A DNA stretch of 64,000 nucleotides from Methanobacteriota archaeon (GTDB taxonomy: Archaea > Halobacteriota > Methanosarcinia > Methanosarcinales > Methanosarcinaceae), in the NCBI GenBank assembly GCA_016841625.1, contig JAENYU010000004.1:1-64000 (forward strand), read 5' to 3'. Positions 1 through 64,000 of the stretch are shown here, piece by piece. Every line of letters begins with the position of its first letter. The stretch's first letter is position 1. A model generated the notes under the pieces. It was not told where the DNA came from. It did not search any database and worked only from the letters and a program-made list of their open reading frames with translations. The translations under genes and the position numbers were made by a program.

Positions 1-62
1 ATAGAATCCTCAACAAAAGTGAGTATATTCCCTACAAAATTATGGAGTTAAGGTTGTTAATT

Positions 63-122
63 ATTATTGTGTCAACAATTATTGTGTCAACAATTATTGT
101 GTCAACAATTATTGTGTTCACA
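63..122. repeat. 15-bp tandem repeat, operator-like
   Basis: Four consecutive 15-bp units (ATTATTGTGTCAACA) cover this stretch, the last one slightly altered. Each junction forms an imperfect palindrome ATTGT-n4-ACAAT, as expected for a dimeric DNA-binding protein. It lies just beyond the 3' end of the AAA ATPase gene and may belong to a gene outside the window. The repeat is seen directly; the operator role is inference. Confidence 0.6.
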
Positions 123-160
123 ATAATCTTTAACATATTATCCTCATGATGCCGGTTTTT

Positions 161-1543
161 TCATTTCAAAACAACTTCTTCGAGCACTTCTCTGTCAATC
201 AAAGTAACTTTTTCAGCCGCTGCAAGCTCCTGCAGCTCCTCATCGAACCCGCTCATGCTGACCAGCAGGTAATGTTCTTTTCGTCCCTCTGAGCCCCACC
301 TGACCTTTCTGGCTTTCTTTTTGAGATCGTTCAGGACTTTAACACTCATTTTTCTGGTCGTGTACTTTATCTCGCCGAAAAGGATTTCGTCCGTTTTTTC
401 ATTTACAGCCACAAGGTCGATTTCGGCTTCTCCTTTCCACCAGCTCCCTATTTTCTCGAACTTCATCGGGAGCAGGCTTCTGTTTTCCCTGATGATTTCA
501 AGCATTATGTTTTCGAATGCGGGTCCCCGGTATCTGTTAAACTCGCTTTTGACCTCGTCCAGGACAAAATCCCGGTCTCCGAGTTCTATGTGCTCGATGT
601 TCGGGAAGACGAACCTGAAATAGAACCTGAAGTAGCTGTCTTTTATCCGGTAGATCCCGCTTCTGGACTTTATGCCTTCTGTTACCGGAATTCTCCTCTC
701 TATGAGGTCCAGTTCCTGAAGTACCTGCAGGTATTTTCCGACCACGTCTTTGGATAGGCCGGTGTCGTTTATGATTTTCCCAGAGCTTGCGTTTCCAAAG
801 GCAATCGAGCGGATGATTGAAAAATAATACCTCGGCTCCCTGAGCTCTTCCCGGAGGATGAATTCGGCGTCCCTGTAGAGGAACTCTTCCTTTTTCAAGA
901 TACGGGATTTTATTGTCTCGAAAATGTCGCCTTCGTATTCCAGCAGGTAGGCAGGAGTTCCCCCGAAGACGGCGTATATTGCGATTAGCTCAGCCAGGCT
1001 GGCGTCAGGGAAGAAATCTCTCAGGCTTGTGAATTTCAGGGGCTGGAGCTTGAGCTGCTTTGTCCTCCTGCCGTAAAGGGGTGATGAGTAGTTGAAAAAC
1101 TGTTTTTCCATCATTGCAATGGAGGACCCGCAGACAAAAATCTTGCTCTTTGTGTCCTTGATCTTATGGTCCCAGTAGTCCTGCAAAACCGAAGAGATGG
1201 AGCTTTCCGTGTTAGCCATGTAAGGGAACTCGTCCAGGATGAGCACCAGGTCTTCTTTCTCCGAAAAATAGTGGAATGCTTCGTCCACGTTCCTGAATGG
1301 AAAGCGGGAAAGCCTTTCATCCCCCAGCTTCTCTGCGGTGATGGCAGAAAGGCGTTCGAGCATGTCGCCGGGAGCTTCGAGCCTGCCCACAAAGTAGATT
1401 GCATCGGTTCTTTCATTCAGGACCTGTTTCAAAAGCTCGGTTTTCCCGACTCTGCGCCTGCCGTATAGGACAAAGAACTCGGCGCGTTTGCTTCGGAGGG
1501 TACTTTTCAGGATTTCAAGTTCCTGTTTGCGGTTTGAGAACAT
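161..1543 (-). CDS. Archaeal AAA+ ATPase with DUF234-type C-terminus
   Basis: The protein belongs to the archaeal ATPase family (STAND-like P-loop proteins, PF01637 type) that ends in a DUF234 domain. The Walker A motif GRRRVGKT is at residues 28-35 and Walker B LVLILDE at about 99-105, followed by a sensor-like FVCGSS near 137. The C-terminal part carries EIDLVAV and a later FGEIKY, the spacing of a PD-(D/E)XK nuclease-like core, which is typical of DUF234. The length (460 aa) is normal for the family. Functions are poorly known; members are often mobile or defence-associated and occur in many copies in archaeal genomes. It is monocistronic and has two copies of a 41-bp inverted-repeat unit directly upstream, which may be its operator. 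The family assignment is firm; any defence role is a guess. Confidence 0.85.
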   Translation of the reverse strand: MFSNRKQELEILKSTLRSKRAEFFVLYGRRRVGKTELLKQVLNERTDAIYFVGRLEAPGDMLERLSAITAEKLGDERLSRFPFRNVDEAFHYFSEKEDLVLILDEFPYMANTESSISSVLQDYWDHKIKDTKSKIFVCGSSIAMMEKQFFNYSSPLYGRRTKQLKLQPLKFTSLRDFFPDASLAELIAIYAVFGGTPAYLLEYEGDIFETIKSRILKKEEFLYRDAEFILREELREPRYYFSIIRSIAFGNASSGKIINDTGLSKDVVGKYLQVLQELDLIERRIPVTEGIKSRSGIYRIKDSYFRFYFRFVFPNIEHIELGDRDFVLDEVKSEFNRYRGPAFENIMLEIIRENRSLLPMKFEKIGSWWKGEAEIDLVAVNEKTDEILFGEIKYTTRKMSVKVLNDLKKKARKVRWGSEGRKEHYLLVSMSGFDEELQELAAAEKVTLIDREVLEEVVLK

Positions 1544-1574
1544 GTTTCAGAGCCTTTTTCCGGATATTTTCTGG

Positions 1575-1672
1575 TTTAGTGTATTGCTGAGTAACTTACT
1601 TTACTATACACTAAATTGATACTTAAGGTTTTGTTTAGTGTATTGCTGAGTAACTTACTTTTCTATACACTT
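1575..1672. repeat. Duplicated 40-bp unit with inverted ends upstream of the AAA ATPase
   Basis: Two direct copies (1575-1615 and 1634-1672) start with TTTAGTGTAT and end with TATACACT. In copy 1 the ends form a 10-bp inverted repeat (TTTAGTGTAT / ATACACTAAA). They begin about 30 bp upstream of the ATPase start codon, where its promoter should be. Paired operators or a promoter duplication are the simplest readings. Confidence 0.55.
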
Positions 1673-1811
1673 GTTCCCATCCTTCGGTTCCGACAATCGA
1701 CCCTTTTGCTGGCTGGAGGTTCAAAAGCTATTCCTTTTAATTATCAGTTCCTATCATTTTCGCAATTCAGGACCCGCGGTCCTCACTGGTTGGTAGTTCC
1801 CGGCAGCAGCC

Positions 1812-1831
1812 CCGTTTGCGCAAGCAAACGG
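1812..1831. repeat. Hairpin repeat, copy 1
   Basis: CCGTTTGC-gcaa-GCAAACGG is a perfect 8-bp stem with a 4-nt loop. A related hairpin (CCGTTC...GAACGG, also followed by a CTTTTCCC-like tail and preceded by GGCAGC..AGCCCCGT) lies at 17504-17522. This suggests a dispersed palindromic repeat, possibly acting as a transcription terminator. Confidence 0.45.
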
Positions 1832-1911
1832 CCTTTCCCAGAAGATTAAGATAAAAAAAAGGAAATTAAAAAAAAACACCCACGTCTTTACTTCACTTCA
1901 CTTTAATTTCC

Positions 1912-2811
1912 TTAGGCAGCCGAATGTTTTACCTTAACAACGTATTTTAGGTCGTCATCAACATCAAAGTCATTTAATGTGAAATTGTTATCAGGGCCAT
2001 CAATTAATTTGATGTTTTTGCATGAAGAGTTATCACAAATTTTAAGCTCCGCCAAAGAACTTTTCACCTTTTTAAATGCGTCGTTCCCCATTACAAAAAG
2101 GAATTTAGCTTCTTGATTTCTAACAAATCGATCTACGAGCACATTTCTAACAAAAAAATCATTGTATAATTTTTCAGATATATCACTATTGAATACAAAA
2201 GTCGAAGGTGAAGACCAGGATTCCCTACTATGCCATTTATCAAGATAATATGTAGCAATGCCATGCAAAGTTGCTTGCGTTACCATTATTTTTGAATCCT
2301 TTACAAAAGCTTGTTTATTCTCAATCATTTGGAACAAATCAGAAAAATCATCTTCATACACGCTTCCTTTGGATCTATATATCCATTCTTCTTTGAATTT
2401 TGTAAACGTTGAGCCTTTGTAAATATTTTCCAGATACAATTTCCTTAAATCTTGTGCATGTAATGATTCAGTTTGAAAATTTCTTAGACTGCTTGCAATT
2501 CCATTTGCCGCAGTTATAGACGTTGAAATGCCAGTTATGATGATCTCAGGATTTTCGGGAAAGTTGCCTGCGGGTCCAAACATTAACGTTTGATTTCCAA
2601 TTTCATGTGCTGAGGGGTCTTCTAATCCGATACTTATTACTTCTGCGTATTTTTTTCTTCCATGAAGCTTATGAAAATTATCTTGGATAATATTCTTCAG
2701 CAGAGATTTCTGCTCGGGACAAATTGTATCCTTTTTCCAGACCTCATAAAACAGTAACTCATTAATTTTGGAAAGATAATCCCAATCAAAATTAGAGAAT
2801 TTTTCAGGCAT
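1912..2811 (-). CDS. Orphan protein, possibly uracil-DNA-glycosylase-fold
   Basis: I do not recognise this 299-aa protein with confidence. Weak features recall the uracil-DNA glycosylase superfamily: a hydrophobic strand EIIITGISTS near residue 90, a second strand FLFVMGNDAFKK in the last quarter (compare the vilLGndA pattern), and a C-terminal VVKVKHSAA, where that fold usually has its H-P-S motif. The chain stops right there, so it may be a shortened member. It is lysine/asparagine-rich and clearly more AT-rich than the genes around it, and it stands alone, which suggests acquisition by transfer. No signal peptide or membrane segment is visible. The fold assignment is inference and could be wrong. 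Confidence 0.55.
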   Translation of the reverse strand: MPEKFSNFDWDYLSKINELLFYEVWKKDTICPEQKSLLKNIIQDNFHKLHGRKKYAEVISIGLEDPSAHEIGNQTLMFGPAGNFPENPEIIITGISTSITAANGIASSLRNFQTESLHAQDLRKLYLENIYKGSTFTKFKEEWIYRSKGSVYEDDFSDLFQMIENKQAFVKDSKIMVTQATLHGIATYYLDKWHSRESWSSPSTFVFNSDISEKLYNDFFVRNVLVDRFVRNQEAKFLFVMGNDAFKKVKSSLAELKICDNSSCKNIKLIDGPDNNFTLNDFDVDDDLKYVVKVKHSAA

Positions 2812-3191
2812 AAAAAGTTAATAAGTAACAGTTTTTATTTATGTATATTGATTGAATATTCAGAACTACATGCTCCAAATCTGTATATTGATCTGTTTCA
2901 ACCGTTTATGGATCATCTGACATTGATGATTTAATTTTCATGTGATGATTGGCGTAGATTATGCAGCCAATACTTTTTCCGTGCTGCTAGGTTTCTGTTA
3001 CTGCCTCTCTTCATTCAAGACATTATTCAAGGGCAGGCCGCGCCAAGGCGCGTGGGAATTCCGACGGTAGACACCATTCCGGTTGTTCCGGCATAACCCC
3101 CGCCGATCAACGAAGGCTACCTGTTTTCCATCCTTCCGCAGAATTCACTTCTACCACATTCACTCCCATAAATGCACTCGAAAACCACCCT
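2812..3191. other. Intergenic region with possible transposon remnant
   Basis: No intact gene is seen. Positions 3034-3180 are GC-richer than the flanks. Read on the minus strand they give a short patch with GSECG and FCG cysteines, then a stop, then GYAGTTGMVSTVGIPT before another stop. This could be the decayed 3' end of an IS200/IS605 tnpB-type gene, but the match is from general family feel only. Confidence 0.25.
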
Positions 3192-5831
3192 TCACCTCAT
3201 CCTCGTATTATACGTGTGGTACAGCGTATACAGCAAATAAATCAAGAAAGCCAGGGCGAGGATCTGCTTTGTGTACACTACTTCTGTCCTGACGGTTTTT
3301 TCGGTGGTGGTTTTGGAGTCTTCTATGATCCGGGTATAGAGGTCTTCGGGGGTGTAGATTTTCCCGCCGTTTTCACGGACGGCTGTTTTGAAGAGGGGGT
3401 TTTCACCGATGTAGATGGATTCGTCGGCGTGGTTTACGGAGACGGGTCTGGAGGATGCTTTCTGGATGGCAGCGATTTCCGAAGGGGATGCGTCAAGGGG
3501 GATTACAGAGTAGGGGGTTTCGGAGATGTTGTGGAGGCCGAAGGTTTCGGAGGTGACGTAGGACTCGTACATGTTGCTCCCGATGGAGCTTATTTCCATG
3601 GGTTCTTTGTCAAAGTAGAGTCTGAGGGTGCCTTTTTTGCTGGTTGTGATCAGGATCCTGCCGGGCTGGTTTATTTTGAGGTCAGGGACTTTTAGCTGGA
3701 TGGCCTGGCCGGTGTCTGTGTCTGCGATTGCCCAGTTCATGGTCCTTGTGATAAGGAGGCTGTCGTTTTCGGAGTAGAGGCCGGGAGCCCAGGGGATTCC
3801 GCCACCGTAGCCGTTGTCAGTCGTGATAGAGGCAACGCGACCAAGACCCAGCCTCCAGACAGTGAGCACGGGTTTGCCAAGCCTCGTTATTACGAGGCGG
3901 TTTGCTTCGGGCCTGGGGGTGACGTCATTGTAACCCAGGATATCGTTAATCCCGGAAATGTCCCGGGTGATGAAGTGCTTCGGGTCGTAGATTACAATGG
4001 AACCGGAAGAGTAGTCGTCTTCCGTGTCCTCGGCTTCTTCCGGGTTTTCCCCAAAGTTGAGGTTAATCCTCTGCCCGGGCTCTATCCTGTAATAATTTTC
4101 GGACAGGTGGATCTTGTTCATCAGGGTATCGGCGTAGTAGCGCCCCTCTCCGTTGACCTGGCGGCCAGCTTTTGGGGAGTGTATGTGGACAAAGTAAATG
4201 TCAATCCCGCTGTCCTTAAGCGCCTGTGCCCTCTCAATGGCTTTCTCAAAACTGCCTACCCCCTGACCGGGGGCGCCGATCCCGCCGTCAGAGACGATTA
4301 TAATTTCAGCTTCCGCATCGTTGTCCTGCGCTTCAAGAAGGTGACGTGCAGTCAGGAGCCCCTGTTCGAGGGATGTGGAGTCTCCCATGGGCGTTATCTT
4401 TCGGATCTCGGCATCAAGCCACACCCTGTTGGACTCTCTGGACATGTCCAGGAAGCCGTCCGTGATATCCTGCCCTTTGCTCCCGAAGGTGATCACATCG
4501 ACCCTTGCATCTTTCAGGAGCTCGCTTTCGAGAATCACAATAGTGTTGGAAAGGATGTCGTCAAGTATCTGCCCCCCTATATTATTGGCCTGCAGGGTAC
4601 TCGGGGATACGTCGAGCATCAGGACAATGTTTCTTCCGCCCCGCCAGCTGGAAGGGTTGGAGGTAACCGGAAGGAGTTCTTCGAATTTTGTGTTCCTGTA
4701 CGTGTCCTCCTCCGGGAAATCATAAGAAGAGTCTCCCCCGACCACTACCATACCGCCCCCGTTAAGGATGAATTTTCTCAGCTTTTCGGCTTCGGAATCC
4801 GAGACGGTTGATGCAGCCTGGTTGTCGATTACCACGGCGTCCATGCCGTCCAGGTAATTATATGACCTGCCTAAGTGTACCTCGTAGACTTCTTTCAATA
4901 TGTTGGCAAAGGGAGTGTCGAGGTTCCCGGTAAAGAAAAGCACCTTCGGCTTCGGGGTCACGTAGATGCTCTTCATATACTGGTTATTGTCTTCGAAATA
5001 GTCCATACCTCCCGGCCGGAAGGTCGCCGGGTGGAGAGTTGCTTTCAGGGTATGCGGGCCCAGGGTCTCGAAGGTGTGGGTGAAAGGAATGCTTACTATC
5101 CTCTCGGTCTGGTTAATTTCCTTTTCCATTATTTTTACACGGTCAACCGTAATCCTCAGTTTGTAACTCATTTCTTCTTTTTCGTCGTCCTCGGTCGACT
5201 TCCTGATGTGGGCTATAAAGAAGGCTTCGGAATCGACCGGGACTTCGTTTTCGCCTTCAATCTCTATACTGAGGTCTTCTTCGAGGGTCTCAGGAACCAG
5301 GGCTGCTACGGGAAAATTGTTCTTGTAGCAATAAGAAAGAGCGTCTTCAAGCGAAGTCCCCGTGTTGTCCTGTCCGTCCGAGACCACAAGCACAAAATTG
5401 TCGGCTGCAGCCTGCTGGATAATGGCGTCGCCTAAAGCGGTATTCGGGCCTGAAATCGTAGTGGCTGTAACGGGAATACTTTTACCGAGTTCTTCTGCGA
5501 TTTCTTCAGAGACTCCTTCCCGGAGCAGTTCCATACTCGGGCTTTCGTCCGAGATTATGGTAACCCTGGACTGGTCGCTTTTCAGGGAGGCCATTTCCGC
5601 AGTATAGGGCGCTGCAAGCGCGATGATCAGGAGGGAGGCTACCAGGGCATGGATGAAGAGATGTCTCTTATCAACTTTTTTCCTGAGCCCCATGAACACC
5701 AGCAGAGCCAGGGGGACCAGGAGGACCAGCTCTTTCCCGTAGAGGAAATCAAGTTCATAGCGGATCCCGACGGAATTCATAATCCCAAGCCCGTTCAAGA
5801 AATCAAGGCCGCGCAGGCCATCAATAATCAT
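3192..5831 (-). CDS. Membrane protein with two VWA-type domains and a GATase-like domain
   Basis: This is the last gene of the MoxR/VWA operon and encodes 879 aa. Two N-terminal membrane segments (about 34-48 and 58-75) and one at the C-terminus (about 853-871) place the body outside the membrane. A first VWA-like domain starts at about 90 with a MIDAS-like D95-E-S-P-S and continues to VVSDGQDN near 149. A class I glutamine-amidotransferase-like Rossmann segment (VLFF...VVVVGGDSS) covers about 296-390. A second VWA domain has D407-V-S-P-S and EIIIVSDGG near 515. The arrangement matches BatA/BatB-like archaeal and bacterial aerotolerance-type proteins. The start overlaps the upstream stop by 4 bp (ATGA) and is preceded by AGGAGGAGG, so it is translationally coupled. 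It probably forms a metal-dependent adhesion or assembly complex at the envelope. Confidence 0.8.
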   Translation of the reverse strand: MIIDGLRGLDFLNGLGIMNSVGIRYELDFLYGKELVLLVPLALLVFMGLRKKVDKRHLFIHALVASLLIIALAAPYTAEMASLKSDQSRVTIISDESPSMELLREGVSEEIAEELGKSIPVTATTISGPNTALGDAIIQQAAADNFVLVVSDGQDNTGTSLEDALSYCYKNNFPVAALVPETLEEDLSIEIEGENEVPVDSEAFFIAHIRKSTEDDEKEEMSYKLRITVDRVKIMEKEINQTERIVSIPFTHTFETLGPHTLKATLHPATFRPGGMDYFEDNNQYMKSIYVTPKPKVLFFTGNLDTPFANILKEVYEVHLGRSYNYLDGMDAVVIDNQAASTVSDSEAEKLRKFILNGGGMVVVGGDSSYDFPEEDTYRNTKFEELLPVTSNPSSWRGGRNIVLMLDVSPSTLQANNIGGQILDDILSNTIVILESELLKDARVDVITFGSKGQDITDGFLDMSRESNRVWLDAEIRKITPMGDSTSLEQGLLTARHLLEAQDNDAEAEIIIVSDGGIGAPGQGVGSFEKAIERAQALKDSGIDIYFVHIHSPKAGRQVNGEGRYYADTLMNKIHLSENYYRIEPGQRINLNFGENPEEAEDTEDDYSSGSIVIYDPKHFITRDISGINDILGYNDVTPRPEANRLVITRLGKPVLTVWRLGLGRVASITTDNGYGGGIPWAPGLYSENDSLLITRTMNWAIADTDTGQAIQLKVPDLKINQPGRILITTSKKGTLRLYFDKEPMEISSIGSNMYESYVTSETFGLHNISETPYSVIPLDASPSEIAAIQKASSRPVSVNHADESIYIGENPLFKTAVRENGGKIYTPEDLYTRIIEDSKTTTEKTVRTEVVYTKQILALAFLIYLLYTLYHTYNTRMR

Positions 5832-7735
5832 ATTATCCTCCTCCTGAACAGGATTATGTTTTCAATGACCAGGAGCAGCAGTAAGGCATAAATCAGGTAT
5901 TTCCGGGGTTTGTACGGGGATTTTATACGGATTTCCTGTTTCAGGTCTTCTTTGTCGGGTTCCAGATGCAGCCGGTTATTGGTATAGGTATTTGATTCCA
6001 GGGGGTCGTAGAGGTTGGCAGCAATTGTTTTCTGGTCCAGCTTGTATAAGCCGCACTCATCGTAGTACACGAAGTTGCTGGTAATTGTTTCTGTCGGGGT
6101 CCTGATTCTGGCGTTGTGTTCGAGCGGCTGGTACCTGCCGGTTCTCACGTTAGTCTCACTGATGTCCCCGATCCCCCACATGTACTTGAGCAGCTTTGCC
6201 CAGAATACGGGGTATGTGGGCATGGTATGGAAATTGTTCCAGGGCTCGTTATCAGTAGCGTCGCTGAAACCCACATAAGCCGTTGTCCCGTTGTATATGT
6301 TCCAGGTAGAGACCATGGGACCTGCACCTTTGCCAGAACCTTCAAGTTCCGCAAGCACGACAGCATCTTCTTTCGGGGCAGTGGCCAGGAATTTACGCAC
6401 GTATACTTCTTCGAACGCGATGTCCTCAAAAATATTCTTCCCGCTTCCTGCCGCTTCGATAGTATAGCTGCCCTTTCCCTCGAATGATTTTATGCTGACC
6501 GGAAGAACCGGGTAAAGCCCGCGCATTTCCGAACAATTGTACAGGCAGCCGTTTCCGATGACAATCAAATCTTTCCCGCTTTTCGCATAGTCGGCTATTT
6601 TTCGGGCAGTTTTAGAGGACAGAGGGCCGTATTTGGAGTTTACGATAATCGTATCATACCTGGTGTAATCAGCGGGAAGCCCTTCAAGGAGCTTATAATG
6701 CACATCGACAACCGTGTTTGGCATCAACGATACAGCTGTCAGCAGAGCAGACCTGTTGACTGCAGGGTCCTGGTCCGTTAATACCAGGATTTGTTTCGGA
6801 GTGATTTCGGGGATGGAGATGTAGGCGGTGTTGTCGCAGGGGACCGCGTCCTTGTTCAGGATTTCCACGGTAGATGTGCCCTGGCGGATGTTGGAGAAGG
6901 TGATTTGCTGTGTCCCGTATTTTCCCAGGGAGACCGAATTTCTCACTTTCTGGGTAGAAAAGAGCTCTGATTTACTTTCCATCCGGACATCAAGTTTTAT
7001 GCTTTTATCGTTGAAGTTTTTGACAGTGCATGTATATTCATAGGTCCCGTCATTGCGGTCTGTCAGGTGCCCGGCTATAATTGCGTAGTTGGGGATTTTT
7101 TCTCCGACCTGTTTGAATTCGAGTTCTATATTTTTGGAATTGGCGATGTTGATGTATGTTTCAGGAGCCTTCCCTTCCCAGTTTTCAAAATCGGATATAA
7201 CTACGACTTTCCCGCTCTCGCTCTCTTTGTCGCCTATGACTGTCAAAAGCGCTTTTGGGATGTCAGCCCCGGTGTTCCGGGCTTCCATGCTGTTAAGGGT
7301 TTCTTTTGCATTGGCTGCGTCCAGGGATTCCGCAAGGATCACGGGAATACTTTCTGCTGCAATAATCGTGTTTTTCCTGCCCAGGTTGTTTATTGCGATT
7401 TCCCGCGCAGCTTCAATCCGGCCGGGTGCGGTCATGCTGGCGGACGAGTCTATGATAAATATGACCTTTCTCGAATCCCCTGCAAGGTCGTCCATCATCG
7501 GGCCGGCAAGGGCAAAGGCTATGAATATCAGGGTCAGGAGCTGTAAGAAAAAGAGAGGATCGTTTATTCTGTTGCTGAGCTTGCGCCGGGCATCGAGCAC
7601 GTTCTGGCCTATCCGCTGCACGAACATCAGGGTAGGTAAGATAAACTGTTTCGGGCGGGGTTTGAGCAGGTATACTATAGTCAGGGGAATAATTCCTGCA
7701 AGCGCAGCAAGACCCGGAAGAAATTCAAAGTCCAT
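5828..7735 (-). CDS. BatA-like protein with VWA domain
   Basis: The N-terminus (LPGLAALAGIIPLTIVYLLKPRP) is the BatA/aerotolerance-regulator N-terminal signature: a membrane helix followed by a basic stretch, with a second helix at about 59-79. A VWA domain follows with the MIDAS motif DSSAS at about 96-100. A GATase-like Rossmann segment (VIGNGCLY) lies near residue 390, and a last helix with a basic tail (FRRR) ends the protein. An in-frame GTG lies 12 bp upstream (7747) and overlaps the DUF58 stop. I prefer the ATG at 7735, because GGTGA sits 8 nt before it and the BatA domain begins there. It works with DUF58 and MoxR, whose relatives act as chaperones loading metal into or activating VWA partners. 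The partner role is family knowledge; the substrate here is unknown. Confidence 0.8.
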   Translation of the reverse strand: MDFEFLPGLAALAGIIPLTIVYLLKPRPKQFILPTLMFVQRIGQNVLDARRKLSNRINDPLFFLQLLTLIFIAFALAGPMMDDLAGDSRKVIFIIDSSASMTAPGRIEAAREIAINNLGRKNTIIAAESIPVILAESLDAANAKETLNSMEARNTGADIPKALLTVIGDKESESGKVVVISDFENWEGKAPETYINIANSKNIELEFKQVGEKIPNYAIIAGHLTDRNDGTYEYTCTVKNFNDKSIKLDVRMESKSELFSTQKVRNSVSLGKYGTQQITFSNIRQGTSTVEILNKDAVPCDNTAYISIPEITPKQILVLTDQDPAVNRSALLTAVSLMPNTVVDVHYKLLEGLPADYTRYDTIIVNSKYGPLSSKTARKIADYAKSGKDLIVIGNGCLYNCSEMRGLYPVLPVSIKSFEGKGSYTIEAAGSGKNIFEDIAFEEVYVRKFLATAPKEDAVVLAELEGSGKGAGPMVSTWNIYNGTTAYVGFSDATDNEPWNNFHTMPTYPVFWAKLLKYMWGIGDISETNVRTGRYQPLEHNARIRTPTETITSNFVYYDECGLYKLDQKTIAANLYDPLESNTYTNNRLHLEPDKEDLKQEIRIKSPYKPRKYLIYALLLLLVIENIILFRRRII

Positions 7736-7743
7736 GGGCAGGA

Positions 7744-8625
7744 TCACCTTTCACCTATGATTTTCAGGACAGTGTCAAAGGGCTGGTTCTTTACGTTTAC
7801 CCTGAAGTACGGAATTTGAAAGTCGTATGCGATTTTCTCAAGCCCTGCCATGTGCCTGGCGTATTCGGCAGCATATTCTTTCTTGAATTGCGGGCCCACT
7901 ACGATGTTAAGCTCTTTGTTTGTTTCACTGTCAACGAATTTGATTGCCCCGTCCACACTTTCAGGCAGGTTTATCTCGGTTTCGTCGTAAAGCTGTACAA
8001 GGACAATTTCGTGCCGGGAGAGCCTGCGAACAGCGTAGCGGATTGAGTCGAGATCGTCCAGGAAATCCGAAATTATAAGGACCATTGATTTTGTTTTGAT
8101 TCTCGGGTATACGGAATCCGCACAGTCGGCTAGCTTCGTTTCTCCGTTGACTGTAATTCTGGATAAACTGTCGATGGTCCGGAGAAACTCGTTTCTTCCT
8201 TTGCGAGCCCTGGCATATTCCACGCTGTCCGTAAAGGTCGAGATCATGTACCGGTCGTTGTATTTCATTACGATGTAGGAGACCCCTATGGCTATCGTTG
8301 CCGCATATTCGAATTTGGTCGGCGTACCTTCCGGGAGAACCATGCTGCTGCTGGCGTCGAGAAGGATGACCATGTTCAGGGTCTTGTCTTCCTCATATCT
8401 GCGTATGTACAGCCTTTCCGTGCGGGCATAGAGGTTCCAGTCGATGTTCTTTAAGGAATCGCCCTGGTTGTATTTCCTGTGATCCACAAGTTCGATCCCC
8501 GTCCCTTTCATGGTTGAATTGTGGCTGCCCGAGTGAACTGCTGCCACCCTTTTTTTGAGGAGGAGCGTATACTTGTCGAGCCGGGTCAGGAATGAAGTAT
8601 CGATCTTATGTTTTTCGCCAGCCAT
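7744..8625 (-). CDS. DUF58 protein (VWA-like)
   Basis: The 293-aa protein has the DUF58 hallmark region (GTGIELVDHRKYNQGDSLKNIDW at about 41-63), followed by a VWA-type fold with a MIDAS-like DASSS at 90-94 and LIISDFLDD further on. It has no membrane segment, unlike many longer DUF58 proteins, so it is likely cytoplasmic. Start choice is clear: GGTGGTGA lies 5 nt before the ATG. The gene sits between moxR and the BatA-like gene and overlaps the latter's region by a few bases. DUF58, MoxR and VWA proteins form a conserved gene cluster in bacteria and archaea; here the DUF58 protein probably bridges the ATPase to its VWA clients. Confidence 0.88.
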   Translation of the reverse strand: MAGEKHKIDTSFLTRLDKYTLLLKKRVAAVHSGSHNSTMKGTGIELVDHRKYNQGDSLKNIDWNLYARTERLYIRRYEEDKTLNMVILLDASSSMVLPEGTPTKFEYAATIAIGVSYIVMKYNDRYMISTFTDSVEYARARKGRNEFLRTIDSLSRITVNGETKLADCADSVYPRIKTKSMVLIISDFLDDLDSIRYAVRRLSRHEIVLVQLYDETEINLPESVDGAIKFVDSETNKELNIVVGPQFKKEYAAEYARHMAGLEKIAYDFQIPYFRVNVKNQPFDTVLKIIGER

Positions 8626-8671
8626 GTTTCACCACCGTTTCAAGCCCTGTTTTGTCCTTGTATTCGCCATT

Positions 8672-8822
8672 CCTCAAAACTCATTTCTGAACCCATCTCA
8701 AAACTCATTTGTAAGACTCATTTCTGAACCATTTCAAAACTCATTTCTGAACCCATTTCAAAACTCATTTCTGAACCCATTTCAAAACTCATTTGCAGAA
8801 CTCATCTCAAAACTCATTCCAG
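8672..8822. repeat. 24-bp tandem repeat between moxR and the DUF58 gene
   Basis: Five to six imperfect copies of a 24-bp unit (CATTTCAAAACTCATTTCTG plus AACC) fill the gap between two operon genes and run into the last codons of moxR. Some copies are shortened. On the mRNA strand the copies read as GAAATGAGTTTTGAAATGGG-like units, so they would lie within the operon transcript. Confidence 0.75.
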
Positions 8823-9824
8823 AACTGGAGTAATTGTTTTATCCGCCAGGATTTTGTCTATGACTTCGTCGCTGGTGACGTTGTCCCGGGCAGCGTCAAA
8901 AGACAGGATGATCCTGTGGCGGAGGACCGGGAGGGTCATGAAGTCGATATCCTCTTTGTCGACATATCTCCGGTTGGCGAGAAACGCGTTTGCCTTTGCA
9001 CAGAGGATCAGGGCAATCGATGCTCTGGGGGAAGCCCCCGCTTCAATCAGTTCAGGCATGTTCCTGGTCCTGTTAACGATATCAATTGCGTATTTTTTGA
9101 GCTTGTTGGAAATCGGGATTCTCCGGGTGATCTCCTGGAGTTCGATGAAGGTCTGCCTGTCTATGCACTTTTGGACAGTCGGCCTGAAAGCTTCAGCGTA
9201 GCGGTTTACTATCTCGAATTCTTCGTCCGGGTTCGGGTATGTCAGGAGGATTTTCATTAAGAACCTGTCAAGCTGGGCTTCGGGCAAAGCGTAGGTCCCT
9301 TCCATTTCAAGCGGGTTCTGGGTTGCAAGGATAAAGAAAGGTTTGTCCAGGGCATATGTTGTGTTTGCCACAGTGACCTGTTTTTCCTGCATTGCTTCGA
9401 GCATCGCAGACTGGGTCTTGGGAGATGCGCGGTTGATTTCGTCCGCAAGGACAATATTTGCAAAGACGGGGCCCAGCTTGAACTGGAAACGTTTGCCACC
9501 TTTTTCGTCTTCTTCAATGATATCGGTCCCTGTGATATCCGAAGGCATAAGGTCAGGCGTACACTGGATCCTGCTGAACCTCATGTTCATAATCTGGGAT
9601 ATGGTGGATATGGTCAGGGTTTTTCCCAGCCCCGGGTTGCTTTCGACCAGGACATGCCCTTCGCACAGCATTGCTATGAGGATCTGCTGGACCATTTCTT
9701 TTTGCCCGACGATAGCGTTTCCAACTTCTTTGAAGATGGTTTTGAAAATCTCCGGGGCCCTTTCGTAAGTTGGTTTTAAGTCAAGTTCCGAGTTATCCAG
9801 CTGGATTTCCTGTTCATATCTCAT
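8814..9824 (-). CDS. MoxR-family AAA+ ATPase
   Basis: A full-length MoxR ATPase of 336 aa. The P-loop is SNPGLGKT at 62-69; the first glycine usual in MoxR (G-x-P-G-x-G-K-T) is replaced by serine. Walker B VLADEINR is at about 125-132, followed by the family-typical ASPKTQSAMLEAMQE. Sensor 1 FILATQNP and arginine-finger region ALPEAQLDRF come next, then the C-terminal lid with SPRAS. It is the second gene of the VWA operon, 15 bp after the preceding membrane protein gene. MoxR proteins remodel or load VWA-domain partners, three of which are encoded downstream. Confidence 0.93.
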   Translation of the reverse strand: MRYEQEIQLDNSELDLKPTYERAPEIFKTIFKEVGNAIVGQKEMVQQILIAMLCEGHVLVESNPGLGKTLTISTISQIMNMRFSRIQCTPDLMPSDITGTDIIEEDEKGGKRFQFKLGPVFANIVLADEINRASPKTQSAMLEAMQEKQVTVANTTYALDKPFFILATQNPLEMEGTYALPEAQLDRFLMKILLTYPNPDEEFEIVNRYAEAFRPTVQKCIDRQTFIELQEITRRIPISNKLKKYAIDIVNRTRNMPELIEAGASPRASIALILCAKANAFLANRRYVDKEDIDFMTLPVLRHRIILSFDAARDNVTSDEVIDKILADKTITPVLE

Positions 9825-9839
9825 ATTGAAACTCCGTTC

Positions 9840-10706
9840 TCAAGACGAAAGGTCTTCAAAGTATTGCTTTATCATAGGCTCGTATTCTTCCGGCAGGTTT
9901 TCCGTGTATGTCTGGCTGTAACTGAAATTATCGTTAAATTTGTCAGGATTTTCCCCAAACTCATTTTCGGTATCCACATCGGTCCGGCTTGTAAACCCGA
10001 GCCCCAGGCTCGGATTGATTTCCATCTCAACCTGTTCCCCGTTTTTTATGATGAGAGCTTCTGCTTTAAATGCAGTATCAGGGGCAACTTCTCTTTCGGT
10101 TTCTTCGTCAAATGTGGTTTCGGGTATATCCGGGATGTTCCCCATAATATCGTCCATTAGCTGGCTGGGGGATACATCAAAGCTGAAACCCTGGTGTATA
10201 CAGAAAACGATCGCTCCGCAGGTCAGCAGCAATATTATGAATGATCTTAACATCTCTTTGCGCGGGGATATTTTTTTGATCTTGATACCGGTCAGCTGCT
10301 TATGCACGTCTTCAAGCAGTTTCTTTGTAACTATGTTGATATTCTGCCTGTTATCGTATGCTGTGCTCAGTCTTGTCCTGAGTTCGGGAAAACCTCTTTC
10401 GAGCCTGTTGATCAGACCAACTCTTCTTTTTTTGTTAAACAGCTCGAAGCCCGCATAGGCTGCAGGAGTCAGTATCATTGCCTCGACAGCCATAAAAAGG
10501 ATGTAAAACCGGTAAGGATCGATGTATCCCTGGGTTTTTATAAACGTCTTTAATTCTGGAAAATAGTTTACAAGTTTGTACCCGTCAAACAAAATTACCA
10601 GCAGGAACAACAGAGCAAATATTTCTGCCGCCTGTAAAAATCCGAGAATCCAGCAAGACCGCTTCAGGTACTTTTTGTATTTTTCCAGCAGGGACACAAC
10701 AAGCAT
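9840..10706 (-). CDS. Membrane protein opening the MoxR/VWA operon
   Basis: This 288-aa protein is not a family I can name. Three hydrophobic segments are visible (about 16-42, 66-90 and 153-172), leaving a cytoplasmic loop (KKRRVGLINRLERGFPELRTRLSTAYDN) of about 60 residues between the second and third and an acidic external C-terminus rich in E, D and N. The RLERGFPELRTRLSTAYD stretch resembles the loop of the DUF4175-like proteins often found beside MoxR/DUF58 genes. Its place as first gene, 15 bp before moxR, suggests that it anchors the complex in the membrane. The role is inference from context. Confidence 0.7.
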   Translation of the reverse strand: MLVVSLLEKYKKYLKRSCWILGFLQAAEIFALLFLLVILFDGYKLVNYFPELKTFIKTQGYIDPYRFYILFMAVEAMILTPAAYAGFELFNKKRRVGLINRLERGFPELRTRLSTAYDNRQNINIVTKKLLEDVHKQLTGIKIKKISPRKEMLRSFIILLLTCGAIVFCIHQGFSFDVSPSQLMDDIMGNIPDIPETTFDEETEREVAPDTAFKAEALIIKNGEQVEMEINPSLGLGFTSRTDVDTENEFGENPDKFNDNFSYSQTYTENLPEEYEPMIKQYFEDLSS

Positions 10707-11039
10707 AATAATCTCAAACCAGGGTTGTAATTTAGTAATTATATTGTGGATGTTACTAAAAAAACTTTGCGAACAATTTCATTATTGATCGGATATATTT
10801 CCAGATGAAAACTCATTACTAATTATATTGAGCAGGCAAATCTTTAATAAGATATTAATTTTTGATATAATATTTTCGAGGAACTTAAAAATTTTTTCGT
10901 GTCTTATTTTCCTTTAAAGTTATTTAAAAGAGGATATTAACCCTTTGATTTGAGTAGAAAAGATTAAATATTTGTTTATTTCAAGGGCGAAAAATCCAGT
11001 TTAGAAACATATTTATTAAAGTATATCAGGATGTATATA
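10707..11039. promoter_or_regulatory. AT-rich upstream region of the MoxR/VWA operon
   Basis: About 330 bp of very AT-rich DNA with no gene. A minus-strand TATA-like sequence (CAATATAATTA, about 10738-10748) lies roughly 35 bp before the operon's first ATG and is the best promoter candidate. Nothing else is distinct. Confidence 0.35.
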
Positions 11040-11294
11040 TTAATTTTTGAATATAAAATGATACCCGGCATGTAAGCTTATATTGGACAATGTGTTTTTA
11101 TCCTGCATTCTTAAAATGAATCTTTTTAATAGCTTCTTTTTCAAAAAAGTGGGTCTGAAAATAAAATCATTAAAAAATTTGTATTGATACTCTTCCCTGA
11201 TTCTTATCACTTCAATATTTGTAGTTACGGCATCGGCAAAGACACCGTACGAGTGCCCGGATTCGTCTTCATCCGGTGGAATCTTCGGCTTCAT
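11040..11294 (-). CDS. Small hypothetical ORF, possibly a gene remnant
   Basis: An 84-codon reading frame starts with KPKIPPDEDESGHSYGVFAD, which looks protein-like, and then becomes rich in K, F and I with no recognisable domain. No convincing ribosome binding site is seen. It may be the 5' remnant of a larger decayed gene, since it lies between AT-rich DNA and an ABC ATPase relic. I cannot assign a function, and it may not be expressed. Confidence 0.25.
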   Translation of the reverse strand: MKPKIPPDEDESGHSYGVFADAVTTNIEVIRIREEYQYKFFNDFIFRPTFLKKKLLKRFILRMQDKNTLSNISLHAGYHFIFKN

Positions 11295-11412
11295 CGGTCA
11301 CATAAAAAAACATATTCACTTCATCATCACCTGAAACTCATGTAAAAAAGTAGGGGAGCTTCACATAAATATTTTGAAAATGATGTGGAGCCTCAGGTCA
11401 ACTTTACTTTGG

Positions 11413-11575
11413 AAAAATGATGGTGGGGGAATGGGCAAGCACCCGGGCAATTGAGACTCGCTGCTGCACACCACTCATTTAGGGGGGGACCTGCTTCAAC
11501 CTGTCTTCAAGCCCAACGGCAGTCAGCATCGCAGAGGTAATGACATTTAGCTCTGAAGGCGTGAAGTCCCCCTCC
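11413..11575 (-). pseudogene. Relic of a MacB/LolD-type ABC ATPase gene
   Basis: The minus strand encodes SAMLTAVGLEDRLKQVPP, a stop, then MSGVQQRVSIARVLAHSPTI. This matches the middle of the intact ABC ATPase encoded at 12125-12898 (EILTAVGLGDRLAQLPSKMS, GGQQQRVSIARALAHSPI), including most of the ABC signature. The nucleotide match to 12298-12420 is high over the core. The copy lacks Walker A, Walker B and D-loop regions and has an in-frame TAA and a lost glutamine codon. It is a decayed partial duplicate lying downstream of the SnoaL-like gene. Confidence 0.8.
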
Positions 11576-11606
11576 TCAACAGCCAAAGGAGGTCAGGAGG
11601 GTTAGT

Positions 11607-12035
11607 TCACCCCTGGTCTCCAGGCATAGGAAAGATACCTAGCTGCTGCATCAGACCCAAAAGGTTAGCCTCAGCCCATAGTTCAGTAATCTTACCGTCC
11701 TTAATGCGAAAGATCTCTATGCCAGTCATGGTTATCGGTTTGCCTGTAGCCGGTAAACCCATGAAATTGCCTTTATGTATTCCGCGAGCTGTAAAGCGAG
11801 CAACTACTTTATCACCCTCAGCAACCATGTCTTCAATTGTAACATTGAGATGCTCGAAGGCTGCCCTGCATGTGGTAATTGTTTCATTCATCCCCTCGAT
11901 TCCCGGAGAGGCAGGAAGAGGTGCATGCATAACGAAATTAGCTGACAGTAACTCATCAGCAGCACTCAAATTTCCCTTAGATGGTCCTTCTTCAAAAAAT
12001 CGGCGAACTATTGCTTTGTTTTCTTCCGTAGACAT
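11607..12035 (-). CDS. SnoaL-like (NTF2-fold) protein
   Basis: A 142-aa protein of the SnoaL-like polyketide cyclase/ester cyclase family. The opening ENKAIVRRFFEEGPSKGNL, the mid-section HAPLPASPGIEGMNETITTCRAAF, and the signature GDKVVARFTARGIHKGNFMGLPATGKPITMTGIEIFRIKDGKITELW are typical of these small cone-shaped proteins. An in-frame GTG lies 12 bp upstream (12047), but GTGAGG overlaps it and is ideally spaced for the ATG at 12035, which I prefer. The gene lies between the ABC ATPase and a relic copy of that ATPase, so it was probably dropped into the locus by the same rearrangement. The substrate cannot be told from sequence. Confidence 0.88.
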   Translation of the reverse strand: MSTEENKAIVRRFFEEGPSKGNLSAADELLSANFVMHAPLPASPGIEGMNETITTCRAAFEHLNVTIEDMVAEGDKVVARFTARGIHKGNFMGLPATGKPITMTGIEIFRIKDGKITELWAEANLLGLMQQLGIFPMPGDQG

Positions 12036-12124
12036 TTTTTTCCTCACTTTTTAAAATACAAAGGTAATATCGATTCAGTTCCAATATCTAATGATAATTC
12101 CAAAAAATGTTGAGTGTATTCTAT

Positions 12125-12898
12125 TTATTGCTCTAACATCCCGTCCTTCAGCTTGATCACCCTGTCAGTATACGCAGCATGCCATTCCTCATGCGTGACC
12201 ATCACGATCGTCTGCCCGTATTCCGTATTGAACTTCTTGAACAGGTCCAGGACTTCCTTTGAGGTCTCGGAATCCAGGTTTGCACAGGGCTCATCGGCGA
12301 AAAGGATGATTGGGGAATGGGCAAGCGCCCGGGCAATTGAGACTCGCTGCTGCTGACCGCCGCTCATTTTGGAGGGGAGTTGTGCAAGGCGGTCCCCCAG
12401 GCCGACTGCGGTCAGGATTTCGGCTGCGGCGGACTCGTATTCTGCTTTGCTTTTGCCCTGCATCATGAGGGAGAGGTAGACGTTTTCGGCGGCGGAAAGT
12501 TCGGGGAGGAGGGCGTAGTCCTGGAAAACATAGCCCAGGTTGTGGAGGCGGAATTTTCCTTTTTCTTTTTCGGGAAGTGTAGAGGTGTCAGTACCGTCTA
12601 TTACGACTTTCCCGGAGTTTGGGGTATCCAGGATTCCGAGCTGGTTTAAGAGGGTGGTCTTGCCCGAGCCGCTGGGGCCCATGATTGCGACGAATTCCCC
12701 GCGCCGGATATTGACGGAAACACCACGGAGTGCCCTGACCTGCACTTCGCCCATCCGGAAGGTTCGGACAATATCCATACCTTCGATGATGATGTCGTTT
12801 TTTTGGATCTTTGATTCATTTTCCCTTTCATTTTCTCTTTCATTTTCTCTTTCATTTTCTCTTTCATTTTCTCTTTCATTTTCCCTTTCATTTTCCAT
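12125..12898 (-). CDS. ABC transporter ATP-binding protein (MacB/LolD-like)
   Basis: A 257-aa ATPase of the MacB/LolD/FtsE group. Walker A (GPSGSGKTTLLNQLG), Q-loop (YVFQDYALLPELSAAENV), signature (MSGGQQQRVSIARALAHSP), Walker B (IILFADEPCANLDSET) and H-loop (VMVTHE) are all intact. The protein begins with a tail of six ENER tetrapeptides plus ENE, encoded by a 12-bp tandem repeat. The tail is translated, since GGGAGGTGA lies 5 nt before this ATG. It pairs with the permease gene 15 bp upstream and the exported CARD-like protein before that. Such systems move lipoproteins or other envelope molecules or act as mechanotransmitters; the substrate is unknown. Confidence 0.94.
   Translation of the reverse strand: MENERENERENERENERENERENERENESKIQKNDIIIEGMDIVRTFRMGEVQVRALRGVSVNIRRGEFVAIMGPSGSGKTTLLNQLGILDTPNSGKVVIDGTDTSTLPEKEKGKFRLHNLGYVFQDYALLPELSAAENVYLSLMMQGKSKAEYESAAAEILTAVGLGDRLAQLPSKMSGGQQQRVSIARALAHSPIILFADEPCANLDSETSKEVLDLFKKFNTEYGQTIVMVTHEEWHAAYTDRVIKLKDGMLEQ
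12818..12897 (-). repeat. 12-bp in-frame tandem repeat encoding ENER
   Basis: Six and a half copies of a 12-bp unit (GAAAGAGAAAAT on the coding strand) open the ABC ATPase gene. The unit length is a multiple of three, so changes in copy number would vary tail length without breaking the frame. Most copies are identical, with a few silent changes at the outer ones. Confidence 0.9.
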
Positions 12899-12913
12899 AT
12901 TTTCACCTCCCTC

Positions 12914-14119
12914 TCATTTGTCCCATATCAGTTCCAGGAGGTCTTTTTGTGCCAGTTTGTAGGCCGGGATCACGGAGCCAACGATGGAAGCCAGGAAGAG
13001 GAGGACTGCCCGGTTTATGGCTTCGGCGTCGTCCAGTTTCAGGCTCATGGTTCCGAGGGGGATGTCCACCGGGTGGGCTACCGTATAGGGGACAAGCCCG
13101 AAACGCATGAAGCAGTAGCCCAGGATAACCCCGGTGCCCGCATAGAGCATGGCCTGGAGCACGAATGATGCCACAATCACGTTCTGCTCGATCCCGATGG
13201 CTTTCTGGACGCCGATCTGGCGCTTTTTATTGACGATGTTTACGTAGATGACCACGAAGATTATCACAAAGGCGATCAGGAGCCCGATTGCGTTCATGAT
13301 GTTCCGGATAAGGCCCAGGGTGTTTTCGATCAGGCGGAGGATTCCGGCAAACTCGTGCCAGGTGCGGATGTTTTCCCTGACGCCCAGGGAAAGAAGGGCC
13401 ATCCGGGTCTCGTACTCGTCGGTGCCTGCGGTGGTCCTGACAGCTATTTCCTGGGCAAGGTCCTGGTTTTCCACGCCCAGCATCTCTTCCAGGTCGGCCC
13501 TGTTTATGTAGGCTGAGGCATCAGCCATGAAGTAGCGGGTTGTGTAGATTCCTTTTACCCTGAACTCCCGGGTTTTTCCTTCGATGGTAAGCTCCACGGT
13601 ATCTCCTACTTCCACCCCGCCAAGAGACCTCGATTCCATCAGGGCTCCAAAGCCTCCCGAAACTTCCCGGCCCAGGATGATCTCTCCCCTGTCGGGCCTG
13701 CTCAGGAATTCCCCGCTTATGATTGCGTCTTCTATGGCCGTTACAAAGCTCTCGTCTGTCGGGTCAATTCCGTATACCGTGCCTCCCATTTCCTTTTCCT
13801 TGTAGCGGAAGTTCCCGGAGGTCTTAAGGCGGGCGGTGGTCCCGATAACCCTAGGGAGGCTTTCGATCTTCTTCTGGAGGGCTGAAGCGTCCTCAATATA
13901 ACGCTGTTCTTCCTCGGGCTCGATCACGACATTTCCTGTCTGGTAGTCCACCATAAGCTCGTTGAACTTGAGCGTGACCCCGGCAAGCATGCTCGAGAAG
14001 AGCACCAGCTGCACGAAGATCAGGGTCAGTACAAAGATTGTAAAGATCGTGATCCCTTTATTGCCCCTCGTTATGGAACGGCCGGCAAGGAAGAAGGAAA
14101 CTTTCGCTTTTTCAAGCAT
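12914..14119 (-). CDS. ABC transporter permease (FtsX/MacB-like)
   Basis: A 401-aa permease with the MacB/FtsX layout: one N-terminal membrane helix (about 21-45), a long external MacB_PCD-like domain (about 50-260) with QTGNVVIEP and ILGREVSGGFGA, then three helices at about 270-300, 315-340 and 375-395. The FtsX-type region includes NKKRQIGVQKAIGIEQ, the cytoplasmic loop typical of the family. It lies between the exported CARD-like protein gene and the ATPase gene on the same strand, and together they form one transport or mechanotransmission unit. Confidence 0.92.
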   Translation of the reverse strand: MLEKAKVSFFLAGRSITRGNKGITIFTIFVLTLIFVQLVLFSSMLAGVTLKFNELMVDYQTGNVVIEPEEEQRYIEDASALQKKIESLPRVIGTTARLKTSGNFRYKEKEMGGTVYGIDPTDESFVTAIEDAIISGEFLSRPDRGEIILGREVSGGFGALMESRSLGGVEVGDTVELTIEGKTREFRVKGIYTTRYFMADASAYINRADLEEMLGVENQDLAQEIAVRTTAGTDEYETRMALLSLGVRENIRTWHEFAGILRLIENTLGLIRNIMNAIGLLIAFVIIFVVIYVNIVNKKRQIGVQKAIGIEQNVIVASFVLQAMLYAGTGVILGYCFMRFGLVPYTVAHPVDIPLGTMSLKLDDAEAINRAVLLFLASIVGSVIPAYKLAQKDLLELIWDK

Positions 14120-14197
14120 AATCAGGCATCCTGCTCTATTTCTTGCTCTGTTTCTTGCTCTGTTTCTTATGTTGTTCCGGAGCTCAGAGCTTTTGTT

Positions 14198-15514
14198 TCA
14201 GAGCTTTCCTTTCTTCTTCATGAAAAAGACTGCCACGGCAAGCACGACCAGCACTCCGATTAGAAGCGGGACCTTGCTGTTCGAATCGTTAATCACGTTT
14301 ACCGTCAGGTCTTCGCTTAGCTGGTGCTGCCCGAAATCGTCATCGTATTCCACAAGCAGGGTGACTTCATGCTCCCCGGTTTTTTCAGGGATGAAGGTAA
14401 AGACTGCCGGGGCGTCATCGTCCTTTTCGAGCCTGCCCAAAAAAGCGCTGGTGGAGCCACTGGCATCGAGCCCTTCAAGTTTTGCCTTTACGAAGCGGGC
14501 TTCTCCTTCGCCCACGTTCTCCAGCCTGACGATCATGGATACTTTCTGGCCCTTCACCGGGATTTCGGGGTCGAATTTCAGGCTTCCGATATCTACCTCG
14601 GCTTTGTGCAGTACGTTGATCCCTATTTCCTGGGCCTTGTCGATCCGCAGGGTCTCGGCTTCGTTCGAAGCGGTTATCCGGAGGGGAATCTTGTAAGGCT
14701 GCACTTCGGCGTTGCTCCCGAGCAGCAGCTTGAAGGAAAGGTTTTCCGAACTTCCCACCTCCAGTTTTTCCAGGAAACGGACGTTATCTTCCAGGCTAAT
14801 GATTGGGGAGGACCCGTTCATATCCAGCATGACCCGCACGTTCTTTGCGTCCCCGTTCCCGGCGTTTTTCACCGTTGTCCGGAGGTAGAACTCCTGATTC
14901 GGGACCAGGGAATCCGAAGACGGATTTTCACTCCCCACCAGCCCTGCAGGAATAATCTGCGTGCCCACTAGCACAAGGTCCGGGTTTCCTTCCACAAGGA
15001 CCGGGATCCGCTTTGAAAAACTAGCCATGTTGCCGTCTTCGATAGTAAACTCGAGCTGGTGGACGCCCGAAGTGGCTCTAGAATCGACCTGGAAATGGAA
15101 GTTCAGCTCCACTTTAGAGCGCTGCCGGATCTGGTCGATCTTAAAGATGCGTTCGGTGTTGGTACCGGAACCGTAGACCTTTGAGGTGCTGTACTTAAAA
15201 ATAAAAGGGTCAATTTCCTCAATTCCGATTTTCACGTTCTCAGCCGGATCATTCCCCGTATTTTCGATGTTGATCCTGATCAGCAGGTCTTCCCCGGGCC
15301 TTGACGGGTTCGGGGTTATTTCCGCGACTTCTACCTCCAGCCGGGTGTCTCCTGATATGACGGTTGCAGCAGCAGAGGCTGGTATGAGTGCCAGGATTGT
15401 GATTATCATCAGTACGGCAGCCGTGAAACGGAAGGTGGCCAAGGGGGCTTTATTTATTTTTGCGCATCTCCTTTTCACAGCTCGGGGGTTTTTTTCTGAG
15501 TTGGTGAACTTCAT
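14198..15514 (-). CDS. Exported CARD/COG1361-like protein with C-terminal anchor
   Basis: The protein has a signal or anchor helix near residues 27-48 ending in ASAAA, then several Ig-like repeats of the COG1361/CARDB type: phrases such as NIENTGNDPAENVKIGI, TVKNAGNGDAKNVRVMLD and RLENVGEGEARFVKAKLEG recur at about 100-residue intervals. A membrane helix and a basic MKKKGKL tail close it. Its place before the permease and ATPase genes is common in methanogens and suggests it is the external partner of that ABC system. In-frame TTG codons lie upstream, but AAAGGA is best spaced for the ATG at 15514. Confidence 0.87.
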   Translation of the reverse strand: MKFTNSEKNPRAVKRRCAKINKAPLATFRFTAAVLMIITILALIPASAAATVISGDTRLEVEVAEITPNPSRPGEDLLIRINIENTGNDPAENVKIGIEEIDPFIFKYSTSKVYGSGTNTERIFKIDQIRQRSKVELNFHFQVDSRATSGVHQLEFTIEDGNMASFSKRIPVLVEGNPDLVLVGTQIIPAGLVGSENPSSDSLVPNQEFYLRTTVKNAGNGDAKNVRVMLDMNGSSPIISLEDNVRFLEKLEVGSSENLSFKLLLGSNAEVQPYKIPLRITASNEAETLRIDKAQEIGINVLHKAEVDIGSLKFDPEIPVKGQKVSMIVRLENVGEGEARFVKAKLEGLDASGSTSAFLGRLEKDDDAPAVFTFIPEKTGEHEVTLLVEYDDDFGQHQLSEDLTVNVINDSNSKVPLLIGVLVVLAVAVFFMKKKGKL

Positions 15515-15571
15515 AAACAACAATCCTTTCTGGATAAATGAACTTAACAGGTAAAAATCTGTGGGAATGGC

Positions 15572-15714
15572 TTATAACCCACATTTCTACCCCCTGCCAA
15601 GAGGGGAACATAATTCATGTATGTTGGCCAATTACTTAACAGAATATCAACGAAGTAACACATTTGTACCATGATTTTGTACAAAAATGCCATAATTAGA
15701 AATGTGGGTTATAA
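15572..15714. mobile_element. MITE, copy 1 (143 bp)
   Basis: The element is bounded by inverted repeats TTATAACCCACATTTCTA and TAGAAATGTGGGTTATAA. It contains no gene. A second copy in the opposite orientation lies at 17930-18069 and matches over its whole length. The ends fall on TA, as for IS630/mariner-mobilised MITEs. It lies between the CARD-like protein gene and the first AGCS transporter gene. Confidence 0.85.
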
Positions 15715-15769
15715 CCGTTGCACTTTGTTTGCAACCTGCATAAGGTTGTATACCCAATTTCTCCAGCCT

Positions 15770-15915
15770 TATTCCGGTTTCTTGTTTTCAGTTTCTTGAT
15801 TTCAGCTGCCTGTTTTCAGCTGCCTGTTTTCAGCTGCCTGTTTTCAGTTTATTCCTGCTTTCAGCTGCCTACTTTCAGCTGCCTGCTTTCAGTTTCTTCC
15901 TGCTTTCGGCCGCCT
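15770..15915. repeat. Imperfect TTTCAGCTGCC tandem repeat
   Basis: About ten imperfect copies of a short unit (TTTTCAGCTGCCTG and variants) run into the 3' end of the AGCS transporter gene at 15920. On the minus strand they read CAGGCAGCTGAAAA. No coding role is evident. Confidence 0.7.
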
Positions 15916-15919
15916 GCAT

Positions 15920-17296
15920 TCAGCTCCCCGATTTCAGGTTCTCGAAATACTTCCCGGTCTCGGCCACAATAACCTTCCTGAGAGCCAGCAGGGCAATCAG
16001 GTTCGGGAAAGCCATGAGCCCGTTTACGATATCTGCCAGGATCCAGATTACGTCAAGGGTCAGGAAGGCGCCGGAGGCAACAATGAGAATGTAAAGTATT
16101 TTGTAAGGAAGGATCCCCCTCACCCCGAAGAGGAACTCCGTGCAGCGTTCCCCGTAATAGTTCCAACCGATGATGGTGGTAAAAGCAAAGAAGATCAGGC
16201 CCACGGTTACGATGTAGCTTCCGATATCCGCAAGCACGGTGGAAAAGGCGTAGCTGGTCATGTAAGCCCCCTCAAGGTCCCCTGTCCAGGAATCCGTCAT
16301 GATGAGCACGGTCCCGGTCATAACACAGACGACAATTGTATCAAAAAAGGTCCCTGTCATGGAGATCAGGCCCTGTTTTGCCGGATCCTTTACCTTTGCG
16401 GCTGCGGCTGCAATGGGGGTGCTTCCCAGGCCCGCTTCGTTTGAGAAAATCCCCCGTGAAATCCCCAGCCGGACTGCAAGCATCACGCTGGCTCCCAGGA
16501 ACCCTCCCCGTGCCGCAGTCTCGGTAAAAGCTGAACTGATAATAAGGGAAAAGGTTGCAGGAATCCTGTCAAGGTTCAGCCCGATAATTATCACGCAGCC
16601 AAGCACGTACGCAATTGCCATGAAAGGCACCATGAACTGGGCGACTGCTGCAATCCTTTTGATCCCGCCGAGGGTCACGAAAGCCACAAGCAGGCTCAGT
16701 ACAGCCGCAGTCAGGACTTCCGGGATATCAAAAGCAATCCGTGCCGAGTCCACGATGGCGTTTACCTGCGGGAAAGTCCCGATCCCGAAAAGTGCCACAT
16801 TAAGCCCGAAAAAGGCAAAGAGCGGGGCAAGCACCCTGCCGTACCACTTTCCTGCAAGCCCGTTCTTTATATAATACATCGGCCCCCCGGACATCTGCCC
16901 GTTAGCATCCACGGTCCTGTACCTGACTGCCAGGAGGGCTTCGGAATACATGGTCGCCATCCCGAAAAAAGCCGCAAGAAACATCCAGAAAAGCGCCCCC
17001 GGCCCACCCATCTTGACCGCAGTCGCCACCCCAACGATGTTTCCGGTCCCGATAGTCGCCGAAAGCGCCGTACTGAGCGCCGCAAAGCTTGAGACGTCCC
17101 CCAGGACTCCAGCTTCGGATTTTCTAGAATTCAGGACATATTTGAGAGCAAGCGGCAGCCTGAAGATCTGGATCAACCCCAGCCGTATCGTCAGGAAAAT
17201 CCCTGTCCCCACCAGCAAAATCAGGAGAGGGGGCCCCCAGATAAAACTGTCTATCCTCGTCAAAACGTCCAGTATGTCCATACCCAGCAGTTCCAT
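15920..17296 (-). CDS. AGCS-family alanine/glycine:Na+ symporter, copy 1
   Basis: A full-length member of the alanine-or-glycine:cation symporter family. Family marks are WGPPLLILLVGTGIFLTIRL near the N-terminus, the signature ALSATIGTGNIVGVATAV with GGPGALFWMFLAAFFGMATMYSEALLAVRYR, and GISRGIFSNEAGLGSTPIAAAAAK. Ten to eleven membrane helices are expected. An in-frame GTG at 17341 would add 15 residues, but the ATG at 17296 has AGGA before it and aligns with the start of the paralogue at 20457-21923. The two copies are very similar, and a mobile-element island separates them. Substrate is most likely alanine or glycine, by family. Confidence 0.93.
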   Translation of the reverse strand: MELLGMDILDVLTRIDSFIWGPPLLILLVGTGIFLTIRLGLIQIFRLPLALKYVLNSRKSEAGVLGDVSSFAALSTALSATIGTGNIVGVATAVKMGGPGALFWMFLAAFFGMATMYSEALLAVRYRTVDANGQMSGGPMYYIKNGLAGKWYGRVLAPLFAFFGLNVALFGIGTFPQVNAIVDSARIAFDIPEVLTAAVLSLLVAFVTLGGIKRIAAVAQFMVPFMAIAYVLGCVIIIGLNLDRIPATFSLIISSAFTETAARGGFLGASVMLAVRLGISRGIFSNEAGLGSTPIAAAAAKVKDPAKQGLISMTGTFFDTIVVCVMTGTVLIMTDSWTGDLEGAYMTSYAFSTVLADIGSYIVTVGLIFFAFTTIIGWNYYGERCTEFLFGVRGILPYKILYILIVASGAFLTLDVIWILADIVNGLMAFPNLIALLALRKVIVAETGKYFENLKSGS

Positions 17297-17341
17297 CGAA
17301 TTCCTGACCCCTGTCGGTAGCAATAAGTAAAGATTCCCCAC

Positions 17342-17607
17342 TCATTATTTGTGTAAGATTGGTTTTAAAGGTTGATGTCGGAGGGGCAGTAAGTACGATC
17401 CTGTAAGTAGGATTTTGTCTGTTTTTGAGTCTGCCGAACCCAGTCAGACCCTGGGTTTTTTGGGAACAGGGTTCCCACTTGGCAGCCAGCCCCGTGCCCA
17501 CCCCCGTTCGCGAAGTGAACGGCTTTTCCCTGAAAATTGAATAAATGAAGAATTATTACTCAGTCCATCCCGAGACTTTTCGATTTATAAGGTTAGCCGG
17601 GTAACGG
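17342..17607. other. Intergenic region with palindromes
   Basis: No gene is seen. It holds TGGGAAC-agg-GTTCCCA (17461-17477) and CCGTTC-n7-GAACGG (17504-17522). The latter is related to the hairpin at 1812-1831, with matching flanks. Confidence 0.4.
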
Positions 17608-17637
17608 CTAGTGCATCGATTCCTAATTAACTCCATT

Positions 17638-17920
17638 TTAGATTGTGATTCCACCAGGCATTTCATCCCTTCCTTCCATTTTATATCTCCACGTAAATAG
17701 AACTGGTTTTTCGTTAATCTGGTTTATATATTACAGTTTTGTAATCTACTTTTAACTCTTTGGAGATCTCGGTATCGTTTTTTCCCTGATAGCTCAAAAG
17801 AATTATCTTGGACCTTTTAACAATGCTAGCAGCTTGATTTCTAGAACGACTTAACTTGATCAGATAATCTAATTCTTCTTGAGTAAATGATAATTTAGGA
17901 CGATGACTTATACGAGGCAT
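17638..17920 (-). pseudogene. Internally deleted IS630-family transposase gene
   Basis: The 5' part starts at the ATG at 17918-17920 (MPRISHRPKLSFTQEEL...) and encodes the helix-turn-helix region typical of IS630 transposases (IILLSYQGKNDTEISKELKV). After about 66 codons the frame switches. The sequence then reads NQINEKPVLFTWRYKMEGRD and ends in a stop at 17638-17640, which looks like an IS630 C-terminus. The central DDE domain is missing. The deletion is in this copy of the element; the reading frame after it is shifted, so no functional product is possible. Confidence 0.8.
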
Positions 17921-17929
17921 AAGTACATT

Positions 17930-18069
17930 TATACCCACATTTCTAATTAGGGCATTTTTGTACAAAATCATGGCACAAATGTGTTACTTTGTTGATATTC
18001 TATTAAGTAATTGGCCAATATACATGAATTATGTTCCCCTCTTGGCAGGGGGTAGAAATGTGGGTTTAT
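17930..18069. mobile_element. MITE, copy 2, nested in the IS630 derivative
   Basis: This copy has ends TTATACCCACATTTCTA and TAGAAATGTGGGTTTATA and is inverted relative to copy 1 at 15572-15714. It sits 9 bp upstream of the transposase start codon, inside the inverted repeats of the host element. It therefore arrived after the IS630 element. Confidence 0.85.
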
Positions 18070-18169
18070 AGTATTATTAATATATTTATTTATGGATATA
18101 AAAAGGAATCGATGCACTAGTAGAGCACCAAGATTTAAATTTCAATCTATTTTTCGTGTGATAATTGAG

Positions 18170-18742
18170 TTAATTCATTTCCTCAAAAGATTCCTTCATT
18201 ACCTTGAAACAATCTTCATTGCCTTGAGATAGCTCTTTGTCGCTGTCTGGCCGGTTTTCAGTCTCATTCTCCTTTATTTGCGAACGCACTTTCATAAAGT
18301 AAGCCAGGGCTGCGATGGGTAAGGCATAACCTATTCCGTAGATAGCCAGGTTGATTTCCTGTTCTTTAAAGATCACGCTTAAGAAGTTGACAGCAAGCAC
18401 AACTATTGTGAGTCCCACAAGATTTAATTCCAGTTCTTCAATGTTATGGGTCTTCAGCCATGGAGGTAAAGGAAGAGGCTGAATAAACAATTCGTATATA
18501 CCAAGTGAGGTGATGAAGAGCACTGTTCCGACCAAAAACAAATGAACAATCCCCACAATGTCTACAATGATATGCTCTTGTATATCTGCTCCTCCAATTC
18601 CAAAAACCAGTTCCCGGAGGAAATAAACAAGCTCGATGCCGCCTTTAATAAACAAAACGTCAGCTGCAATCGCCAACCCGATAAACGGAATTAGAGCGAA
18701 AAAGCGCATTCCTGCTATAATTTTTATGAGTCTAATCATCAT
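18170..18742 (-). CDS. YqhA family (UPF0114) membrane protein
   Basis: A 190-aa protein with the UPF0114/YqhA signature IVDIVGIVHLFLVGTVLFITSLGIYELFIQPLPLPPWL, followed by ELELNLVGLTIVVLAVNFLS. Four membrane helices are visible (about 9-30, 55-83, 105-125 and 132-150), and the C-terminal 40 residues are charged and soluble. The function of the family is not established. The ATG follows AAAAGGGAT. The gene is alone between the IS630 derivative and an isolated copy of the same terminal repeat (19023-19038), so it may have arrived with mobile DNA. Codon use is AT-richer than in the symporters around it. Confidence 0.85.
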   Translation of the reverse strand: MMIRLIKIIAGMRFFALIPFIGLAIAADVLFIKGGIELVYFLRELVFGIGGADIQEHIIVDIVGIVHLFLVGTVLFITSLGIYELFIQPLPLPPWLKTHNIEELELNLVGLTIVVLAVNFLSVIFKEQEINLAIYGIGYALPIAALAYFMKVRSQIKENETENRPDSDKELSQGNEDCFKVMKESFEEMN

Positions 18743-19022
18743 ATCCCTTTTTACTTTTCTTTTGGCCTCTACTCACCACAACCAATAATATTTTATCACT
18801 GATAAGACTACACACTATAGAAGGATCTCAAATTAACCTTTACAATCCCTAATCTAATTTGACACTCGTTTCTTTAAAAATATCTCCCGAATGAATTCTT
18901 ATTTCTAACCTTATTTTGCATTTCTGTCAACACTAACTGCGATTCCTAAGTATGTTCACAATCCTAGATTTTGAATAGATCTATGGATCAACAAATTTCC
19001 CGCTAAGCAAGGGACTTATTTT

Positions 19023-19038
19023 GGAATCGATACACTAG
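19023..19038. repeat. Solo IS630-type terminal repeat
   Basis: GGAATCGATACACTAG differs by one base from the right end of the element at 17608-18120 (GGAATCGATGCACTAG) and has the same orientation. No partner end is seen nearby. It marks a past insertion, or the edge of a larger composite that includes the YqhA-family gene. Confidence 0.7.
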
Positions 19039-19146
19039 TACCCTGATTCCAAACTTAATCCTGACATTTTTCTGAACTCTTCTTGTCGGTTATCAGGATA
19101 TACTTTTTAGTCATCGAAATAGATTTTCCAGTCCTCGGAATACACT

Positions 19147-19215
19147 TTTTAGTTATTGCAATGCACATTTTAGTTATTGCAATGCACATTTTAGTTATTG
19201 CAATGCACATTTTAG
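19147..19215. repeat. 21-bp tandem repeat
   Basis: Three perfect copies of TTTTAGTTATTGCAATGCAC plus A run from 19147 to 19209, with degenerate copies on both sides (TTTTAGTCATCGAAATA and TTTTAGTCATCAAAATACAC). TTGCAA within the unit is a palindrome. Confidence 0.85.
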
Positions 19216-19671
19216 TCATCAAAATACACTTCATGGTCGTGGCATAACTTTAGAACCAATTCACAGGCTGTCTCTGAAAGTGATCAAGATTTTGAATCTG
19301 TGCTTGAGCTATTGGGCAAGAATTCCATAAGAAGTTTGAAAGTATTCAGGAGCACTGCGGGTTTTTCTGATTGAGTAGCTCGAAAAATGATGCTGAAAGT
19401 GAGGATTTCTCTTTTTCTTTATCGCGATAAACCTGCCGGATATGCCGAATTCACTGCTTCTTTTCCTTTTTTTCAAGGGCATGCCGCTCGCCTGTGGCGA
19501 GCGTGGGGTGGGCATGGAATCTGGAAATCGGGGGTTGCCCGGGGTTTTGGATTTACAGGATTTACAGGACGCTTGGGCTTATGCAGGAACCTGAGGTCGA
19601 AAGGATGGCCTAAAAGGAGTTTTTGGTCATTTGGCCCGCTTTGCTGACGCCTTTTTTCCAGGCCCGGAAGT

Positions 19672-20076
19672 TTAAACGTACTTGTTTTTCTCGTTTTTCT
19701 TGCTTTTCTCGTTTTTCTCGCTGTTTTCACTTTTCCTGTCTTTCTTGCTTTTCTTACTTTTCGTTTTTTCCTTGAGGAAGGGAGAAACCTGCGCCATATA
19801 TTCCGTGTGTATCCGGACCTGTTCGTCGTAGTTTTGCCTCTCTTTTTCCAGAGAGGCTTTCAATATTCTGGATTCCTCCTTCAAACTCTCGATATACTCG
19901 GCCTCTTTCCAGCCCATGCTCTCGCTTTCGCCTTCTCCTTTTTTGAGTGAGTCAATAAACTGCCTGACTGCCGCCCTTGCCGCAGACGTAACAGTATTGT
20001 ATCCATATTCCCCGGCGGTTTCCTGTAATTCCGCGTACAGCTCGCTGTCGATCCGGATTGATTTTACCACTACCAT
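19672..20076 (-). CDS. Ribbon-helix-helix protein with coiled-coil and basic tail
   Basis: The 134-aa protein opens with VVVKSIRIDSELYAELQETA, the strand and first helix of a ribbon-helix-helix DNA-binding domain, with the second helix NTVTSAARAAVRQFIDSL. Residues 55-90 are charged and heptad-like (EAEYIESLKEESRILKASLEKERQNY), so a coiled coil is likely. The last 30 residues alternate KSKK, ENSEKNEK and KNEKNKY and are low-complexity. It could be an autoregulated repressor or antitoxin-like protein, but no toxin gene is beside it. It lies inside the accessory island between the two AGCS genes. Confidence 0.75.
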   Translation of the reverse strand: MVVVKSIRIDSELYAELQETAGEYGYNTVTSAARAAVRQFIDSLKKGEGESESMGWKEAEYIESLKEESRILKASLEKERQNYDEQVRIHTEYMAQVSPFLKEKTKSKKSKKDRKSENSEKNEKSKKNEKNKYV

Positions 20077-20456
20077 AGGTATAGATTTTTTTTCATTCTC
20101 TTTGTACTTTTCGTCTGGCTTCTTTAGATTTTAGCTTTGCAGAAGAAGTTTTCTGCCGGGAAGAGACATCTGAAAGCTGGTTGTGTCAGAAAAAGGGGAA
20201 AAATGCATATCAAAACTGAAAAATGAATGAAAAAAGGAAAAGGGAATGAGATGCTGAAATGACTCACACTAAAACCGAAAAGTGAATTAAAAAGTGAAAA
20301 ATTAATAAAAAACTGAAGCTACACACATTAAAAACTGAAAAGACACACATCAAAAATTGAAAATCGAATGAAAAATGAATGAAAAGTGAATGAAAAAAAG
20401 AAAAAGAGATGAAACAATCCCTGAAGGACTGCTTCTGAACAGGTAATGCTAGAACC
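20077..20456. other. A-rich non-coding region with GAAAAxTGA repeats
   Basis: About 380 bp without a gene. From 20210 to 20410 the plus strand is built from degenerate units such as AAAACTGAAAAGTGAAT and AAAAATGAATG. The stretch could act as a run of U-rich terminators for the minus strand after the AGCS gene. Confidence 0.5.
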
Positions 20457-21923
20457 TTAATCTTCTTCTTCGGCTGCTGCCACGGCTTCGGGAGCAGGGG
20501 TTCCTGCATGTGCCCCGACGCCTGTGGGCTTTGCTTCAAGGGACTTGAAGTACTTGTTCGTCTCAGCAACTACTACCCCGCTCAGGGCGAGGAGGGCGAT
20601 GAGGTTCGGGAAAGCCATGAGCCCGTTGAAGATGTCGGCGATGATCCAGACGGCTTCGATGGAGAGGAAACCGCCGGCGGCTACCAGGAAGACGTAAACG
20701 GCTTTGTAGGGAAGGATGCCTTTTACGCCGGCAAGGTATTCCATACAGCGTTCTCCGTAGTAGTTCCAGCCGAGGATGGTCGTGAAGGCGAAGAAGATGA
20801 GGCCTATGGTCACGATGTAGGAGCCTGCGGCCGCAAGAGTTCCCGAAAAGGCGGCATTGGTCATGTGGGCAGCTTCGCTTGCTCCGGATGTCCAGGATCC
20901 GGAGAGGATGAGGGTAAGCCCGGTCATGGTACAGATGATGATCGTGTCAAAGAAGGTCCCGGTCATGGAGATCAGGCCCTGCTTGGCAGGTTCATGGACT
21001 TTGGCTGCGGCTGCGGCAATCGGGGCGCTTCCAAGCCCGGATTCGTTTGAGAAGATCCCTCTTGCAACTCCCATCTGGATTGCGAGCATGACGCCTGCAC
21101 CCAGGAAACCTCCTGAGGCAGCGGTCGGGGTAAAAGCGCTCTTAAGAACCAGGGCGATTGCCGAGGGCAGGTTTTCTATGTTGAGACCGATAACCACGAG
21201 ACAGCCGAGAACGTAGGTGATTGCCATGAAGGGGACCATCCACTGGGCAACCCGGGAGATGCTCTTGATCCCTCCGATGGTTACCAGGGCTACCAGTAGA
21301 GCCAGGACGATCGCTGTATCAATTTTCGGGACGCCGAAGGTGGCTTCCACGGAACTTACGATTGCGTTCACCTGGGTAAAGGTACCCACCCCGAGACTGG
21401 CTGCGCAGATCCCGAAGAGAGCAAAGAGCTTGGCAAGGATTCCGCTGTAGCTCTTGTGTGCAAGCCCGTTCTTGATGTAGTACATGGGCCCACCGGACAT
21501 CTGCCCGTTTTCGTCAACGGTCCTGTACTTGACGGCAAGGAGGGCTTCGGAATACTTGGTCGCCATCCCGAAGAAAGCTGCAAGCCACATCCAGAAAAGG
21601 GCTCCCGGCCCTCCTCTTGCGATGGCTGTCGCGACTCCGACAATGTTTCCAGTCCCGATTGTTGCCGAAAGGGCCGTACAGAGCGCCGCAAAGCTCGATA
21701 CGTCTCCCCGGGCAGTGGCGTCGACTTTTCGGGAACGAGCCACATCTTTCAGGGCAAGGGGCAGTTTGGTTACCTGGATGAGCTTCAGGCGCAGGGTCAG
21801 GTAGGCCCCTGTCCCCACAAGCAGGATCAGGAGAGGGGGGCCCCAGACAAGCCCGTCAATACGGTTCAAAAGGGAGAGTATTTCTGGCGAGTTAAATAAC
21901 TCGAATATTGAACTGACTACCAT
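20457..21923 (-). CDS. AGCS-family alanine/glycine:Na+ symporter, copy 2
   Basis: A second AGCS symporter, closely similar along its length to the product of 15920-17296 (for example ALSATIGTGNIVGVATAIARGGPGALFWMWLAAFFGMATKYSEALLAVKYR and VARGIFSNESGLGSAPIAAAAAK). It has a longer C-terminus rich in A and E (PEAVAAAEEED). I chose the ATG at 21923, since AAGGTTTGA lies just before it; a TTG at 21932 is also in frame. The shared AGCS hallmarks point to Na+-coupled uptake of alanine or glycine. Two paralogues so close together suggest a tandem duplication later split by insertions. Confidence 0.93.
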   Translation of the reverse strand: MVVSSIFELFNSPEILSLLNRIDGLVWGPPLLILLVGTGAYLTLRLKLIQVTKLPLALKDVARSRKVDATARGDVSSFAALCTALSATIGTGNIVGVATAIARGGPGALFWMWLAAFFGMATKYSEALLAVKYRTVDENGQMSGGPMYYIKNGLAHKSYSGILAKLFALFGICAASLGVGTFTQVNAIVSSVEATFGVPKIDTAIVLALLVALVTIGGIKSISRVAQWMVPFMAITYVLGCLVVIGLNIENLPSAIALVLKSAFTPTAASGGFLGAGVMLAIQMGVARGIFSNESGLGSAPIAAAAAKVHEPAKQGLISMTGTFFDTIIICTMTGLTLILSGSWTSGASEAAHMTNAAFSGTLAAAGSYIVTIGLIFFAFTTILGWNYYGERCMEYLAGVKGILPYKAVYVFLVAAGGFLSIEAVWIIADIFNGLMAFPNLIALLALSGVVVAETNKYFKSLEAKPTGVGAHAGTPAPEAVAAAEEED

Positions 21924-21990
21924 TGGGATCAAACCTTGAAAATAATATAATGGTGATTCAGGGAAAGAGCAGCCTGCAAAGTTTGCTTTC

Positions 21991-22065
21991 AGGCACCTTC
22001 AGGGGAACTACGCTTAGGCACCTTCAGGGGAACTACGCTTAGGCACCTTCGGGGGAACTACTTTC
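21991..22065. repeat. 25-bp tandem repeat upstream of AGCS copy 2
   Basis: Three copies of AGGCACCTTCAGGGGAACTA plus CGCTT are present; the third has one substitution and a changed end. They lie about 70-140 bp upstream of the symporter start, within its probable leader or promoter region. Confidence 0.85.
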
Positions 22066-22829
22066 AGGGAGCCCGCAACCTGCAGGTCCCTACATTTAAA
22101 TGGTGAAAGTCCTCTACCGACTGCAGCTTTATTTTTATTATCTAATTTAAATATCATCAATTAAAAATTATGATATTTAATAACATTGATTTTCTTCCTC
22201 AAAAAATAATAATTATAAACAGTTTTAATTCAAAAAAGGTTTAAAATAGCTTTAAATCTCTGTTAAGATTCTTTTTAAACTTTGAAATAAATTGAGATTC
22301 ATGCGTAAATTTTAATAATCTTCTTTATTTTTAGTATAAAATTCGCTAAATATTTTTAGCCTTCAAAACTCCTATCTGTTTAATATATGTTCGTTTTAAT
22401 ATATGTTTAACATTTTTTTGATATCTTTTTGATATCTTTTTGATATTCCCCGAATACATAGTAGATATTATTGCAATTTTTCTTTGGCATCTTCTTGATG
22501 TCCTTTTAAAAATGTAGCAGCCTTTCCGAAAAAAATTCCTGAACAGAGTGGGTTCTATCCCCCGTTTTTGGGAAATATTCTATATAAGATATGCTCCATA
22601 TATCAAAGGGAACATTGCGCTTTCCGCTTCCTGCAAGAGAGCTTAATGCTGTCCGGATAGCATGGATAAGGTGTTGAATAACTAAAATTATGGGGTTTGT
22701 CTGGTAGTCCGGCACGGGTACACGTAGTAATAAAAGTCGCTGGTCTTCCTTAAATCGTGTTACTTTAACTTAGTTTTATTTTTCCCAATGAACACAGGTA
22801 GAATCAGTCTAAATAAAAGGGTGAAAGAC
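22066..22829. other. AT-rich intergenic region
   Basis: No convincing gene is seen. A triplicated TTTTTGATATC lies at about 22415-22446. A minus-strand frame at 22506-22715 contains HAIRTALSSLAGSGKRNVPF, which looks protein-like and may be a transposase remnant, but I cannot identify it. Confidence 0.4.
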
Positions 22830-23048
22830 ATGATTGAGTACATGAATCTTAAAATCGGGGAAGCTGCAGGATCGCTTTACCACAGGCTGGATGAAGGGGA
22901 TTGCAGCCTGAACCAGATAAAGAAACACCTCAGTGAGGAAGGGTTTGACTCACAGTTGGCTTTGATGGCCGTAGGCTGGCTTGCCAGAGAAGACAAAATA
23001 AGCGTTGACAAAGCAACAAACAAGTGGTCAATCCAGCTAAAGGAGTAA
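22830..23048 (+). CDS. Winged-helix DUF2582 protein
   Basis: A 72-aa protein with the DUF2582 winged-helix pattern: IGEAAGSLYHRLDEGDCSLNQIKKHL, then ALMAVGWLAREDKISVD. An upstream ATG at 22788 is in frame, but GGGTGA 5 nt before the ATG at 22830 makes the latter the likely start and fits the family length. DUF2582 proteins are assumed to bind DNA; no target is known. The last codons (ATCCAGCTAAAGGAGTAA) are repeated twice more just downstream. Confidence 0.85.
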   Translation: MIEYMNLKIGEAAGSLYHRLDEGDCSLNQIKKHLSEEGFDSQLALMAVGWLAREDKISVDKATNKWSIQLKE

Positions 23049-23097
23049 GCTGCCGATCCAGCTGAAGAAGTAAGCTGCCAATCCAGCTAAAGGAGTA
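23030..23097 (+). repeat. Triplicated 3' end of the DUF2582 gene
   Basis: The unit AATCCAGCTAAAGGAGTAA, covering the last codons and stop, recurs as GATCCAGCTGAAGAAGTAA and AATCCAGCTAAAGGAGTAA, separated by GCTGCC. This is a local tandem duplication of the gene end with a repeat of about 29 bp. Confidence 0.8.
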
Positions 23098-23175
23098 ATT
23101 GAAGCTTAAAAAGGGTTCATTCGTTTGAAAGATGAATAAAAAACTTCGAGCTAGCTGCTGCTTCCTGTATTCCCT

Positions 23176-24063
23176 TCAAAGTAAAACTCCGGTCAGGTAG
23201 GCCAGAGACCCTAACTGCATTACCGTAAGGGTCTTTTTTCTCAGTTCGAGGACTTTTTTTGCAGACTGGTCCCTTAGAAGCACCCGGCAGAGAAAGAGGT
23301 AGGAAAGCACCGGGATAAGGACCAGAACCAGGAATAGCCAGTCCCTGTAGAGCCTGGGGTCCATGTTGACAAAAAAGGGCAGGGGGTCGAGGAGGACGAT
23401 TCCCGCATACAGGGCTGCCGAAAGTTTTGCGGCAGAACCTCCGGAGCTGCAGACAGCTACCGTCCTGACCCCGAAACTGCGGTCTCCAGGGACGTCGGCA
23501 ATATCTATCATGATCTCGAAAGCCAGTCCGACAATAAAGGTGATGGCTGCAAAAAACAGGATGAGAGGTTCCACTTCAGTGTCCGAGAGCATAGACCCGA
23601 AAATGATCACAAAAGAAAAGCCATAGGCTGCAATGATATTTTTCAGCAGGAAATATTTCTTCAGGGAATGGCTGTAGAGGAAAAATACGGGAATACTCAG
23701 GAGGACGAAAACCATAGCCCTGAAGGCCAGGGTGAAGGAGAGCAGGGCGGAAGTCAGCAGGAAGCACAATCCTATCCGGAATGCCGTTTTCCCGGATAGG
23801 TCTCCCCTGACCAGAGGCCTGTCATACCTTTTATTGGCTCTGTCGATTCCACGGTCGTAGTAATCGTTGACTGCAAAAACACCCATTGCCAGGCATACGA
23901 TTACAAAAAATCCCTTTAAGTATTCCGGCTGCCAGCCAGTCAGGTCCCCGGAAAGGACGCCCGAGAGCAGGACTGAAAACCCTGCAAAGAGGGAATTTTC
24001 AAACCGCACAAGCTCCAGAAAGATTCCGAGCCCGGGAGCAAGGGACTTATTTTTCTCCGGCAT
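23176..24063 (-). CDS. UbiA-family prenyltransferase
   Basis: A 295-aa integral membrane protein with the first Asp-rich motif NDYYDRGID at 66-74 and the second DIADVPGDRSFGVRT around 190, both needed to bind Mg-diphosphate. Eight to nine membrane helices are expected. In archaea, UbiA proteins make digeranylgeranylglyceryl phosphate, heme O/A side chains or respiratory quinone/methanophenazine-like lipids; the sequence alone does not decide which. AAGGA lies 5 nt before the ATG. The gene overlaps the upstream small gene by 17 bp, so the two are probably co-translated. Confidence 0.9.
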   Translation of the reverse strand: MPEKNKSLAPGLGIFLELVRFENSLFAGFSVLLSGVLSGDLTGWQPEYLKGFFVIVCLAMGVFAVNDYYDRGIDRANKRYDRPLVRGDLSGKTAFRIGLCFLLTSALLSFTLAFRAMVFVLLSIPVFFLYSHSLKKYFLLKNIIAAYGFSFVIIFGSMLSDTEVEPLILFFAAITFIVGLAFEIMIDIADVPGDRSFGVRTVAVCSSGGSAAKLSAALYAGIVLLDPLPFFVNMDPRLYRDWLFLVLVLIPVLSYLFLCRVLLRDQSAKKVLELRKKTLTVMQLGSLAYLTGVLL

Positions 24064-24457
24064 TCAGATCCTTTAAATTTAGTTCCTGCAAATTCAGTTC
24101 CTGTATTTTCCGGCTTACCAGGGTCTTTAGCTCTTCCATGTCCTCGGTGTGGTTGATTTCCCCTGCGCTGATGAAGAGTTCCAGTTCGTCCCCTTTTTTC
24201 AGGAAAGCACATGGAAATTCCTCCATTTTATCCGGGTACTGTTCAGCAAACTCGTCCTTGTGCAAGAATCTTACGGGGAGGTCCCGGCTTTCAACAAATT
24301 CTTTCCAGTCGCTTTTCATGCCCCCCATCCCGTATGTGATGGCGCAGAGTTTGCAGGTATAGGTAGCAGGGGCTACTATCTTGTGGACATAATCCCCAAC
24401 GGCGTGAAAGACCCCGCTGTCAGCGTTGTAAACGAAAATAAGCTCAATTTCTTCCAG
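24047..24457 (-). CDS. Small conserved-looking protein with CxxC, non-standard start
   Basis: From the first in-frame ATG (24328) only 93 residues would be made, yet the frame stays open upstream and is clearly protein-like: LEEIELIFVYNADSG, then VGDYVHKIVAPATYTCKLC, then AITYGMGGMKSDWKEFV. No ATG, GTG or TTG occurs between the upstream stop and this region. A CTG at 24455-24457, six nt after GGGGGT, is the best start I can find; an ATT start is possible. The CKLC motif could bind metal. Some bacterial relatives are annotated only loosely. The gene overlaps the UbiA gene by 17 bp. The function is unknown. Confidence 0.6.
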   Translation of the reverse strand: MEEIELIFVYNADSGVFHAVGDYVHKIVAPATYTCKLCAITYGMGGMKSDWKEFVESRDLPVRFLHKDEFAEQYPDKMEEFPCAFLKKGDELELFISAGEINHTEDMEELKTLVSRKIQELNLQELNLKDLNAGEK

Positions 24458-24868
24458 TAAGAAACCCCCTTCTCCGGCGTGTTTGAACTTTTATAGCTTT
24501 TTAAGTTCCTACAGCCTCACAAAAGTTTAAACAATTATATAATAATTCCACAGTATAATTCCCGGCAGCGCTGATATACTTTTGGAAACAGTATTTCTGA
24601 GCAATTTACCACCTCAGGAAAAGGATATTGTAAAATCAGTCGAAATATTGAGTAATCAGTCAAAAACGAGTGGGGAGAAATATTAAGAAACTTCCTTTAC
24701 GACCCTGGTTTTCCAGGAGCCTGCGGTCATAGGGACTTTGGTAAGGGGCCTGGGGCTTAAATACATTACTTATATTTTGAATGTTGATTTAACAGAGGCT
24801 GAATTAAACAGAGTGGAGAAAACAGAAGCTGGATTAGATAGAAGCTGGAGAAAACAGAGTGGAAAAAC
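24458..24868. promoter_or_regulatory. Divergent intergenic region
   Basis: About 400 bp without a gene between diverging transcription units. Just before the ACT gene (24790-24868) there are repeated words: AACAGAGTGGA and AGAAGCTGGA each occur twice. A TATA-like ACTTATATTTTG lies at 24768-24779 and could serve the ACT gene. Confidence 0.4.
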
Positions 24869-25258
24869 ATGACAAAACCAGTACTTACAATGAGTGTCCT
24901 TGCCGGGAACTTCGGAGTTTGCAGGCTTGACAGCGTATCAGAGATCCCCGAATGGGCCCTTGAAAGTGATTTCTATTCGATAACTAAAACCTTCGATGAA
25001 CTATCTATCGTCTGCCCGGAAACTGATGTTCCGGGAAATGTCATATGCGAACGGGGCTGGAAAGGGCTAAAGGTAGAGGGACCTCTTGATTTCGGGCTGA
25101 CCGGGATTCTTGCGGGCATCAGTGCCGTCCTGGCCGGAAAGGAGCTCAGTATCTTTGCGGTTTCAACGTATGAAACGGACTATATCCTCGTTAGGGAAAA
25201 GAGTCTGGAAACTGCTGTTGAAGCCCTTGAAGAGGCGGGATACTTTATTTTGAGGTAA
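24869..25258 (+). CDS. ACT-domain protein (COG3603/ACT_7 type)
   Basis: A 129-aa protein with two ACT-like halves. The C-terminal half contains the typical VEGPLDFGLTGILAGISAVLAGKELSIFAVSTYETDYILVREKSLETAVEALEEAGY, the PF13840-like ACT domain that binds amino acids or related ligands. The N-terminal half (LAGNFGVCRLDSVSEIPEWALESDFYSITKT) matches the usual lead-in of this family. GTGGA lies 6 nt before the ATG. It is probably a small ligand sensor; the ligand is unknown. Confidence 0.88.
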   Translation: MTKPVLTMSVLAGNFGVCRLDSVSEIPEWALESDFYSITKTFDELSIVCPETDVPGNVICERGWKGLKVEGPLDFGLTGILAGISAVLAGKELSIFAVSTYETDYILVREKSLETAVEALEEAGYFILR

Positions 25259-25404
25259 TTCCCGGGAAGAACCCGGTTTGGAGTATTGGGTTCAATATGC
25301 TGTGTCCTGATATAGACTTCAGGACTTGCCCGGTTTACAGGGTTTTAAAATCGGGAAAAACGTTTAGCAAAGTATAATAATAACCAGCGGGTAATTCTGA
25401 AAAC

Positions 25405-25617
25405 ATGGTTGACATGATGGAAAAGCTGGTAACTATGTCGTTTTATCCCGTCCTTCTGGTGGGATTAGTGATCATTTCCGCTCTTTTTGTCTTTATGTTC
25501 AGGTTTGCGGACGCTGAAAATCTTGGTCTCGTGCTGTTGATGGCCCTGTTGATTTCGTTTGTTTCCGTCCTTATTGTAAGGTTCATTGTCTACAAAAAGA
25601 AGTACGATGGCTTCTAA
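25405..25617 (+). CDS. Small two-helix membrane protein
   Basis: A 70-aa protein with two hydrophobic helices (about 13-34 and 40-63) and a short basic C-terminus (YKKKYDGF). No family is recognised. GGTTGA just before the second ATG (25414) leaves the exact start open between codons 1 and 4. It lies between the ACT gene and the convergent exchanger gene. Confidence 0.55.
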   Translation: MVDMMEKLVTMSFYPVLLVGLVIISALFVFMFRFADAENLGLVLLMALLISFVSVLIVRFIVYKKKYDGF

Positions 25618-25683
25618 GTCCCTTCCCGGATGCATCTTCCCCCTGATATCCTCCAGGCGTATTCCTGCTTGAGCCGGGTTTAT

Positions 25684-26790
25684 TTAGCTCATGCGGAAGA
25701 CCAGGAGCATGAATCCTGCGTAAATAAGGATCAGGAAAAGGCCTTCAAACCTTTTGATCTCCCAGCCGGTCCAGATGAAAAGAAGAAGCAAGAGGCTTAT
25801 GAGGAGCATGAAGGGAGTTATGACGTAGACGCTCATTTCCGTTATCGTGGGGGGGGAAATGAGCCCTGCGCAGCCAAGGATCAAAAAGATGTTTGTTATG
25901 TTTGAGCCAATGGCATTTCCCAGGGCAATATTTGCAAAACCGTTCCGGGCGGCTGAGATCGTGACCATAAGTTCCGGGAGCGAAGTGCCCACCGCAACCA
26001 GGCTCATGCCGATCAGGGTTTCGGGAATTTCCAGGAGCCGGGCAAAGAAGATTGACTGGTCAACAAAATACCTGGCCCCAATAATAATGGCAGCTCCGCT
26101 TGCAAGCAGCTTAACGAAGTCTGTAGAATTACTCCCGTTACCACAGGCTTTTATTTCAATTTTGGGCTCAATTTCAATTTCAGCCCTGCTTTCAGTTTCG
26201 GCTTCTTCTCCCGTATCCCGGATACTGTTTATTTCTATGCGCCCTTTTATCCCGGTTTCAATTTTTGCTTTCAGGTCAAAGAGATACTTGAATTTGAAAA
26301 AATAGTTCAGGAAATCCTTGAAATATATCTCTTCCTCATTTTTCTGCACCTTTTCAAGCAGGAAAAAAATGTAGGCAACATAGAGCAGGAGAAATATCGA
26401 GGCTTCAAGTCTTGAGATCCGTAAGTCAAGGGCAAAAACATAGAACATGGCGGAGGCAAAGAACATAACATAGCCGTCCCTTTTCAACATCTGCTCTTCG
26501 GTTTTGACCCTGGAAAGGAGCGCTGCGGTGCCCACGATGAGCCCTACGTTGGCAATGTTCGATCCTACAACGTTTCCGATTACGATTCCACTCGCCCCAT
26601 GGAAAGACGCTGTCAGGGAGGAGGCGAGTTCGGGCACGGAAGTTCCCACCGAAACGAGGGTCAGCCCTATAATGAACTCCGAAACCCCAAGCTTCTTTGC
26701 GATAGAGGAAGAGGACATTACAAATAAATCGGAACCTTTGACAAGGAGGCCAAGTCCGGCTACCAGGAGGAGAACGTTGACTGCTAGCAC
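25684..26790 (-). CDS. CaCA-family Na+/Ca2+ exchanger
   Basis: A 368-aa exchanger with two inverted alpha repeats. The first has GLTLVSVGTSVPELASSLTA and GNVVGSNIANVGLIVGTAAL; the second has GMSLVAVGTSLPELMVTISA and ALGNAIGSNITNIFLILG. About ten helices are expected, and a charged loop of about 65 residues rich in E, I and K (residues 155-220) separates the halves. It is like the bacterial YrbG/ChaA-type cation exchangers. The reading frame opens with GTG at 26790, without an obvious ribosome binding site. Calcium (or another divalent cation) for sodium or proton exchange is the likely role. Confidence 0.92.
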   Translation of the reverse strand: MLAVNVLLLVAGLGLLVKGSDLFVMSSSSIAKKLGVSEFIIGLTLVSVGTSVPELASSLTASFHGASGIVIGNVVGSNIANVGLIVGTAALLSRVKTEEQMLKRDGYVMFFASAMFYVFALDLRISRLEASIFLLLYVAYIFFLLEKVQKNEEEIYFKDFLNYFFKFKYLFDLKAKIETGIKGRIEINSIRDTGEEAETESRAEIEIEPKIEIKACGNGSNSTDFVKLLASGAAIIIGARYFVDQSIFFARLLEIPETLIGMSLVAVGTSLPELMVTISAARNGFANIALGNAIGSNITNIFLILGCAGLISPPTITEMSVYVITPFMLLISLLLLLFIWTGWEIKRFEGLFLILIYAGFMLLVFRMS

Positions 26791-26838
26791 AGGAAAAGAA
26801 GTGAATTCGGGTTTATTTAAAAGTATCTTATTTTACAG

Positions 26839-26899
26839 GAACTATTTTCGAGAACTATTTTCGAGAACTATTTTCGAGAACTATTTTCGAGAACTATTA
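26839..26899. repeat. 13-bp tandem repeat upstream of the exchanger gene
   Basis: Four perfect copies of GAACTATTTTCGA (26839-26890) and a partial fifth lie about 50-110 bp upstream of the exchanger gene and just downstream of nikR. Confidence 0.9.
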
Positions 26900-26930
26900 T
26901 TGAGGAAACTTTTTTCTTTTTTTAAACGGT

Positions 26931-27350
26931 TTATTTTTCTGTTTCGGGAACAGTTGTGAGTTTTGAGTATTTTACCCCTTTCAGACTAAGGATCTTTTCG
27001 GTAAGTTCTACTATATTTTCGCCTTCTCCTTCCATTATAATAACTTCAAAACACTCGTCGGCATCAAGATGGAAGCGCACGCTCGAACTTATCATTTCGG
27101 TGTACTCATGCTGGATATTTGCCAGGGAATTTGAAACCCCTTTCTTCGAACAGTCATATACGATAGAAATAGTCGCAGCCCTTTTTCCCTTGATGTCCTG
27201 CATCCATTCATAATGCAGGTTGTAAGTCCGGATAGCGTCCCTTATCCCCTCCGACCGGGAGGAGTATCCCCTATCCATGATTATCGTGTCAAAATTGTCC
27301 AGAAGTTCTCCTGGAAGAGAGATCCCTATTCTCATAAGCTGCTTTTCCAT
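26931..27350 (-). CDS. NikR-like nickel-responsive regulator
   Basis: A 139-aa protein with an N-terminal ribbon-helix-helix domain ([38 protein letters not shown]) and a C-terminal ACT-like metal-binding domain, as in NikR. The usual square-planar nickel ligands are His, His-x-His and Cys. Here H81, H94 and C100 are present, but the first histidine of H-x-H is arginine ([11 protein letters not shown]92). This may change metal affinity or specificity. AAGGAG precedes the ATG. It probably represses nickel uptake or related genes, but none lies beside it. Confidence 0.9.
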
Positions 27351-28396
27351 AATCCCTACTCCTTAAAGGAACAGAATACCTCTTTCAAGGTGCTAGAATT
27401 AACTATTTCAATAATACTCTTCTTTTGGGGCCCATTTTCCCGCTCTGGAATTCGGGTGAATGAAAACCCTTAACAAATTTCCTTCATGAACTGAGGCACT
27501 GCAGGAAATACAATATAACCCCATTTTCCCTCCTGAATATAGTGGTCTGAAGTTATATTTAATATTTTTTTACATTTCACGTAATATTTTTTATTATTTT
27601 AAAGATGCTTATTCATAATATATTATATTTTTTAGCAGGTTTCTTTTGGCAGTTTTCCTTATAGTCAAAATGAAATAATTTCATTGAGTCTCGAATTGTT
27701 GGTTTCACCCTGGACTGAACTTTGCAATTTATACGAATAAACAGAGTAAGCTAAAACTAAAATCATTCTGATCTTCAGGTTGTGCCATTCTGATCTTCAG
27801 GTTATGTCAGTCTGGTCCTTCGGCAAAGCTAATAACGGACAAATGCATTAAAAGTGCGAAAATCAAGTCATAACAGAATCAATATACGATCATAATAGTC
27901 CGGTCATAAGGCATGCTAAAGGCAAAGGAAGAGTTCCCGGTACAACGGGCGCCCCCTGGCTGCGAAAGTCCTGGTGAACAAAGGTGAGGCGGATCTTATC
28001 AGGAAGCGAAAGGAATATTCCGGGCTGCTTGCAAACCAGGCAATTCCTTCCAGATTCCTGTAAAACCAGACATGTGCCCATCCGGACAAGATTTTGAACG
28101 GTGCCTTCACAGCTTCCGCATGTGATCTGCGGAATCCACGTGGGATTTGGGTGGGATCTGCACGAGGTTTGGATGGGATCTACACGGGATTTAATGGGAC
28201 ATAGACAGTCTCTAAATTTTTCAAAATAAAACCCGGTTTGATAAGCCTCCCGCAAATTCCCAAAAAGCTTATTAAAGGCAGAGTGCTATAGCGTCAGACA
28301 CGTCTACTTTGAAATTACAGAAATCAGGCTAATTTCCCGGGTTTATCCCATTCATCAAATTTAATGAAAGATTTACAATTAAAGAGTTGAAAAATC
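27351..28396. other. Kilobase gene-free region
   Basis: I see no convincing gene in about 1 kb. It holds a direct repeat CATTCTGATCTTCAGGTT (two copies, 27767-27805) and a G-rich plus-strand stretch (28129-28200) with repeated TGGGATTTGGGTGGGATCTG-like words. Frames at 27890-28255 look random. The G-rich words resemble local duplication. Confidence 0.45.
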
Positions 28397-29167
28397 ATGG
28401 CAATCCAAAAAGGCAATTTCATAAAATTAAACTACACAGGAAAGTTCGATGACGGTAAGGTTTTTGACACAACCGACGAAGAACTTGCAAAGGCGGAAGA
28501 AATTTTCAACCCCCGCGGCCTTTACGGCGGAGACGTAGTAATCGTCGGAGCAGGGCACACTATTCAGGGCCTGGACGAAGATCTCGAAGGAAAGGAAGTC
28601 GGCTACTCCGGCAGTGTTGAGATCCCCCCGGAAAAGGCTTTCGGGCCCACCGACTCCAGGCTCATTGAGACCCTCTCCGTCACAAAGTTCGAAGACAGGA
28701 AGGTCTACCCCGGAATGAAAGTCGAGATCGAAGGCAAGAGAGGTGTGGTCACAAGGGTAATCGGGCGCAGGGCTACCGTGGACTTCAACAGTCCCCTGGC
28801 AGGCCAGACCGTGACCTACGAGTACACCGTTGAGGCAGTTCTCGAAGAAGATGTCGAAAAGATCCAGGGCCTCCTTGCCCTCTACACCGGCCTTCGGGGC
28901 ATGGAAGTCGAAGTTGAAGACGAAATCGCAAAAATCTCCATCCCCACAGACCTGACCTTCAACCAGCGCTGGCTCATGGCAAAGAACAGAGTGGGAACCG
29001 AACTCTTCGAGTACGTTGCCCTCAAGGAAATCCAGCTCATTGAAAAACTCTTCCCCGAGCCCCATATCTCCGAAGAAGCCATTGAAGAAGCCCTGGCTGA
29101 AGTCGAAACTGAAGCTAAAGTCGAAGAAGCTCCCAACGCTGAAGAGCCAGAGGAAGCAGAAAACTAA
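28397..29167 (+). CDS. FKBP-type peptidyl-prolyl isomerase (long archaeal form)
   Basis: A 256-aa FKBP with the archaeal layout: a split FKBP domain (IKLNYTGKFDDGKVFDTTDE, then HTIQGLDEDLEGKEVGYSGSVEIPPEKAFG) with an inserted-in-flap chaperone domain (about 85-140, KVYPGMKVEIEGKRGVVTRV, DFNSPLAGQTVTYEY), and a C-terminal extension of about 100 residues ending in an acidic E/A-rich tail. It acts as prolyl isomerase and folding chaperone in the cytoplasm. The gene stands alone. Confidence 0.95.
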   Translation: MAIQKGNFIKLNYTGKFDDGKVFDTTDEELAKAEEIFNPRGLYGGDVVIVGAGHTIQGLDEDLEGKEVGYSGSVEIPPEKAFGPTDSRLIETLSVTKFEDRKVYPGMKVEIEGKRGVVTRVIGRRATVDFNSPLAGQTVTYEYTVEAVLEEDVEKIQGLLALYTGLRGMEVEVEDEIAKISIPTDLTFNQRWLMAKNRVGTELFEYVALKEIQLIEKLFPEPHISEEAIEEALAEVETEAKVEEAPNAEEPEEAEN

Positions 29168-29225
29168 TTTCTGACCTGAACCGAAAGGAACAGCTTAGGA
29201 GGCGAAGGGGTTTTCTCTTCGCAAA

Positions 29226-29298
29226 TTTTATATATAATAATCGGGTTCTCAGTACAGATTTCCCGGAAAGTTCAGCGCAATAACGACTCTTCCGGGAA
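29226..29298 (+). promoter_or_regulatory. TATA box and leader hairpin before tRNA-Ser
   Basis: TTTTATATATAATAA (29226-29240) is a strong TATA-like element about 85-95 bp upstream of the tRNA. A 9-bp hairpin TTCCCGGAA / TTCCGGGAA (29260-29268 and 29290-29298) follows. It could be a tRNA precursor leader or the terminator of the FKBP gene. Confidence 0.5.
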
Positions 29299-29322
29299 GC
29301 TTATGAGAACCCTTTCCAAAAT

Positions 29323-29407
29323 GCTGAGATAGCCAAGCGGACCACGGCGCCGGTCTTGAAAACCGGTAGTGCTACGCACTGCGGGAGTTCGAATCTCCCT
29401 CTCAGCG
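29323..29407 (+). tRNA. tRNA-Ser (UGA)
   Basis: The acceptor stem pairs GCTGAGA (29323-29329) with TCTCAGC (29400-29406), with discriminator G at 29407. The anticodon stem CCGGT / ACCGG encloses a CTTGAAA-type loop with anticodon TGA. The variable arm is long, as expected for a class II tRNA. The T arm is GGGAGTTCGAATCTCCC. No CCA is encoded. Confidence 0.95.
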
Positions 29408-29547
29408 TAATCTCTTTTTCTGGTTTCTTAAAATGAAAAAAAAGTTTTTGATTTTTCAAACTTGCTTTACGCTTTTGTGAACTCTTTTTCGAGAGTTTTC
29501 TGGAGTTTTCTAGATTTTCCAGGTTTTTCTGGAGTTTTTTTGGAGTT

Positions 29548-31611
29548 TTATTTTTCAAGGTCACTGAAACTGATCCTGAATTCCGTTCCTGCGGCCCTGT
29601 TAAGCTCGATGCACCCCTCTATCTGGTCCACAAGGAGGGTTACGAGCTGGAGCCCGAGGGAATCCGGGCTATTGAAATCGATTTCTTTTGGGATGCCAGG
29701 GCCGGAATCCTTTACAACAATCGTATACTGGAAACTTTCCCGGGAACTTTTTTCTTGCTTGCATTCTGAAGCTGCCCCGGAAGCCCCGGAGTTTGAGTAA
29801 GCATTTTCTTCCCCGAAAAGGCTTATGCGGATTTCTCCTTTCTTTCCTGCAGGAAAAGCATGTTTAAGGGAATTTGAGACCAGCTCGTTTACGATAATGC
29901 CGAGGGGAATCGCAGTATCCATTCCCAGGTAAATCTGTTCGAAGTCCTGCCTCAGGCTGATATCTCCGTTTTTCACAGTATAGGAACTGAGCAGTTCTGC
30001 AGTCAGTTTCCGGAGGTAGGCTGAAAAATCAAGGGTATCGACTTCGCCTCCTTTGTAGAGCTCCTCGTGAATCAGGGCCATGGATATAACGCGGTTCTGG
30101 CTTTCCCGGAAGGCTTCAAGCACTTCCCTATCCTCGAACTTTTCCGCCTGGAGGCTGAGGAGGGATGAAATCACCTGCAGGTTGTTCTTGATCCTGTGGT
30201 GGATCTCCTTTGTGCGGACTTTATCTATTTTTGTCAGGGCTTTTTCCGCCATTTTACGCTCGGTGATATCATAGATCGAACCCTGGATTTGCCCCGAGGC
30301 ATCGGGGTTTCCGGGAAGCTTACTGATGATTTCCCTGACCCACCTTATTTCCCCGTCTTTCCTGCGTAGCCGATATTCCAGTTCGGTGGAGTGTTCAGGA
30401 TTGGATTTCGCTTTTTCCCCTCTCTCGGTGAGCAGATGCTGGTCTTCAGGGGCAACGAGTTCGGCCCACTTCACCTTCCCGGAAAGGAAGTCTTCTTTTC
30501 TATAACCTGTGATTTCTTCCACAGCCCCGTGCATGAATATCGGGGCAAAATTCCTGTCAAGCTGGAACCCTATTCCCTGGAAGTTCTGCATAAATGAAAG
30601 GTAGCCCTCTTCATTTTTCGGCAGGTTTTCCACTGCCAGACCCTGTCCTTCCATATCTCCCTTTATCCCCAGCATTCTGTAAATAAGGCCCTGGTCATCT
30701 CTGAGAAAAGTTGCTTGCTGCCTGAAAGCTTCTTCGCTCAGTTTCAGTTCCCTGAAAAGAAGGCTGCAGGGGTCTTCAAAGCCTGTTTCAATGATTGCTT
30801 TGTAGATCAGGTAGAAAGACAGCAGTTTAAGGCAGTGGCCTATGAAGTTGAAAATTTCTTCCGTATTCGTGTGATAGGTAAGGGCAAGTTCCCCTAAAAT
30901 TGTCACGACAATGGCCGCTGCAAGGATCCTGAAAACATGGTTTTCGAACCTGTCTCTTTTTCGGTACAGAAGCGCCAGTGAACAAAGAAAAGTGAAAGAG
31001 ATGATGTATTCGCTTACTATTTTAAATAGGGTGAGGCCTGAACCGCTTACATAGCAGTCAGGAAAATTCCTCAAATAGAAAATTGAAATCAGGCAAGCTC
31101 CTGAAACTCCGATATATACAAGAAGTACCTTCCGGGAAAAGATGGCATTATCCAGGAATCTGGCACTTTTCGCACCTGCCAGCTCGTGATTAACCAGAAG
31201 GAAGGGGGCTACAAAAAGGGACATGCTTTCCAGGTACCTTGCGGCTATCCAGAGCTGGGCGGAAAGGTTTGAGTCGAATTCAGGAAAAACTCCCATTCCT
31301 TCATATGCAAGGGTACGTAAAAAATCAAACAACCCTATAAAAAGATAAGAAGTCCCTATGAATAGAAGATATCGGTTTTCAAGAAAGGACTTTGATTTCC
31401 ACACAATCAGGAAAACCACGTATGCGACCAGGACGGTGAACAGTTCCACCATGCAGTGGAAGAGAAGGTAGTTGTTGAGGCTGATTATGTAAAGCAACCC
31501 TACTATGAATATCCATAATATTACCTGATCCGGTTTTACTATGGTTTTTTCAATCCTGAAACCCGGTAAATGCATACCCCCTTGCATACCTTTTTTTTTG
31601 CACCGAATCAT
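29548..31611 (-). CDS. Membrane histidine kinase: MASE3-PAS-HisKA_2-HATPase
   Basis: About 687 aa. Seven or so hydrophobic segments between residues 30 and 270 match the MASE3 sensor (WIAARYLESMSLFVAPFLL is typical). A PAS/PAC unit follows (HGAVEEITGYRKEDFLSGKVKW ... GSIYDITERK). The dimerisation helix carries the phosphate-accepting histidine in KEIHHRIKNNLQVISSLLSLQAEKF (HisKA_2 type), and the HATPase has NELVSNSLKHAFPAGKKGEIRI and DSGPGIP. Start codon is uncertain: a TTG at 31620, this ATG and two later ATGs are all in frame. Its kinase core closely resembles the kinases at 53338 and 58745. No response regulator is adjacent. The signal is unknown. Confidence 0.9.
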   Translation of the reverse strand: MIRCKKKGMQGGMHLPGFRIEKTIVKPDQVILWIFIVGLLYIISLNNYLLFHCMVELFTVLVAYVVFLIVWKSKSFLENRYLLFIGTSYLFIGLFDFLRTLAYEGMGVFPEFDSNLSAQLWIAARYLESMSLFVAPFLLVNHELAGAKSARFLDNAIFSRKVLLVYIGVSGACLISIFYLRNFPDCYVSGSGLTLFKIVSEYIISFTFLCSLALLYRKRDRFENHVFRILAAAIVVTILGELALTYHTNTEEIFNFIGHCLKLLSFYLIYKAIIETGFEDPCSLLFRELKLSEEAFRQQATFLRDDQGLIYRMLGIKGDMEGQGLAVENLPKNEEGYLSFMQNFQGIGFQLDRNFAPIFMHGAVEEITGYRKEDFLSGKVKWAELVAPEDQHLLTERGEKAKSNPEHSTELEYRLRRKDGEIRWVREIISKLPGNPDASGQIQGSIYDITERKMAEKALTKIDKVRTKEIHHRIKNNLQVISSLLSLQAEKFEDREVLEAFRESQNRVISMALIHEELYKGGEVDTLDFSAYLRKLTAELLSSYTVKNGDISLRQDFEQIYLGMDTAIPLGIIVNELVSNSLKHAFPAGKKGEIRISLFGEENAYSNSGASGAASECKQEKSSRESFQYTIVVKDSGPGIPKEIDFNSPDSLGLQLVTLLVDQIEGCIELNRAAGTEFRISFSDLEK

Positions 31612-32216
31612 ACTACCCAAAGTAATTTGGTCTGCCGTTCATTTTTTTAAATAAGTGGATGGGGTAAAAGTGACCATTGCAATATATTAACCCGTTGGTG
31701 CCAGTTTGAGATTGATCAACCTTTCTAATATAAAGTAAAATATGTAAATTCAGTAATAAAGAAGGTTCACAGAAAAAAAATGGCAAAACACTGTTTGATG
31801 GATAATCCACTTTTTGTATCCTGAATGAAAAAAGAAAAAATTTGGTGTTTGATGTAATTTAGAAAAAAAACAAATTGACGTTTTGCCATTTTTTACGGCT
31901 CATTTTTCAAGCCTTATTTGCCATTCACGTCTTATTCTTCTCCCATCTCTCTCCTGAATTCGAGGTAATCTATTTCAACCTCTTCAAGTTCGTATTCCAT
32001 GTTTTATGCCCCCATTTTCTTTTGGTTAATAATTGTCCCTCAATTTTCCTTGCTCATTTCTAGACGTTTTTTCAAGGAAGTTACTCCGTTTTTGAAAAAG
32101 ATGTCAATTTATTTATAGTTTTCCGTTAACCGGCATCTGGTACGAACGATTGTGAAGAGTTAACATTGATTCCCACCATTTATGACAGTGTATCACATTC
32201 GGGAAGATATTTTTAA
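31612..32216. other. Intergenic region, possible tiny gene inside
   Basis: About 600 bp without a normal-sized gene. It contains the 22-codon frame at 31932-32000. TTTTGCCATTTTTT (31880-31893) and an inverted counterpart AAAAAATGGCAAAA (31775-31788) form a 13-14-bp inverted repeat 90 bp apart. Confidence 0.4.
31932..32000 (-). CDS. Possible 22-residue acidic protein
   Basis: The frame MEYELEEVEIDYLEFRREMG-EE is compact, strongly acidic and amphipathic, and GGGGG lies 8 nt before its ATG. Translated proteins of 20-40 residues are known in Methanosarcina mazei (for example sP26, which binds glutamine synthetase), so this size is credible. I cannot compare the sequences. Nothing else supports it, so it remains a candidate. 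Confidence 0.35.
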   Translation of the reverse strand: MEYELEEVEIDYLEFRREMGEE

Positions 32217-33458
32217 ATGAAAGTTGCGGCATTTCACATTCCTATGCAGAGAAAGCTTGTGAAGAAAAATTCCGGACCCGAACTCATAATGGGGATCAGG
32301 AACCTTGCAGGGCTTGAGGCATGTGCCCGGTATGCGGACGCCGTCTATTTTTCAACGGACCGGTTGAGCCTGCGGGCGCGGGCAAAGGAGATCACCCTCG
32401 AGAACCTGGAGGCCTTCACGAAAGAAGTCCGGGCAAGGGGGCTCAGGGCTTACCTGGCGGTAAACTCCACCGTAAACGAGAACAGAATCGGGGAAGCTTC
32501 CGAACTTGTCGAGGCTGCGGCATCCGCGGGAGTTGACGCAGTAATTGCCTGGGACCCGGCGGTAATCCTCAGGGCAAGAAAAGCGGGGCTTACGGTCCAC
32601 ATTTCAACCCAGGCCAACGTCACTAACCATGAGACTGCGGAGTTTTACCGGGAGCTGGGGGCAAAGAGGATCGTGCTCTCAAGAGAACTTTCCCTGGAAG
32701 AGATCCGGCAGATCAGGGAAAATTCGGAAGTGGAAATCGAAGCTTTTGTCCACGGCGCCATGTGCATGGCAGTCTCAGGCAGGTGCCACCTTTCTGCCTA
32801 TGCCCTGGGCAGGTCTGGGAACTGCGGAAAGTGCACCCAGCCCTGCCGCTGGGAATGGGAGCTGCACGGGGAAAACGGGATTGTGGCAGAAAGCCGGGGA
32901 AAGTACCTCCTCAGCGCAAGAGACCTCTGTATGATAGGGCACGTCCCGGCACTGGTCGAAGCAGGCATCTCGGCTTTCAAGGTTGAGGGGAGGCTGCGGG
33001 ACCCCGGTTACCTTGAGACGGTTTCCCGCTGTTACAGGGAGGCGATCGCTGCGTACGAAAACGGCGGCTATACCCCCGAAAAGGTCGAAGCCTGGACCCG
33101 GGACCTCGCTTCGGTCTACAACAGGGGTTTTTCAACAGGCTTTTATTTCGGGGTCCCCGGGCTGGAAGGCTTTTCCCCGGAAAAAGGCATGAACGCCTCA
33201 GAAAATAAGCGCAGAGCTGTGGGAATCGTTACAAACTATTACCCGAAAGCCGGGGCTGCGGCTGTCAGGCTCCTCGAGGAGGGACTTGCTGTGGGGGATG
33301 AAATCCTTATAGAAGGGAGCACCACCTATCTCAAGCAGCAGGTCCGGTCCATGAGGAAAGAAGGCCTGCTCCTGGACAGGGCTGAAAAAGGGGATGAAAT
33401 AGGGCTTTCCGTGGAAGGGAAGGTCCGTGAGAACGACCGAATATATATAATAGGATAA
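32217..33458 (+). CDS. U32-family peptidase-like protein
   Basis: A 413-aa U32-family protein. The N-terminal TIM-like region is followed by the family signature EAFVHGAMCMAVSGRCHLS, then SGNCGKCTQPCRW; these cysteines can hold an iron-sulphur cluster. The C-terminal part (RAVGIVTNYYPKAGAAAVRLLEEGLAVGDEILIEG) is a beta-barrel like that of the YegQ/TrhP group. U32 proteins are increasingly linked to tRNA or rRNA hydroxylation (TrhP, RlhA) rather than peptide cleavage. There is no clear Shine-Dalgarno site, so a leaderless message is possible. It is monocistronic, upstream of mch. Confidence 0.92.
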   Translation: MKVAAFHIPMQRKLVKKNSGPELIMGIRNLAGLEACARYADAVYFSTDRLSLRARAKEITLENLEAFTKEVRARGLRAYLAVNSTVNENRIGEASELVEAAASAGVDAVIAWDPAVILRARKAGLTVHISTQANVTNHETAEFYRELGAKRIVLSRELSLEEIRQIRENSEVEIEAFVHGAMCMAVSGRCHLSAYALGRSGNCGKCTQPCRWEWELHGENGIVAESRGKYLLSARDLCMIGHVPALVEAGISAFKVEGRLRDPGYLETVSRCYREAIAAYENGGYTPEKVEAWTRDLASVYNRGFSTGFYFGVPGLEGFSPEKGMNASENKRRAVGIVTNYYPKAGAAAVRLLEEGLAVGDEILIEGSTTYLKQQVRSMRKEGLLLDRAEKGDEIGLSVEGKVRENDRIYIIG

Positions 33459-33620
33459 AAATAATACAACAGCATCTATATATTGGATTTCTCCCAATCA
33501 CGGTAGCAAATTCCAGGGTTAATTCAAAAAATCTAACCTGGTTTAACAATCCTCTGATCGGATGTTTTGTCCTCCCCCGGACGAATCAACCTTTGATGGA
33601 TTCGAAATAATATTCTAAGC

Positions 33621-33653
33621 TTCCGGTTACAAGCCGGAACCCGTAAAGGTGAT
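33621..33653 (+). promoter_or_regulatory. mch leader hairpin and ribosome binding site
   Basis: A hairpin TTCCGG-n7-CCGGAA (33621-33639) lies about 10 nt before GGTGA (33648-33652), which decides the TTG start of mch. A hairpin this close to the ribosome site could affect translation. Confidence 0.45.
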
Positions 33654-33656
33654 TAT

Positions 33657-34622
33657 TTGATAAGTGTCAACGAAATGGGATCATACGTCATCGAAGAGAT
33701 GCTCGACTGGGTCGAAGACATAAAAGCGGAAGTTGTCAAGCTCGAAAACGGCGCCACAATCATTGACTGTGGAGTCAACACGGAAGGCGGATATGAGGCC
33801 GGGATGTACCTCTCAAGGCTCTGCCTTGCCGACCTTGCCGACCTCAGGTACAGCACCTTCGACCTGAACGGGATCAAGTGGCCTGCCATCCAGGTGGCAA
33901 GCGACAACCCTGTCATTGCCTGTATGGCTTCCCAGTACGCAGGCTGGAGAATTTCCGTAGGTGACTACTTCGCAATGGGTTCCGGGCCTGCCAGGGCACT
34001 TGGCCTGAAGCCCAAAGAGCTCTACGAGGAAATCGGGTACGAAGACGACTTCGAAGCCGCAGTCCTGGTCCTGGAATCCGATAAACTTCCCGATGAGAAG
34101 GTCGTGGAGTACATCGCCAGGCACTGCAGTGTCGACCCGGAAAACGTAATGATCGCAGTTGCCCCCACCGCTTCCATCGCAGGCTCGGTCCAGATCTCTG
34201 CCCGTGTGGTGGAAACCGGGATCCACAAACTCGAATCCATCGGCTTTGACATCAACTGCATAAAGAGCGGGTACGGAACCGCCCCGATCGCCCCGATAGT
34301 CGGAAACGATGTCCAGTGCATGGGTTCAACCAACGATTGCGTGATCTACTGTGGCGAGACCAACTACACCGTAGAATTCGAAGGGGAACTTGCAGAACTC
34401 GAAGCCTTCGTAAAGAAAGCCCCCTCCTCAACCTCCCGCGACTTTGGAAAGCCCTTCTACCAGACATTCAAGGAAGCAGGTTTCGACTTCTTCAAGGTCG
34501 ACGCAGGTATGTTTGCTCCTGCAAGGCTTACCGTAAACGATCTCAAGAGCACAAAGACCGTTTCCTGCGGCGGACTCTACCCCGACACCCTGCTCGAGTC
34601 CTTCGGGATCAAGCAGCTCTAA
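33657..34622 (+). CDS. mch: Methenyl-tetrahydromethanopterin cyclohydrolase
   Basis: A 321-aa enzyme matching Mch along its full length, with hallmark stretches [63 protein letters not shown] and [15 protein letters not shown]. It interconverts methenyl-tetrahydrosarcinapterin and formyl-tetrahydrosarcinapterin in the C1 pathway of methanogenesis, in the cytoplasm. Translation starts at a TTG, preceded by GGTGA. The gene ends in a long pyrimidine tract that likely terminates transcription. This gene is the main evidence that the organism is a methanogen or relative. Confidence 0.97.
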
Positions 34623-34639
34623 GGGCAACTGCCCTTTTC

Positions 34640-34812
34640 CCTAATTTTTTTGTTTCCTCTTTTCTTTTTTTGATTTGTTGTCTCTTTTTTGCCTCTTTAT
34701 TCCTTTTTGTTTCTCCCTCTCTATTTTCCTATTTACTATATTCTTCTTACTTTTTTTCTTTATAGGCCTTTTACTTCCCTCTTTCTTTTTTTCTTCCTTT
34801 TTTACAACTTAT
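34640..34812 (+). terminator. Long pyrimidine tract after mch
   Basis: About 170 nt of nearly pure T and C on the mRNA-like strand, with many runs of five to nine T. Archaeal RNA polymerase stops at T-rich tracts without a hairpin, so this is a strong multi-site terminator. No gene is inside. Confidence 0.7.
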
Positions 34813-34866
34813 CTGGATGATAACACCGTTAACAGAATTTATTTAAGGATTTGAGCCCCTCTCTTG

Positions 34867-34876
34867 TTATATATTT
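34867..34876 (+). promoter_or_regulatory. TATA box for the DUF2124 gene
   Basis: TTATATATTT lies about 80 bp before the start codon at 34954. It is the best TATA match in the interval, and it would give an mRNA leader of about 50 nt. Confidence 0.5.
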
Positions 34877-34953
34877 CATAAAAAGTATGCTTACCCAAAA
34901 ATATACCTGTATGATTCTTTCAATAAAGCTTGGTTTTTGAAGAGGTTATTTTC

Positions 34954-35421
34954 ATGAATGTGATAAACACCGGCCAGGGAGTAGGCGGCATCCTGAACAG
35001 TTTCAGGGGCCTTGTGGAAGATGCGAAAAAGATCACTTTTGTCGGGACTCCGGGGTTTTGCACCCCCTTTGCCGAACTCATCGGTTTCGTGGTCCGGAAC
35101 AGGCAGCTGGCTTTCATCCCGAACCTGGACTTTGAAAAAGCACGTTCTATCTCCATGACTGCAGAAGGTATGCAGCTAGGGGACTTCACGGATGCACATG
35201 CCGATGTCGTTGTCCTGCTTGGGGGACTTGCCATGCCGAAGATCGGGGCAGACCCGGAAAAGGCAAACGAACTGGTCGGGAAGATTCTTGAAGGCTCGGA
35301 AAACGGAAAGGTAATAGGAGTTTGCTTCCAGTCAATGTTTATGCAGCAGAAATGGGACGAAATTATCGACTTCGATTACATCATCAATGCCGACCTGGAT
35401 GTCAAGGTCATGGAAGTCTGA
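34954..35421 (+). CDS. DUF2124 family protein
   Basis: A 155-aa protein of the archaeal DUF2124 family. It looks like a Rossmann-type fold: KITFVGTPGFCTPFAELIGF, HADVVVLLGGLAMPK, GKVIGVCFQSMF. I chose the ATG at 34954 over the in-frame TTG at 34930, since GAGGTT lies 7 nt before it. Its function is not known; members are nearly confined to methanogenic archaea. It follows mch on the same strand, but the strong terminator between them argues for a separate transcript. Confidence 0.85.
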   Translation: MNVINTGQGVGGILNSFRGLVEDAKKITFVGTPGFCTPFAELIGFVVRNRQLAFIPNLDFEKARSISMTAEGMQLGDFTDAHADVVVLLGGLAMPKIGADPEKANELVGKILEGSENGKVIGVCFQSMFMQQKWDEIIDFDYIINADLDVKVMEV

Positions 35422-35568
35422 AAAATACGGTAATAAATATATTATCTAACAAAATAATTCTAAATGTTTTCCGGTTCAAAATCAGATTTACCGATCCCTG
35501 GCAGGGAATCGATATATAATTTAAGATAAATATTATATCATATCCGAACGGATAACAGGTTGATAATT

Positions 35569-35931
35569 ATGGGGAAGAATATCGAAGAAGTCAAGACTGT
35601 TAAGGGCTTTTTGCCCAGAGCAATCAAATATGCTAATGACATGAATGAGGACTTTGGCGAAGGGCTTGCAGGTTTTTACAAAGCCATCTGGGATGAAAGG
35701 GAAGGTGGACTTTCCATGAAGAACAAGCACATCCTGGTTTTCACGGTCGCCTGCTCAAACAACAACAAGGAAAGCGCGGTCAAGATCCTGGAACGGCTCA
35801 AAAAATTCGGGGCCACGAAAACCGAGATCATGGACGCCATGATGATGGCAGCCTGGACCGGGGGAATCCAGAATTTCACGGATTTCAGTGCCGTTGTGCT
35901 CAAGGAGATGGAAAGGCTGGGTTTTGAATAA
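35569..35931 (+). CDS. CMD/AhpD-like protein lacking the redox cysteine pair
   Basis: A 120-aa carboxymuconolactone-decarboxylase-family protein: all-helical, with FYKAIWDEREGGLSMKNKHILVFTVAC and ATKTEIMDAMMMAAWTGG. Redox-active AhpD types have a C-x-x-C-x-x-x-H motif. Here the site reads ACSNNNKESA, so the second cysteine and the histidine are missing. Peroxidase activity is therefore unlikely. GGTTGAT precedes the ATG at 35569; a TTG at 35560 is also in frame. Confidence 0.85.
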   Translation: MGKNIEEVKTVKGFLPRAIKYANDMNEDFGEGLAGFYKAIWDEREGGLSMKNKHILVFTVACSNNNKESAVKILERLKKFGATKTEIMDAMMMAAWTGGIQNFTDFSAVVLKEMERLGFE

Positions 35932-36132
35932 CCTGCCTTTATTAATTACTCCTTTTTCCCGTTCTAATTGCTTTTTTTCAGAATTATCGGTTTGGTTCAA
36001 CATTTGAACATTTTACCGGATTTTTTATAAACGGAAAATGAAGAACTCAGGAAAAATTACGAAACATTTTTAAAATCTACAGACTCTTTAAGGGGTCATA
36101 CTCTTAAAAAATAGAAACAGGGTTGTTTCCAA

Positions 36133-37182
36133 TTGTTCCAGACAGAACCGATACTCTACCTCCAGTCTCTGGCAACTGACTGGCTAACCCTCCTAATGGT
36201 CCTGATTACTTCCATGGGTTCGTCCTCTTTTTTTGCAGCAGTAATAATCATGATAACATTCGGAATAGATTTTCGCAGGGGTTTTCTCCTCTTCCAACTG
36301 CTGCTCTGGACAGGGGCAGTCACGGAAGTGCTCAAGGTAGCTTTTGCCATGCCAAGGCCCTATTTTGTGGATTCGAGGGTTTTGAACCTTGAAAGCGGAG
36401 AGCCGAACCTCTCCCCCTTTACCGGGAAAGGAGCGAGCAGTTTTTTCGGGCTTCCCGAAAAAGAAGCTCTCGAAGCTTTCAGGGCAGAAGTTACGACTGA
36501 AGGTTCCTATCCCTTCTACTCCCTTTACGGCTTTCCTTCAGGGCACGTTTCCACCACCACGGCGTTATGGGGAGGAGCCGCCCTGATTTTTGGAAGGAAG
36601 GTAATCTGGAAAATTGCCCCGGCAGTCGTTTTGCTAATGGCTTTCACAAGAATGTACCTTGGTAGACATTTCCTCGGTGACATAATAGGAGGCGTCTGTC
36701 TGGGGCTGCTCATGCTTCTCGCATTCTCCAGTTTCCTTCAAAGCCCTTTCTGTAAAGCTTTTTTCCGGAAAGAAAACTTCATTCCTGCAGCCAGGTCCCC
36801 TAACCTCCTGTTTTACGCCTTTATGTTCATCGTCCCCCTGCTTCTCACAGCCGCATCCCTGATAGGCCCGGACGTGGCTGGCTTTCTCACCGGGACAAAT
36901 ACGGCATACCTCCTGGTAATGCGAAAAGGGCTCCCAGGAGATGCGGGTAACAGAGGAAAGCGGGTCTCACGCGTACTGGTCGCACTCCTGAACTTCGCCG
37001 CAGCCTCCTTCATCACAGCTGTTGCAATCGATATTACAGGAACTGCCAGCTTCCTTGGCCCCGATATAATTGAATTTGCAGAAGCTTTCGTCCCGGCGTC
37101 CACGATATGGGTTTCCGTGGAAATCTGTTTCAGGCTCGGACTGTACGGAAAAGAAAGTTTTTCACAAAAAAGTAGTGCATAA
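36133..37182 (+). CDS. PAP2-superfamily membrane phosphatase
   Basis: A 349-aa membrane protein with the three PAP2 phosphatase motifs: K68-VAFAMP-RP, PSGH at 135-138 and R173-x5-H179 with GD. Eight or so helices are visible. The enzyme likely dephosphorylates isoprenoid or lipid phosphates at the outer face of the membrane. The C-terminal 100 residues are extra hydrophobic segments not needed for PAP2 activity. Translation begins at a TTG. The TnpB element is inserted about 20 bp after its stop codon. Confidence 0.9.
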   Translation: MFQTEPILYLQSLATDWLTLLMVLITSMGSSSFFAAVIIMITFGIDFRRGFLLFQLLLWTGAVTEVLKVAFAMPRPYFVDSRVLNLESGEPNLSPFTGKGASSFFGLPEKEALEAFRAEVTTEGSYPFYSLYGFPSGHVSTTTALWGGAALIFGRKVIWKIAPAVVLLMAFTRMYLGRHFLGDIIGGVCLGLLMLLAFSSFLQSPFCKAFFRKENFIPAARSPNLLFYAFMFIVPLLLTAASLIGPDVAGFLTGTNTAYLLVMRKGLPGDAGNRGKRVSRVLVALLNFAAASFITAVAIDITGTASFLGPDIIEFAEAFVPASTIWVSVEICFRLGLYGKESFSQKSSA

Positions 37183-37205
37183 AAAAGTATAGAAGGGCAG
37201 AAGGT

Positions 37206-37320
37206 GAACTACCCCACCTGCTTTCTGATGAAAGCGAGGAAGGGGCTTCCTGCTTCACATTCCGGAGCAACCTCCACGAATCCACAGGCTCTTCCCCGTG
37301 TCCCACGGGTGATTTTGAAT
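37206..37320 (-). ncRNA. Candidate TnpB omega RNA (3' part)
   Basis: Known TnpB guide RNAs are made from the 3' end of the gene and the right end of the element. Here the minus strand has GGAAGCCCCTTCC, then GCTTTC-atca-GAAAGC (37220-37235), then AGGTGGGGTAGTTC. The CCCC and GGGG boxes can pair around the hairpin. The guide would be read from host DNA below 37205, next to the PAP2 gene. The structure is seen; the RNA is inferred. Confidence 0.6.
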
Positions 37321-38492
37321 CAAGTTGCCAGTGCAAACTTTTTGATGTTGATAGCGGCGTTAATGTCCCTGTCATGGAACGTTCCACAGGCAGGGCATTC
37401 CCACTCCCGGACAGCCAGAGTTATGTCCTTGTTGTGGTATCCGCAAACGTTACAGGTTTTTGTGGAAGGCTCCCACATCCCGATCCTAATAACGGTTTTG
37501 CCGAGCCTTTTAGCCTTATATTCCAGTTTCGAAACAAAGCTTCCCCATGCCGAATCACTGATAGCCTGAGCAAGTTTATGGTTTTTCTTCATCCCCTTAA
37601 TGTTTAGCGTCTCGATTCCAACGGCTTGGTTGTCGCTCAAAAGAGTGTTTGACTCTTTATGCTGGAAATCGTGTCTCTGGTTGGAGATTTTCTCATGAAG
37701 TTTAGCAAGCTGTTTTACGGCTTTTCTTCGGTTACTGGACCCTTTCTGTTTCCTGCTGACCCTCCTCTGGAGAGTTTTCAGGCGTTTCAAAGACTTTTTC
37801 AGGAACGTAGGGTTCTCTATCTTTTCCCCGGTGGAAAGGATCGCAAAGTCCTTGATCCCGAGGTCAACCCCGACTGTGGTATCCTCTGAGTATTCCTGCA
37901 TTTCCGGGTACTCTTCCCTGTCTTCCGTCAGGATGCTAATGAAGTACTTTCCTGTAGGGGTTCTTCTTACGGTTGCCGTTCTCAGGAACTCACCATTAAG
38001 ATCCTTTTCGACAATGACCTCCCCGTTAACTTCGGTAGTCTCGATCAGGTTCTCGAAAAACTCCGGACTGAACAGGTCCCTGTGCATCTTAATTTTCATC
38101 CAGCCGATTCCCGGAAGAAACACCTGCGAAGTGGTCAGGTTGAGCCTGTACCTCTGCGGGATCTGGAAAGACTTGTTGGTGTCTTTCTTCGTTTTCCGTT
38201 GAGGAAAGCCGTTTTGTCCTTTGAAAAAGCGGGTGTAGGCATCGTGCAGGTTTTTTCTGGCTTCCTGAAGAGACTGAGAATTGACCTCTTTGAGCCAGGG
38301 GTAGATTTCCTTGAACATGGGAAGGTACTTGTCAAGTTGACTCAGGGAAATGTTGATCCTGAATTTGTCGTAGAAAACCTTTTTGATGTGGAGGAAACGG
38401 TTATAGATGAATCTAACGCATCCGATATGCTTTTCGATAAGCGTCTTTTGTTCATCATCCGGGTATATCCGGTACACGTTTCCCATTTTCAT
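37320..38492 (-). CDS. tnpB: TnpB, RNA-guided nuclease of the IS200/IS605 group
   Basis: A full-length 390-aa TnpB. The N-terminal wedge region (NVYRIYPDDEQKTLIEKHIGCVRFIYNRFL) is typical. The RuvC catalytic residues are present: D210 in VGVDLGIKDF, E294 in GIETLNIKGM, and the aspartate in HDRDINAA near 374-376. The zinc finger has C347-x2-C350 and C366-x2-C369. Nothing is broken, so it may be active. TnpB proteins cut DNA using an omega RNA from the element's right end and help keep the element in the genome. The element has no tnpA. Confidence 0.95.
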   Translation of the reverse strand: MKMGNVYRIYPDDEQKTLIEKHIGCVRFIYNRFLHIKKVFYDKFRINISLSQLDKYLPMFKEIYPWLKEVNSQSLQEARKNLHDAYTRFFKGQNGFPQRKTKKDTNKSFQIPQRYRLNLTTSQVFLPGIGWMKIKMHRDLFSPEFFENLIETTEVNGEVIVEKDLNGEFLRTATVRRTPTGKYFISILTEDREEYPEMQEYSEDTTVGVDLGIKDFAILSTGEKIENPTFLKKSLKRLKTLQRRVSRKQKGSSNRRKAVKQLAKLHEKISNQRHDFQHKESNTLLSDNQAVGIETLNIKGMKKNHKLAQAISDSAWGSFVSKLEYKAKRLGKTVIRIGMWEPSTKTCNVCGYHNKDITLAVREWECPACGTFHDRDINAAINIKKFALAT

Positions 38493-38713
38493 GACATTGC
38501 TAATTGTTTTGAAATAATATAAGGAAATTCTTATATTATTAATAGAGAGTTATTTTATTGTAGTGTTGGGAAGTTGACGGTTCCCATCTCCCACCTGTCG
38601 GCCTGCGGCCTCCGAGGAAGGAGTCTTCCCCCCTTCGGAGATAAAAAATAGAAAAAAATGGAAAAAAAGTGGAAGAAATATAGAAATCCGGCTATTTATT
38701 GGCCCGGAATTCT

Positions 38714-40300
38714 TTACAAACTTCTGCGCCTCAGTCCGTATGCGGAAACCAGCACCGCAACTCCGAGCCCGAACTCGAAAGCTGGCGTGGATTCAGCCTC
38801 ACCTTCTTCTTCAGCGGCTTCTCCTTCAGCGGCTTCCTCTTCCCCGGCTTCTTCTTCAGCTTCCTCTCCAGCTTCGGGTTCCAGGTCAATTACGATTTCG
38901 TGCTCTGAAAATTCAGGGATATACACAGCCATCGTGGCGGTTTCATTTTCCTGCACGAGATAGCAGAGCGGGCGGTCCCCACCGGCAAAGAGTTCATCGA
39001 TACTTTCGGCTTTCTCGATTTCCTCCCCGTCAAAGCGGAGCCTCAGGCGATCGGGATTGGAAAGGTTGATGGTCTCGTTGTCCACGTTTACGGTGATGAC
39101 CCTGCCCTCGGGAAGCTCCGAATCTACCCCGAGCACGATGCGGTCCCTGTCCCTGTCCCTGACCTGCACACCCATGGGAGTGTAGCTCACAACAGATGCG
39201 TTATCCCCGCCTGCGCGGAGGGCAAGTTCAGCTCCAACCCTACCGTTTGCGATTTCCCGGGAAAGCACCCTGTGCATGTACGCTGCACGGGAACCGTAAC
39301 GGTATTCGGTCTGCATGAAAGCGGGTTCCATGGGAGTTGCACGGAACATGGCCACACTGTTTTCGACAAGGCTTACCGTGACCTCGTCATCCGAAATCTC
39401 AACATCAAGCCCCTCGAGGGGCTCGTCCTCCGTTCCGGAAGCAAGGTAATTCTTGAAGACGGTAAGGTATCCTTCTAAATTGTTTTTACTTATCTTCACA
39501 ATAATTACATCATCAGAATCATCCGAAAGTTCGGTATCCAGGCTTGCTTCCACATATTTGGCAAGGTCAAAGACAACGGTTTTGTCGGCAAAAGCCCTGA
39601 CCTGCATGACTCCCATAGGGTTGTCGTGAAGGAAAATCTGGCTGTCAGCGCCCTCATAGAAAGCAGTCGCCCCTGCTACCTGTTCATCCTGATACTCGAA
39701 ATCGGAAACCGTGACCGAATCGAAAATCAGGTCCCCGCCAACCGCAAAATTGCTGACTTCACCTGCATCAGCATCAAAACTGAAGGTCGTGAAGTTCCCG
39801 TATGCAAAGCGCCCCTGCTGCATGAAATGGAGGCCATAGCCCATACCCATGCCCATGGCCCTTACAGCCTGCGTGGCCTGCTGGCGCATCAGGAGTTGCT
39901 GCCGCGCATTGAGCGAGGTCTGAGTCTGCTGCATGTTCATGACCATGTAGCTGGCAATTTCCTGCCCGGTAACCCCGTACTCCTCTTCAATTTCCAGGAT
40001 CGTGAACTGCGAGTTCAGATCCTCCGGAAGTCCGAGGTCGGAAATTGCATCTTCAACCGGAATTTCGAAATTGTTGCAGACTTCTTCGAAAGTCATTGAG
40101 CCGAACCCTGCAAACCTGTTGTCGTACTGGTCAAACCCGTAACCATTCATCATCCCCTGGCCCATTCCCGGACCCATGCCACCGTTGGTCCCTCCACCCG
40201 GCCCCATCTGGGCAAGGACAGGAGATGCTCCAAGGATCACAATCAAGAGGACACAAAATACAGACAGGTCTAAGTATTTCATTTTCAACTTCATTTTCAT
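38714..40300 (-). CDS. Cell-surface protein with C-terminal sorting-type signal
   Basis: A 528-aa exported protein. A signal peptide (about 8-30, ending in SPVLAQ) is followed by a G/M-rich stretch, a Q/M-rich helix near 125-150, and a long region of beta character. An acidic E/A stalk (about 475-500) leads to TPAFEFGLGVAVLVSAYGLRRRS, a short hydrophobic helix with a basic end. This tripartite end resembles the PGF/PEF-CTERM signals handled by archaeosortases. The exact family is not recognised. GGGGA precedes the ATG. It probably sits on the cell surface. Confidence 0.75.
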   Translation of the reverse strand: MKMKLKMKYLDLSVFCVLLIVILGASPVLAQMGPGGGTNGGMGPGMGQGMMNGYGFDQYDNRFAGFGSMTFEEVCNNFEIPVEDAISDLGLPEDLNSQFTILEIEEEYGVTGQEIASYMVMNMQQTQTSLNARQQLLMRQQATQAVRAMGMGMGYGLHFMQQGRFAYGNFTTFSFDADAGEVSNFAVGGDLIFDSVTVSDFEYQDEQVAGATAFYEGADSQIFLHDNPMGVMQVRAFADKTVVFDLAKYVEASLDTELSDDSDDVIIVKISKNNLEGYLTVFKNYLASGTEDEPLEGLDVEISDDEVTVSLVENSVAMFRATPMEPAFMQTEYRYGSRAAYMHRVLSREIANGRVGAELALRAGGDNASVVSYTPMGVQVRDRDRDRIVLGVDSELPEGRVITVNVDNETINLSNPDRLRLRFDGEEIEKAESIDELFAGGDRPLCYLVQENETATMAVYIPEFSEHEIVIDLEPEAGEEAEEEAGEEEAAEGEAAEEEGEAESTPAFEFGLGVAVLVSAYGLRRRSL

Positions 40301-40948
40301 ATTCCATTCCCCGCAAATAATAAGCTGTCAATGATCTATCCAGCCCTAAAAATAAAAAGCTGAAGTAAAACATAATCATCAAATAGATAATTCAAACAGT
40401 TGATTATATGATCCAATCTTATAAATCTTTGACACTGAAATCTCTGATACTGAAATCTCTGATGTTGAAATCTTTGACACTGCAGAAGTCTGATTAAAAA
40501 AATGAGTTTGAGATCCCGAAAAATTCTATTTTGAGATATAATTTTGAAACAGGTCCGGAAGTAAGCCTCAGGAAAAAAAAAATAGAAAAATTGATCATTC
40601 CCCATCTCATATTTTATTTCTCAACTGAGATAACGTTTCCGAAAATAACACCACAAAAATTCCCGCCGGAATGCCTGAAAAGAAAAACTCCAGAATCGCA
40701 ATTTAAGCTCACAGGAGGAATTTTTCTTATCCTTATTCGCCGGATGAAGGAATCCTTAAATAAAGCTTTTAACTATTGAGCGTATTCACAATCCACAGGA
40801 GAAACAGCAAAATAAAAATTGCAGTCGAAAGCCTGCAATTAACAGGATATACCAGATAAAATATACCTGAAGATAAATATGCCTGACAGCTTTTCCACCA
40901 GCAGAATGAATTTTATTGTTAATATTAAAACCCAAGAGGATGACATTC
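40301..40948. other. Intergenic region between surface protein and pdxS
   Basis: About 650 bp with no gene seen. A 15-bp tandem repeat lies at 40423-40482. The rest is AT-rich and must contain the divergent promoters of the surface protein gene and pdxS. Confidence 0.45.
40423..40482. repeat. 15-bp tandem repeat
   Basis: Four copies of AAATCTTTGACACTG, with small changes in the middle two, stand head to tail about 120 bp upstream of the surface protein gene. Confidence 0.85.
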
Positions 40949-41845
40949 ATGGACTTTGAAAAATTGAGACACGGGACCGAACTGATCAAGAGGGGCTTTG
41001 CTAAGATGCAGAAGGGGGGTGTGATCATGGACGTGACAAACCCCGAACAGGCCAGGATCGCAGAAGAGGCAGGAGCAGTTGCGGTTATGGCTCTGCAGGC
41101 TGTCCCGGCAGACATCAGGAAAGAAGGTGGCGTTGCCAGGATGGCAGACCCTGAAATCATCCAGAAGATCATTGATACGGTCACGATTCCCGTTATGGCA
41201 AAAGCCAGGATTGGGCACTTTGTGGAAGCCGAAATTCTGGAGGCGCTTGGCGCGGACATGGTGGACGAGTCCGAAGTCCTGACCCCTGCCGACCCCTACT
41301 TCCACATCGACAAGACCGAGTTTACCGTGCCCTTCGTCTGCGGAGCCAGGAACCTCGGAGAAGCTCTCCGGAGGATCAACGAAGGGGCAGCCATGATCCG
41401 GACCAAAGGAGAAGCAGGGACCGGAGACGTCAGCCAGGCAGTAAAGCACATGAAGCAGATTCAGGGCGAAATCCGGGAACTTGCCGGAAAGAACAAGGAA
41501 GAACTGATCATGGTCGCAAGGGACATCGAAGCCCCGATCGAACTCGTGATCGAAACCGCCCAGATGCAGCGCCTGCCTGTCGTGAACTTTGCAGCTGGTG
41601 GAGTTGCAACCCCTGCCGACGCAGCCCTCATGATGCGCCTCGGTGCCGACGGTGTCTTCGTAGGTTCAGGGATCTTCAAAGCCGAAAACCCGGAGAAGAT
41701 GGCAAAAGCAGTGGTCGAAGCAGTCAACAACTACGACAACCCCGCAAAACTCGCCGAAATCTCCAAGGGCATCGGAAGCGGCATGAAAGGCATCAGCGCC
41801 GACATGATCCCGCCGGAGCAGGCCCTTCAGGAACGCGGCTGGTAA
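40949..41845 (+). CDS. pdxS: Pyridoxal 5'-phosphate synthase, PdxS subunit
   Basis: A 298-aa PdxS. The family stretches [63 protein letters not shown], and [30 protein letters not shown] are intact, including the active-site lysine in MAKARIGH. It makes PLP from ribose 5-phosphate, glyceraldehyde 3-phosphate and ammonia supplied by PdxT. GAGGATGA precedes the ATG at 40949. The PdxT gene follows 238 bp later, with a hairpin repeat between. Confidence 0.97.
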
Positions 41846-41849
41846 AAAA

Positions 41850-41962
41850 ACAGCAAGCAAACAAGCAAGCAAACAAGCAAGCAGCCGAGTTGCGCCAGCC
41901 GAGTTGCGGCTCGGCAGTGCGCTGTCCGTTTCGCTCGCTTCGCTCGCTCAAGCGGACTTAAA
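41850..41962 (+). repeat. AAGCAAAC repeats and GC-rich hairpins between pdxS and pdxT
   Basis: Short AGCAAGCAAACA units (41853-41882) are followed by CCGAG-ttgcgg-CTCGG and by a longer stem with arms GTCCGTTT and AAGCGGAC around repeated CGCTCGCTT. The GC-rich block contrasts with its AT-rich flanks and may act as terminator or as a dispersed repeat. Confidence 0.55.
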
Positions 41963-42083
41963 AATATTTTATTTTTTTAAAAAATGATTATTTCTTGCAG
42001 GCTTGTAAGAAAAAATCAATTAAATTTTTTTATAATTTTTGATCTAACAATAAAGAATTAATTTTCACAAAATGGTGTTTTTA

Positions 42084-42680
42084 ATGAAGATCGGTGTTAT
42101 TGCGATCCAGGGAGCAGTTTCCGAACATGTTGAAGCTTTGAAAAGAGCCCTTGCCGAGAGGGGTGAAGATGCCGAAGTTGTTACGATCAAGCACAGCGGC
42201 ATTGTCCCGGTGTGCAGCGGAATTGTGATCCCCGGCGGAGAGAGCACGACGCTCTGCCGGCTGCTTGCCCGTGAGGGGATTGCAGAAGAGATGAAAGAGG
42301 CGGCTGCAAAGGGAGTTCCGATCCTTGGGACCTGTGCAGGCCTGATCGTGCTTGCAAAGGAAGGGGACGAGCAGGTGGAAAAGACCAGCCAGGAACTGCT
42401 CGGTATCATGGATACGAAGGTGAACAGGAACGCTTTTGGAAGGCAGAGGGAATCTTTTGAGGCGGAACTTGAGGTCGAGATTCTCGATTCTCCCTATAGC
42501 GGCATTTTCATCCGGGCTCCGGCAATCGTAAGCTGCGGGCCGGGCGTGAAAGTTCTTTCCCGGCTTAACGGCTTTATAATCGCGGCAGAGCAGGAGAATG
42601 TAATGGCGCTTTCGTTCCACCCGGAACTGACTGACGATCTGCGCATCCACCAGTATTTCCTGGACAAGGTCTTCAACTGA
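42084..42680 (+). CDS. pdxT: Pyridoxal 5'-phosphate synthase, PdxT glutaminase
   Basis: A 198-aa class I glutaminase with the PdxT marks IGVIAIQGAVSEHVEAL, VIPGGESTTLCRLL, the nucleophile cysteine in GTCAGLIVLAK, RNAFGRQRESFEAEL, and the H-x-E pair in FHPELTDD. It supplies ammonia to PdxS. GGTG lies 7 nt before the ATG at 42084, which I prefer to the earlier in-frame ATG at 42072. Confidence 0.97.
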   Translation: MKIGVIAIQGAVSEHVEALKRALAERGEDAEVVTIKHSGIVPVCSGIVIPGGESTTLCRLLAREGIAEEMKEAAAKGVPILGTCAGLIVLAKEGDEQVEKTSQELLGIMDTKVNRNAFGRQRESFEAELEVEILDSPYSGIFIRAPAIVSCGPGVKVLSRLNGFIIAAEQENVMALSFHPELTDDLRIHQYFLDKVFN

Positions 42681-42855
42681 AGAAGATGCTTTCCAACATT
42701 TTTTTAATTTTTTCCAATTCATTTCATCCCCTCATTTATTCCAATTAATTCCCTCTTTTCAATTTGGGCCACTGCATTCTAATTTTTAGACCTTAATATT
42801 TATCTTAGCAGGCTTCGATTATATTAATAAAAACGTAACGAGGAGGGTAAAGTAT

Positions 42856-43263
42856 ATGGTAAAACTGACAGCAGAAATGAAAGAAGATTTTACAAAAATG
42901 AGGATTTTCCCGTTTGCAACCGCTTCTAAGAGCGGGGATCCGAACGTTGTACCAATTGGATTTTGCAAGCTTCAGGAAGATGACGAGACCATCTGGATTG
43001 CAGACAACTATTTTTACAAGACCCGCAAGAACCTCGACGAAAACCCGAGGGGAGCAATCTATATCTGGGGACCAGAAATAAAGGGCTGCTACCAGATCAA
43101 GGGGGACTTCGAGATCAAGACCGACGGGGAAGACTACGAGAAGATGTACAAAATGGTCAAGTCCATGGGAGACAGGTTCCCGGCAAAAGCCCTTGCCGTC
43201 ATGAAAATCACGGAAGTTTTCGAGTGCAAGCCAGGGGATGAAGCAGGAAAGCAGCTTCTCTGA
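42856..43263 (+). CDS. PNPOx-like FMN-binding protein
   Basis: A 135-aa split-barrel protein of the pyridoxamine 5'-phosphate oxidase-like family (FPFATASKSGDPNVVPIGFCKLQEDDETIWIADNYFYKTRKNLDENPRGAIYIWG). These bind FMN or a related flavin. AGGAGGG precedes the ATG. It lies downstream of pdxT, but in this family the link to vitamin B6 need not be real. Its enzymatic role is not clear. Confidence 0.88.
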   Translation: MVKLTAEMKEDFTKMRIFPFATASKSGDPNVVPIGFCKLQEDDETIWIADNYFYKTRKNLDENPRGAIYIWGPEIKGCYQIKGDFEIKTDGEDYEKMYKMVKSMGDRFPAKALAVMKITEVFECKPGDEAGKQLL

Positions 43264-43623
43264 TTCCCTTCGAAACCAAGTTATAAAATTTACGATTTTA
43301 TCCTGACCGGGAGGACGGAAAAACGTCCTCACAACCTCTCTTTTTTTAAAGAAAGATATCAGACAAGGTAGGTTGTATCTTTTTTCGGATAAGAAAGCGA
43401 ATCAAATGAAATTCTAGAGAATTTGTCGGAAAAGAATGAGAAAATATTAAGGGATCGGAAGAAATATTGTGAAGTATGAAGCATATATTAATATAAACGA
43501 TTGTATATAATTGAAGGGGGGAATCATGATGAGGTGGCAGGCCGGGGTAAAGTAACAGGCTGACGTGAGCTGCTTCAAACTTTAAATTCTTTACTTAGAT
43601 GCAAACCGGGGGGTTAGCGAATT
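43264..43623 (+). other. Terminator and long leader of the SLC13 gene
   Basis: A hairpin GAGGACG-n6-CGTCCTC (43311-43330) followed by CTCTCTTTTTTT probably ends the FMN-binding gene's transcript. A TATA-like ATATTAATATAAACG lies at 43486-43500. A short frame at 43526-43555 follows. Confidence 0.55.
43526..43555 (+). CDS. Possible leader ORF of nine codons
   Basis: ATG ATG AGG TGG CAG GCC GGG GTA AAG ends in TAA; GGGGGG lies 4 nt before the first ATG. It sits about 70 nt upstream of the SLC13 start codon, whose context (AATTATGATGA) is similar. It could be an upstream ORF or chance. Confidence 0.25.
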   Translation: MMRWQAGVK

Positions 43624-45420
43624 ATGATGACAACTGATGCCTGGATTACCGTAGGGATTTTAGGAGTTACTTTTGCACTGCTCTTGTTCTCCAAACTGCC
43701 AGCTCATTTGGTCTTCCTGGGAGCCCTTACCGCTGCAATAAGTTTCGGACTTGCCCCGGTAGAAGAGTTATTGAAAGGTTTTTCCAATCAGGGAGTGCTG
43801 ACCGTTGCCGTACTTTTCATGATTGCCGAGGGGATGTACTCCACCGGAGCCATCACCATGATCTCGGACCGTATTGTGGGCCTGCCAAAATCGGTGTTAA
43901 AAGCCCAGACCAAGATCCTGCCTCCCGTGGCAGTCGGGAGCGCATTTCTTAACAACACGCCTCTGGTTGCCATGATGATCCCGGTTATCCGGGACCTTTC
44001 CAGGTCCACAGGTCTCGACTCCTCGAAAATCTACATTCCCCTGAGCTACGCTTCCATACTCGGAGGGGCTTCCACTCTTATCGGCACCTCCACGAACCTG
44101 ATCATCGCAGGTCTGGTGCTCGAGCAGATTGCCAGGAATGACCCCGGAGCCCCCGTGCTGGAGAGGATTACTATCTTCGTGCCGACTGTCGTGGGGCTGC
44201 CGGTGGCTATAGTTGGGATTGTTTTCCTCTTTTTCATTGGCACAAAACTCCTTCCCACGCACAATATAAAGGAAGACGAGGAGATAAAACGGCGGCTCTA
44301 CAGGGCTGAGTTCTTTATCAGGGAAGATTCCTACCTTGCGGGAAAGACCATTGAAAAAGCCGGCTTCGCTTCCCCTACGGGATATTCCCTGAACTCGGTC
44401 CGGAGGGGGGAAGAAGAAAAGCTCCTTATAGAACCTTCCTTCATGCTCAGCCCGGGAGATATCCTGACCTTTTTTACCAACGCCGACGGGCTGCCTGCAC
44501 TCTGGGCGACCATCGGGCTAACCCCGCTCAATACCCTCTCCCCGATGCAGGACGAACGGTACCGGCACCGCCTTGTGGAGGTGGTCATCTCCCCCAGGAG
44601 TTCGGCTGTCGGGCGCAGCATTGAAGAACGCCCTGAGACCGAAGAACCTTACGAGGCAGCGATCGTGGCAATTTCCCGGTCAGGAGAACCTCTGGAGGGC
44701 CCACTCCGGGAAGTGAGGATCATGGCGGGGGACAGTGCCGTGCTTGAGGTGGAAGACTCATTTTTCTACCACAACCGGAACGAAACCGAATTTATCATTG
44801 TCAAGCGCCTTAGAGGCTACCGTGTAAAGAGGACAGACCGGGCTATTGCCGCAATTGTCATCACTGGAGCGATGGTCGCATCGGCTGCACTCGGGCTGCT
44901 GACGATCTTCAACGCTGCGCTGCTGGCAACCTTTGCCATGCTTGCAAGCGGCTGCATGAGCATCAGGAGGGCGACAAAGAGCGTTGAATGGAACACGGTC
45001 GTGGTGCTCGGATGCGCCGTCGGGCTTGAAGCAGCGGTTACGGAAAGCGGGCTTGCGGACGTCATCGCCAACCTGATCTCGACCTTCGGAGGCAGCGATC
45101 CTTACGTGGCACTTTCAGTGGTCTTCGTTAGCTGCATCATAATGACAAACATCATCACAAACGCCGCAGCGGCAGCGTTCATGTTTCCCATTGCGCTCTC
45201 TATTGCAGGGGACCTGGGAACCAGTTTCATGCCGTTCGCAGTTGCCCTCATGCTCGGGACAAGCTATTCCTTCCTCAACCCCGCCGGGTACCAGACAAAC
45301 CTCATGGTCTTTGAGCCCGGGGGATATACCACCAAGGATTACATCAAAGTGGGGCTCCCACTAACCATTCTGGTGAGCATTGTCGTAATCCTGCTCATCC
45401 CGGTAATATACGAGTTCTGA
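43624..45420 (+). CDS. SLC13/DASS-type transporter with RCK_C domains
   Basis: A 598-aa transporter of the divalent anion:Na+ symporter group. Two membrane halves carry the paired motifs LNNTPLVAMMIPVI with GGASTLIGTSTNL, and ITNAAAAAFMFPIAL with SFLNPAGYQTNLMV. Between them (about 220-400) lie two TrkA-C/RCK_C-like domains (FFIREDSYLAGKTIEKAGF and VVISPRSSAVGRSIEERP), which often bind nucleotides. The substrate may be sulphate, phosphate or a dicarboxylate. A ribosome site GGGGGGTTAG precedes the ATG. Confidence 0.9.
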   Translation: MMTTDAWITVGILGVTFALLLFSKLPAHLVFLGALTAAISFGLAPVEELLKGFSNQGVLTVAVLFMIAEGMYSTGAITMISDRIVGLPKSVLKAQTKILPPVAVGSAFLNNTPLVAMMIPVIRDLSRSTGLDSSKIYIPLSYASILGGASTLIGTSTNLIIAGLVLEQIARNDPGAPVLERITIFVPTVVGLPVAIVGIVFLFFIGTKLLPTHNIKEDEEIKRRLYRAEFFIREDSYLAGKTIEKAGFASPTGYSLNSVRRGEEEKLLIEPSFMLSPGDILTFFTNADGLPALWATIGLTPLNTLSPMQDERYRHRLVEVVISPRSSAVGRSIEERPETEEPYEAAIVAISRSGEPLEGPLREVRIMAGDSAVLEVEDSFFYHNRNETEFIIVKRLRGYRVKRTDRAIAAIVITGAMVASAALGLLTIFNAALLATFAMLASGCMSIRRATKSVEWNTVVVLGCAVGLEAAVTESGLADVIANLISTFGGSDPYVALSVVFVSCIIMTNIITNAAAAAFMFPIALSIAGDLGTSFMPFAVALMLGTSYSFLNPAGYQTNLMVFEPGGYTTKDYIKVGLPLTILVSIVVILLIPVIYEF

Positions 45421-45500
45421 GCATGCTTCCAGGCACTGTTAGATGAGATTCGAGGAAGAAGAATAAACGTGATTGAAAAACAGAAATAAAAAAAGGACAT

Positions 45501-45524
45501 AAGAGTGACCTTACAATCACTCTT
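45501..45524. terminator. Shared terminator of two convergent units
   Basis: AAGAGTGA-n8-TCACTCTT is a perfect 8-bp stem between the 3' ends of the SLC13 gene and rps6e. A run of T follows it on the minus strand (CCTTTTTTTATTT), so it mainly serves the ribosomal operon. Confidence 0.65.
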
Positions 45525-45563
45525 GTTCTTGTTTTAACTACAGTATTTTGAACTTTATCCGGA

Positions 45564-45989
45564 TCATTCTGCCGGAGCTTCTGCGACTTCGCCCTCAACC
45601 TCAGCGGGTTCGAGGCCTAGCAGAGCCTTGATGGACTTTTCGCCGTATTCAACGACCTTGGCGTTGATCTGGACGATATCCGGAGCGATTTCCTTACCGC
45701 GCATCATCTTTCTCCTGCGCTGCCCCTTTGTTTTCGGGGTGTAGCCAACACCTACGGCCAGCAGGATCCTCTGTCTCCTGGGCCCGGGCAGGTCCGGCTT
45801 CATAACAAAACCGCTGCCGTCACAGCCGCCTGTGATCTTGATCTTGTAACCGGTCAGGCCCATCAGGGAGCCGTCAACGGTGTTACCGATTGCTTTTCCG
45901 ATAAGTGCGTTTGCTTCAGCATCCTTCACATCGATCTGGTAAGCACGCGCCTCCTTCGGATCTGAAACTACAACTTTGAAATTTGCCAT
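45564..45989 (-). CDS. rps6e: Ribosomal protein eS6
   Basis: A 141-aa archaeal eS6. It starts [20 protein letters not shown] and has the conserved [44 protein letters not shown] and [13 protein letters not shown] stretches. A small-subunit protein. The C-terminus is acidic and short, typical of archaea. It follows infB on the same strand after 127 bp, and likely ends the operon. Confidence 0.97.
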
Positions 45990-46116
45990 GTGAATCCTCC
46001 AATATCAGATTTATCTAATGGTTCCTCAGGTTCCTTTGCCTTAAATCGCCTTGTTACCTGTATCCTTATATTGTCCTGCATTTAGAATTATTAACGGTAA
46101 TCCGAATCCCCAGCCG

Positions 46117-47901
46117 TCACTTCGCCCAGAAAGGATTGCCCTTGCGCTTGATTTCAAGGAAACGCTCCAGGGTTTCCTTCTCATCAGAGGACAGGGACTC
46201 GTAGATCTCGTGCTCAAGGACTTTTGCATGCCGTTCAGGTACGTTGATAAAGAGAAAATCTTCCTCTTTGATCTGACGCCCCACGGTTGCCCCGTCAATT
46301 GCCATTGCGACTTCCATGCCTGCCCTGGCAGAGGGAATATTGTCCCCTGCGGACTGCAGGCCTTTTATCTTGCCTACAGCGTTTCCGTTTTCAAGCATGA
46401 CATCGGCATTTGTCCTGACAACCCCGCCGAGCACCCTGACCCCGACTACTGCGGGTTTGCTCTGGCGAAAGACACAGCCCGGAAGGATCTTGAACCTGCC
46501 CGGACGAATGATCGTTTCGAAAATCTTCTTTTCGGCCTGTTCCTGCTGCTTCTTCGCGTATTCCTGATAGTCTTCGATCAGGCGGTAGATCACATCATTC
46601 GTGAACACCTTCACGTTGCTTCCCTGGGTCCCCTGCAAAAACTCCTTCGCATCCGGCGCGATCTTCACGCTGAAGCCTATAACCACCGAATAGAGCGGAT
46701 CTTCAACCGTTGAAGCCTCAACCGCGTCCCTGTGGGATATATCTCCGACCTCGGCTTTCCTGATGGGAACTTCCTCTTTCTGGAACTCGTGAACAAGGGC
46801 TTCAAGAGACCCGATTGTATCGGCTTTGATCATGATCCCCATGGAATCCGTATCAATCCTTACCTCGTCGATCTCGGACTTTACCTGTGCAACGATTTCT
46901 TCAAGGGTTTCCTCATCGGCCACCCGTAAGGGAGCGCCTGCAAGGGCATCCTCCAGCCCGGGTGCCGAGATTTTCACACCCACCGCAGCAGTTACTTTTT
47001 TGACCTGCTTGAACTTGCTTTCGTAGCGGATCTCGGAAAGTTCCCTGGGTTTTAACAGGGCTCTTACCTTGGTCTGGATGGGGTCACCCAGGCTTCCGAT
47101 CACAACCGTGTCCCCTTTCTTCAACGTGCCGTCGTAGAGGATCACATCTGCAGTGGCGCCCAGGCCTTTTTCTTCCTTGACCTCCAGCACTGTCCCGACT
47201 CCGGGCCCTGTAGCACTGTACTCCAGGCTTGATTCCAGGAACCTCTGGGCCAATCCCAGAAGCACCATCAGGACATCGGGGATCCCTTCCCCGGTGACAG
47301 CACTTACAGGAACCACACCGAGAGTTTTCTGGAAGTTCGCAACCCTGTCATAGCGGTCCGCGGCAAAACCCTGGTTGTAAAGCTCACCTATCACTTCATA
47401 GAGCCTGTTATCAAGCAGGGACTGGACCTGTTCGCTCTGCTTTTTGAAAGTGGCAGCGAAAGGCATGTCCTTGTTAGGGTTCCAGCCGCTGATCCTGTCA
47501 ATCTTATTGGCGACAACGACAAAAGGAGTCTTGAAACGTTTTAAGATCTGCAGGCTTTCGTGAGTCTGGGGCTTGAAGCCTTCGTTTACGTCCACAACCA
47601 CAATCGCAAGGTCAGCCAGGGCGCCGCCCCTGCTCCTGAGGGTTGTAAAAGCATGATGCCCGGGAGTATCTATAAAGAGCAGTCCCGGTACAAGGAATCG
47701 ATCCAGAAGCCTCGGGTCACCGAGTTTCTTGACAATAATGTCTATTGGGACTTCCGTTGCCCCGATATGCTGGGTGATTGCACCGGCTTCTCCGCTGACA
47801 ATCGCGGTACCCCGGATCTTGTCCAGTAAGGTTGTCTTCCCGTGGTCAACATGCCCCATTACGCAGACAATAGGAGTTCTCAGGTTTTTCTTATCAGTCA
47901 T
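46117..47901 (-). CDS. infB: Translation initiation factor aIF5B
   Basis: A 594-aa aIF5B GTPase. G1 GHVDHGKTTLLDKIRG, G3 DTPGHHAF, G4 NKID and a switch region TQHIGAT are all present. Domains II-IV follow as in the eukaryotic eIF5B/bacterial IF2 type. It helps subunit joining in translation initiation. GGAGG lies 9 nt before the ATG at 47901, chosen over an upstream in-frame codon at 47919. Confidence 0.97.
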   Translation of the reverse strand: MTDKKNLRTPIVCVMGHVDHGKTTLLDKIRGTAIVSGEAGAITQHIGATEVPIDIIVKKLGDPRLLDRFLVPGLLFIDTPGHHAFTTLRSRGGALADLAIVVVDVNEGFKPQTHESLQILKRFKTPFVVVANKIDRISGWNPNKDMPFAATFKKQSEQVQSLLDNRLYEVIGELYNQGFAADRYDRVANFQKTLGVVPVSAVTGEGIPDVLMVLLGLAQRFLESSLEYSATGPGVGTVLEVKEEKGLGATADVILYDGTLKKGDTVVIGSLGDPIQTKVRALLKPRELSEIRYESKFKQVKKVTAAVGVKISAPGLEDALAGAPLRVADEETLEEIVAQVKSEIDEVRIDTDSMGIMIKADTIGSLEALVHEFQKEEVPIRKAEVGDISHRDAVEASTVEDPLYSVVIGFSVKIAPDAKEFLQGTQGSNVKVFTNDVIYRLIEDYQEYAKKQQEQAEKKIFETIIRPGRFKILPGCVFRQSKPAVVGVRVLGGVVRTNADVMLENGNAVGKIKGLQSAGDNIPSARAGMEVAMAIDGATVGRQIKEEDFLFINVPERHAKVLEHEIYESLSSDEKETLERFLEIKRKGNPFWAK

Positions 47902-48056
47902 GTGCAAAAACCTCCTCATTCTGGCATCCAGCTGCTGCAGGTTCGGAAGGTCCCGGGTTTACCCTGAAAGGACCCGTTCTGCAGGTATCTTACAGGCAAA
48001 GGCGTGGAATCGTGCCCGAAAGGCATCGGGACACGAAAGGCTTTGATGAACCTGTT

Positions 48057-48506
48057 TTATTCGTACAGACAGACCTCATCGATCCTGGTATATGCCGCGA
48101 TTTCCGAATCCTTAAAGTGGATTGCAATTTCCTTTGCAGCGGCTTCAGGAGAATCGGAGGCATGAACCACGTTTCTTCCCACATCCAGAGCAAAGTCTCC
48201 GCGGATTGTCCCGGGAGCGGCGTCCACAGGGTTTGTGGCCCCGTTTACGGCCCGCATAACTTTGACTGAGTCTTTCCCGGCAACTACCATCGATACCGAA
48301 GGACCGGAGGTGATAAACTCGATAAGGGAAGGGAAAAAGGGCCTGGCTGCGTGTTCGCCGTAGTGCTCCTTTGCAGTAGCTTCAGCGATCACGTTCAGCC
48401 TCATGGCAATGATTTTCAGGCCGCGCTTCTCGATTCGGGAGATAATTTCCCCTACAAGCCCGCGCTGAACTCCGTCCGGCTTTACCATAACGTATGTCTG
48501 TTCCAT
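48057..48506 (-). CDS. ndk: Nucleoside diphosphate kinase
   Basis: A 149-aa Ndk. It starts [21 protein letters not shown], and the active-site histidine is in the family stretch [14 protein letters not shown]. It balances NTP pools by phosphoryl transfer. The ATG at 48506 fits the family; the open frame extends further upstream only by overlapping the ribosomal protein gene. In archaea ndk is commonly placed in this translation operon. Confidence 0.97.
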
Positions 48507-48553
48507 GTGTACACCTTTGTATGCCTTATAAAATACAGCTATCCTGGTTGTTC

Positions 48554-48742
48554 TTATGCCTTCTTCAACTGGATTCTGCCTTTTTCGGTCCACACGGTAC
48601 GTCTCGGAAGCCGTCCCAGCTTGAAGTTGTTTATGCACTTGGAAGAGCACATGTAATAGGTAGAGCCGTCTTTCTTGACATAGAGCTTACCGGTACCTGG
48701 CTCCAGCATTTCTCCGCAAAAATAGCATTTTCTCTGTTCCAT
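48554..48742 (-). CDS. rpl24e: Ribosomal protein eL24
   Basis: A 62-aa eL24 with the zinc finger C6-x2-C9 ... C32-x3-C36 ([24 protein letters not shown]) and the conserved [22 protein letters not shown]. It belongs to the large subunit. It is in the middle of the operon. Confidence 0.97.
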
Positions 48743-48762
48743 ACTTTCTCACCGCACCGCTT

Positions 48763-49379
<617 letters not shown>

Positions 49380-49745
49380 GTAATAGTCTCCTTCGAAATT
49401 GCGGTGTCCGCAATTTTTCATCATTCATTGGTTTTTTAACACATATTCTTCTAGCATTGAAAATCAAATCCGAAAAATGGACTTAAAGTGCTTCAATGCG
49501 TAAAGCAGATTAGTTGAAATACAGATGCTGCGAGCTAAATGCCGCAAACAGAACCTTAAAAGTACATGATTGCCTATAAACTTTCTGCTTGAAAAGCGGC
49601 TTAAACTCAGAATATACGAACAGAACCTAACCAGTATCCTATATAAATAGGTTCACGTTAACAATAAAGCAACGAAAAAATACCCTTATAACCATAAACC
49701 AGTAAATATGCCCTTATAGCCATAAACCACAAATGAAAGATTCAT
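49380..49745. promoter_or_regulatory. Divergent promoter region, L7Ae operon and radical SAM gene
   Basis: TATATAAATAG (49640-49650) is near-palindromic (CCTATATAAATAGG) and could work on either strand, giving a long leader to the L7Ae operon. On the plus side, CCCTTATA.CCATAAACCA occurs twice (49683-49731) just before the radical SAM gene. Confidence 0.5.
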
Positions 49746-50378
49746 ATGGATACCCTCTACTACGAAGCCCACAATAACCTCTATCTGAACGTGACAAACC
49801 GCTGTACTGCAGACTGCATATTCTGCGTCCGGAACTTTGCGGACGGGGTATACGGGTATGACCTCAGGCTTTCAAAGGAACCTTCGGAAGAAGAAATAAT
49901 TCATGGCCTTGGAAAAATCGACCTTGCAAAATACAGGGAAATCGTGTTCACGGGGTTCGGAGAACCGACACTCCGGCTCGATACCGTGCTTGCAGTTACC
50001 CGCTGGCTGAAAGCCCGGTCGGAAGGGCTAAAAGTCAGGCTCGATACAAACGGCCATGCCTCTCTTATCTGGCCTGAGAGGGATGTGGTTTTTGAACTGA
50101 AAACTGCGGGAATCGATTCCATTTCCGTCAGCCTGAACGCCGAATCCGAATATACATATAATAAGCTCTGCCGCCCAGTACACGAAAATGCCTATCCTGC
50201 GGTGCTGTATTTCATCAACGAGGCAAAAAAAGCCGGAATCCATGTAAGGGCAACAATTGTCGAGTATCCGGGGATTGATGTGGAAAAATGCAGGAAGCTT
50301 GCAGAGGACCTCGGCGCGGATTTTCATGAAAGGGAACTCTCGAAAACCGCAAAAGAACAGCTTGATGAAGAGCCCTGA
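49746..50378 (+). CDS. Radical SAM protein, TatD-linked type
   Basis: A 210-aa radical SAM protein with the cluster motif C20-x3-C24-x2-C27 (NVTNRCTADCIFCVRNF) and a short partial barrel (EIVFTGFGEPTLRLDTVL, LDTNGHASLIW, ISVSLNAESEYTYNKLCRP). The size and opening fit the family often encoded beside or fused to TatD nucleases. No tatD gene is within the window nearby. The substrate is unknown. Confidence 0.9.
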   Translation: MDTLYYEAHNNLYLNVTNRCTADCIFCVRNFADGVYGYDLRLSKEPSEEEIIHGLGKIDLAKYREIVFTGFGEPTLRLDTVLAVTRWLKARSEGLKVRLDTNGHASLIWPERDVVFELKTAGIDSISVSLNAESEYTYNKLCRPVHENAYPAVLYFINEAKKAGIHVRATIVEYPGIDVEKCRKLAEDLGADFHERELSKTAKEQLDEEP

Positions 50379-50486
50379 AAGAGATATTTGAAAGAAATTA
50401 TTGAAACCAATTTTTTGAAACAGATTTTCTGAAAGAAACTTTTGAAAGCGAGCAGGCTGGAAAGGGATCAGACAGGAAAAAACTCA

Positions 50487-51935
50487 TTATGAGCTTTCAA
50501 CAACCTCATCCACCAGCACATCTTCCCCGCTCTTTTTCCTCCGGAGATCCCTCCGGGACTCCCTTGCAAGTTCAGCCTCTGCGCTCAGCTTGCCTCCAAC
50601 CCACCTGTCCATCACCGTACAGGCAACAAGATCCCCGGTCACGTTAACCGCGGTCCGGGCCATGTCCAGAATCCTGTCAACCCCTATGATCAGGGCGATT
50701 CCCGCCGTGGGAATTCCCACACTGCTCAGGATCGTAGCAAGGATCACAATCCCTACCCCCGGCGTGGAGGGAGTCCCGATGGAAGCGCCAACAGTTGTGA
50801 TCATAATCAGGACGAATTCGAAGAACCCCAGTTCAATCCCGAAAACCTGGGCAAGGAAGACCGCAGCAACTCCCTGATAAAGGGCTGTCCCATCCATGTT
50901 CACGGTCGCTCCCAGGGGGATTACGAAATGGGATACCGAAGGTCTGACCCCCAACTTTTCATCAGCGGTCTTGATGGACATGGGCATTACGGCTGCAGAG
51001 CTGGATGTCGAAAAAGCCAGAAGCATAACTTCGCGCAAGTCCCTTAAAAACGAGAGAGGGTTGCGCCTTGAAATAAAGGTCACAATCAGGAGATAAAAAC
51101 AGAGCAGGAAAAACAGGCCCAAAAGCACGGTGACCACGTACAGCGCCATGCCCACAAGAGTGTCGATTCCAAGCTTCATAGTAAAATTCGCCAGCAGCCC
51201 GAAGACGGCAATAGGGGCAATGAGCATGCTCCACTTCACAACGGTCATGCACACTTCCTGGATAGAGCCCATGAGGTCAAGCAGGGGCTTTGCCTGCATG
51301 GGGACCATGGAAACAAGAGCGACTCCCACAATGATGGAGAAGATAACCACCTGGAGCATCTGCCCACTGACCATAGCATTCAGAGGGTTTTTCGGGACCA
51401 GTTCCCCGATAAGCATGGGTACGCTGCCGAAGGTGGGGTCGGGGACTGTCTGGTTATTCGTAACATTTGCCGCAGGAGCTCCAAGCATGCTCTGAACGAG
51501 TTCCCCACTGATATAAAGTCCGGGCTTGATAATAAGGGATATCCCAAGCCCGATCAAGATAGCAATGCTGGTTGTAAACAGGAAGTAAACAAGAATCCTG
51601 AGCCCAATTTTCCGGAGATGTTCCCTATCAGAACCACTGGCAATCCCCCGGATAATGGAAGCAAAGATAAGGGGCACCACTATCATCTGCAGGAGCCGAA
51701 GAAAAATATACCCCGGAAGGGAAAGCCATTCTCCCACTACATAAGCTGTTTGTTCATCAAGCAGCCCCCCGAAAGGCCCGAGTATCAGCCCGACTAAAAT
51801 ACCCAGCACCATCCCGATCATGATCTGGAGCCAGAGCCTTTTTCTCAGGAGATCACGCATAAGGTAGCTGAGCTTCTTAAGGGAACGAGGATGAAGCTGT
51901 TCAACGTGGTTGGATTCAGTATTGATTCCAAGCAT
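50487..51935 (-). CDS. DAACS-family dicarboxylate/amino acid:cation symporter
   Basis: A 482-aa GltP/GltT-type transporter. The family motifs are present: SSSAAVMPMS in the first reentrant loop, NMDGTALYQGVAAVF, GASIGTPSTPGVGIVILATIL and DRILDMARTAVNVTGD. Eight helices and two hairpin loops are expected. It takes up glutamate, aspartate or C4-dicarboxylates with Na+ or H+. A TTG at 51953 is in frame; I use the ATG at 51935. The N-terminal 25 residues are extra compared with usual members. Confidence 0.93.
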   Translation of the reverse strand: MLGINTESNHVEQLHPRSLKKLSYLMRDLLRKRLWLQIMIGMVLGILVGLILGPFGGLLDEQTAYVVGEWLSLPGYIFLRLLQMIVVPLIFASIIRGIASGSDREHLRKIGLRILVYFLFTTSIAILIGLGISLIIKPGLYISGELVQSMLGAPAANVTNNQTVPDPTFGSVPMLIGELVPKNPLNAMVSGQMLQVVIFSIIVGVALVSMVPMQAKPLLDLMGSIQEVCMTVVKWSMLIAPIAVFGLLANFTMKLGIDTLVGMALYVVTVLLGLFFLLCFYLLIVTFISRRNPLSFLRDLREVMLLAFSTSSSAAVMPMSIKTADEKLGVRPSVSHFVIPLGATVNMDGTALYQGVAAVFLAQVFGIELGFFEFVLIMITTVGASIGTPSTPGVGIVILATILSSVGIPTAGIALIIGVDRILDMARTAVNVTGDLVACTVMDRWVGGKLSAEAELARESRRDLRRKKSGEDVLVDEVVESS

Positions 51936-52149
51936 GGCAAATCGCTGTCTCAAACCTTTTTAAAGATAGGGACTTCCGCCTCATAAAATTGTTTCCATTT
52001 AAGAATCAGGACTTTGATTCCATAAGCATGCCATATTCCATAAGCATGCCATTAATCTGACAATCGGACATTGATTTTGTAACCAGGTCACGTATTCAAT
52101 AATCCGAGTATTGATTCAACAAGCAAGATACAAGCAAGGGTCCGGTTTT
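51936..52149. other. Intergenic, short local repeats
   Basis: CCATAAGCATGCCAT occurs twice (52020-52052), and TTGATTC-like words recur. No gene is seen. Confidence 0.4.
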
Positions 52150-52408
52150 TTAGAAGCGGGTATCTTCGTCCACATATTTTACCGCAACCGGTCTTTCGAA
52201 AAGCACAGTGTACCCGGCATGGGAGTCCTTTTCTCCTCCGGCAACTCCCTTCTCCACGAGTTCTTCCCCAGCCCGGTCCTGAGCACAGCAGGAAATTCCC
52301 GGCCGGGAGCAACTCAAGGATTTTACAGGATTCGACTTCCAGGGGACTTCCTATCAGCAATGTGCTTTCATCCGTCAGGGCCTGGGGGCTTGTGCAGCTA
52401 AGAGCCAT
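52150..52408 (-). pseudogene. Decayed unknown gene (frameshifted)
   Basis: The minus strand begins ALSCTSPQALTDESTLLIGS and reads on through LEVESCKILELLPAGNFLLC, then the protein-like character moves to another frame: AQDRAGEELVEKGVAGGEKD, then AGYTVLFERPVAVKYVDEDT, ending in a stop at 52150-52152. A frameshift near 52285 explains the switch. I do not recognise the family. Confidence 0.4.
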
Positions 52409-52487
52409 TCATCCAGGCCTTTCGGGCACAACATGCGGTTTTTCTCGTATATGCAGCTTTTTTTCAATTTATTTCCGGCTGCTTATG

Positions 52488-52760
52488 TCGTACCCATAGA
52501 CAGCTTCTCGTAAAAGGGGTACAGTGTGGCCAGGTAGGTCCTGGCTTCGGCTTCCAGTTCCAGCCCCAGTTCTCCACAGTTTTCCAGGCTCAGGGCTTTC
52601 AGGACAGCACTTTCAAGATCAACGGGAGCTTTTTCTCCAACTCCTATCCCCCGGACTTTAAGTAAAGGATCGGCAACCCTGTTTGCATAGAGAACCTTTC
52701 CGGCTTTCCCTAACCCTGAGTACCGTAGGGCGCTTCGAAGGAAAATGACCCATCCATTTC
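52488..52760 (-). pseudogene. Relic of a multi-PAS histidine kinase N-terminus
   Basis: The minus strand encodes GKVLYANRVADPLLKVRGIG, then VGEKAPVDLESAVLKALSLE, and ends AEARTYLATLYPFYEKLS before a stop. This matches the N-terminal region of the intact kinases (GTVLYANRAADPLLKSWDVE with VGKKLPE in the 58745 gene). The preceding conserved phrase appears in another frame (PTVLRVRESRKG versus NPVIRVKIDG), so there is a frameshift. Only about 90 codons remain. Confidence 0.7.
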
Positions 52761-52872
52761 CCTCTTTTTTTCAGTTCCCCGGTTTTCAGGACTAATGACA
52801 AAGCGACTTCAAGGTCCACATTTTCCCGTTTTTGTCCCCTATGAAGTTTTTATTTATTAACTCAACTTCAAA

Positions 52873-53301
52873 TTAACTTTGAAAAGTAGAGCAGGAGATC
52901 TTATTCTGCCTTTTTTTTCCCATTTCCAGCCTGTTTTTGTGCAGCGCCATTTCAATGTTGCTGTGCAGGTCTTCTTCTTTGAAGGGCTTCGAGATATAAC
53001 CGGTAGGTTCGGTCAGTTTTGCTCTGGAGAGTGTTTCTTCGTCCGTGTAAGCGGTCAGGTACAGGATAGGAATCCCGAATTGGGACTTGATTTCCTGGGC
53101 CGCTGAAATCCCGTCCATATCCCCTTTTAGCATGATGTCCATCAGGACAAGATCCGCGCTCGTAAGTTCCGCTTTCCTGATAGCCTCTTCTCCGGTGGCC
53201 GCTGTAGCCGGAACCGAATAACCTAAATTCTTAAGCTTGTTTCTGATATTCAGAGCCACGATGTTCTGGTCTTCGACAACAAGAATTTTTGCTTTTTTCA
53301 T
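52873..53301 (-). CDS. Stand-alone response regulator receiver
   Basis: A 142-aa CheY-like protein. Phosphoacceptor D55 is in LVLMDIML; acidic E10/D11 (VVEDQ), T83 (YLTAYT) and K105 (YISKPF) complete the site. No output domain follows; the last 25 residues are basic and short. It begins 36 bp after the end of the large PAS kinase gene, so it is probably its partner. Confidence 0.93.
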   Translation of the reverse strand: MKKAKILVVEDQNIVALNIRNKLKNLGYSVPATAATGEEAIRKAELTSADLVLMDIMLKGDMDGISAAQEIKSQFGIPILYLTAYTDEETLSRAKLTEPTGYISKPFKEEDLHSNIEMALHKNRLEMGKKRQNKISCSTFQS

Positions 53302-53337
53302 ATTATTTCCCCTTTTTATCCATACTGTCTTTCCGGA

Positions 53338-56300
53338 TCAGTGTCCACTTTCCAGGAACTTTATCCTGAACAAAGTTCTTCCATTTCCTTCAAGCTCGAT
53401 CGTACCCTCCAGCTGTTCTACAAGGGTATTTACAAGCTGCAAGCCTAAAGAATCGGTGTTTGTGAAGTCAATATTTTCCGGAAAACCCAACCCGTTATCC
53501 GAAACAATCAGTGTGAACTGATGACCTTTGTTAATAATGCTCCCTGTACCGTTATTATTTGTGATGTTACTTATACTTTTATTTCCTGAAATTTCATTCC
53601 GGAAAAGTTTAACGTGAATTTCCCCTTTCCTTCCGGCAGGGAAGGCGTGTTTCAGGGCATTGGAGACAAGTTCGTTGACAATGATCCCTAACGGGATTGC
53701 CGCGTCCATTCCCAGGAATATCTCCTCTACATCCAGTTTCAGCTTTACGTCCTCTTTCCTGACCATATACGAGCGGAGAAGGTCCGAGGTCAGTTTCCGG
53801 AGATAGGCTGCAAAATCAATGGTCTCGGTACCCCCTCCCTTGTACAGCTCTTCGTGGATAATTGCCATGGAAGCCACACGGTTCTGGCTTTCCCTGAATG
53901 CCTCGACCACCTTTTCCTCACTGAAGTGGTCGGCTTGCAGTTCAAGGAGGCTGGATATTACCTGAAGGTTGTTCTTGATCCGATGGTGGATCTCTTTCAT
54001 GCGGATCTTCTCGATCCTTGCAAGGGTTTCTTCCGCTTCCTTTCTCTCCGTGATGTCGTAGATTGCGCCCTCCAGGCGGCCTAATTTCCCTTCGTTTCCG
54101 GGAATGTGCTGGACGATTTCGTGGACCCATCTTCTGCTTCCGTCCCTATGCCTGATCCTGTATACCTCTTCGACGAAAATGCCAGGAGTGGAACTTATTT
54201 TAGCTATTTGCGGCTGGAGGCGGGCAAGATCTTCGGGCTCTATAATCTGTTCCCATATTACTTCTCCTGAAGTGAATTGTTCTTCTCTGTAACCGGTGAT
54301 CTCTTCCAGAGCTCCGTGCATGAAGATGTGTACGAAATTCAGGGTTGACTGGAAAGCAATCCCCTTGAAGTTCTGCATAAATGAACGGTACTTCTCTTCG
54401 CTTTCCCGTACTTTATCAAGGGAATGCTTGATCTGTGTGATGTCTTTATTTGTCCCGAGCATCCTGCTCATGCGGCCCTTTTCATCCTTCAGGAAGACTC
54501 CCCGGTTTTCCACATAAAAATAGCTCCCGTCCTTCTTCCTGAGCCTGTACTCCTCATGGTACCTCTCTCCGGTCTCCAGGCATTTTTTAAACGAATCAAC
54601 CGCACGCCTGCGGTCTTCCGGGTGTAAGCGCTCTTCCCAGTCAGCCTTACAGTTAATCCCGAATTCTTCCAGGCTATAATCCGTAAGCTCTTTGATAGCT
54701 CCTGCCCAGCCGAGTTCATCTCTCAGAAGATCATAATCATATACAAGCTGCCCGGTCTCTTCGGCAACGATGCGGAACCGTTCCTCGCTTTTCCGCAATT
54801 CTTCCGTTGCAAGTTTTCTCTCCGTGATGTCTTTTATCACCCCGATCATCCGGTATACTCTGCCCTTTTTGTCCCTCAAATAAGTCCCGCAGTCTTCCAC
54901 GTAAATATAGTTCCCTGAATTTTGTTTGAACCTGTATTCCTGACAGTAACTCCCTCCGCTCCTAAGGGATTTACCAAAGTGTGAGACTACATTTCCATAG
55001 TCTTCGGGGTGAACGTGCTCTTTCCAGAGGTTCCAGGTCGTAAGCTTACGGATTTCTTCATAAGTATAACCGGTAATTTCCTCAATGGCCCCTGCCCATT
55101 TTACATGTTCTGAATTAATGTTAAAATCGTATATGAGCTGGCCTGTCTTCTCTGCCGCTACGCGGAACCTTTCTTCGCTTTCCTGGAGTTTTTCCGCAGC
55201 AAGCTTTATGAGTGTGATATCTTTTAGCACCCCTATAGCTTTGCGGATATGCCCCTCGTCGTCCCGGAGGTAAACCCCGCTGTCTTCAACGTGGAAATAG
55301 TTCCCGTCTTTCTTCCTGAACCTGTATTCCACACGAAAACGGTTGCAACTTTTCTGGAATTCCCTGAGTTTTGCCAGAGTCTCTCCCCGGTCTTCCGGAT
55401 GGATATGCTCTGCCCACATTTTCCCATCGAATTTCCGGAACTCTTCAATGCTGTACCCGGTAACTTCGGTGATTGCCCCTGCCCAGGAAAGTATGTCGTT
55501 CACATGGTCATGTTCAAAGACGATCTGCCCTGTCTGTTCGGCAGCAACCCTGAAGCGCTCCTCGCTTTCCTCAAGTTTCCTCTGGGCAAGCTTCTTCTCT
55601 CCAATGTCTTTGATAATTCCAAGTGCCTTGCATATGTTTCCGTTTTCATCTCTAAGGTAGATTCCTTCATCCTCCACGGTAACATAGCTTCCATCTTTTC
55701 TTCTGAGCCTGTACTCTTCGAAGAAATCCCCTCCTTCTTTCCTGCACTGTTCATGTGCCGACGTCACCCTTTCCCGGTCTTCAGGATGGATCAACCCAAC
55801 CCAGCCGTTGACGGTGATTTCCTGGAATTCCTCAAAGCCGTATCCGGTAATTTCGGGGATTGCTCCCCCCCATTCAATTACCCCTTTGGTATAGTTATCA
55901 TGATAGAGGACCTGGCCGGTATGTTCTGCAATCAAGCGGTACCTTTCTTCACTTTTTTCAAGTTTCTCCCTGGCAAGTTTCTGTTCCGTGATATCTTTTT
56001 TCACGCCAATGATCCTGCAAGGGCACCCTTTTTCGTCTTTAAGGATCTGCCCGCAGGATTCCACGTAGAAGTAGTCCCCGTCTTTTCTCCTGAACCTGTA
56101 TTCTTCTTGAATCCTGCCCCCCTTCTCGAGGGCTTCATTGATCCTTTCGACGGCACGTTTCCTGTCCTCAGGGTGGACGTGTTCTGCCCATTTTTCCACG
56201 TCGAATTTCTGGAATTCTTCTGCAGAATAGCCTGTGAGCTCCTGGATAGCTCCTGCCCAGTAGATAACCTCGTTTTTAAGGTCATGCTCAAATACGATTT

Positions 56301-58341
56301 GTCCGGTCTGCTCTGTTGCATTCCTGTATTTTTCTTCGCTTTCTTCCAGTTTCGGCCGCGCCCGTTTTCTCCCCGCTCTCTCTTTACTACGCCCTACCGA
56401 TCTGCAAGGGCACCCTTTTTCGTCTTTAAGGATCTGCCCGCAGGATTCCACGTAGAAGTAGTCCCCGTCTTTTCTCCTGAACCTGTACTCCTCAACGAAC
56501 CTTTCCCCTTTCTCGAGGGCTCCCATGATCCTTTCGATGGAACGTTTCCTGTCCTCGGGGTGGACGTGTTCTGCCCATTTTTCCAAGTCGAATTTCTGGA
56601 ATTCTTCGGCAGAATAGCCTGTAAGTTCCTGGATCGCTCCCGCCCAGTCGATAATCCCGCTTTTAAGGTCATTCTCAAATACTATTTGTCCGGTCTGTTC
56701 GGCAGCCTGCCGGTACTTCTCTTCACTTTTCTCAAGTTTTTCCCTGGCAAGCTTTCTTTCCGTGATGTCTTTTATTACCCCGGCAGTCCTGTAGACCTTC
56801 CCATCCTTATCTTTTAAGTAAAAGCCGTTGTCCTCTGCGTAGAAGTAGCTCCCATCTTTTCTCCTGAGCCTGTACTCTTTATAGAAGTCTTCCCCTGTCG
56901 CCAGGCATTTTTTATAGGTCTCGACAGCCATCTGGCGGTCCTCCGGGTGGAGGTGTTCAGCCCAGACCTCAGGGATGAATTTCTGGAACTCGTCATAACT
57001 GTATCCCGTCAGTTCTTCAATGGCTCCTGCCCAGATACTCCGGTTGGTCCTCAAATCATAATCATAAACAAGCTGCCCGGTCCTTTCTACAACTGCCCTG
57101 AACCTTTCTTCACTTTTCTCAAGTGTTTCCTGGACGAGCTTTCTTTCGCTTATGTCTTTCATTACTCCGAGGAGTCTGAATATGCGACCGCTTTCGTCTT
57201 TGAAGTAGAATCCACGGTCTTCCACGTGGAAGTAAGTCCCGTCCTTTCTCCTGAACCGGTACTCTTCGAGGTATTTATCCCCGGTTTTCATGCACATTTT
57301 ATGGGTTTTCCAGGCCCTTTCCCTGTCTTCGGGATGTATATGGTCAATCCAGCAATCCAGATTCATCTTCTGCATTTCTTCAAATGTGTAGCCGACAAGC
57401 TCTTTGATCGCCCCCACCCAGTCAATTCTCCCTGTTGCAAGGTCATAATCATATACAAGTTGCCCCGTCTGTTCGGTAGCAATGCGGTACCTTTCCTCAC
57501 CTTTTCGGAACGTTTCTTCCACAGCCTTGCACTGAGTCATGTCCAGCATCACGCCTGCAATCCCGCTAACATTTCCAGAGCTGTCCTTATATGCGGCTTT
57601 GTGGAACAGGAAATCCCTTGTTATGCCGTCGGCACAGACCACCCGGGTTTCGTAATAGTGGGTTCCTCCTTTCTCGAGAAGTTCCATGTCATGCTTCCGA
57701 TAAATTCCCGCAAGCTCTTTAAGCACCTTTTTATGCAACTCTGCAAAAGACCCTCCAATGACCTTTTCCTTCGGAAGCCCCATGATCTGCCTGGCAAATG
57801 TCTCGTTGCAGTTTAAGTATGTTCCATTCAGGTCCCTCTGGAATACGGGGCTCGGAATGTCGTCGAGCAGGGTTTCCAAAAAACTAACGGTGTTTCGAAG
57901 AGCTTCTTCTGCCCCCGTAAGTTCGAGATTCCTTTTCCCTGCACTTTCCTCGAACTCTTCACACTTTTTTTTCAGTTCCTCTTCGGCTTTCCGGAAGGGG
58001 CTTATGTCAAACCCGTAGAGGTCTACGCAGTTTTCTTCCGGCAGGGAGCAGAATGTGACGGAGTATGTCCTTTTCTCCGTATTAATTTCAAATTGTTCCG
58101 GATTTTTTTGAGAAAGTATTCCCCTTATCTTATCGACCATTGATTGAGGAAGTTTTTCTCCTTCCCTGCAGCCCCAGTATTCCGTCAGAGGACTTGCAGC
58201 CTTGTTCGCATAGAGGACTGTCCCTCTTCTATCTACTCTGAGGACAGGGTTCGGGTTATTTGAAGGAAACTGGTCCGGCATTTTTACTTCTTCTTTTTCC
58301 CCATGCCAGTTGCAGGCTTCAGCGTCTTTAGAATCCCCCAT
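53338..58341 (-). CDS. Giant cytoplasmic histidine kinase with about eleven PAS domains
   Basis: A 1667-aa kinase without membrane helices. After an N-terminal PAS-like region (NPNPVLRVDRRGTVLYANKA) and a second (LLDDIPSPVFQRDLNGTYLNC), eight closely related PAS/PAC units follow, each opening with a variant of ESEERFRVAAEQTGQ and containing HPEDR and YRFRRKDGxYF. An eleventh PAS differs (SFMQNFKGIAFQS). The core has KEIHHRIKNNLQVISSLLELQ (HisKA_2) and NELVSNALKHAFPAGRKGEI with DNGLGFP. In one unit the linker DITExK is degraded to ERAGRK (near 56350-56395). GAGGT precedes the ATG. It likely signals to the receiver gene downstream. Confidence 0.93.
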   Translation of the reverse strand: MGDSKDAEACNWHGEKEEVKMPDQFPSNNPNPVLRVDRRGTVLYANKAASPLTEYWGCREGEKLPQSMVDKIRGILSQKNPEQFEINTEKRTYSVTFCSLPEENCVDLYGFDISPFRKAEEELKKKCEEFEESAGKRNLELTGAEEALRNTVSFLETLLDDIPSPVFQRDLNGTYLNCNETFARQIMGLPKEKVIGGSFAELHKKVLKELAGIYRKHDMELLEKGGTHYYETRVVCADGITRDFLFHKAAYKDSSGNVSGIAGVMLDMTQCKAVEETFRKGEERYRIATEQTGQLVYDYDLATGRIDWVGAIKELVGYTFEEMQKMNLDCWIDHIHPEDRERAWKTHKMCMKTGDKYLEEYRFRRKDGTYFHVEDRGFYFKDESGRIFRLLGVMKDISERKLVQETLEKSEERFRAVVERTGQLVYDYDLRTNRSIWAGAIEELTGYSYDEFQKFIPEVWAEHLHPEDRQMAVETYKKCLATGEDFYKEYRLRRKDGSYFYAEDNGFYLKDKDGKVYRTAGVIKDITERKLAREKLEKSEEKYRQAAEQTGQIVFENDLKSGIIDWAGAIQELTGYSAEEFQKFDLEKWAEHVHPEDRKRSIERIMGALEKGERFVEEYRFRRKDGDYFYVESCGQILKDEKGCPCRSVGRSKERAGRKRARPKLEESEEKYRNATEQTGQIVFEHDLKNEVIYWAGAIQELTGYSAEEFQKFDVEKWAEHVHPEDRKRAVERINEALEKGGRIQEEYRFRRKDGDYFYVESCGQILKDEKGCPCRIIGVKKDITEQKLAREKLEKSEERYRLIAEHTGQVLYHDNYTKGVIEWGGAIPEITGYGFEEFQEITVNGWVGLIHPEDRERVTSAHEQCRKEGGDFFEEYRLRRKDGSYVTVEDEGIYLRDENGNICKALGIIKDIGEKKLAQRKLEESEERFRVAAEQTGQIVFEHDHVNDILSWAGAITEVTGYSIEEFRKFDGKMWAEHIHPEDRGETLAKLREFQKSCNRFRVEYRFRKKDGNYFHVEDSGVYLRDDEGHIRKAIGVLKDITLIKLAAEKLQESEERFRVAAEKTGQLIYDFNINSEHVKWAGAIEEITGYTYEEIRKLTTWNLWKEHVHPEDYGNVVSHFGKSLRSGGSYCQEYRFKQNSGNYIYVEDCGTYLRDKKGRVYRMIGVIKDITERKLATEELRKSEERFRIVAEETGQLVYDYDLLRDELGWAGAIKELTDYSLEEFGINCKADWEERLHPEDRRRAVDSFKKCLETGERYHEEYRLRKKDGSYFYVENRGVFLKDEKGRMSRMLGTNKDITQIKHSLDKVRESEEKYRSFMQNFKGIAFQSTLNFVHIFMHGALEEITGYREEQFTSGEVIWEQIIEPEDLARLQPQIAKISSTPGIFVEEVYRIRHRDGSRRWVHEIVQHIPGNEGKLGRLEGAIYDITERKEAEETLARIEKIRMKEIHHRIKNNLQVISSLLELQADHFSEEKVVEAFRESQNRVASMAIIHEELYKGGGTETIDFAAYLRKLTSDLLRSYMVRKEDVKLKLDVEEIFLGMDAAIPLGIIVNELVSNALKHAFPAGRKGEIHVKLFRNEISGNKSISNITNNNGTGSIINKGHQFTLIVSDNGLGFPENIDFTNTDSLGLQLVNTLVEQLEGTIELEGNGRTLFRIKFLESGH
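56001..56715 (-). repeat. Recent tandem duplication of a PAS unit
   Basis: Two segments of about 320 bp (56001-56320 and 56394-56715) inside the giant kinase gene are nearly identical in DNA, far more than the other PAS units are to each other. The linker between them is GC-rich and divergent. Confidence 0.75.
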
Positions 58342-58744
58342 TTACCTCACTTTTTAGTTTGTCCCTTTTGCTTATGAAAATGAGTATCTGTAGAACTTCT
58401 TAAGTTTCGAGCTTCTTAAGTTTTACCATTTAAAGTTTCAATTCAAAAAGTCAGTTGGGCTGTGAATTTCCCTTTTCACGACACGTTAAAATTTACAAAT
58501 TTTTAATTGTTCATGGATATGTCTATTAAAAGTAGGTACATTAACCATTTTCCTGTTACTCCCCCATCATTTAAAAAGTATATGATATGTATCCATTTTT
58601 TACAAAGTATCTCCCATCTCTTTAAGGCCTCCCCTTTCTCTCATTCCAAATAGGAGCTGAAGGACGCCTGTGCCCTCCTTATATCGGCGTCCTGATTCAG
58701 GTGTCCTGATTCCGGGACCAGTTGTTCCGGAATTAATCCTCGTT
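58342..58744. other. Intergenic region between two PAS kinases
   Basis: About 400 bp without a gene. A 7-bp hairpin GGACGCC / GGCGTCC (58662-58692) lies 3' of the 58745 kinase gene. The rest is AT-rich and should contain the promoter of the giant kinase. Confidence 0.45.
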
Positions 58745-61027
58745 TCACTTTCCCGGTTCCCTGAACATGATTCTGAATGTGCTGCCCCTTACTTTTTCAA
58801 GTTCGACTGTGCCCTCTATCTGGTCGACAAGGGTGTTTACAAGCTGAAGGCCGAGTGAATCGGTGTGCCTGAACTCGATCTCTTCAGGGAAGCCTGCTCC
58901 GTTGTCCGAAACTATCAGGGTGAACCCGGAGGAATCCCTGCTTTCAATGCCATCACTGCTTTCACTGTTATCCCAGCTTTCAATGTCCCTGTGCTTCGAG
59001 TTCTCCTCGGAGTTCTCATAATCTTGGTCTCCTGTCCTCCGGAAGCTTATCCGGATTTCTCCCGTCATTTCCGGGGCAAAAGCATGTTTCAGGGAGTTAG
59101 AGACCAGTTCGTTGATGATGATCCCCAGGGGAATGGCGTTGTCCATCCCGATGAATATTTCCTCGACGTCAAGTTCAAGCTTGATATTGTCGCTTTCCCG
59201 GGTGTAGGATTTCAGGAGGTCTGCGGTCAGTTTCCGGAGGTATACTGAAAAGTCAAGGGTCAGCATGTCCTTGTCTTTGCTTTCGTAGAGTTCCTCGTGG
59301 ATAATTGCCATTGATACAACACGGTTCTGGCTTTCCCTGAAAGCTTCGAGGACTTCTTTGTCACTAAATTTCTCTGCTTGAAGTTCAAGAAGGCTGGAAA
59401 TTACCTGAAGGTTGTTCTTTATACGGTGGTGGATTTCCCTCTTCCGGATTTCTCTGGTTTTTTCCAGGGCTTTTTCTGCTACCTTTCTCTCTGTTATGTC
59501 CTTGATCACGCCCAGCATCCTATAGATGCGGCCAGATTCGTCCTTCAGGAAAATTCCGTTGTCTTCGGCGTAAAAATAGCTCCCGTCTTTCTTCATGAAG
59601 CGGTATTCTTCATGGTACGGGGTGTTGGCTTCGAATGCTTCATAATGCGCCTTTGCCGCCTTTTCCCGGTCTTCCGGGTGGATATGCAGGGCCCAACCTT
59701 GCATGTTGCAGTTCTGGAATTCTTCAACACCGTATCCCGTAAGTTTCTCAATAGCCCCTGCCCAGTCGTTTCGATCCGCTTCAATATCGTAATCGTAAAT
59801 TAGCTGCCCTGTCTGTTCTGCGGCCATCTGGTATCTTTCTTCACTTTTTTGCAAAATCTCTTCGGCTTTTTTGAGCTCGGTGATGTCCTGCATTATGCCG
59901 ACTATTCCTGCCCTGTTGCCTGCAGTATCGTAGTAGAGGGCTTTTGTGATGAGAAAGTCCTGAATTTCTCCTTTCGCGCACCTGACTTTTGCTTCATAGT
60001 GCTGTTTTTCGTTTTCTCTGAACAGTTTGCGGTCGTATTTTTCATATACATCGGCAAATTCTCCGGGTACTTTGTCCTCAAACTCGTGCATAGAGTGCCC
60101 GACGAGGATCTCTTTGGGAAGGCCCATGATCCTGCTGGCAAAGAGTTCATTGCAGCCGAGGTAAATCCCGTTCATGTCTTTGTAAAATATGGGGGTCGGA
60201 ATCGCGTCAAGGAGGGTTTCCTGGAACTGCAGGTTGTCCCGGAGGGCTTTTTCAACCTTTTTGAGTTCGCTTATATCCAGCAGTACCCCTACCAGAATGG
60301 CAAAGTCTTCGGTTTCATCCATGTAAACGGCTCTGCTGATGTGGAAATCTCTCTCCTCCCCGTTCAGGTAAGGGATTAAGGTTTCGTAAACGTGTTTGCC
60401 TCCTTTCCTCAGGAGTTCCATGTCCAGCTGCTGGTACTCCCTGGCAGTAGCAGGAGGTATTATTGTTTCGAGTTCGGTCAGTTTGAAGCCTCTGGCCCTT
60501 TCTTCCGGAAGCCCGATGATCTGGTCTGCAAAGAGCCTGTTGCAGCCCAGGTACTTCCCTTCCCTGTCTTTGTAATATACAGGCGCAGGAATCGTGTCCA
60601 CCATGGTTTCCATTATCTGGAGGTTGTTCCAGAGGGCTTTTTCCAGCCGAAGATGCTTTTTTTTGCTTTTTTCTTCTCTCTGCACCCTGGAACTGATGTT
60701 AAAACCGTAAATGTTTACAGCTTCCTCCTCCGGATCATAATAAAAGGTCAGAAGGTATACCCTTTCCCCAACTTCCAGCTCAAGTTCTTCTGCTCTTTCC
60801 CGGCCGCTTGCCTTTCTCACGAAACTTTCCGGGGTTTCCGGGAGTTTTTTTCCCACTTCCACATCCCAGCTTTTCAGCAGGGGGTCAGCTGCTCTGTTTG
60901 CGTAGAGGACTGTCCCGTCAATTTTCACCCTTATTACAGGGTTCGGGTTTTTTGCAGGAAACTGTTCCATCCACTTTCCTTCGCCGACGTTCTCTTTCGT
61001 CTTTTCAGTACTTTTTATGCTGGACAC
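58745..61027 (-). CDS. Cytoplasmic multi-PAS histidine kinase
   Basis: A 760-aa kinase with an N-terminal PAS-like region (NPNPVIRVKIDGTVLYANRA), two PAS_4-like domains that begin IPAPVYYKDREGKYLGC and IPTPIFYKDMNGIYLGC, and a PAS/PAC unit (SEERYQMAAEQTGQLIYDYDI). The core is HisKA_2 with KREIHHRIKNNLQVISSLLELQ, and HATPase with NELVSNSLKHAFAPEMTGEI and DNGAGFP. An insert rich in D, E, N and S lies inside the HATPase at about 685-715. No membrane segment is present. It resembles the giant kinase at 53338 and both probably derive from one ancestor. Confidence 0.93.
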   Translation of the reverse strand: MSSIKSTEKTKENVGEGKWMEQFPAKNPNPVIRVKIDGTVLYANRAADPLLKSWDVEVGKKLPETPESFVRKASGRERAEELELEVGERVYLLTFYYDPEEEAVNIYGFNISSRVQREEKSKKKHLRLEKALWNNLQIMETMVDTIPAPVYYKDREGKYLGCNRLFADQIIGLPEERARGFKLTELETIIPPATAREYQQLDMELLRKGGKHVYETLIPYLNGEERDFHISRAVYMDETEDFAILVGVLLDISELKKVEKALRDNLQFQETLLDAIPTPIFYKDMNGIYLGCNELFASRIMGLPKEILVGHSMHEFEDKVPGEFADVYEKYDRKLFRENEKQHYEAKVRCAKGEIQDFLITKALYYDTAGNRAGIVGIMQDITELKKAEEILQKSEERYQMAAEQTGQLIYDYDIEADRNDWAGAIEKLTGYGVEEFQNCNMQGWALHIHPEDREKAAKAHYEAFEANTPYHEEYRFMKKDGSYFYAEDNGIFLKDESGRIYRMLGVIKDITERKVAEKALEKTREIRKREIHHRIKNNLQVISSLLELQAEKFSDKEVLEAFRESQNRVVSMAIIHEELYESKDKDMLTLDFSVYLRKLTADLLKSYTRESDNIKLELDVEEIFIGMDNAIPLGIIINELVSNSLKHAFAPEMTGEIRISFRRTGDQDYENSEENSKHRDIESWDNSESSDGIESRDSSGFTLIVSDNGAGFPEEIEFRHTDSLGLQLVNTLVDQIEGTVELEKVRGSTFRIMFREPGK

Positions 61028-61254
61028 TTCCCGGGGTTTGTTTTATTTCGTTGATTTTGTTCTGGGTTCAGGGAAAAATGAATTCTGAAAAAATTCAATA
61101 CTCTAATTTTTTTAATCTCATTTGAATTACAGCTTTTTAATTTTTATGTTTTGAGTTTGTAAATTTATGTTCTACGTGCTGCCCTGGAGATGTAGAGGAC
61201 GATGTATTAAAATATCCTGAAGATTTAAAATATCCAGAAGATTTGCCAGAGTGT
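61028..61254. other. Promoter region and omega-RNA guide site
   Basis: AT-rich DNA between the kinase gene and the iscB element. The last 16 nt (61239-61254) flank the element end and are where an IscB guide would be encoded. GAAGATTT repeats twice (61219-61245). Confidence 0.35.
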
Positions 61255-61872
61255 CAACTACCCCTCCCTAAAATCTAAGCCGTATGGCTTAGATTTTAGA
61301 GTAAGGGGCTTGCAAAAGCCCTAGTTGATTAGCCTAAGTACGTTATTCTGGTCACGATATTCGTGGATACTCCACTCGTTCACGAAGATTTCGATCTAAC
61401 TAAACATCTCTTAGAGGTTGGAGAAGTGGAACGATCATTAACAAGCCAGTATAACAGTGGCGAAGTGGACTAACTCCATTCAGGAGGACGAAACTATCAA
61501 AGTATTTCAGTATCTCCGAATGATATACGGCATTTCCACACGGCAAGCTAATCATGTAAAAAAAGTAGTGTTGTTTCCAAATTTTGTGGGATCACTATCA
61601 ATGGCTCCCTGGTGATCCATTGACCTACACCCCCACGTCACTGGTTCAATGGGGGTGGCCACATAGTTACGAATTCTTCATCCGACTCAAAAATTCCTGA
61701 AAAATGCAAACTCTTAAAATAATCGGAGTTATTAACCTCGAGTTTTCCATAACATTACACAATCCATTCTAAAATAATAAATAAGTGAGTTTATTTTAGC
61801 TGATATGTACAAAAGTTCATAAAGTGATTCGGAGATACTGTATTTGTCAAAAATCTTAATAATGAACCATTA
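61255..61872 (+). ncRNA. Candidate IscB omega RNA
   Basis: A 600-bp structured region with no gene precedes iscB, where omega RNAs of IscB are encoded. Visible stems are CTAAAATCTAAGCC / GGCTTAGATTTTAG (61268-61299), GGGCTT / AAGCCC (61306-61321), CAACTA / TAGTTG closing both (61255-61260 and 61322-61327), CACGA / TCGTG, GGATCAC / GTGATCC and CACCCCCA / TGGGGGTG (within 61588-61660). The guide would lie directly before 61255. The exact 3' end is unknown. Confidence 0.65.
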
Positions 61873-63174
61873 ATGCCAACAACCCCGAGGAAGGCAAGAA
61901 TCTTACTGAAATCTGGAAAGGCAGAAGTGGTACAAAGAAACCCATTTACCATTAGGTTATTATATCCCTGTGGAAACGCTACGCAGGAGATCACATTAGG
62001 GATTGATACCGGATACTCCAATATTGGTTTTTCGGCAGTTACCGAGAAAGAAGAATTAATTTCAGGAGAAGTACAGCTTCTTACCGGGATGGTTGAGAGA
62101 AATCAGGAAAGAGCAATGTACCGGAGAACCCGAAGAAACAGGTTAAGGTACCGAAAACCTGGATTTGACCAGAACACCAATAAGGAAGGATGGTTTGCTC
62201 CTTCAATCCGGCACAAGCTTGATACTCATTTAAGGTTTGTGGAAAAACTTCACGAACTTTTACCGATAACTAAAATAGTGGTCGAAATTGGGAAGTTTGA
62301 TATTCAGAAAATCAAAAATCCTGACATCAAAGGTAAACAGTATCAGGAAGGGGAACAAAAAGGATATGAGAACCTCCGTGCTTACATTTTGCACCGGGAT
62401 GGTTACAAATGTCAAAACCCTGACTGTAGTATAACATCAGGCAAGTATACCCGGTTAGACGTTCACCACATTGTTTATAGGAGCAACGGAGGTTCTGACA
62501 GTCCTAGTAACCTTATTACCCTGTGCTCTCGCTGTCATACTCCGAAAAATCATAAGGGGTTTTTGTTGATATGGAAACCCAAAACTAAGGGTTTTAAAGA
62601 CGCTACATTTATGAACACTGTTAAAACGAAAGTGTTTGAAATCTTGAAAGAAACTTATGGAAATGTGAAAGCTACCTATGGATACCTCACAAAAATTAAA
62701 AGGTTGAGTATGGGGCTTGAAAAAACGCATTATAATGATGCTTTTTGTACTGTGGAAGGTGATAAGCAGATCAGGCATGAACCTTTTATAATTAAGCAGG
62801 TTCGCCGGAATAACCGGAGTCTGTCAAAGTTTTATGATGCGAAGTACATAGATTCAAGAGATGGCTCTACTAAATCAGGTCAAGACCTGAACTCTGGAAG
62901 AACTTGCAGGAATAAGAATCTAAACACTGAAAACCTTAGACAGTACAGACAACAGAAGGTTAAGAAGGGTCGTTATAGCATCAGGAAAAAAAGATACCCT
63001 ATTCAGCCTATGGATTTGGTTAAGTTTAAAGAAACTTTGTATTATGTAGCAGGAACTCAAAACGAAGGAGCATATATTAAATTGAAAAATCTCAAAAAGG
63101 TTATTCGATCTGAAAAAGTTAACCTAATCAAGTACGGAAAAGGTTTTTGTTGGCTTAATCCAAAAGTAGTTTGA
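61873..63174 (+). CDS. iscB: IscB RNA-guided HNH/RuvC endonuclease
   Basis: A complete 433-aa IscB, the family from which Cas9 arose. The PLMP-type N-terminus is MPTTPRKARILLKSGKAEVV. RuvC-I is GIDTGYSNIGFSAV (D45), the arginine-rich bridge helix is YRRTRRNRLRYRK at 83-95, and RuvC-II is VVEIGKFD (E138). An HNH domain is inserted at about 165-225 with C180, C185, DVHHIVYRS (H198-H199), and CSRC at 218-221. RuvC-III is THYNDA (H286, D289). All catalytic residues are present. The long upstream non-coding region is the likely omega RNA. The C-terminus is basic and should bind the target-adjacent motif. Confidence 0.95.
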   Translation: MPTTPRKARILLKSGKAEVVQRNPFTIRLLYPCGNATQEITLGIDTGYSNIGFSAVTEKEELISGEVQLLTGMVERNQERAMYRRTRRNRLRYRKPGFDQNTNKEGWFAPSIRHKLDTHLRFVEKLHELLPITKIVVEIGKFDIQKIKNPDIKGKQYQEGEQKGYENLRAYILHRDGYKCQNPDCSITSGKYTRLDVHHIVYRSNGGSDSPSNLITLCSRCHTPKNHKGFLLIWKPKTKGFKDATFMNTVKTKVFEILKETYGNVKATYGYLTKIKRLSMGLEKTHYNDAFCTVEGDKQIRHEPFIIKQVRRNNRSLSKFYDAKYIDSRDGSTKSGQDLNSGRTCRNKNLNTENLRQYRQQKVKKGRYSIRKKRYPIQPMDLVKFKETLYYVAGTQNEGAYIKLKNLKKVIRSEKVNLIKYGKGFCWLNPKVV

Positions 63175-63331
63175 GGTTAGAAAGTTTACGCATTCATCTC
63201 CCACCTGCCAGCCTTCGGCTGTCGAGGAAGGAGTCTTCTGCTTTTGAAGATAAATTAAACGACGTTGTAAATTTTAGAAATGAGTACTCACACAAAAACT
63301 CGGGACCCTCTGGAAAAGCAAGACTTGATTA

Positions 63332-63403
63332 TGGACTCGGCGGGATTTGAACCCGCGGCCTTTACGTTGCGAACGTAACGATCTTCCCCTGATCTACGAG
63401 CCC
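63332..63403 (-). tRNA. tRNA-Ala (CGC)
   Basis: On the minus strand the acceptor stem pairs GGGCTCG with CGAGTCC, followed by discriminator A. The anticodon stem TTACG / CGTAA encloses loop TTCGCAA with anticodon CGC. The T arm is GCGGGTTCAAATCCCGC. No CCA is encoded. The iscB element lies about 80 bp away. Confidence 0.92.
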
Positions 63404-63484
63404 TTTTCGGAAAAAAAGGGAAATGAAAAAGAAAATTATGTAAAGGACGGTTTTCCCGGAGAATATCCGGTTTTTCCGTATCCT

Positions 63485-63754
63485 TTAGAGACGGCCGAGT
63501 TCCAGGATCTGGACGTTCTCTGCGCCGGGGACATTTGCGAAAGCTTCTTCCACGGCTTCGGTTCCGCCTTCCTGGTCTCCAACGATTATGGTGACGATCA
63601 GGGCCTTTAAACCAAAGGCAACGGGTTCTTCTACGATTTCCCCGTACACTTCGACACCTGCCGGAACTGCGGCTCTGAGCTTCTCTTTCAGCTCGTTAAG
63701 GTCGGTTTCAATGGTTTCCGGCATGACCTTCATTTTTGCTGCTACTTCGCCCAT
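63485..63754 (-). CDS. Elongation factor 1-beta (aEF1B)
   Basis: An 89-aa aEF1B. GEVAAKMKVMPETIETDLNELKEKLRAAVPAG and the C-terminal EEPVAFGLKALIVTIIVGDQEGGTEAVEEAFANVPGAENVQILELGRL are the usual guanine-exchange fold. It recycles EF1A. GAGAGGAG precedes the ATG at 63754; an earlier in-frame codon at 63769 lacks one. Confidence 0.96.
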   Translation of the reverse strand: MGEVAAKMKVMPETIETDLNELKEKLRAAVPAGVEVYGEIVEEPVAFGLKALIVTIIVGDQEGGTEAVEEAFANVPGAENVQILELGRL

Positions 63755-63791
63755 TATGACTCCTCTCAATTATCTTAATTTTTCCTCGTAA

Positions 63792-63962
63792 TCAGGGGCC
63801 CTGGAATCCGCATTTTGGACATTTGTAAAGGTTACCCTGCTGCCTGCAGCTGATACATCTTCCAACTTCGTTTCCGCACTCGGGACAGGGGAACTTTACG
63901 TTGCCCTTTTCTTCCAGGCGGATACCACATGAGGTACAGTATTCAACTTTGTTCTGTGACAT
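63792..63962 (-). CDS. Small double zinc-ribbon protein
   Basis: A 56-aa protein with four CxxC pairs: C9-C12, C26-C29, C36-C39 and C48-C51 (YCTSCG, FPCPECG, RCISC, YKCPKCG), giving two zinc ribbons. It resembles the small archaeal zinc-finger proteins such as HVO_2753 of Haloferax, which is commonly next to aEF1B. GGAGA precedes the ATG. It starts 37 bp upstream of the aEF1B start region and is probably co-transcribed with it. The exact role is not established. Confidence 0.88.
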
Positions 63963-64000
63963 TTTATTCTCCAGATAGATTTATTAATATAGTGAGTTTG

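What the first reader, a model, noticed from the sequence alone, without database searches (positions are those of the whole stretch)
61239..63252. Complete archaeal IscB system with a long structured upstream RNA region
IscB here has every RuvC and HNH residue and lies behind 600 bp of gene-free, highly paired sequence. The nuclease is recognisable on sight; the RNA is inferred from position and stems. Archaeal IscB elements have been studied far less than bacterial ones, and the putative scaffold is unusually long.
Basis: partly seen in the sequence, partly recalled or inferred. Interest (0 to 1): 0.85.

Follow-up and report, generated by a model that had tools for sequence, protein, structure and literature searches.

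The report
IscB element split by a mini-transposon
The archaeal IscB gene and its guide-RNA scaffold are real but ordinary: the scaffold has its usual length of about 222 bases, and the "unusually long" RNA region exists only because a 333-base mini-transposon has landed between the scaffold and the gene and cut off the start of the protein.

Summary
The nuclease is real. 61873-63174 encodes an IscB (NCBIfam guided_IscB, 332 bits against a cut-off of 175) with the RuvC and HNH catalytic residues. A guide-RNA scaffold is also real: Rfam HEARO (RF02033) matches 61253-61474 above its gathering score, and 26 of 36 predicted pairs in an alignment of relatives show changes on both sides that keep the pair. 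Two claims fail. The scaffold is not unusually long: 61508-61840 is a 333-bp MITE-like insertion with perfect 14-bp terminal inverted repeats and a 5-bp target duplication (TATTT). An identical insert lies elsewhere in the genome (C49). A second copy of the same iscB element (C53) lacks exactly insert plus duplication (338 bp) and is otherwise identical but for 1 of 1659 bases. The IscB is not complete: the insert separates the ribosome-binding site and first codons from the gene, so the only start left is the M of the PLMP motif, and 13 N-terminal residues are lost. The parent of the insert is an ISH3-like insertion sequence. Empty sites in congeners confirm the element's own ends. Best reading: a standard IS200/IS605-type iscB element broken by a MITE; its guide RNA may still work in trans.

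The parts
61253..63249 (+). Whole iscB element (IS200/IS605-type ISC element) as now found; native length 1659 bp without the insert and one TSD copy
   Evidence: Both ends set by loss of similarity between copies in different sites; joined flanks align through the junction to the empty site in a congener; equals the C53 copy with 1 mismatch in 1659
61237..61252 (+). Left flank adjoining the scaffold: predicted guide segment of the RNA (length about 16 nt is inferred)
   Evidence: Sequence differs in every copy while the scaffold is conserved; homologous to the empty target site in congeners; guide at the RNA's 5' end follows from known IscB systems (PMC9640706)
61253..61474 (+). HEARO / omega RNA scaffold, 222 nt, normal length
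   Evidence: RF02033, 86.3 bits, gathering 83, full model 1-211; 26 of 36 consensus pairs with both-sided compensatory changes over 19 relatives
61483..61487 (+). Ribosome-binding-like GGAGG of the native iscB start, now cut off from the gene
   Evidence: Sequence; conserved in C53, C59, G003, G081
61496..61498 (+). ATC at the place of the native start codon (TTG in C59 and G003, ATG in G081)
61503..61507 (+). Target site duplication TATTT, left copy
61508..61840 (+). MITE-like insertion, 333 bp, no transposase; derivative of an ISH3-like IS
   Evidence: 100% identical copy at C49:61814-62146 with its own 6-bp duplication TCCCTA; 87% full-length copy in G083; left end related to the IS L169:1425-2898
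61508..61521 (+). Terminal inverted repeat, left: CAGTATCTCCGAAT
   Evidence: Perfect 14-bp inverted pair I11; in the own genome with 0 mismatches only at the four ends of the two copies
61827..61840 (+). Terminal inverted repeat, right: ATTCGGAGATACTG
61841..61845 (+). Target site duplication TATTT, right copy
61846..61872 (+). Orphaned codons of the PLMP domain (VKNLNNEPL), in frame, without a start codon
   Evidence: 15 in-frame codons upstream of ATG 61873, no ATG/GTG/TTG, then a stop at 61825-61827
61873..63174 (+). iscB coding sequence from the only remaining start (M of the PLMP motif), 433 aa; 13 residues shorter than the native protein
   Evidence: NCBIfam NF040563 guided_IscB 331.8 bits; Pfam RRXRR and HNH; PDB IscB matches
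63175..63249 (+). Right end of the element, hairpin; resembles the left end of an IS605 tnpA-tnpB element in the same genome
   Evidence: 77% over 78 nt to L133:1332-1409, just upstream of a Y1 tnpA
63250..63254 (+). ATAAA at the right junction, TAM-like (other copies end in ATGAA, ATAAA, TTGAA, CTGAA or TTAAA)
   Evidence: present in the pre-insertion site by homology; TAM role inferred

Best explanation
This is an ordinary IS200/IS605-type iscB element (ISC element) of a Methanosarcinaceae archaeon, made of a normal 222-nt HEARO/omega RNA followed by iscB. It lies in a site ending in ATAAA, so the flank just 5' of the RNA would serve as guide against the empty site (inferred). A 333-bp non-autonomous transposon (MITE) derived from an ISH3-like insertion sequence then jumped in after the fourth codon of iscB (shown). 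The scaffold RNA is left intact, but the ribosome-binding site and first codons are separated from the gene. IscB can then start only at the M of its PLMP motif, without 13 residues, so this copy probably makes little or no active IscB (inferred). Its RNA could still be loaded by IscB made from the C59 or C53 copies (inferred). The 'long scaffold' is scaffold plus transposon.
For: HEARO covariance-model match at 61253-61474 over the gathering score; compensatory changes in 26 of 36 pairs. The insert has perfect 14-bp TIRs, a 5-bp TSD and no transposase ORF. The C53 copy is identical but for 1 of 1659 bases and lacks exactly the 338 bp. An identical insert lies in an unrelated place, C49, with its own TSD. 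A full-length relative occurs in G083 and a parent-like IS with a DDE transposase, matching TIRs and TSD GTCAT in G105. All relatives checked have 60-107 nt between HEARO and MPTTP. The conserved start at codon -13 is lost; the PLMP motif contacts RuvC and the RNA, and its mutation lowers cleavage (PMC9640706). Congeners carry the empty site.
Against: No expression data: translation from ATG 61873, or a promoter inside the insert, cannot be excluded. The insert folds better than shuffles (z = -3.0), though its inverted ends account for part of this. The uninterrupted C53 copy also has ATC instead of a standard start codon, so loss of function may have begun before the insert. No autonomous parent IS was found in this genome (only a 24% identical remote relative).
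Confidence: 0.93

Rival explanations
1. A long archaeal omega RNA: the whole 61240-61870 stretch is one extended scaffold.
For: The stretch is gene-free and folds more stably than shuffles. Known IscB RNAs span about 200-400 nt (PMC9640706).
Against: Everything from 61508 to 61845 is a TIR/TSD-bounded insert with an identical copy at an unrelated locus and is absent from C53 and all relatives checked. The HEARO model ends at 61474, complete over 1-211.
Confidence: 0.02
2. The insert is a domesticated part: it supplies an outward promoter or regulatory leader for iscB, so the copy is rewired rather than broken.
For: Insert positions 186-290 resemble intergenic sequences lying upstream of orthologous genes in congeners. 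An in-frame ATG at 61873 remains.
Against: The insert is 100% identical to the C49 copy, so it is recent. There is no ribosome-binding-like motif before ATG 61873, and 13 residues including the P and L of the PLMP motif are lost.
Confidence: 0.04
3. The element is simply a functional iscB system whose translation starts at ATG 61873, the missing N-terminus being dispensable.
For: The ORF is intact, with all catalytic residues. Only the first part of the PLMP domain is lost.
Against: The N-terminal strand and PLMP motif are conserved in nearly every relative checked. PLMP-motif mutations reduce cleavage in OgeuIscB (PMC9640706).
Confidence: 0.08

Closest known systems
IscB / ISC elements of the IS200/IS605 group with HEARO (omega) RNA, RF02033 and NCBIfam NF040563
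   Same: Protein architecture, catalytic residues, upstream HEARO RNA of 222 nt, element ends, TAM-like right junction
   Different: This copy carries a 333-bp MITE between RNA and gene and lacks the first 13 codons
Second copy in the same genome (G000:C53:13300) and 84-85% relatives C59 and G003
   Same: Same element; C53 is identical apart from the insert and one base
   Different: No insert; 60 nt between HEARO and MPTTP
MITEs derived from ISH3-like (IS4-related DDE) insertion sequences in Methanosarcinaceae
   Same: TIRs, 5-6-bp TSD, internal deletion of the transposase; end sequence shared with L169 and with G044, G051 and G083 copies
   Different: No autonomous parent found in this genome; the parent-like transposase scores below the NCBIfam ISH3 cut-off

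Membership tests
IscB (RNA-guided nuclease) | Curated family model | tested here: met
   NF040563 guided_IscB 331.8 bits, cut-off 175
IscB (RNA-guided nuclease) | RuvC catalytic Asp, Glu, His, Asp and HNH His | tested here: met
   Aligned with solved IscB sequences: GIDTG, EIGKF, VHHIV, THYND; RuvC residues as named in PMC9640706
IscB (RNA-guided nuclease) | N-terminal PLMP domain and motif | tested here: not met
   The first 13 codons are separated from the ORF or left without a start by the insert; the readable protein starts at the M of PLMP. The uninterrupted relatives have it, so this copy is a damaged IscB rather than a different family
IscB (RNA-guided nuclease) | Cognate HEARO/omega RNA directly upstream | tested here: met
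   RF02033 at 61253-61474
IscB (RNA-guided nuclease) | RNA-guided, TAM-dependent DNA cleavage | not testable with these tools
   Only a TAM-like ATAAA and the empty target site were seen
HEARO RNA (RF02033) | Score above the gathering cut-off over the full model | tested here: met
   86.3 bits against 83, positions 1-211
HEARO RNA (RF02033) | Conserved stems with compensatory changes | tested here: met
   26 of 36 pairs over 19 sequences
MITE (non-autonomous TIR transposon) | Terminal inverted repeats and flanking target duplication | tested here: met
   14-bp perfect TIRs; TATTT in the window, TCCCTA at C49
MITE (non-autonomous TIR transposon) | Short, no transposase, more than one copy, related to an autonomous IS | tested here: met
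   333 bp, no ORF of transposase size; two identical copies; parent-like IS L169:1425-2898
ISH3 family (parent IS) | NCBIfam ISH3 transposase cut-off | tested here: not met
   L169 transposase 86.9 bits against a cut-off of 225; best family all the same; Pfam DDE_Tnp_1 above its cut-off
IS200/IS605 group | Mobilised by a Y1 (TnpA) transposase | tested here: inconclusive
   No tnpA in the element. The genome holds Y1 transposases, and the element's right end is 77% like the left end of the C22 tnpA-tnpB element, so mobilisation in trans is plausible

The most novel reading that the evidence does not exclude
The MITE does more than break the gene: it turns the element into a guide-RNA-only locus whose intact RNA is used in trans by IscB from the other copies, or it supplies a new promoter for a shortened IscB.
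Probability: 0.1. Interest if true: 0.4.

Novelty: new member of a known kind. Interest (0 to 1): 0.2.

Why it matters
It removes a false lead (a long archaeal scaffold RNA) and replaces it with a clean example of one mobile element disabling another. The genome holds matched interrupted (C47) and uninterrupted (C53) copies of the same iscB element, and congeners keep the empty target site. That set would allow a direct test of whether IscB RNA works in trans and whether the PLMP N-terminus is needed.

Tried and rejected
A single long RNA was rejected after the inverted repeat I11 led to the TIR/TSD test and the C53 comparison. Assembly error as the source of the insert is unlikely: the insert has exact ends and a duplication, and its second copy has different flanks and a different duplication. 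Deletion in C53, rather than insertion here, was rejected because C59, G003, G008, G081 and the bacterial relatives all have the short spacing. An autonomous parent of the MITE in this genome was looked for and not found. Plasmids held no match to the insert. A first alignment of HEARO RNAs mixed two subfamilies in the middle and was replaced. PADLOC hits for IscB are only weak HNH matches and were not followed. Two further paper look-ups (PMC4810608, PMC8929163) found nothing held, so those works are known here only as cited by others.

Full report
What is there. The ORF at 61873-63174 (+) is an IscB: NCBIfam guided_IscB 331.8 bits (cut-off 175), Pfam RRXRR and HNH, and significant matches to solved IscB proteins with the RuvC and HNH catalytic residues aligned. 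Upstream, Rfam HEARO (RF02033) matches 61253-61474 over its full length with 86.3 bits, gathering score 83.

The structured RNA is real but not long. In an alignment of 19 HEARO RNAs from archaea and bacteria, 26 of 36 consensus pairs keep pairing through changes on both sides. MAFFT aligned these divergent RNAs on sequence alone, and no consensus pairs were predicted in the 5' part, so the count covers the middle and 3' stems.

The extra length is a transposon. Positions 61508-61840 (333 bp) carry perfect 14-bp terminal inverted repeats. They are flanked by TATTT on both sides (61503-61507 and 61841-61845). In this genome the 14-mer occurs without mismatch only at the four ends of two identical copies, here and at C49:61814-62146. 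The C49 copy lies between different flanks with its own duplication TCCCTA. A second copy of the iscB element, C53:13300 onward, is identical to the window's element over 1659 bases with one mismatch once insert and one TATTT are left out. Between HEARO and MPTTP there are 60 nt in C53, C59, G003 and G008, 61 in G081, 68-107 in the more distant relatives with a HEARO match, and 398 in the window. The insertion is thus derived and recent.

Parentage of the insert. A full-length 87% relative with the same terminal repeats occurs in G083. Its left end also caps a transposase gene tail in G044, and a complete 1474-bp element in G105 (L169:1425-2898) has near-identical terminal repeats, duplication GTCAT and a 364-aa DDE transposase. 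That transposase is best matched by the NCBIfam ISH3 model but below its cut-off (86.9 against 225); Pfam DDE_Tnp_1 is above its cut-off. The insert is therefore called a MITE of an ISH3-like element. No autonomous parent was found in this genome.

What the insert does to iscB. In close relatives the protein begins 13 codons before MPTTP, behind a GGAGG: TTG in C59 and G003, ATG in G081. In this genome both copies (C47 and C53) have ATC there, which is unusual and may already impair initiation. In the window the MITE follows ATC AAA GTA TTT. Downstream of it only 15 in-frame codons without ATG, GTG or TTG precede ATG 61873. The readable protein thus starts at the M of the PLMP motif, and no ribosome-binding-like sequence stands before it. 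[quoted passage not shown] That this copy makes little active IscB is an inference.

The element and its site. Copies at different sites share sequence from GTCAAC (61253) to a right junction of the form NTRAA, here ATAAA at 63250-63254. The flanks joined without the element align through the junction to G002 (77% over 414 columns), and the part across the junction also aligns to G003 and G001. This is an empty site, and it shows that the sequence 5' of the scaffold, the presumed guide, is the former target. The right end resembles the left end of an IS605 tnpA-tnpB element in C22 of the same genome (77% over 78 nt). The element lacks a transposase, so mobilisation in trans by such a TnpA is plausible (inference).

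Relation to what is known. Archaeal IscB-HEARO systems are described (PMC12988326; [quoted passage not shown]). In the 112 genomes of this archaeal family searched, 25 hold a match to this IscB (some only weak, partial HNH-like matches) and 21 a HEARO RNA. Nothing here departs from the known kind except the MITE, and insertion of one mobile element into another is commonplace (general knowledge). The verdict is: observation partly confirmed, long-scaffold interpretation rejected, interest low.

Noticed in passing
window 61692-61797 (insert positions 186-290); own C8:27789-27861 and C8:32849-32942; L066, L067, L068: An inner part of the MITE is 72-85% like intergenic sequences without terminal repeats in this genome and three congeners, at least some of them upstream of an orthologous gene; possibly old remnants or a captured regulatory sequence.
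   Followed up: partly
G000:C48:106840-107064 (-) and G000:C57:12222-12474 (-): HEARO RNAs above the cut-off without an iscB gene found next to them in the same genome, possible RNA-only remnants.
   Followed up: partly
window 61496-61498 and the same codon in G000:C53: Both copies of this iscB have ATC at the conserved start codon, where close relatives have TTG or ATG.
   Followed up: partly
L133 (G000:C22) 1332-1409: The left end of an IS605 tnpA-tnpB element is 77% like the right end of the iscB element, suggesting shared mobilisation by TnpA.
   Followed up: partly
window 53338-58341 (-), tandem array 55937-56877: A 1667-aa sensor-kinase-like protein with many near-repeated PAS-like modules; units of about 387 bp recur in tandem, suggesting recent domain duplication.
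   Followed up: no
G000:C35:121516 and G000:C52:7124: A second, only 48% identical IscB lineage with its own HEARO subfamily lives in the same genome in two copies.
   Followed up: no
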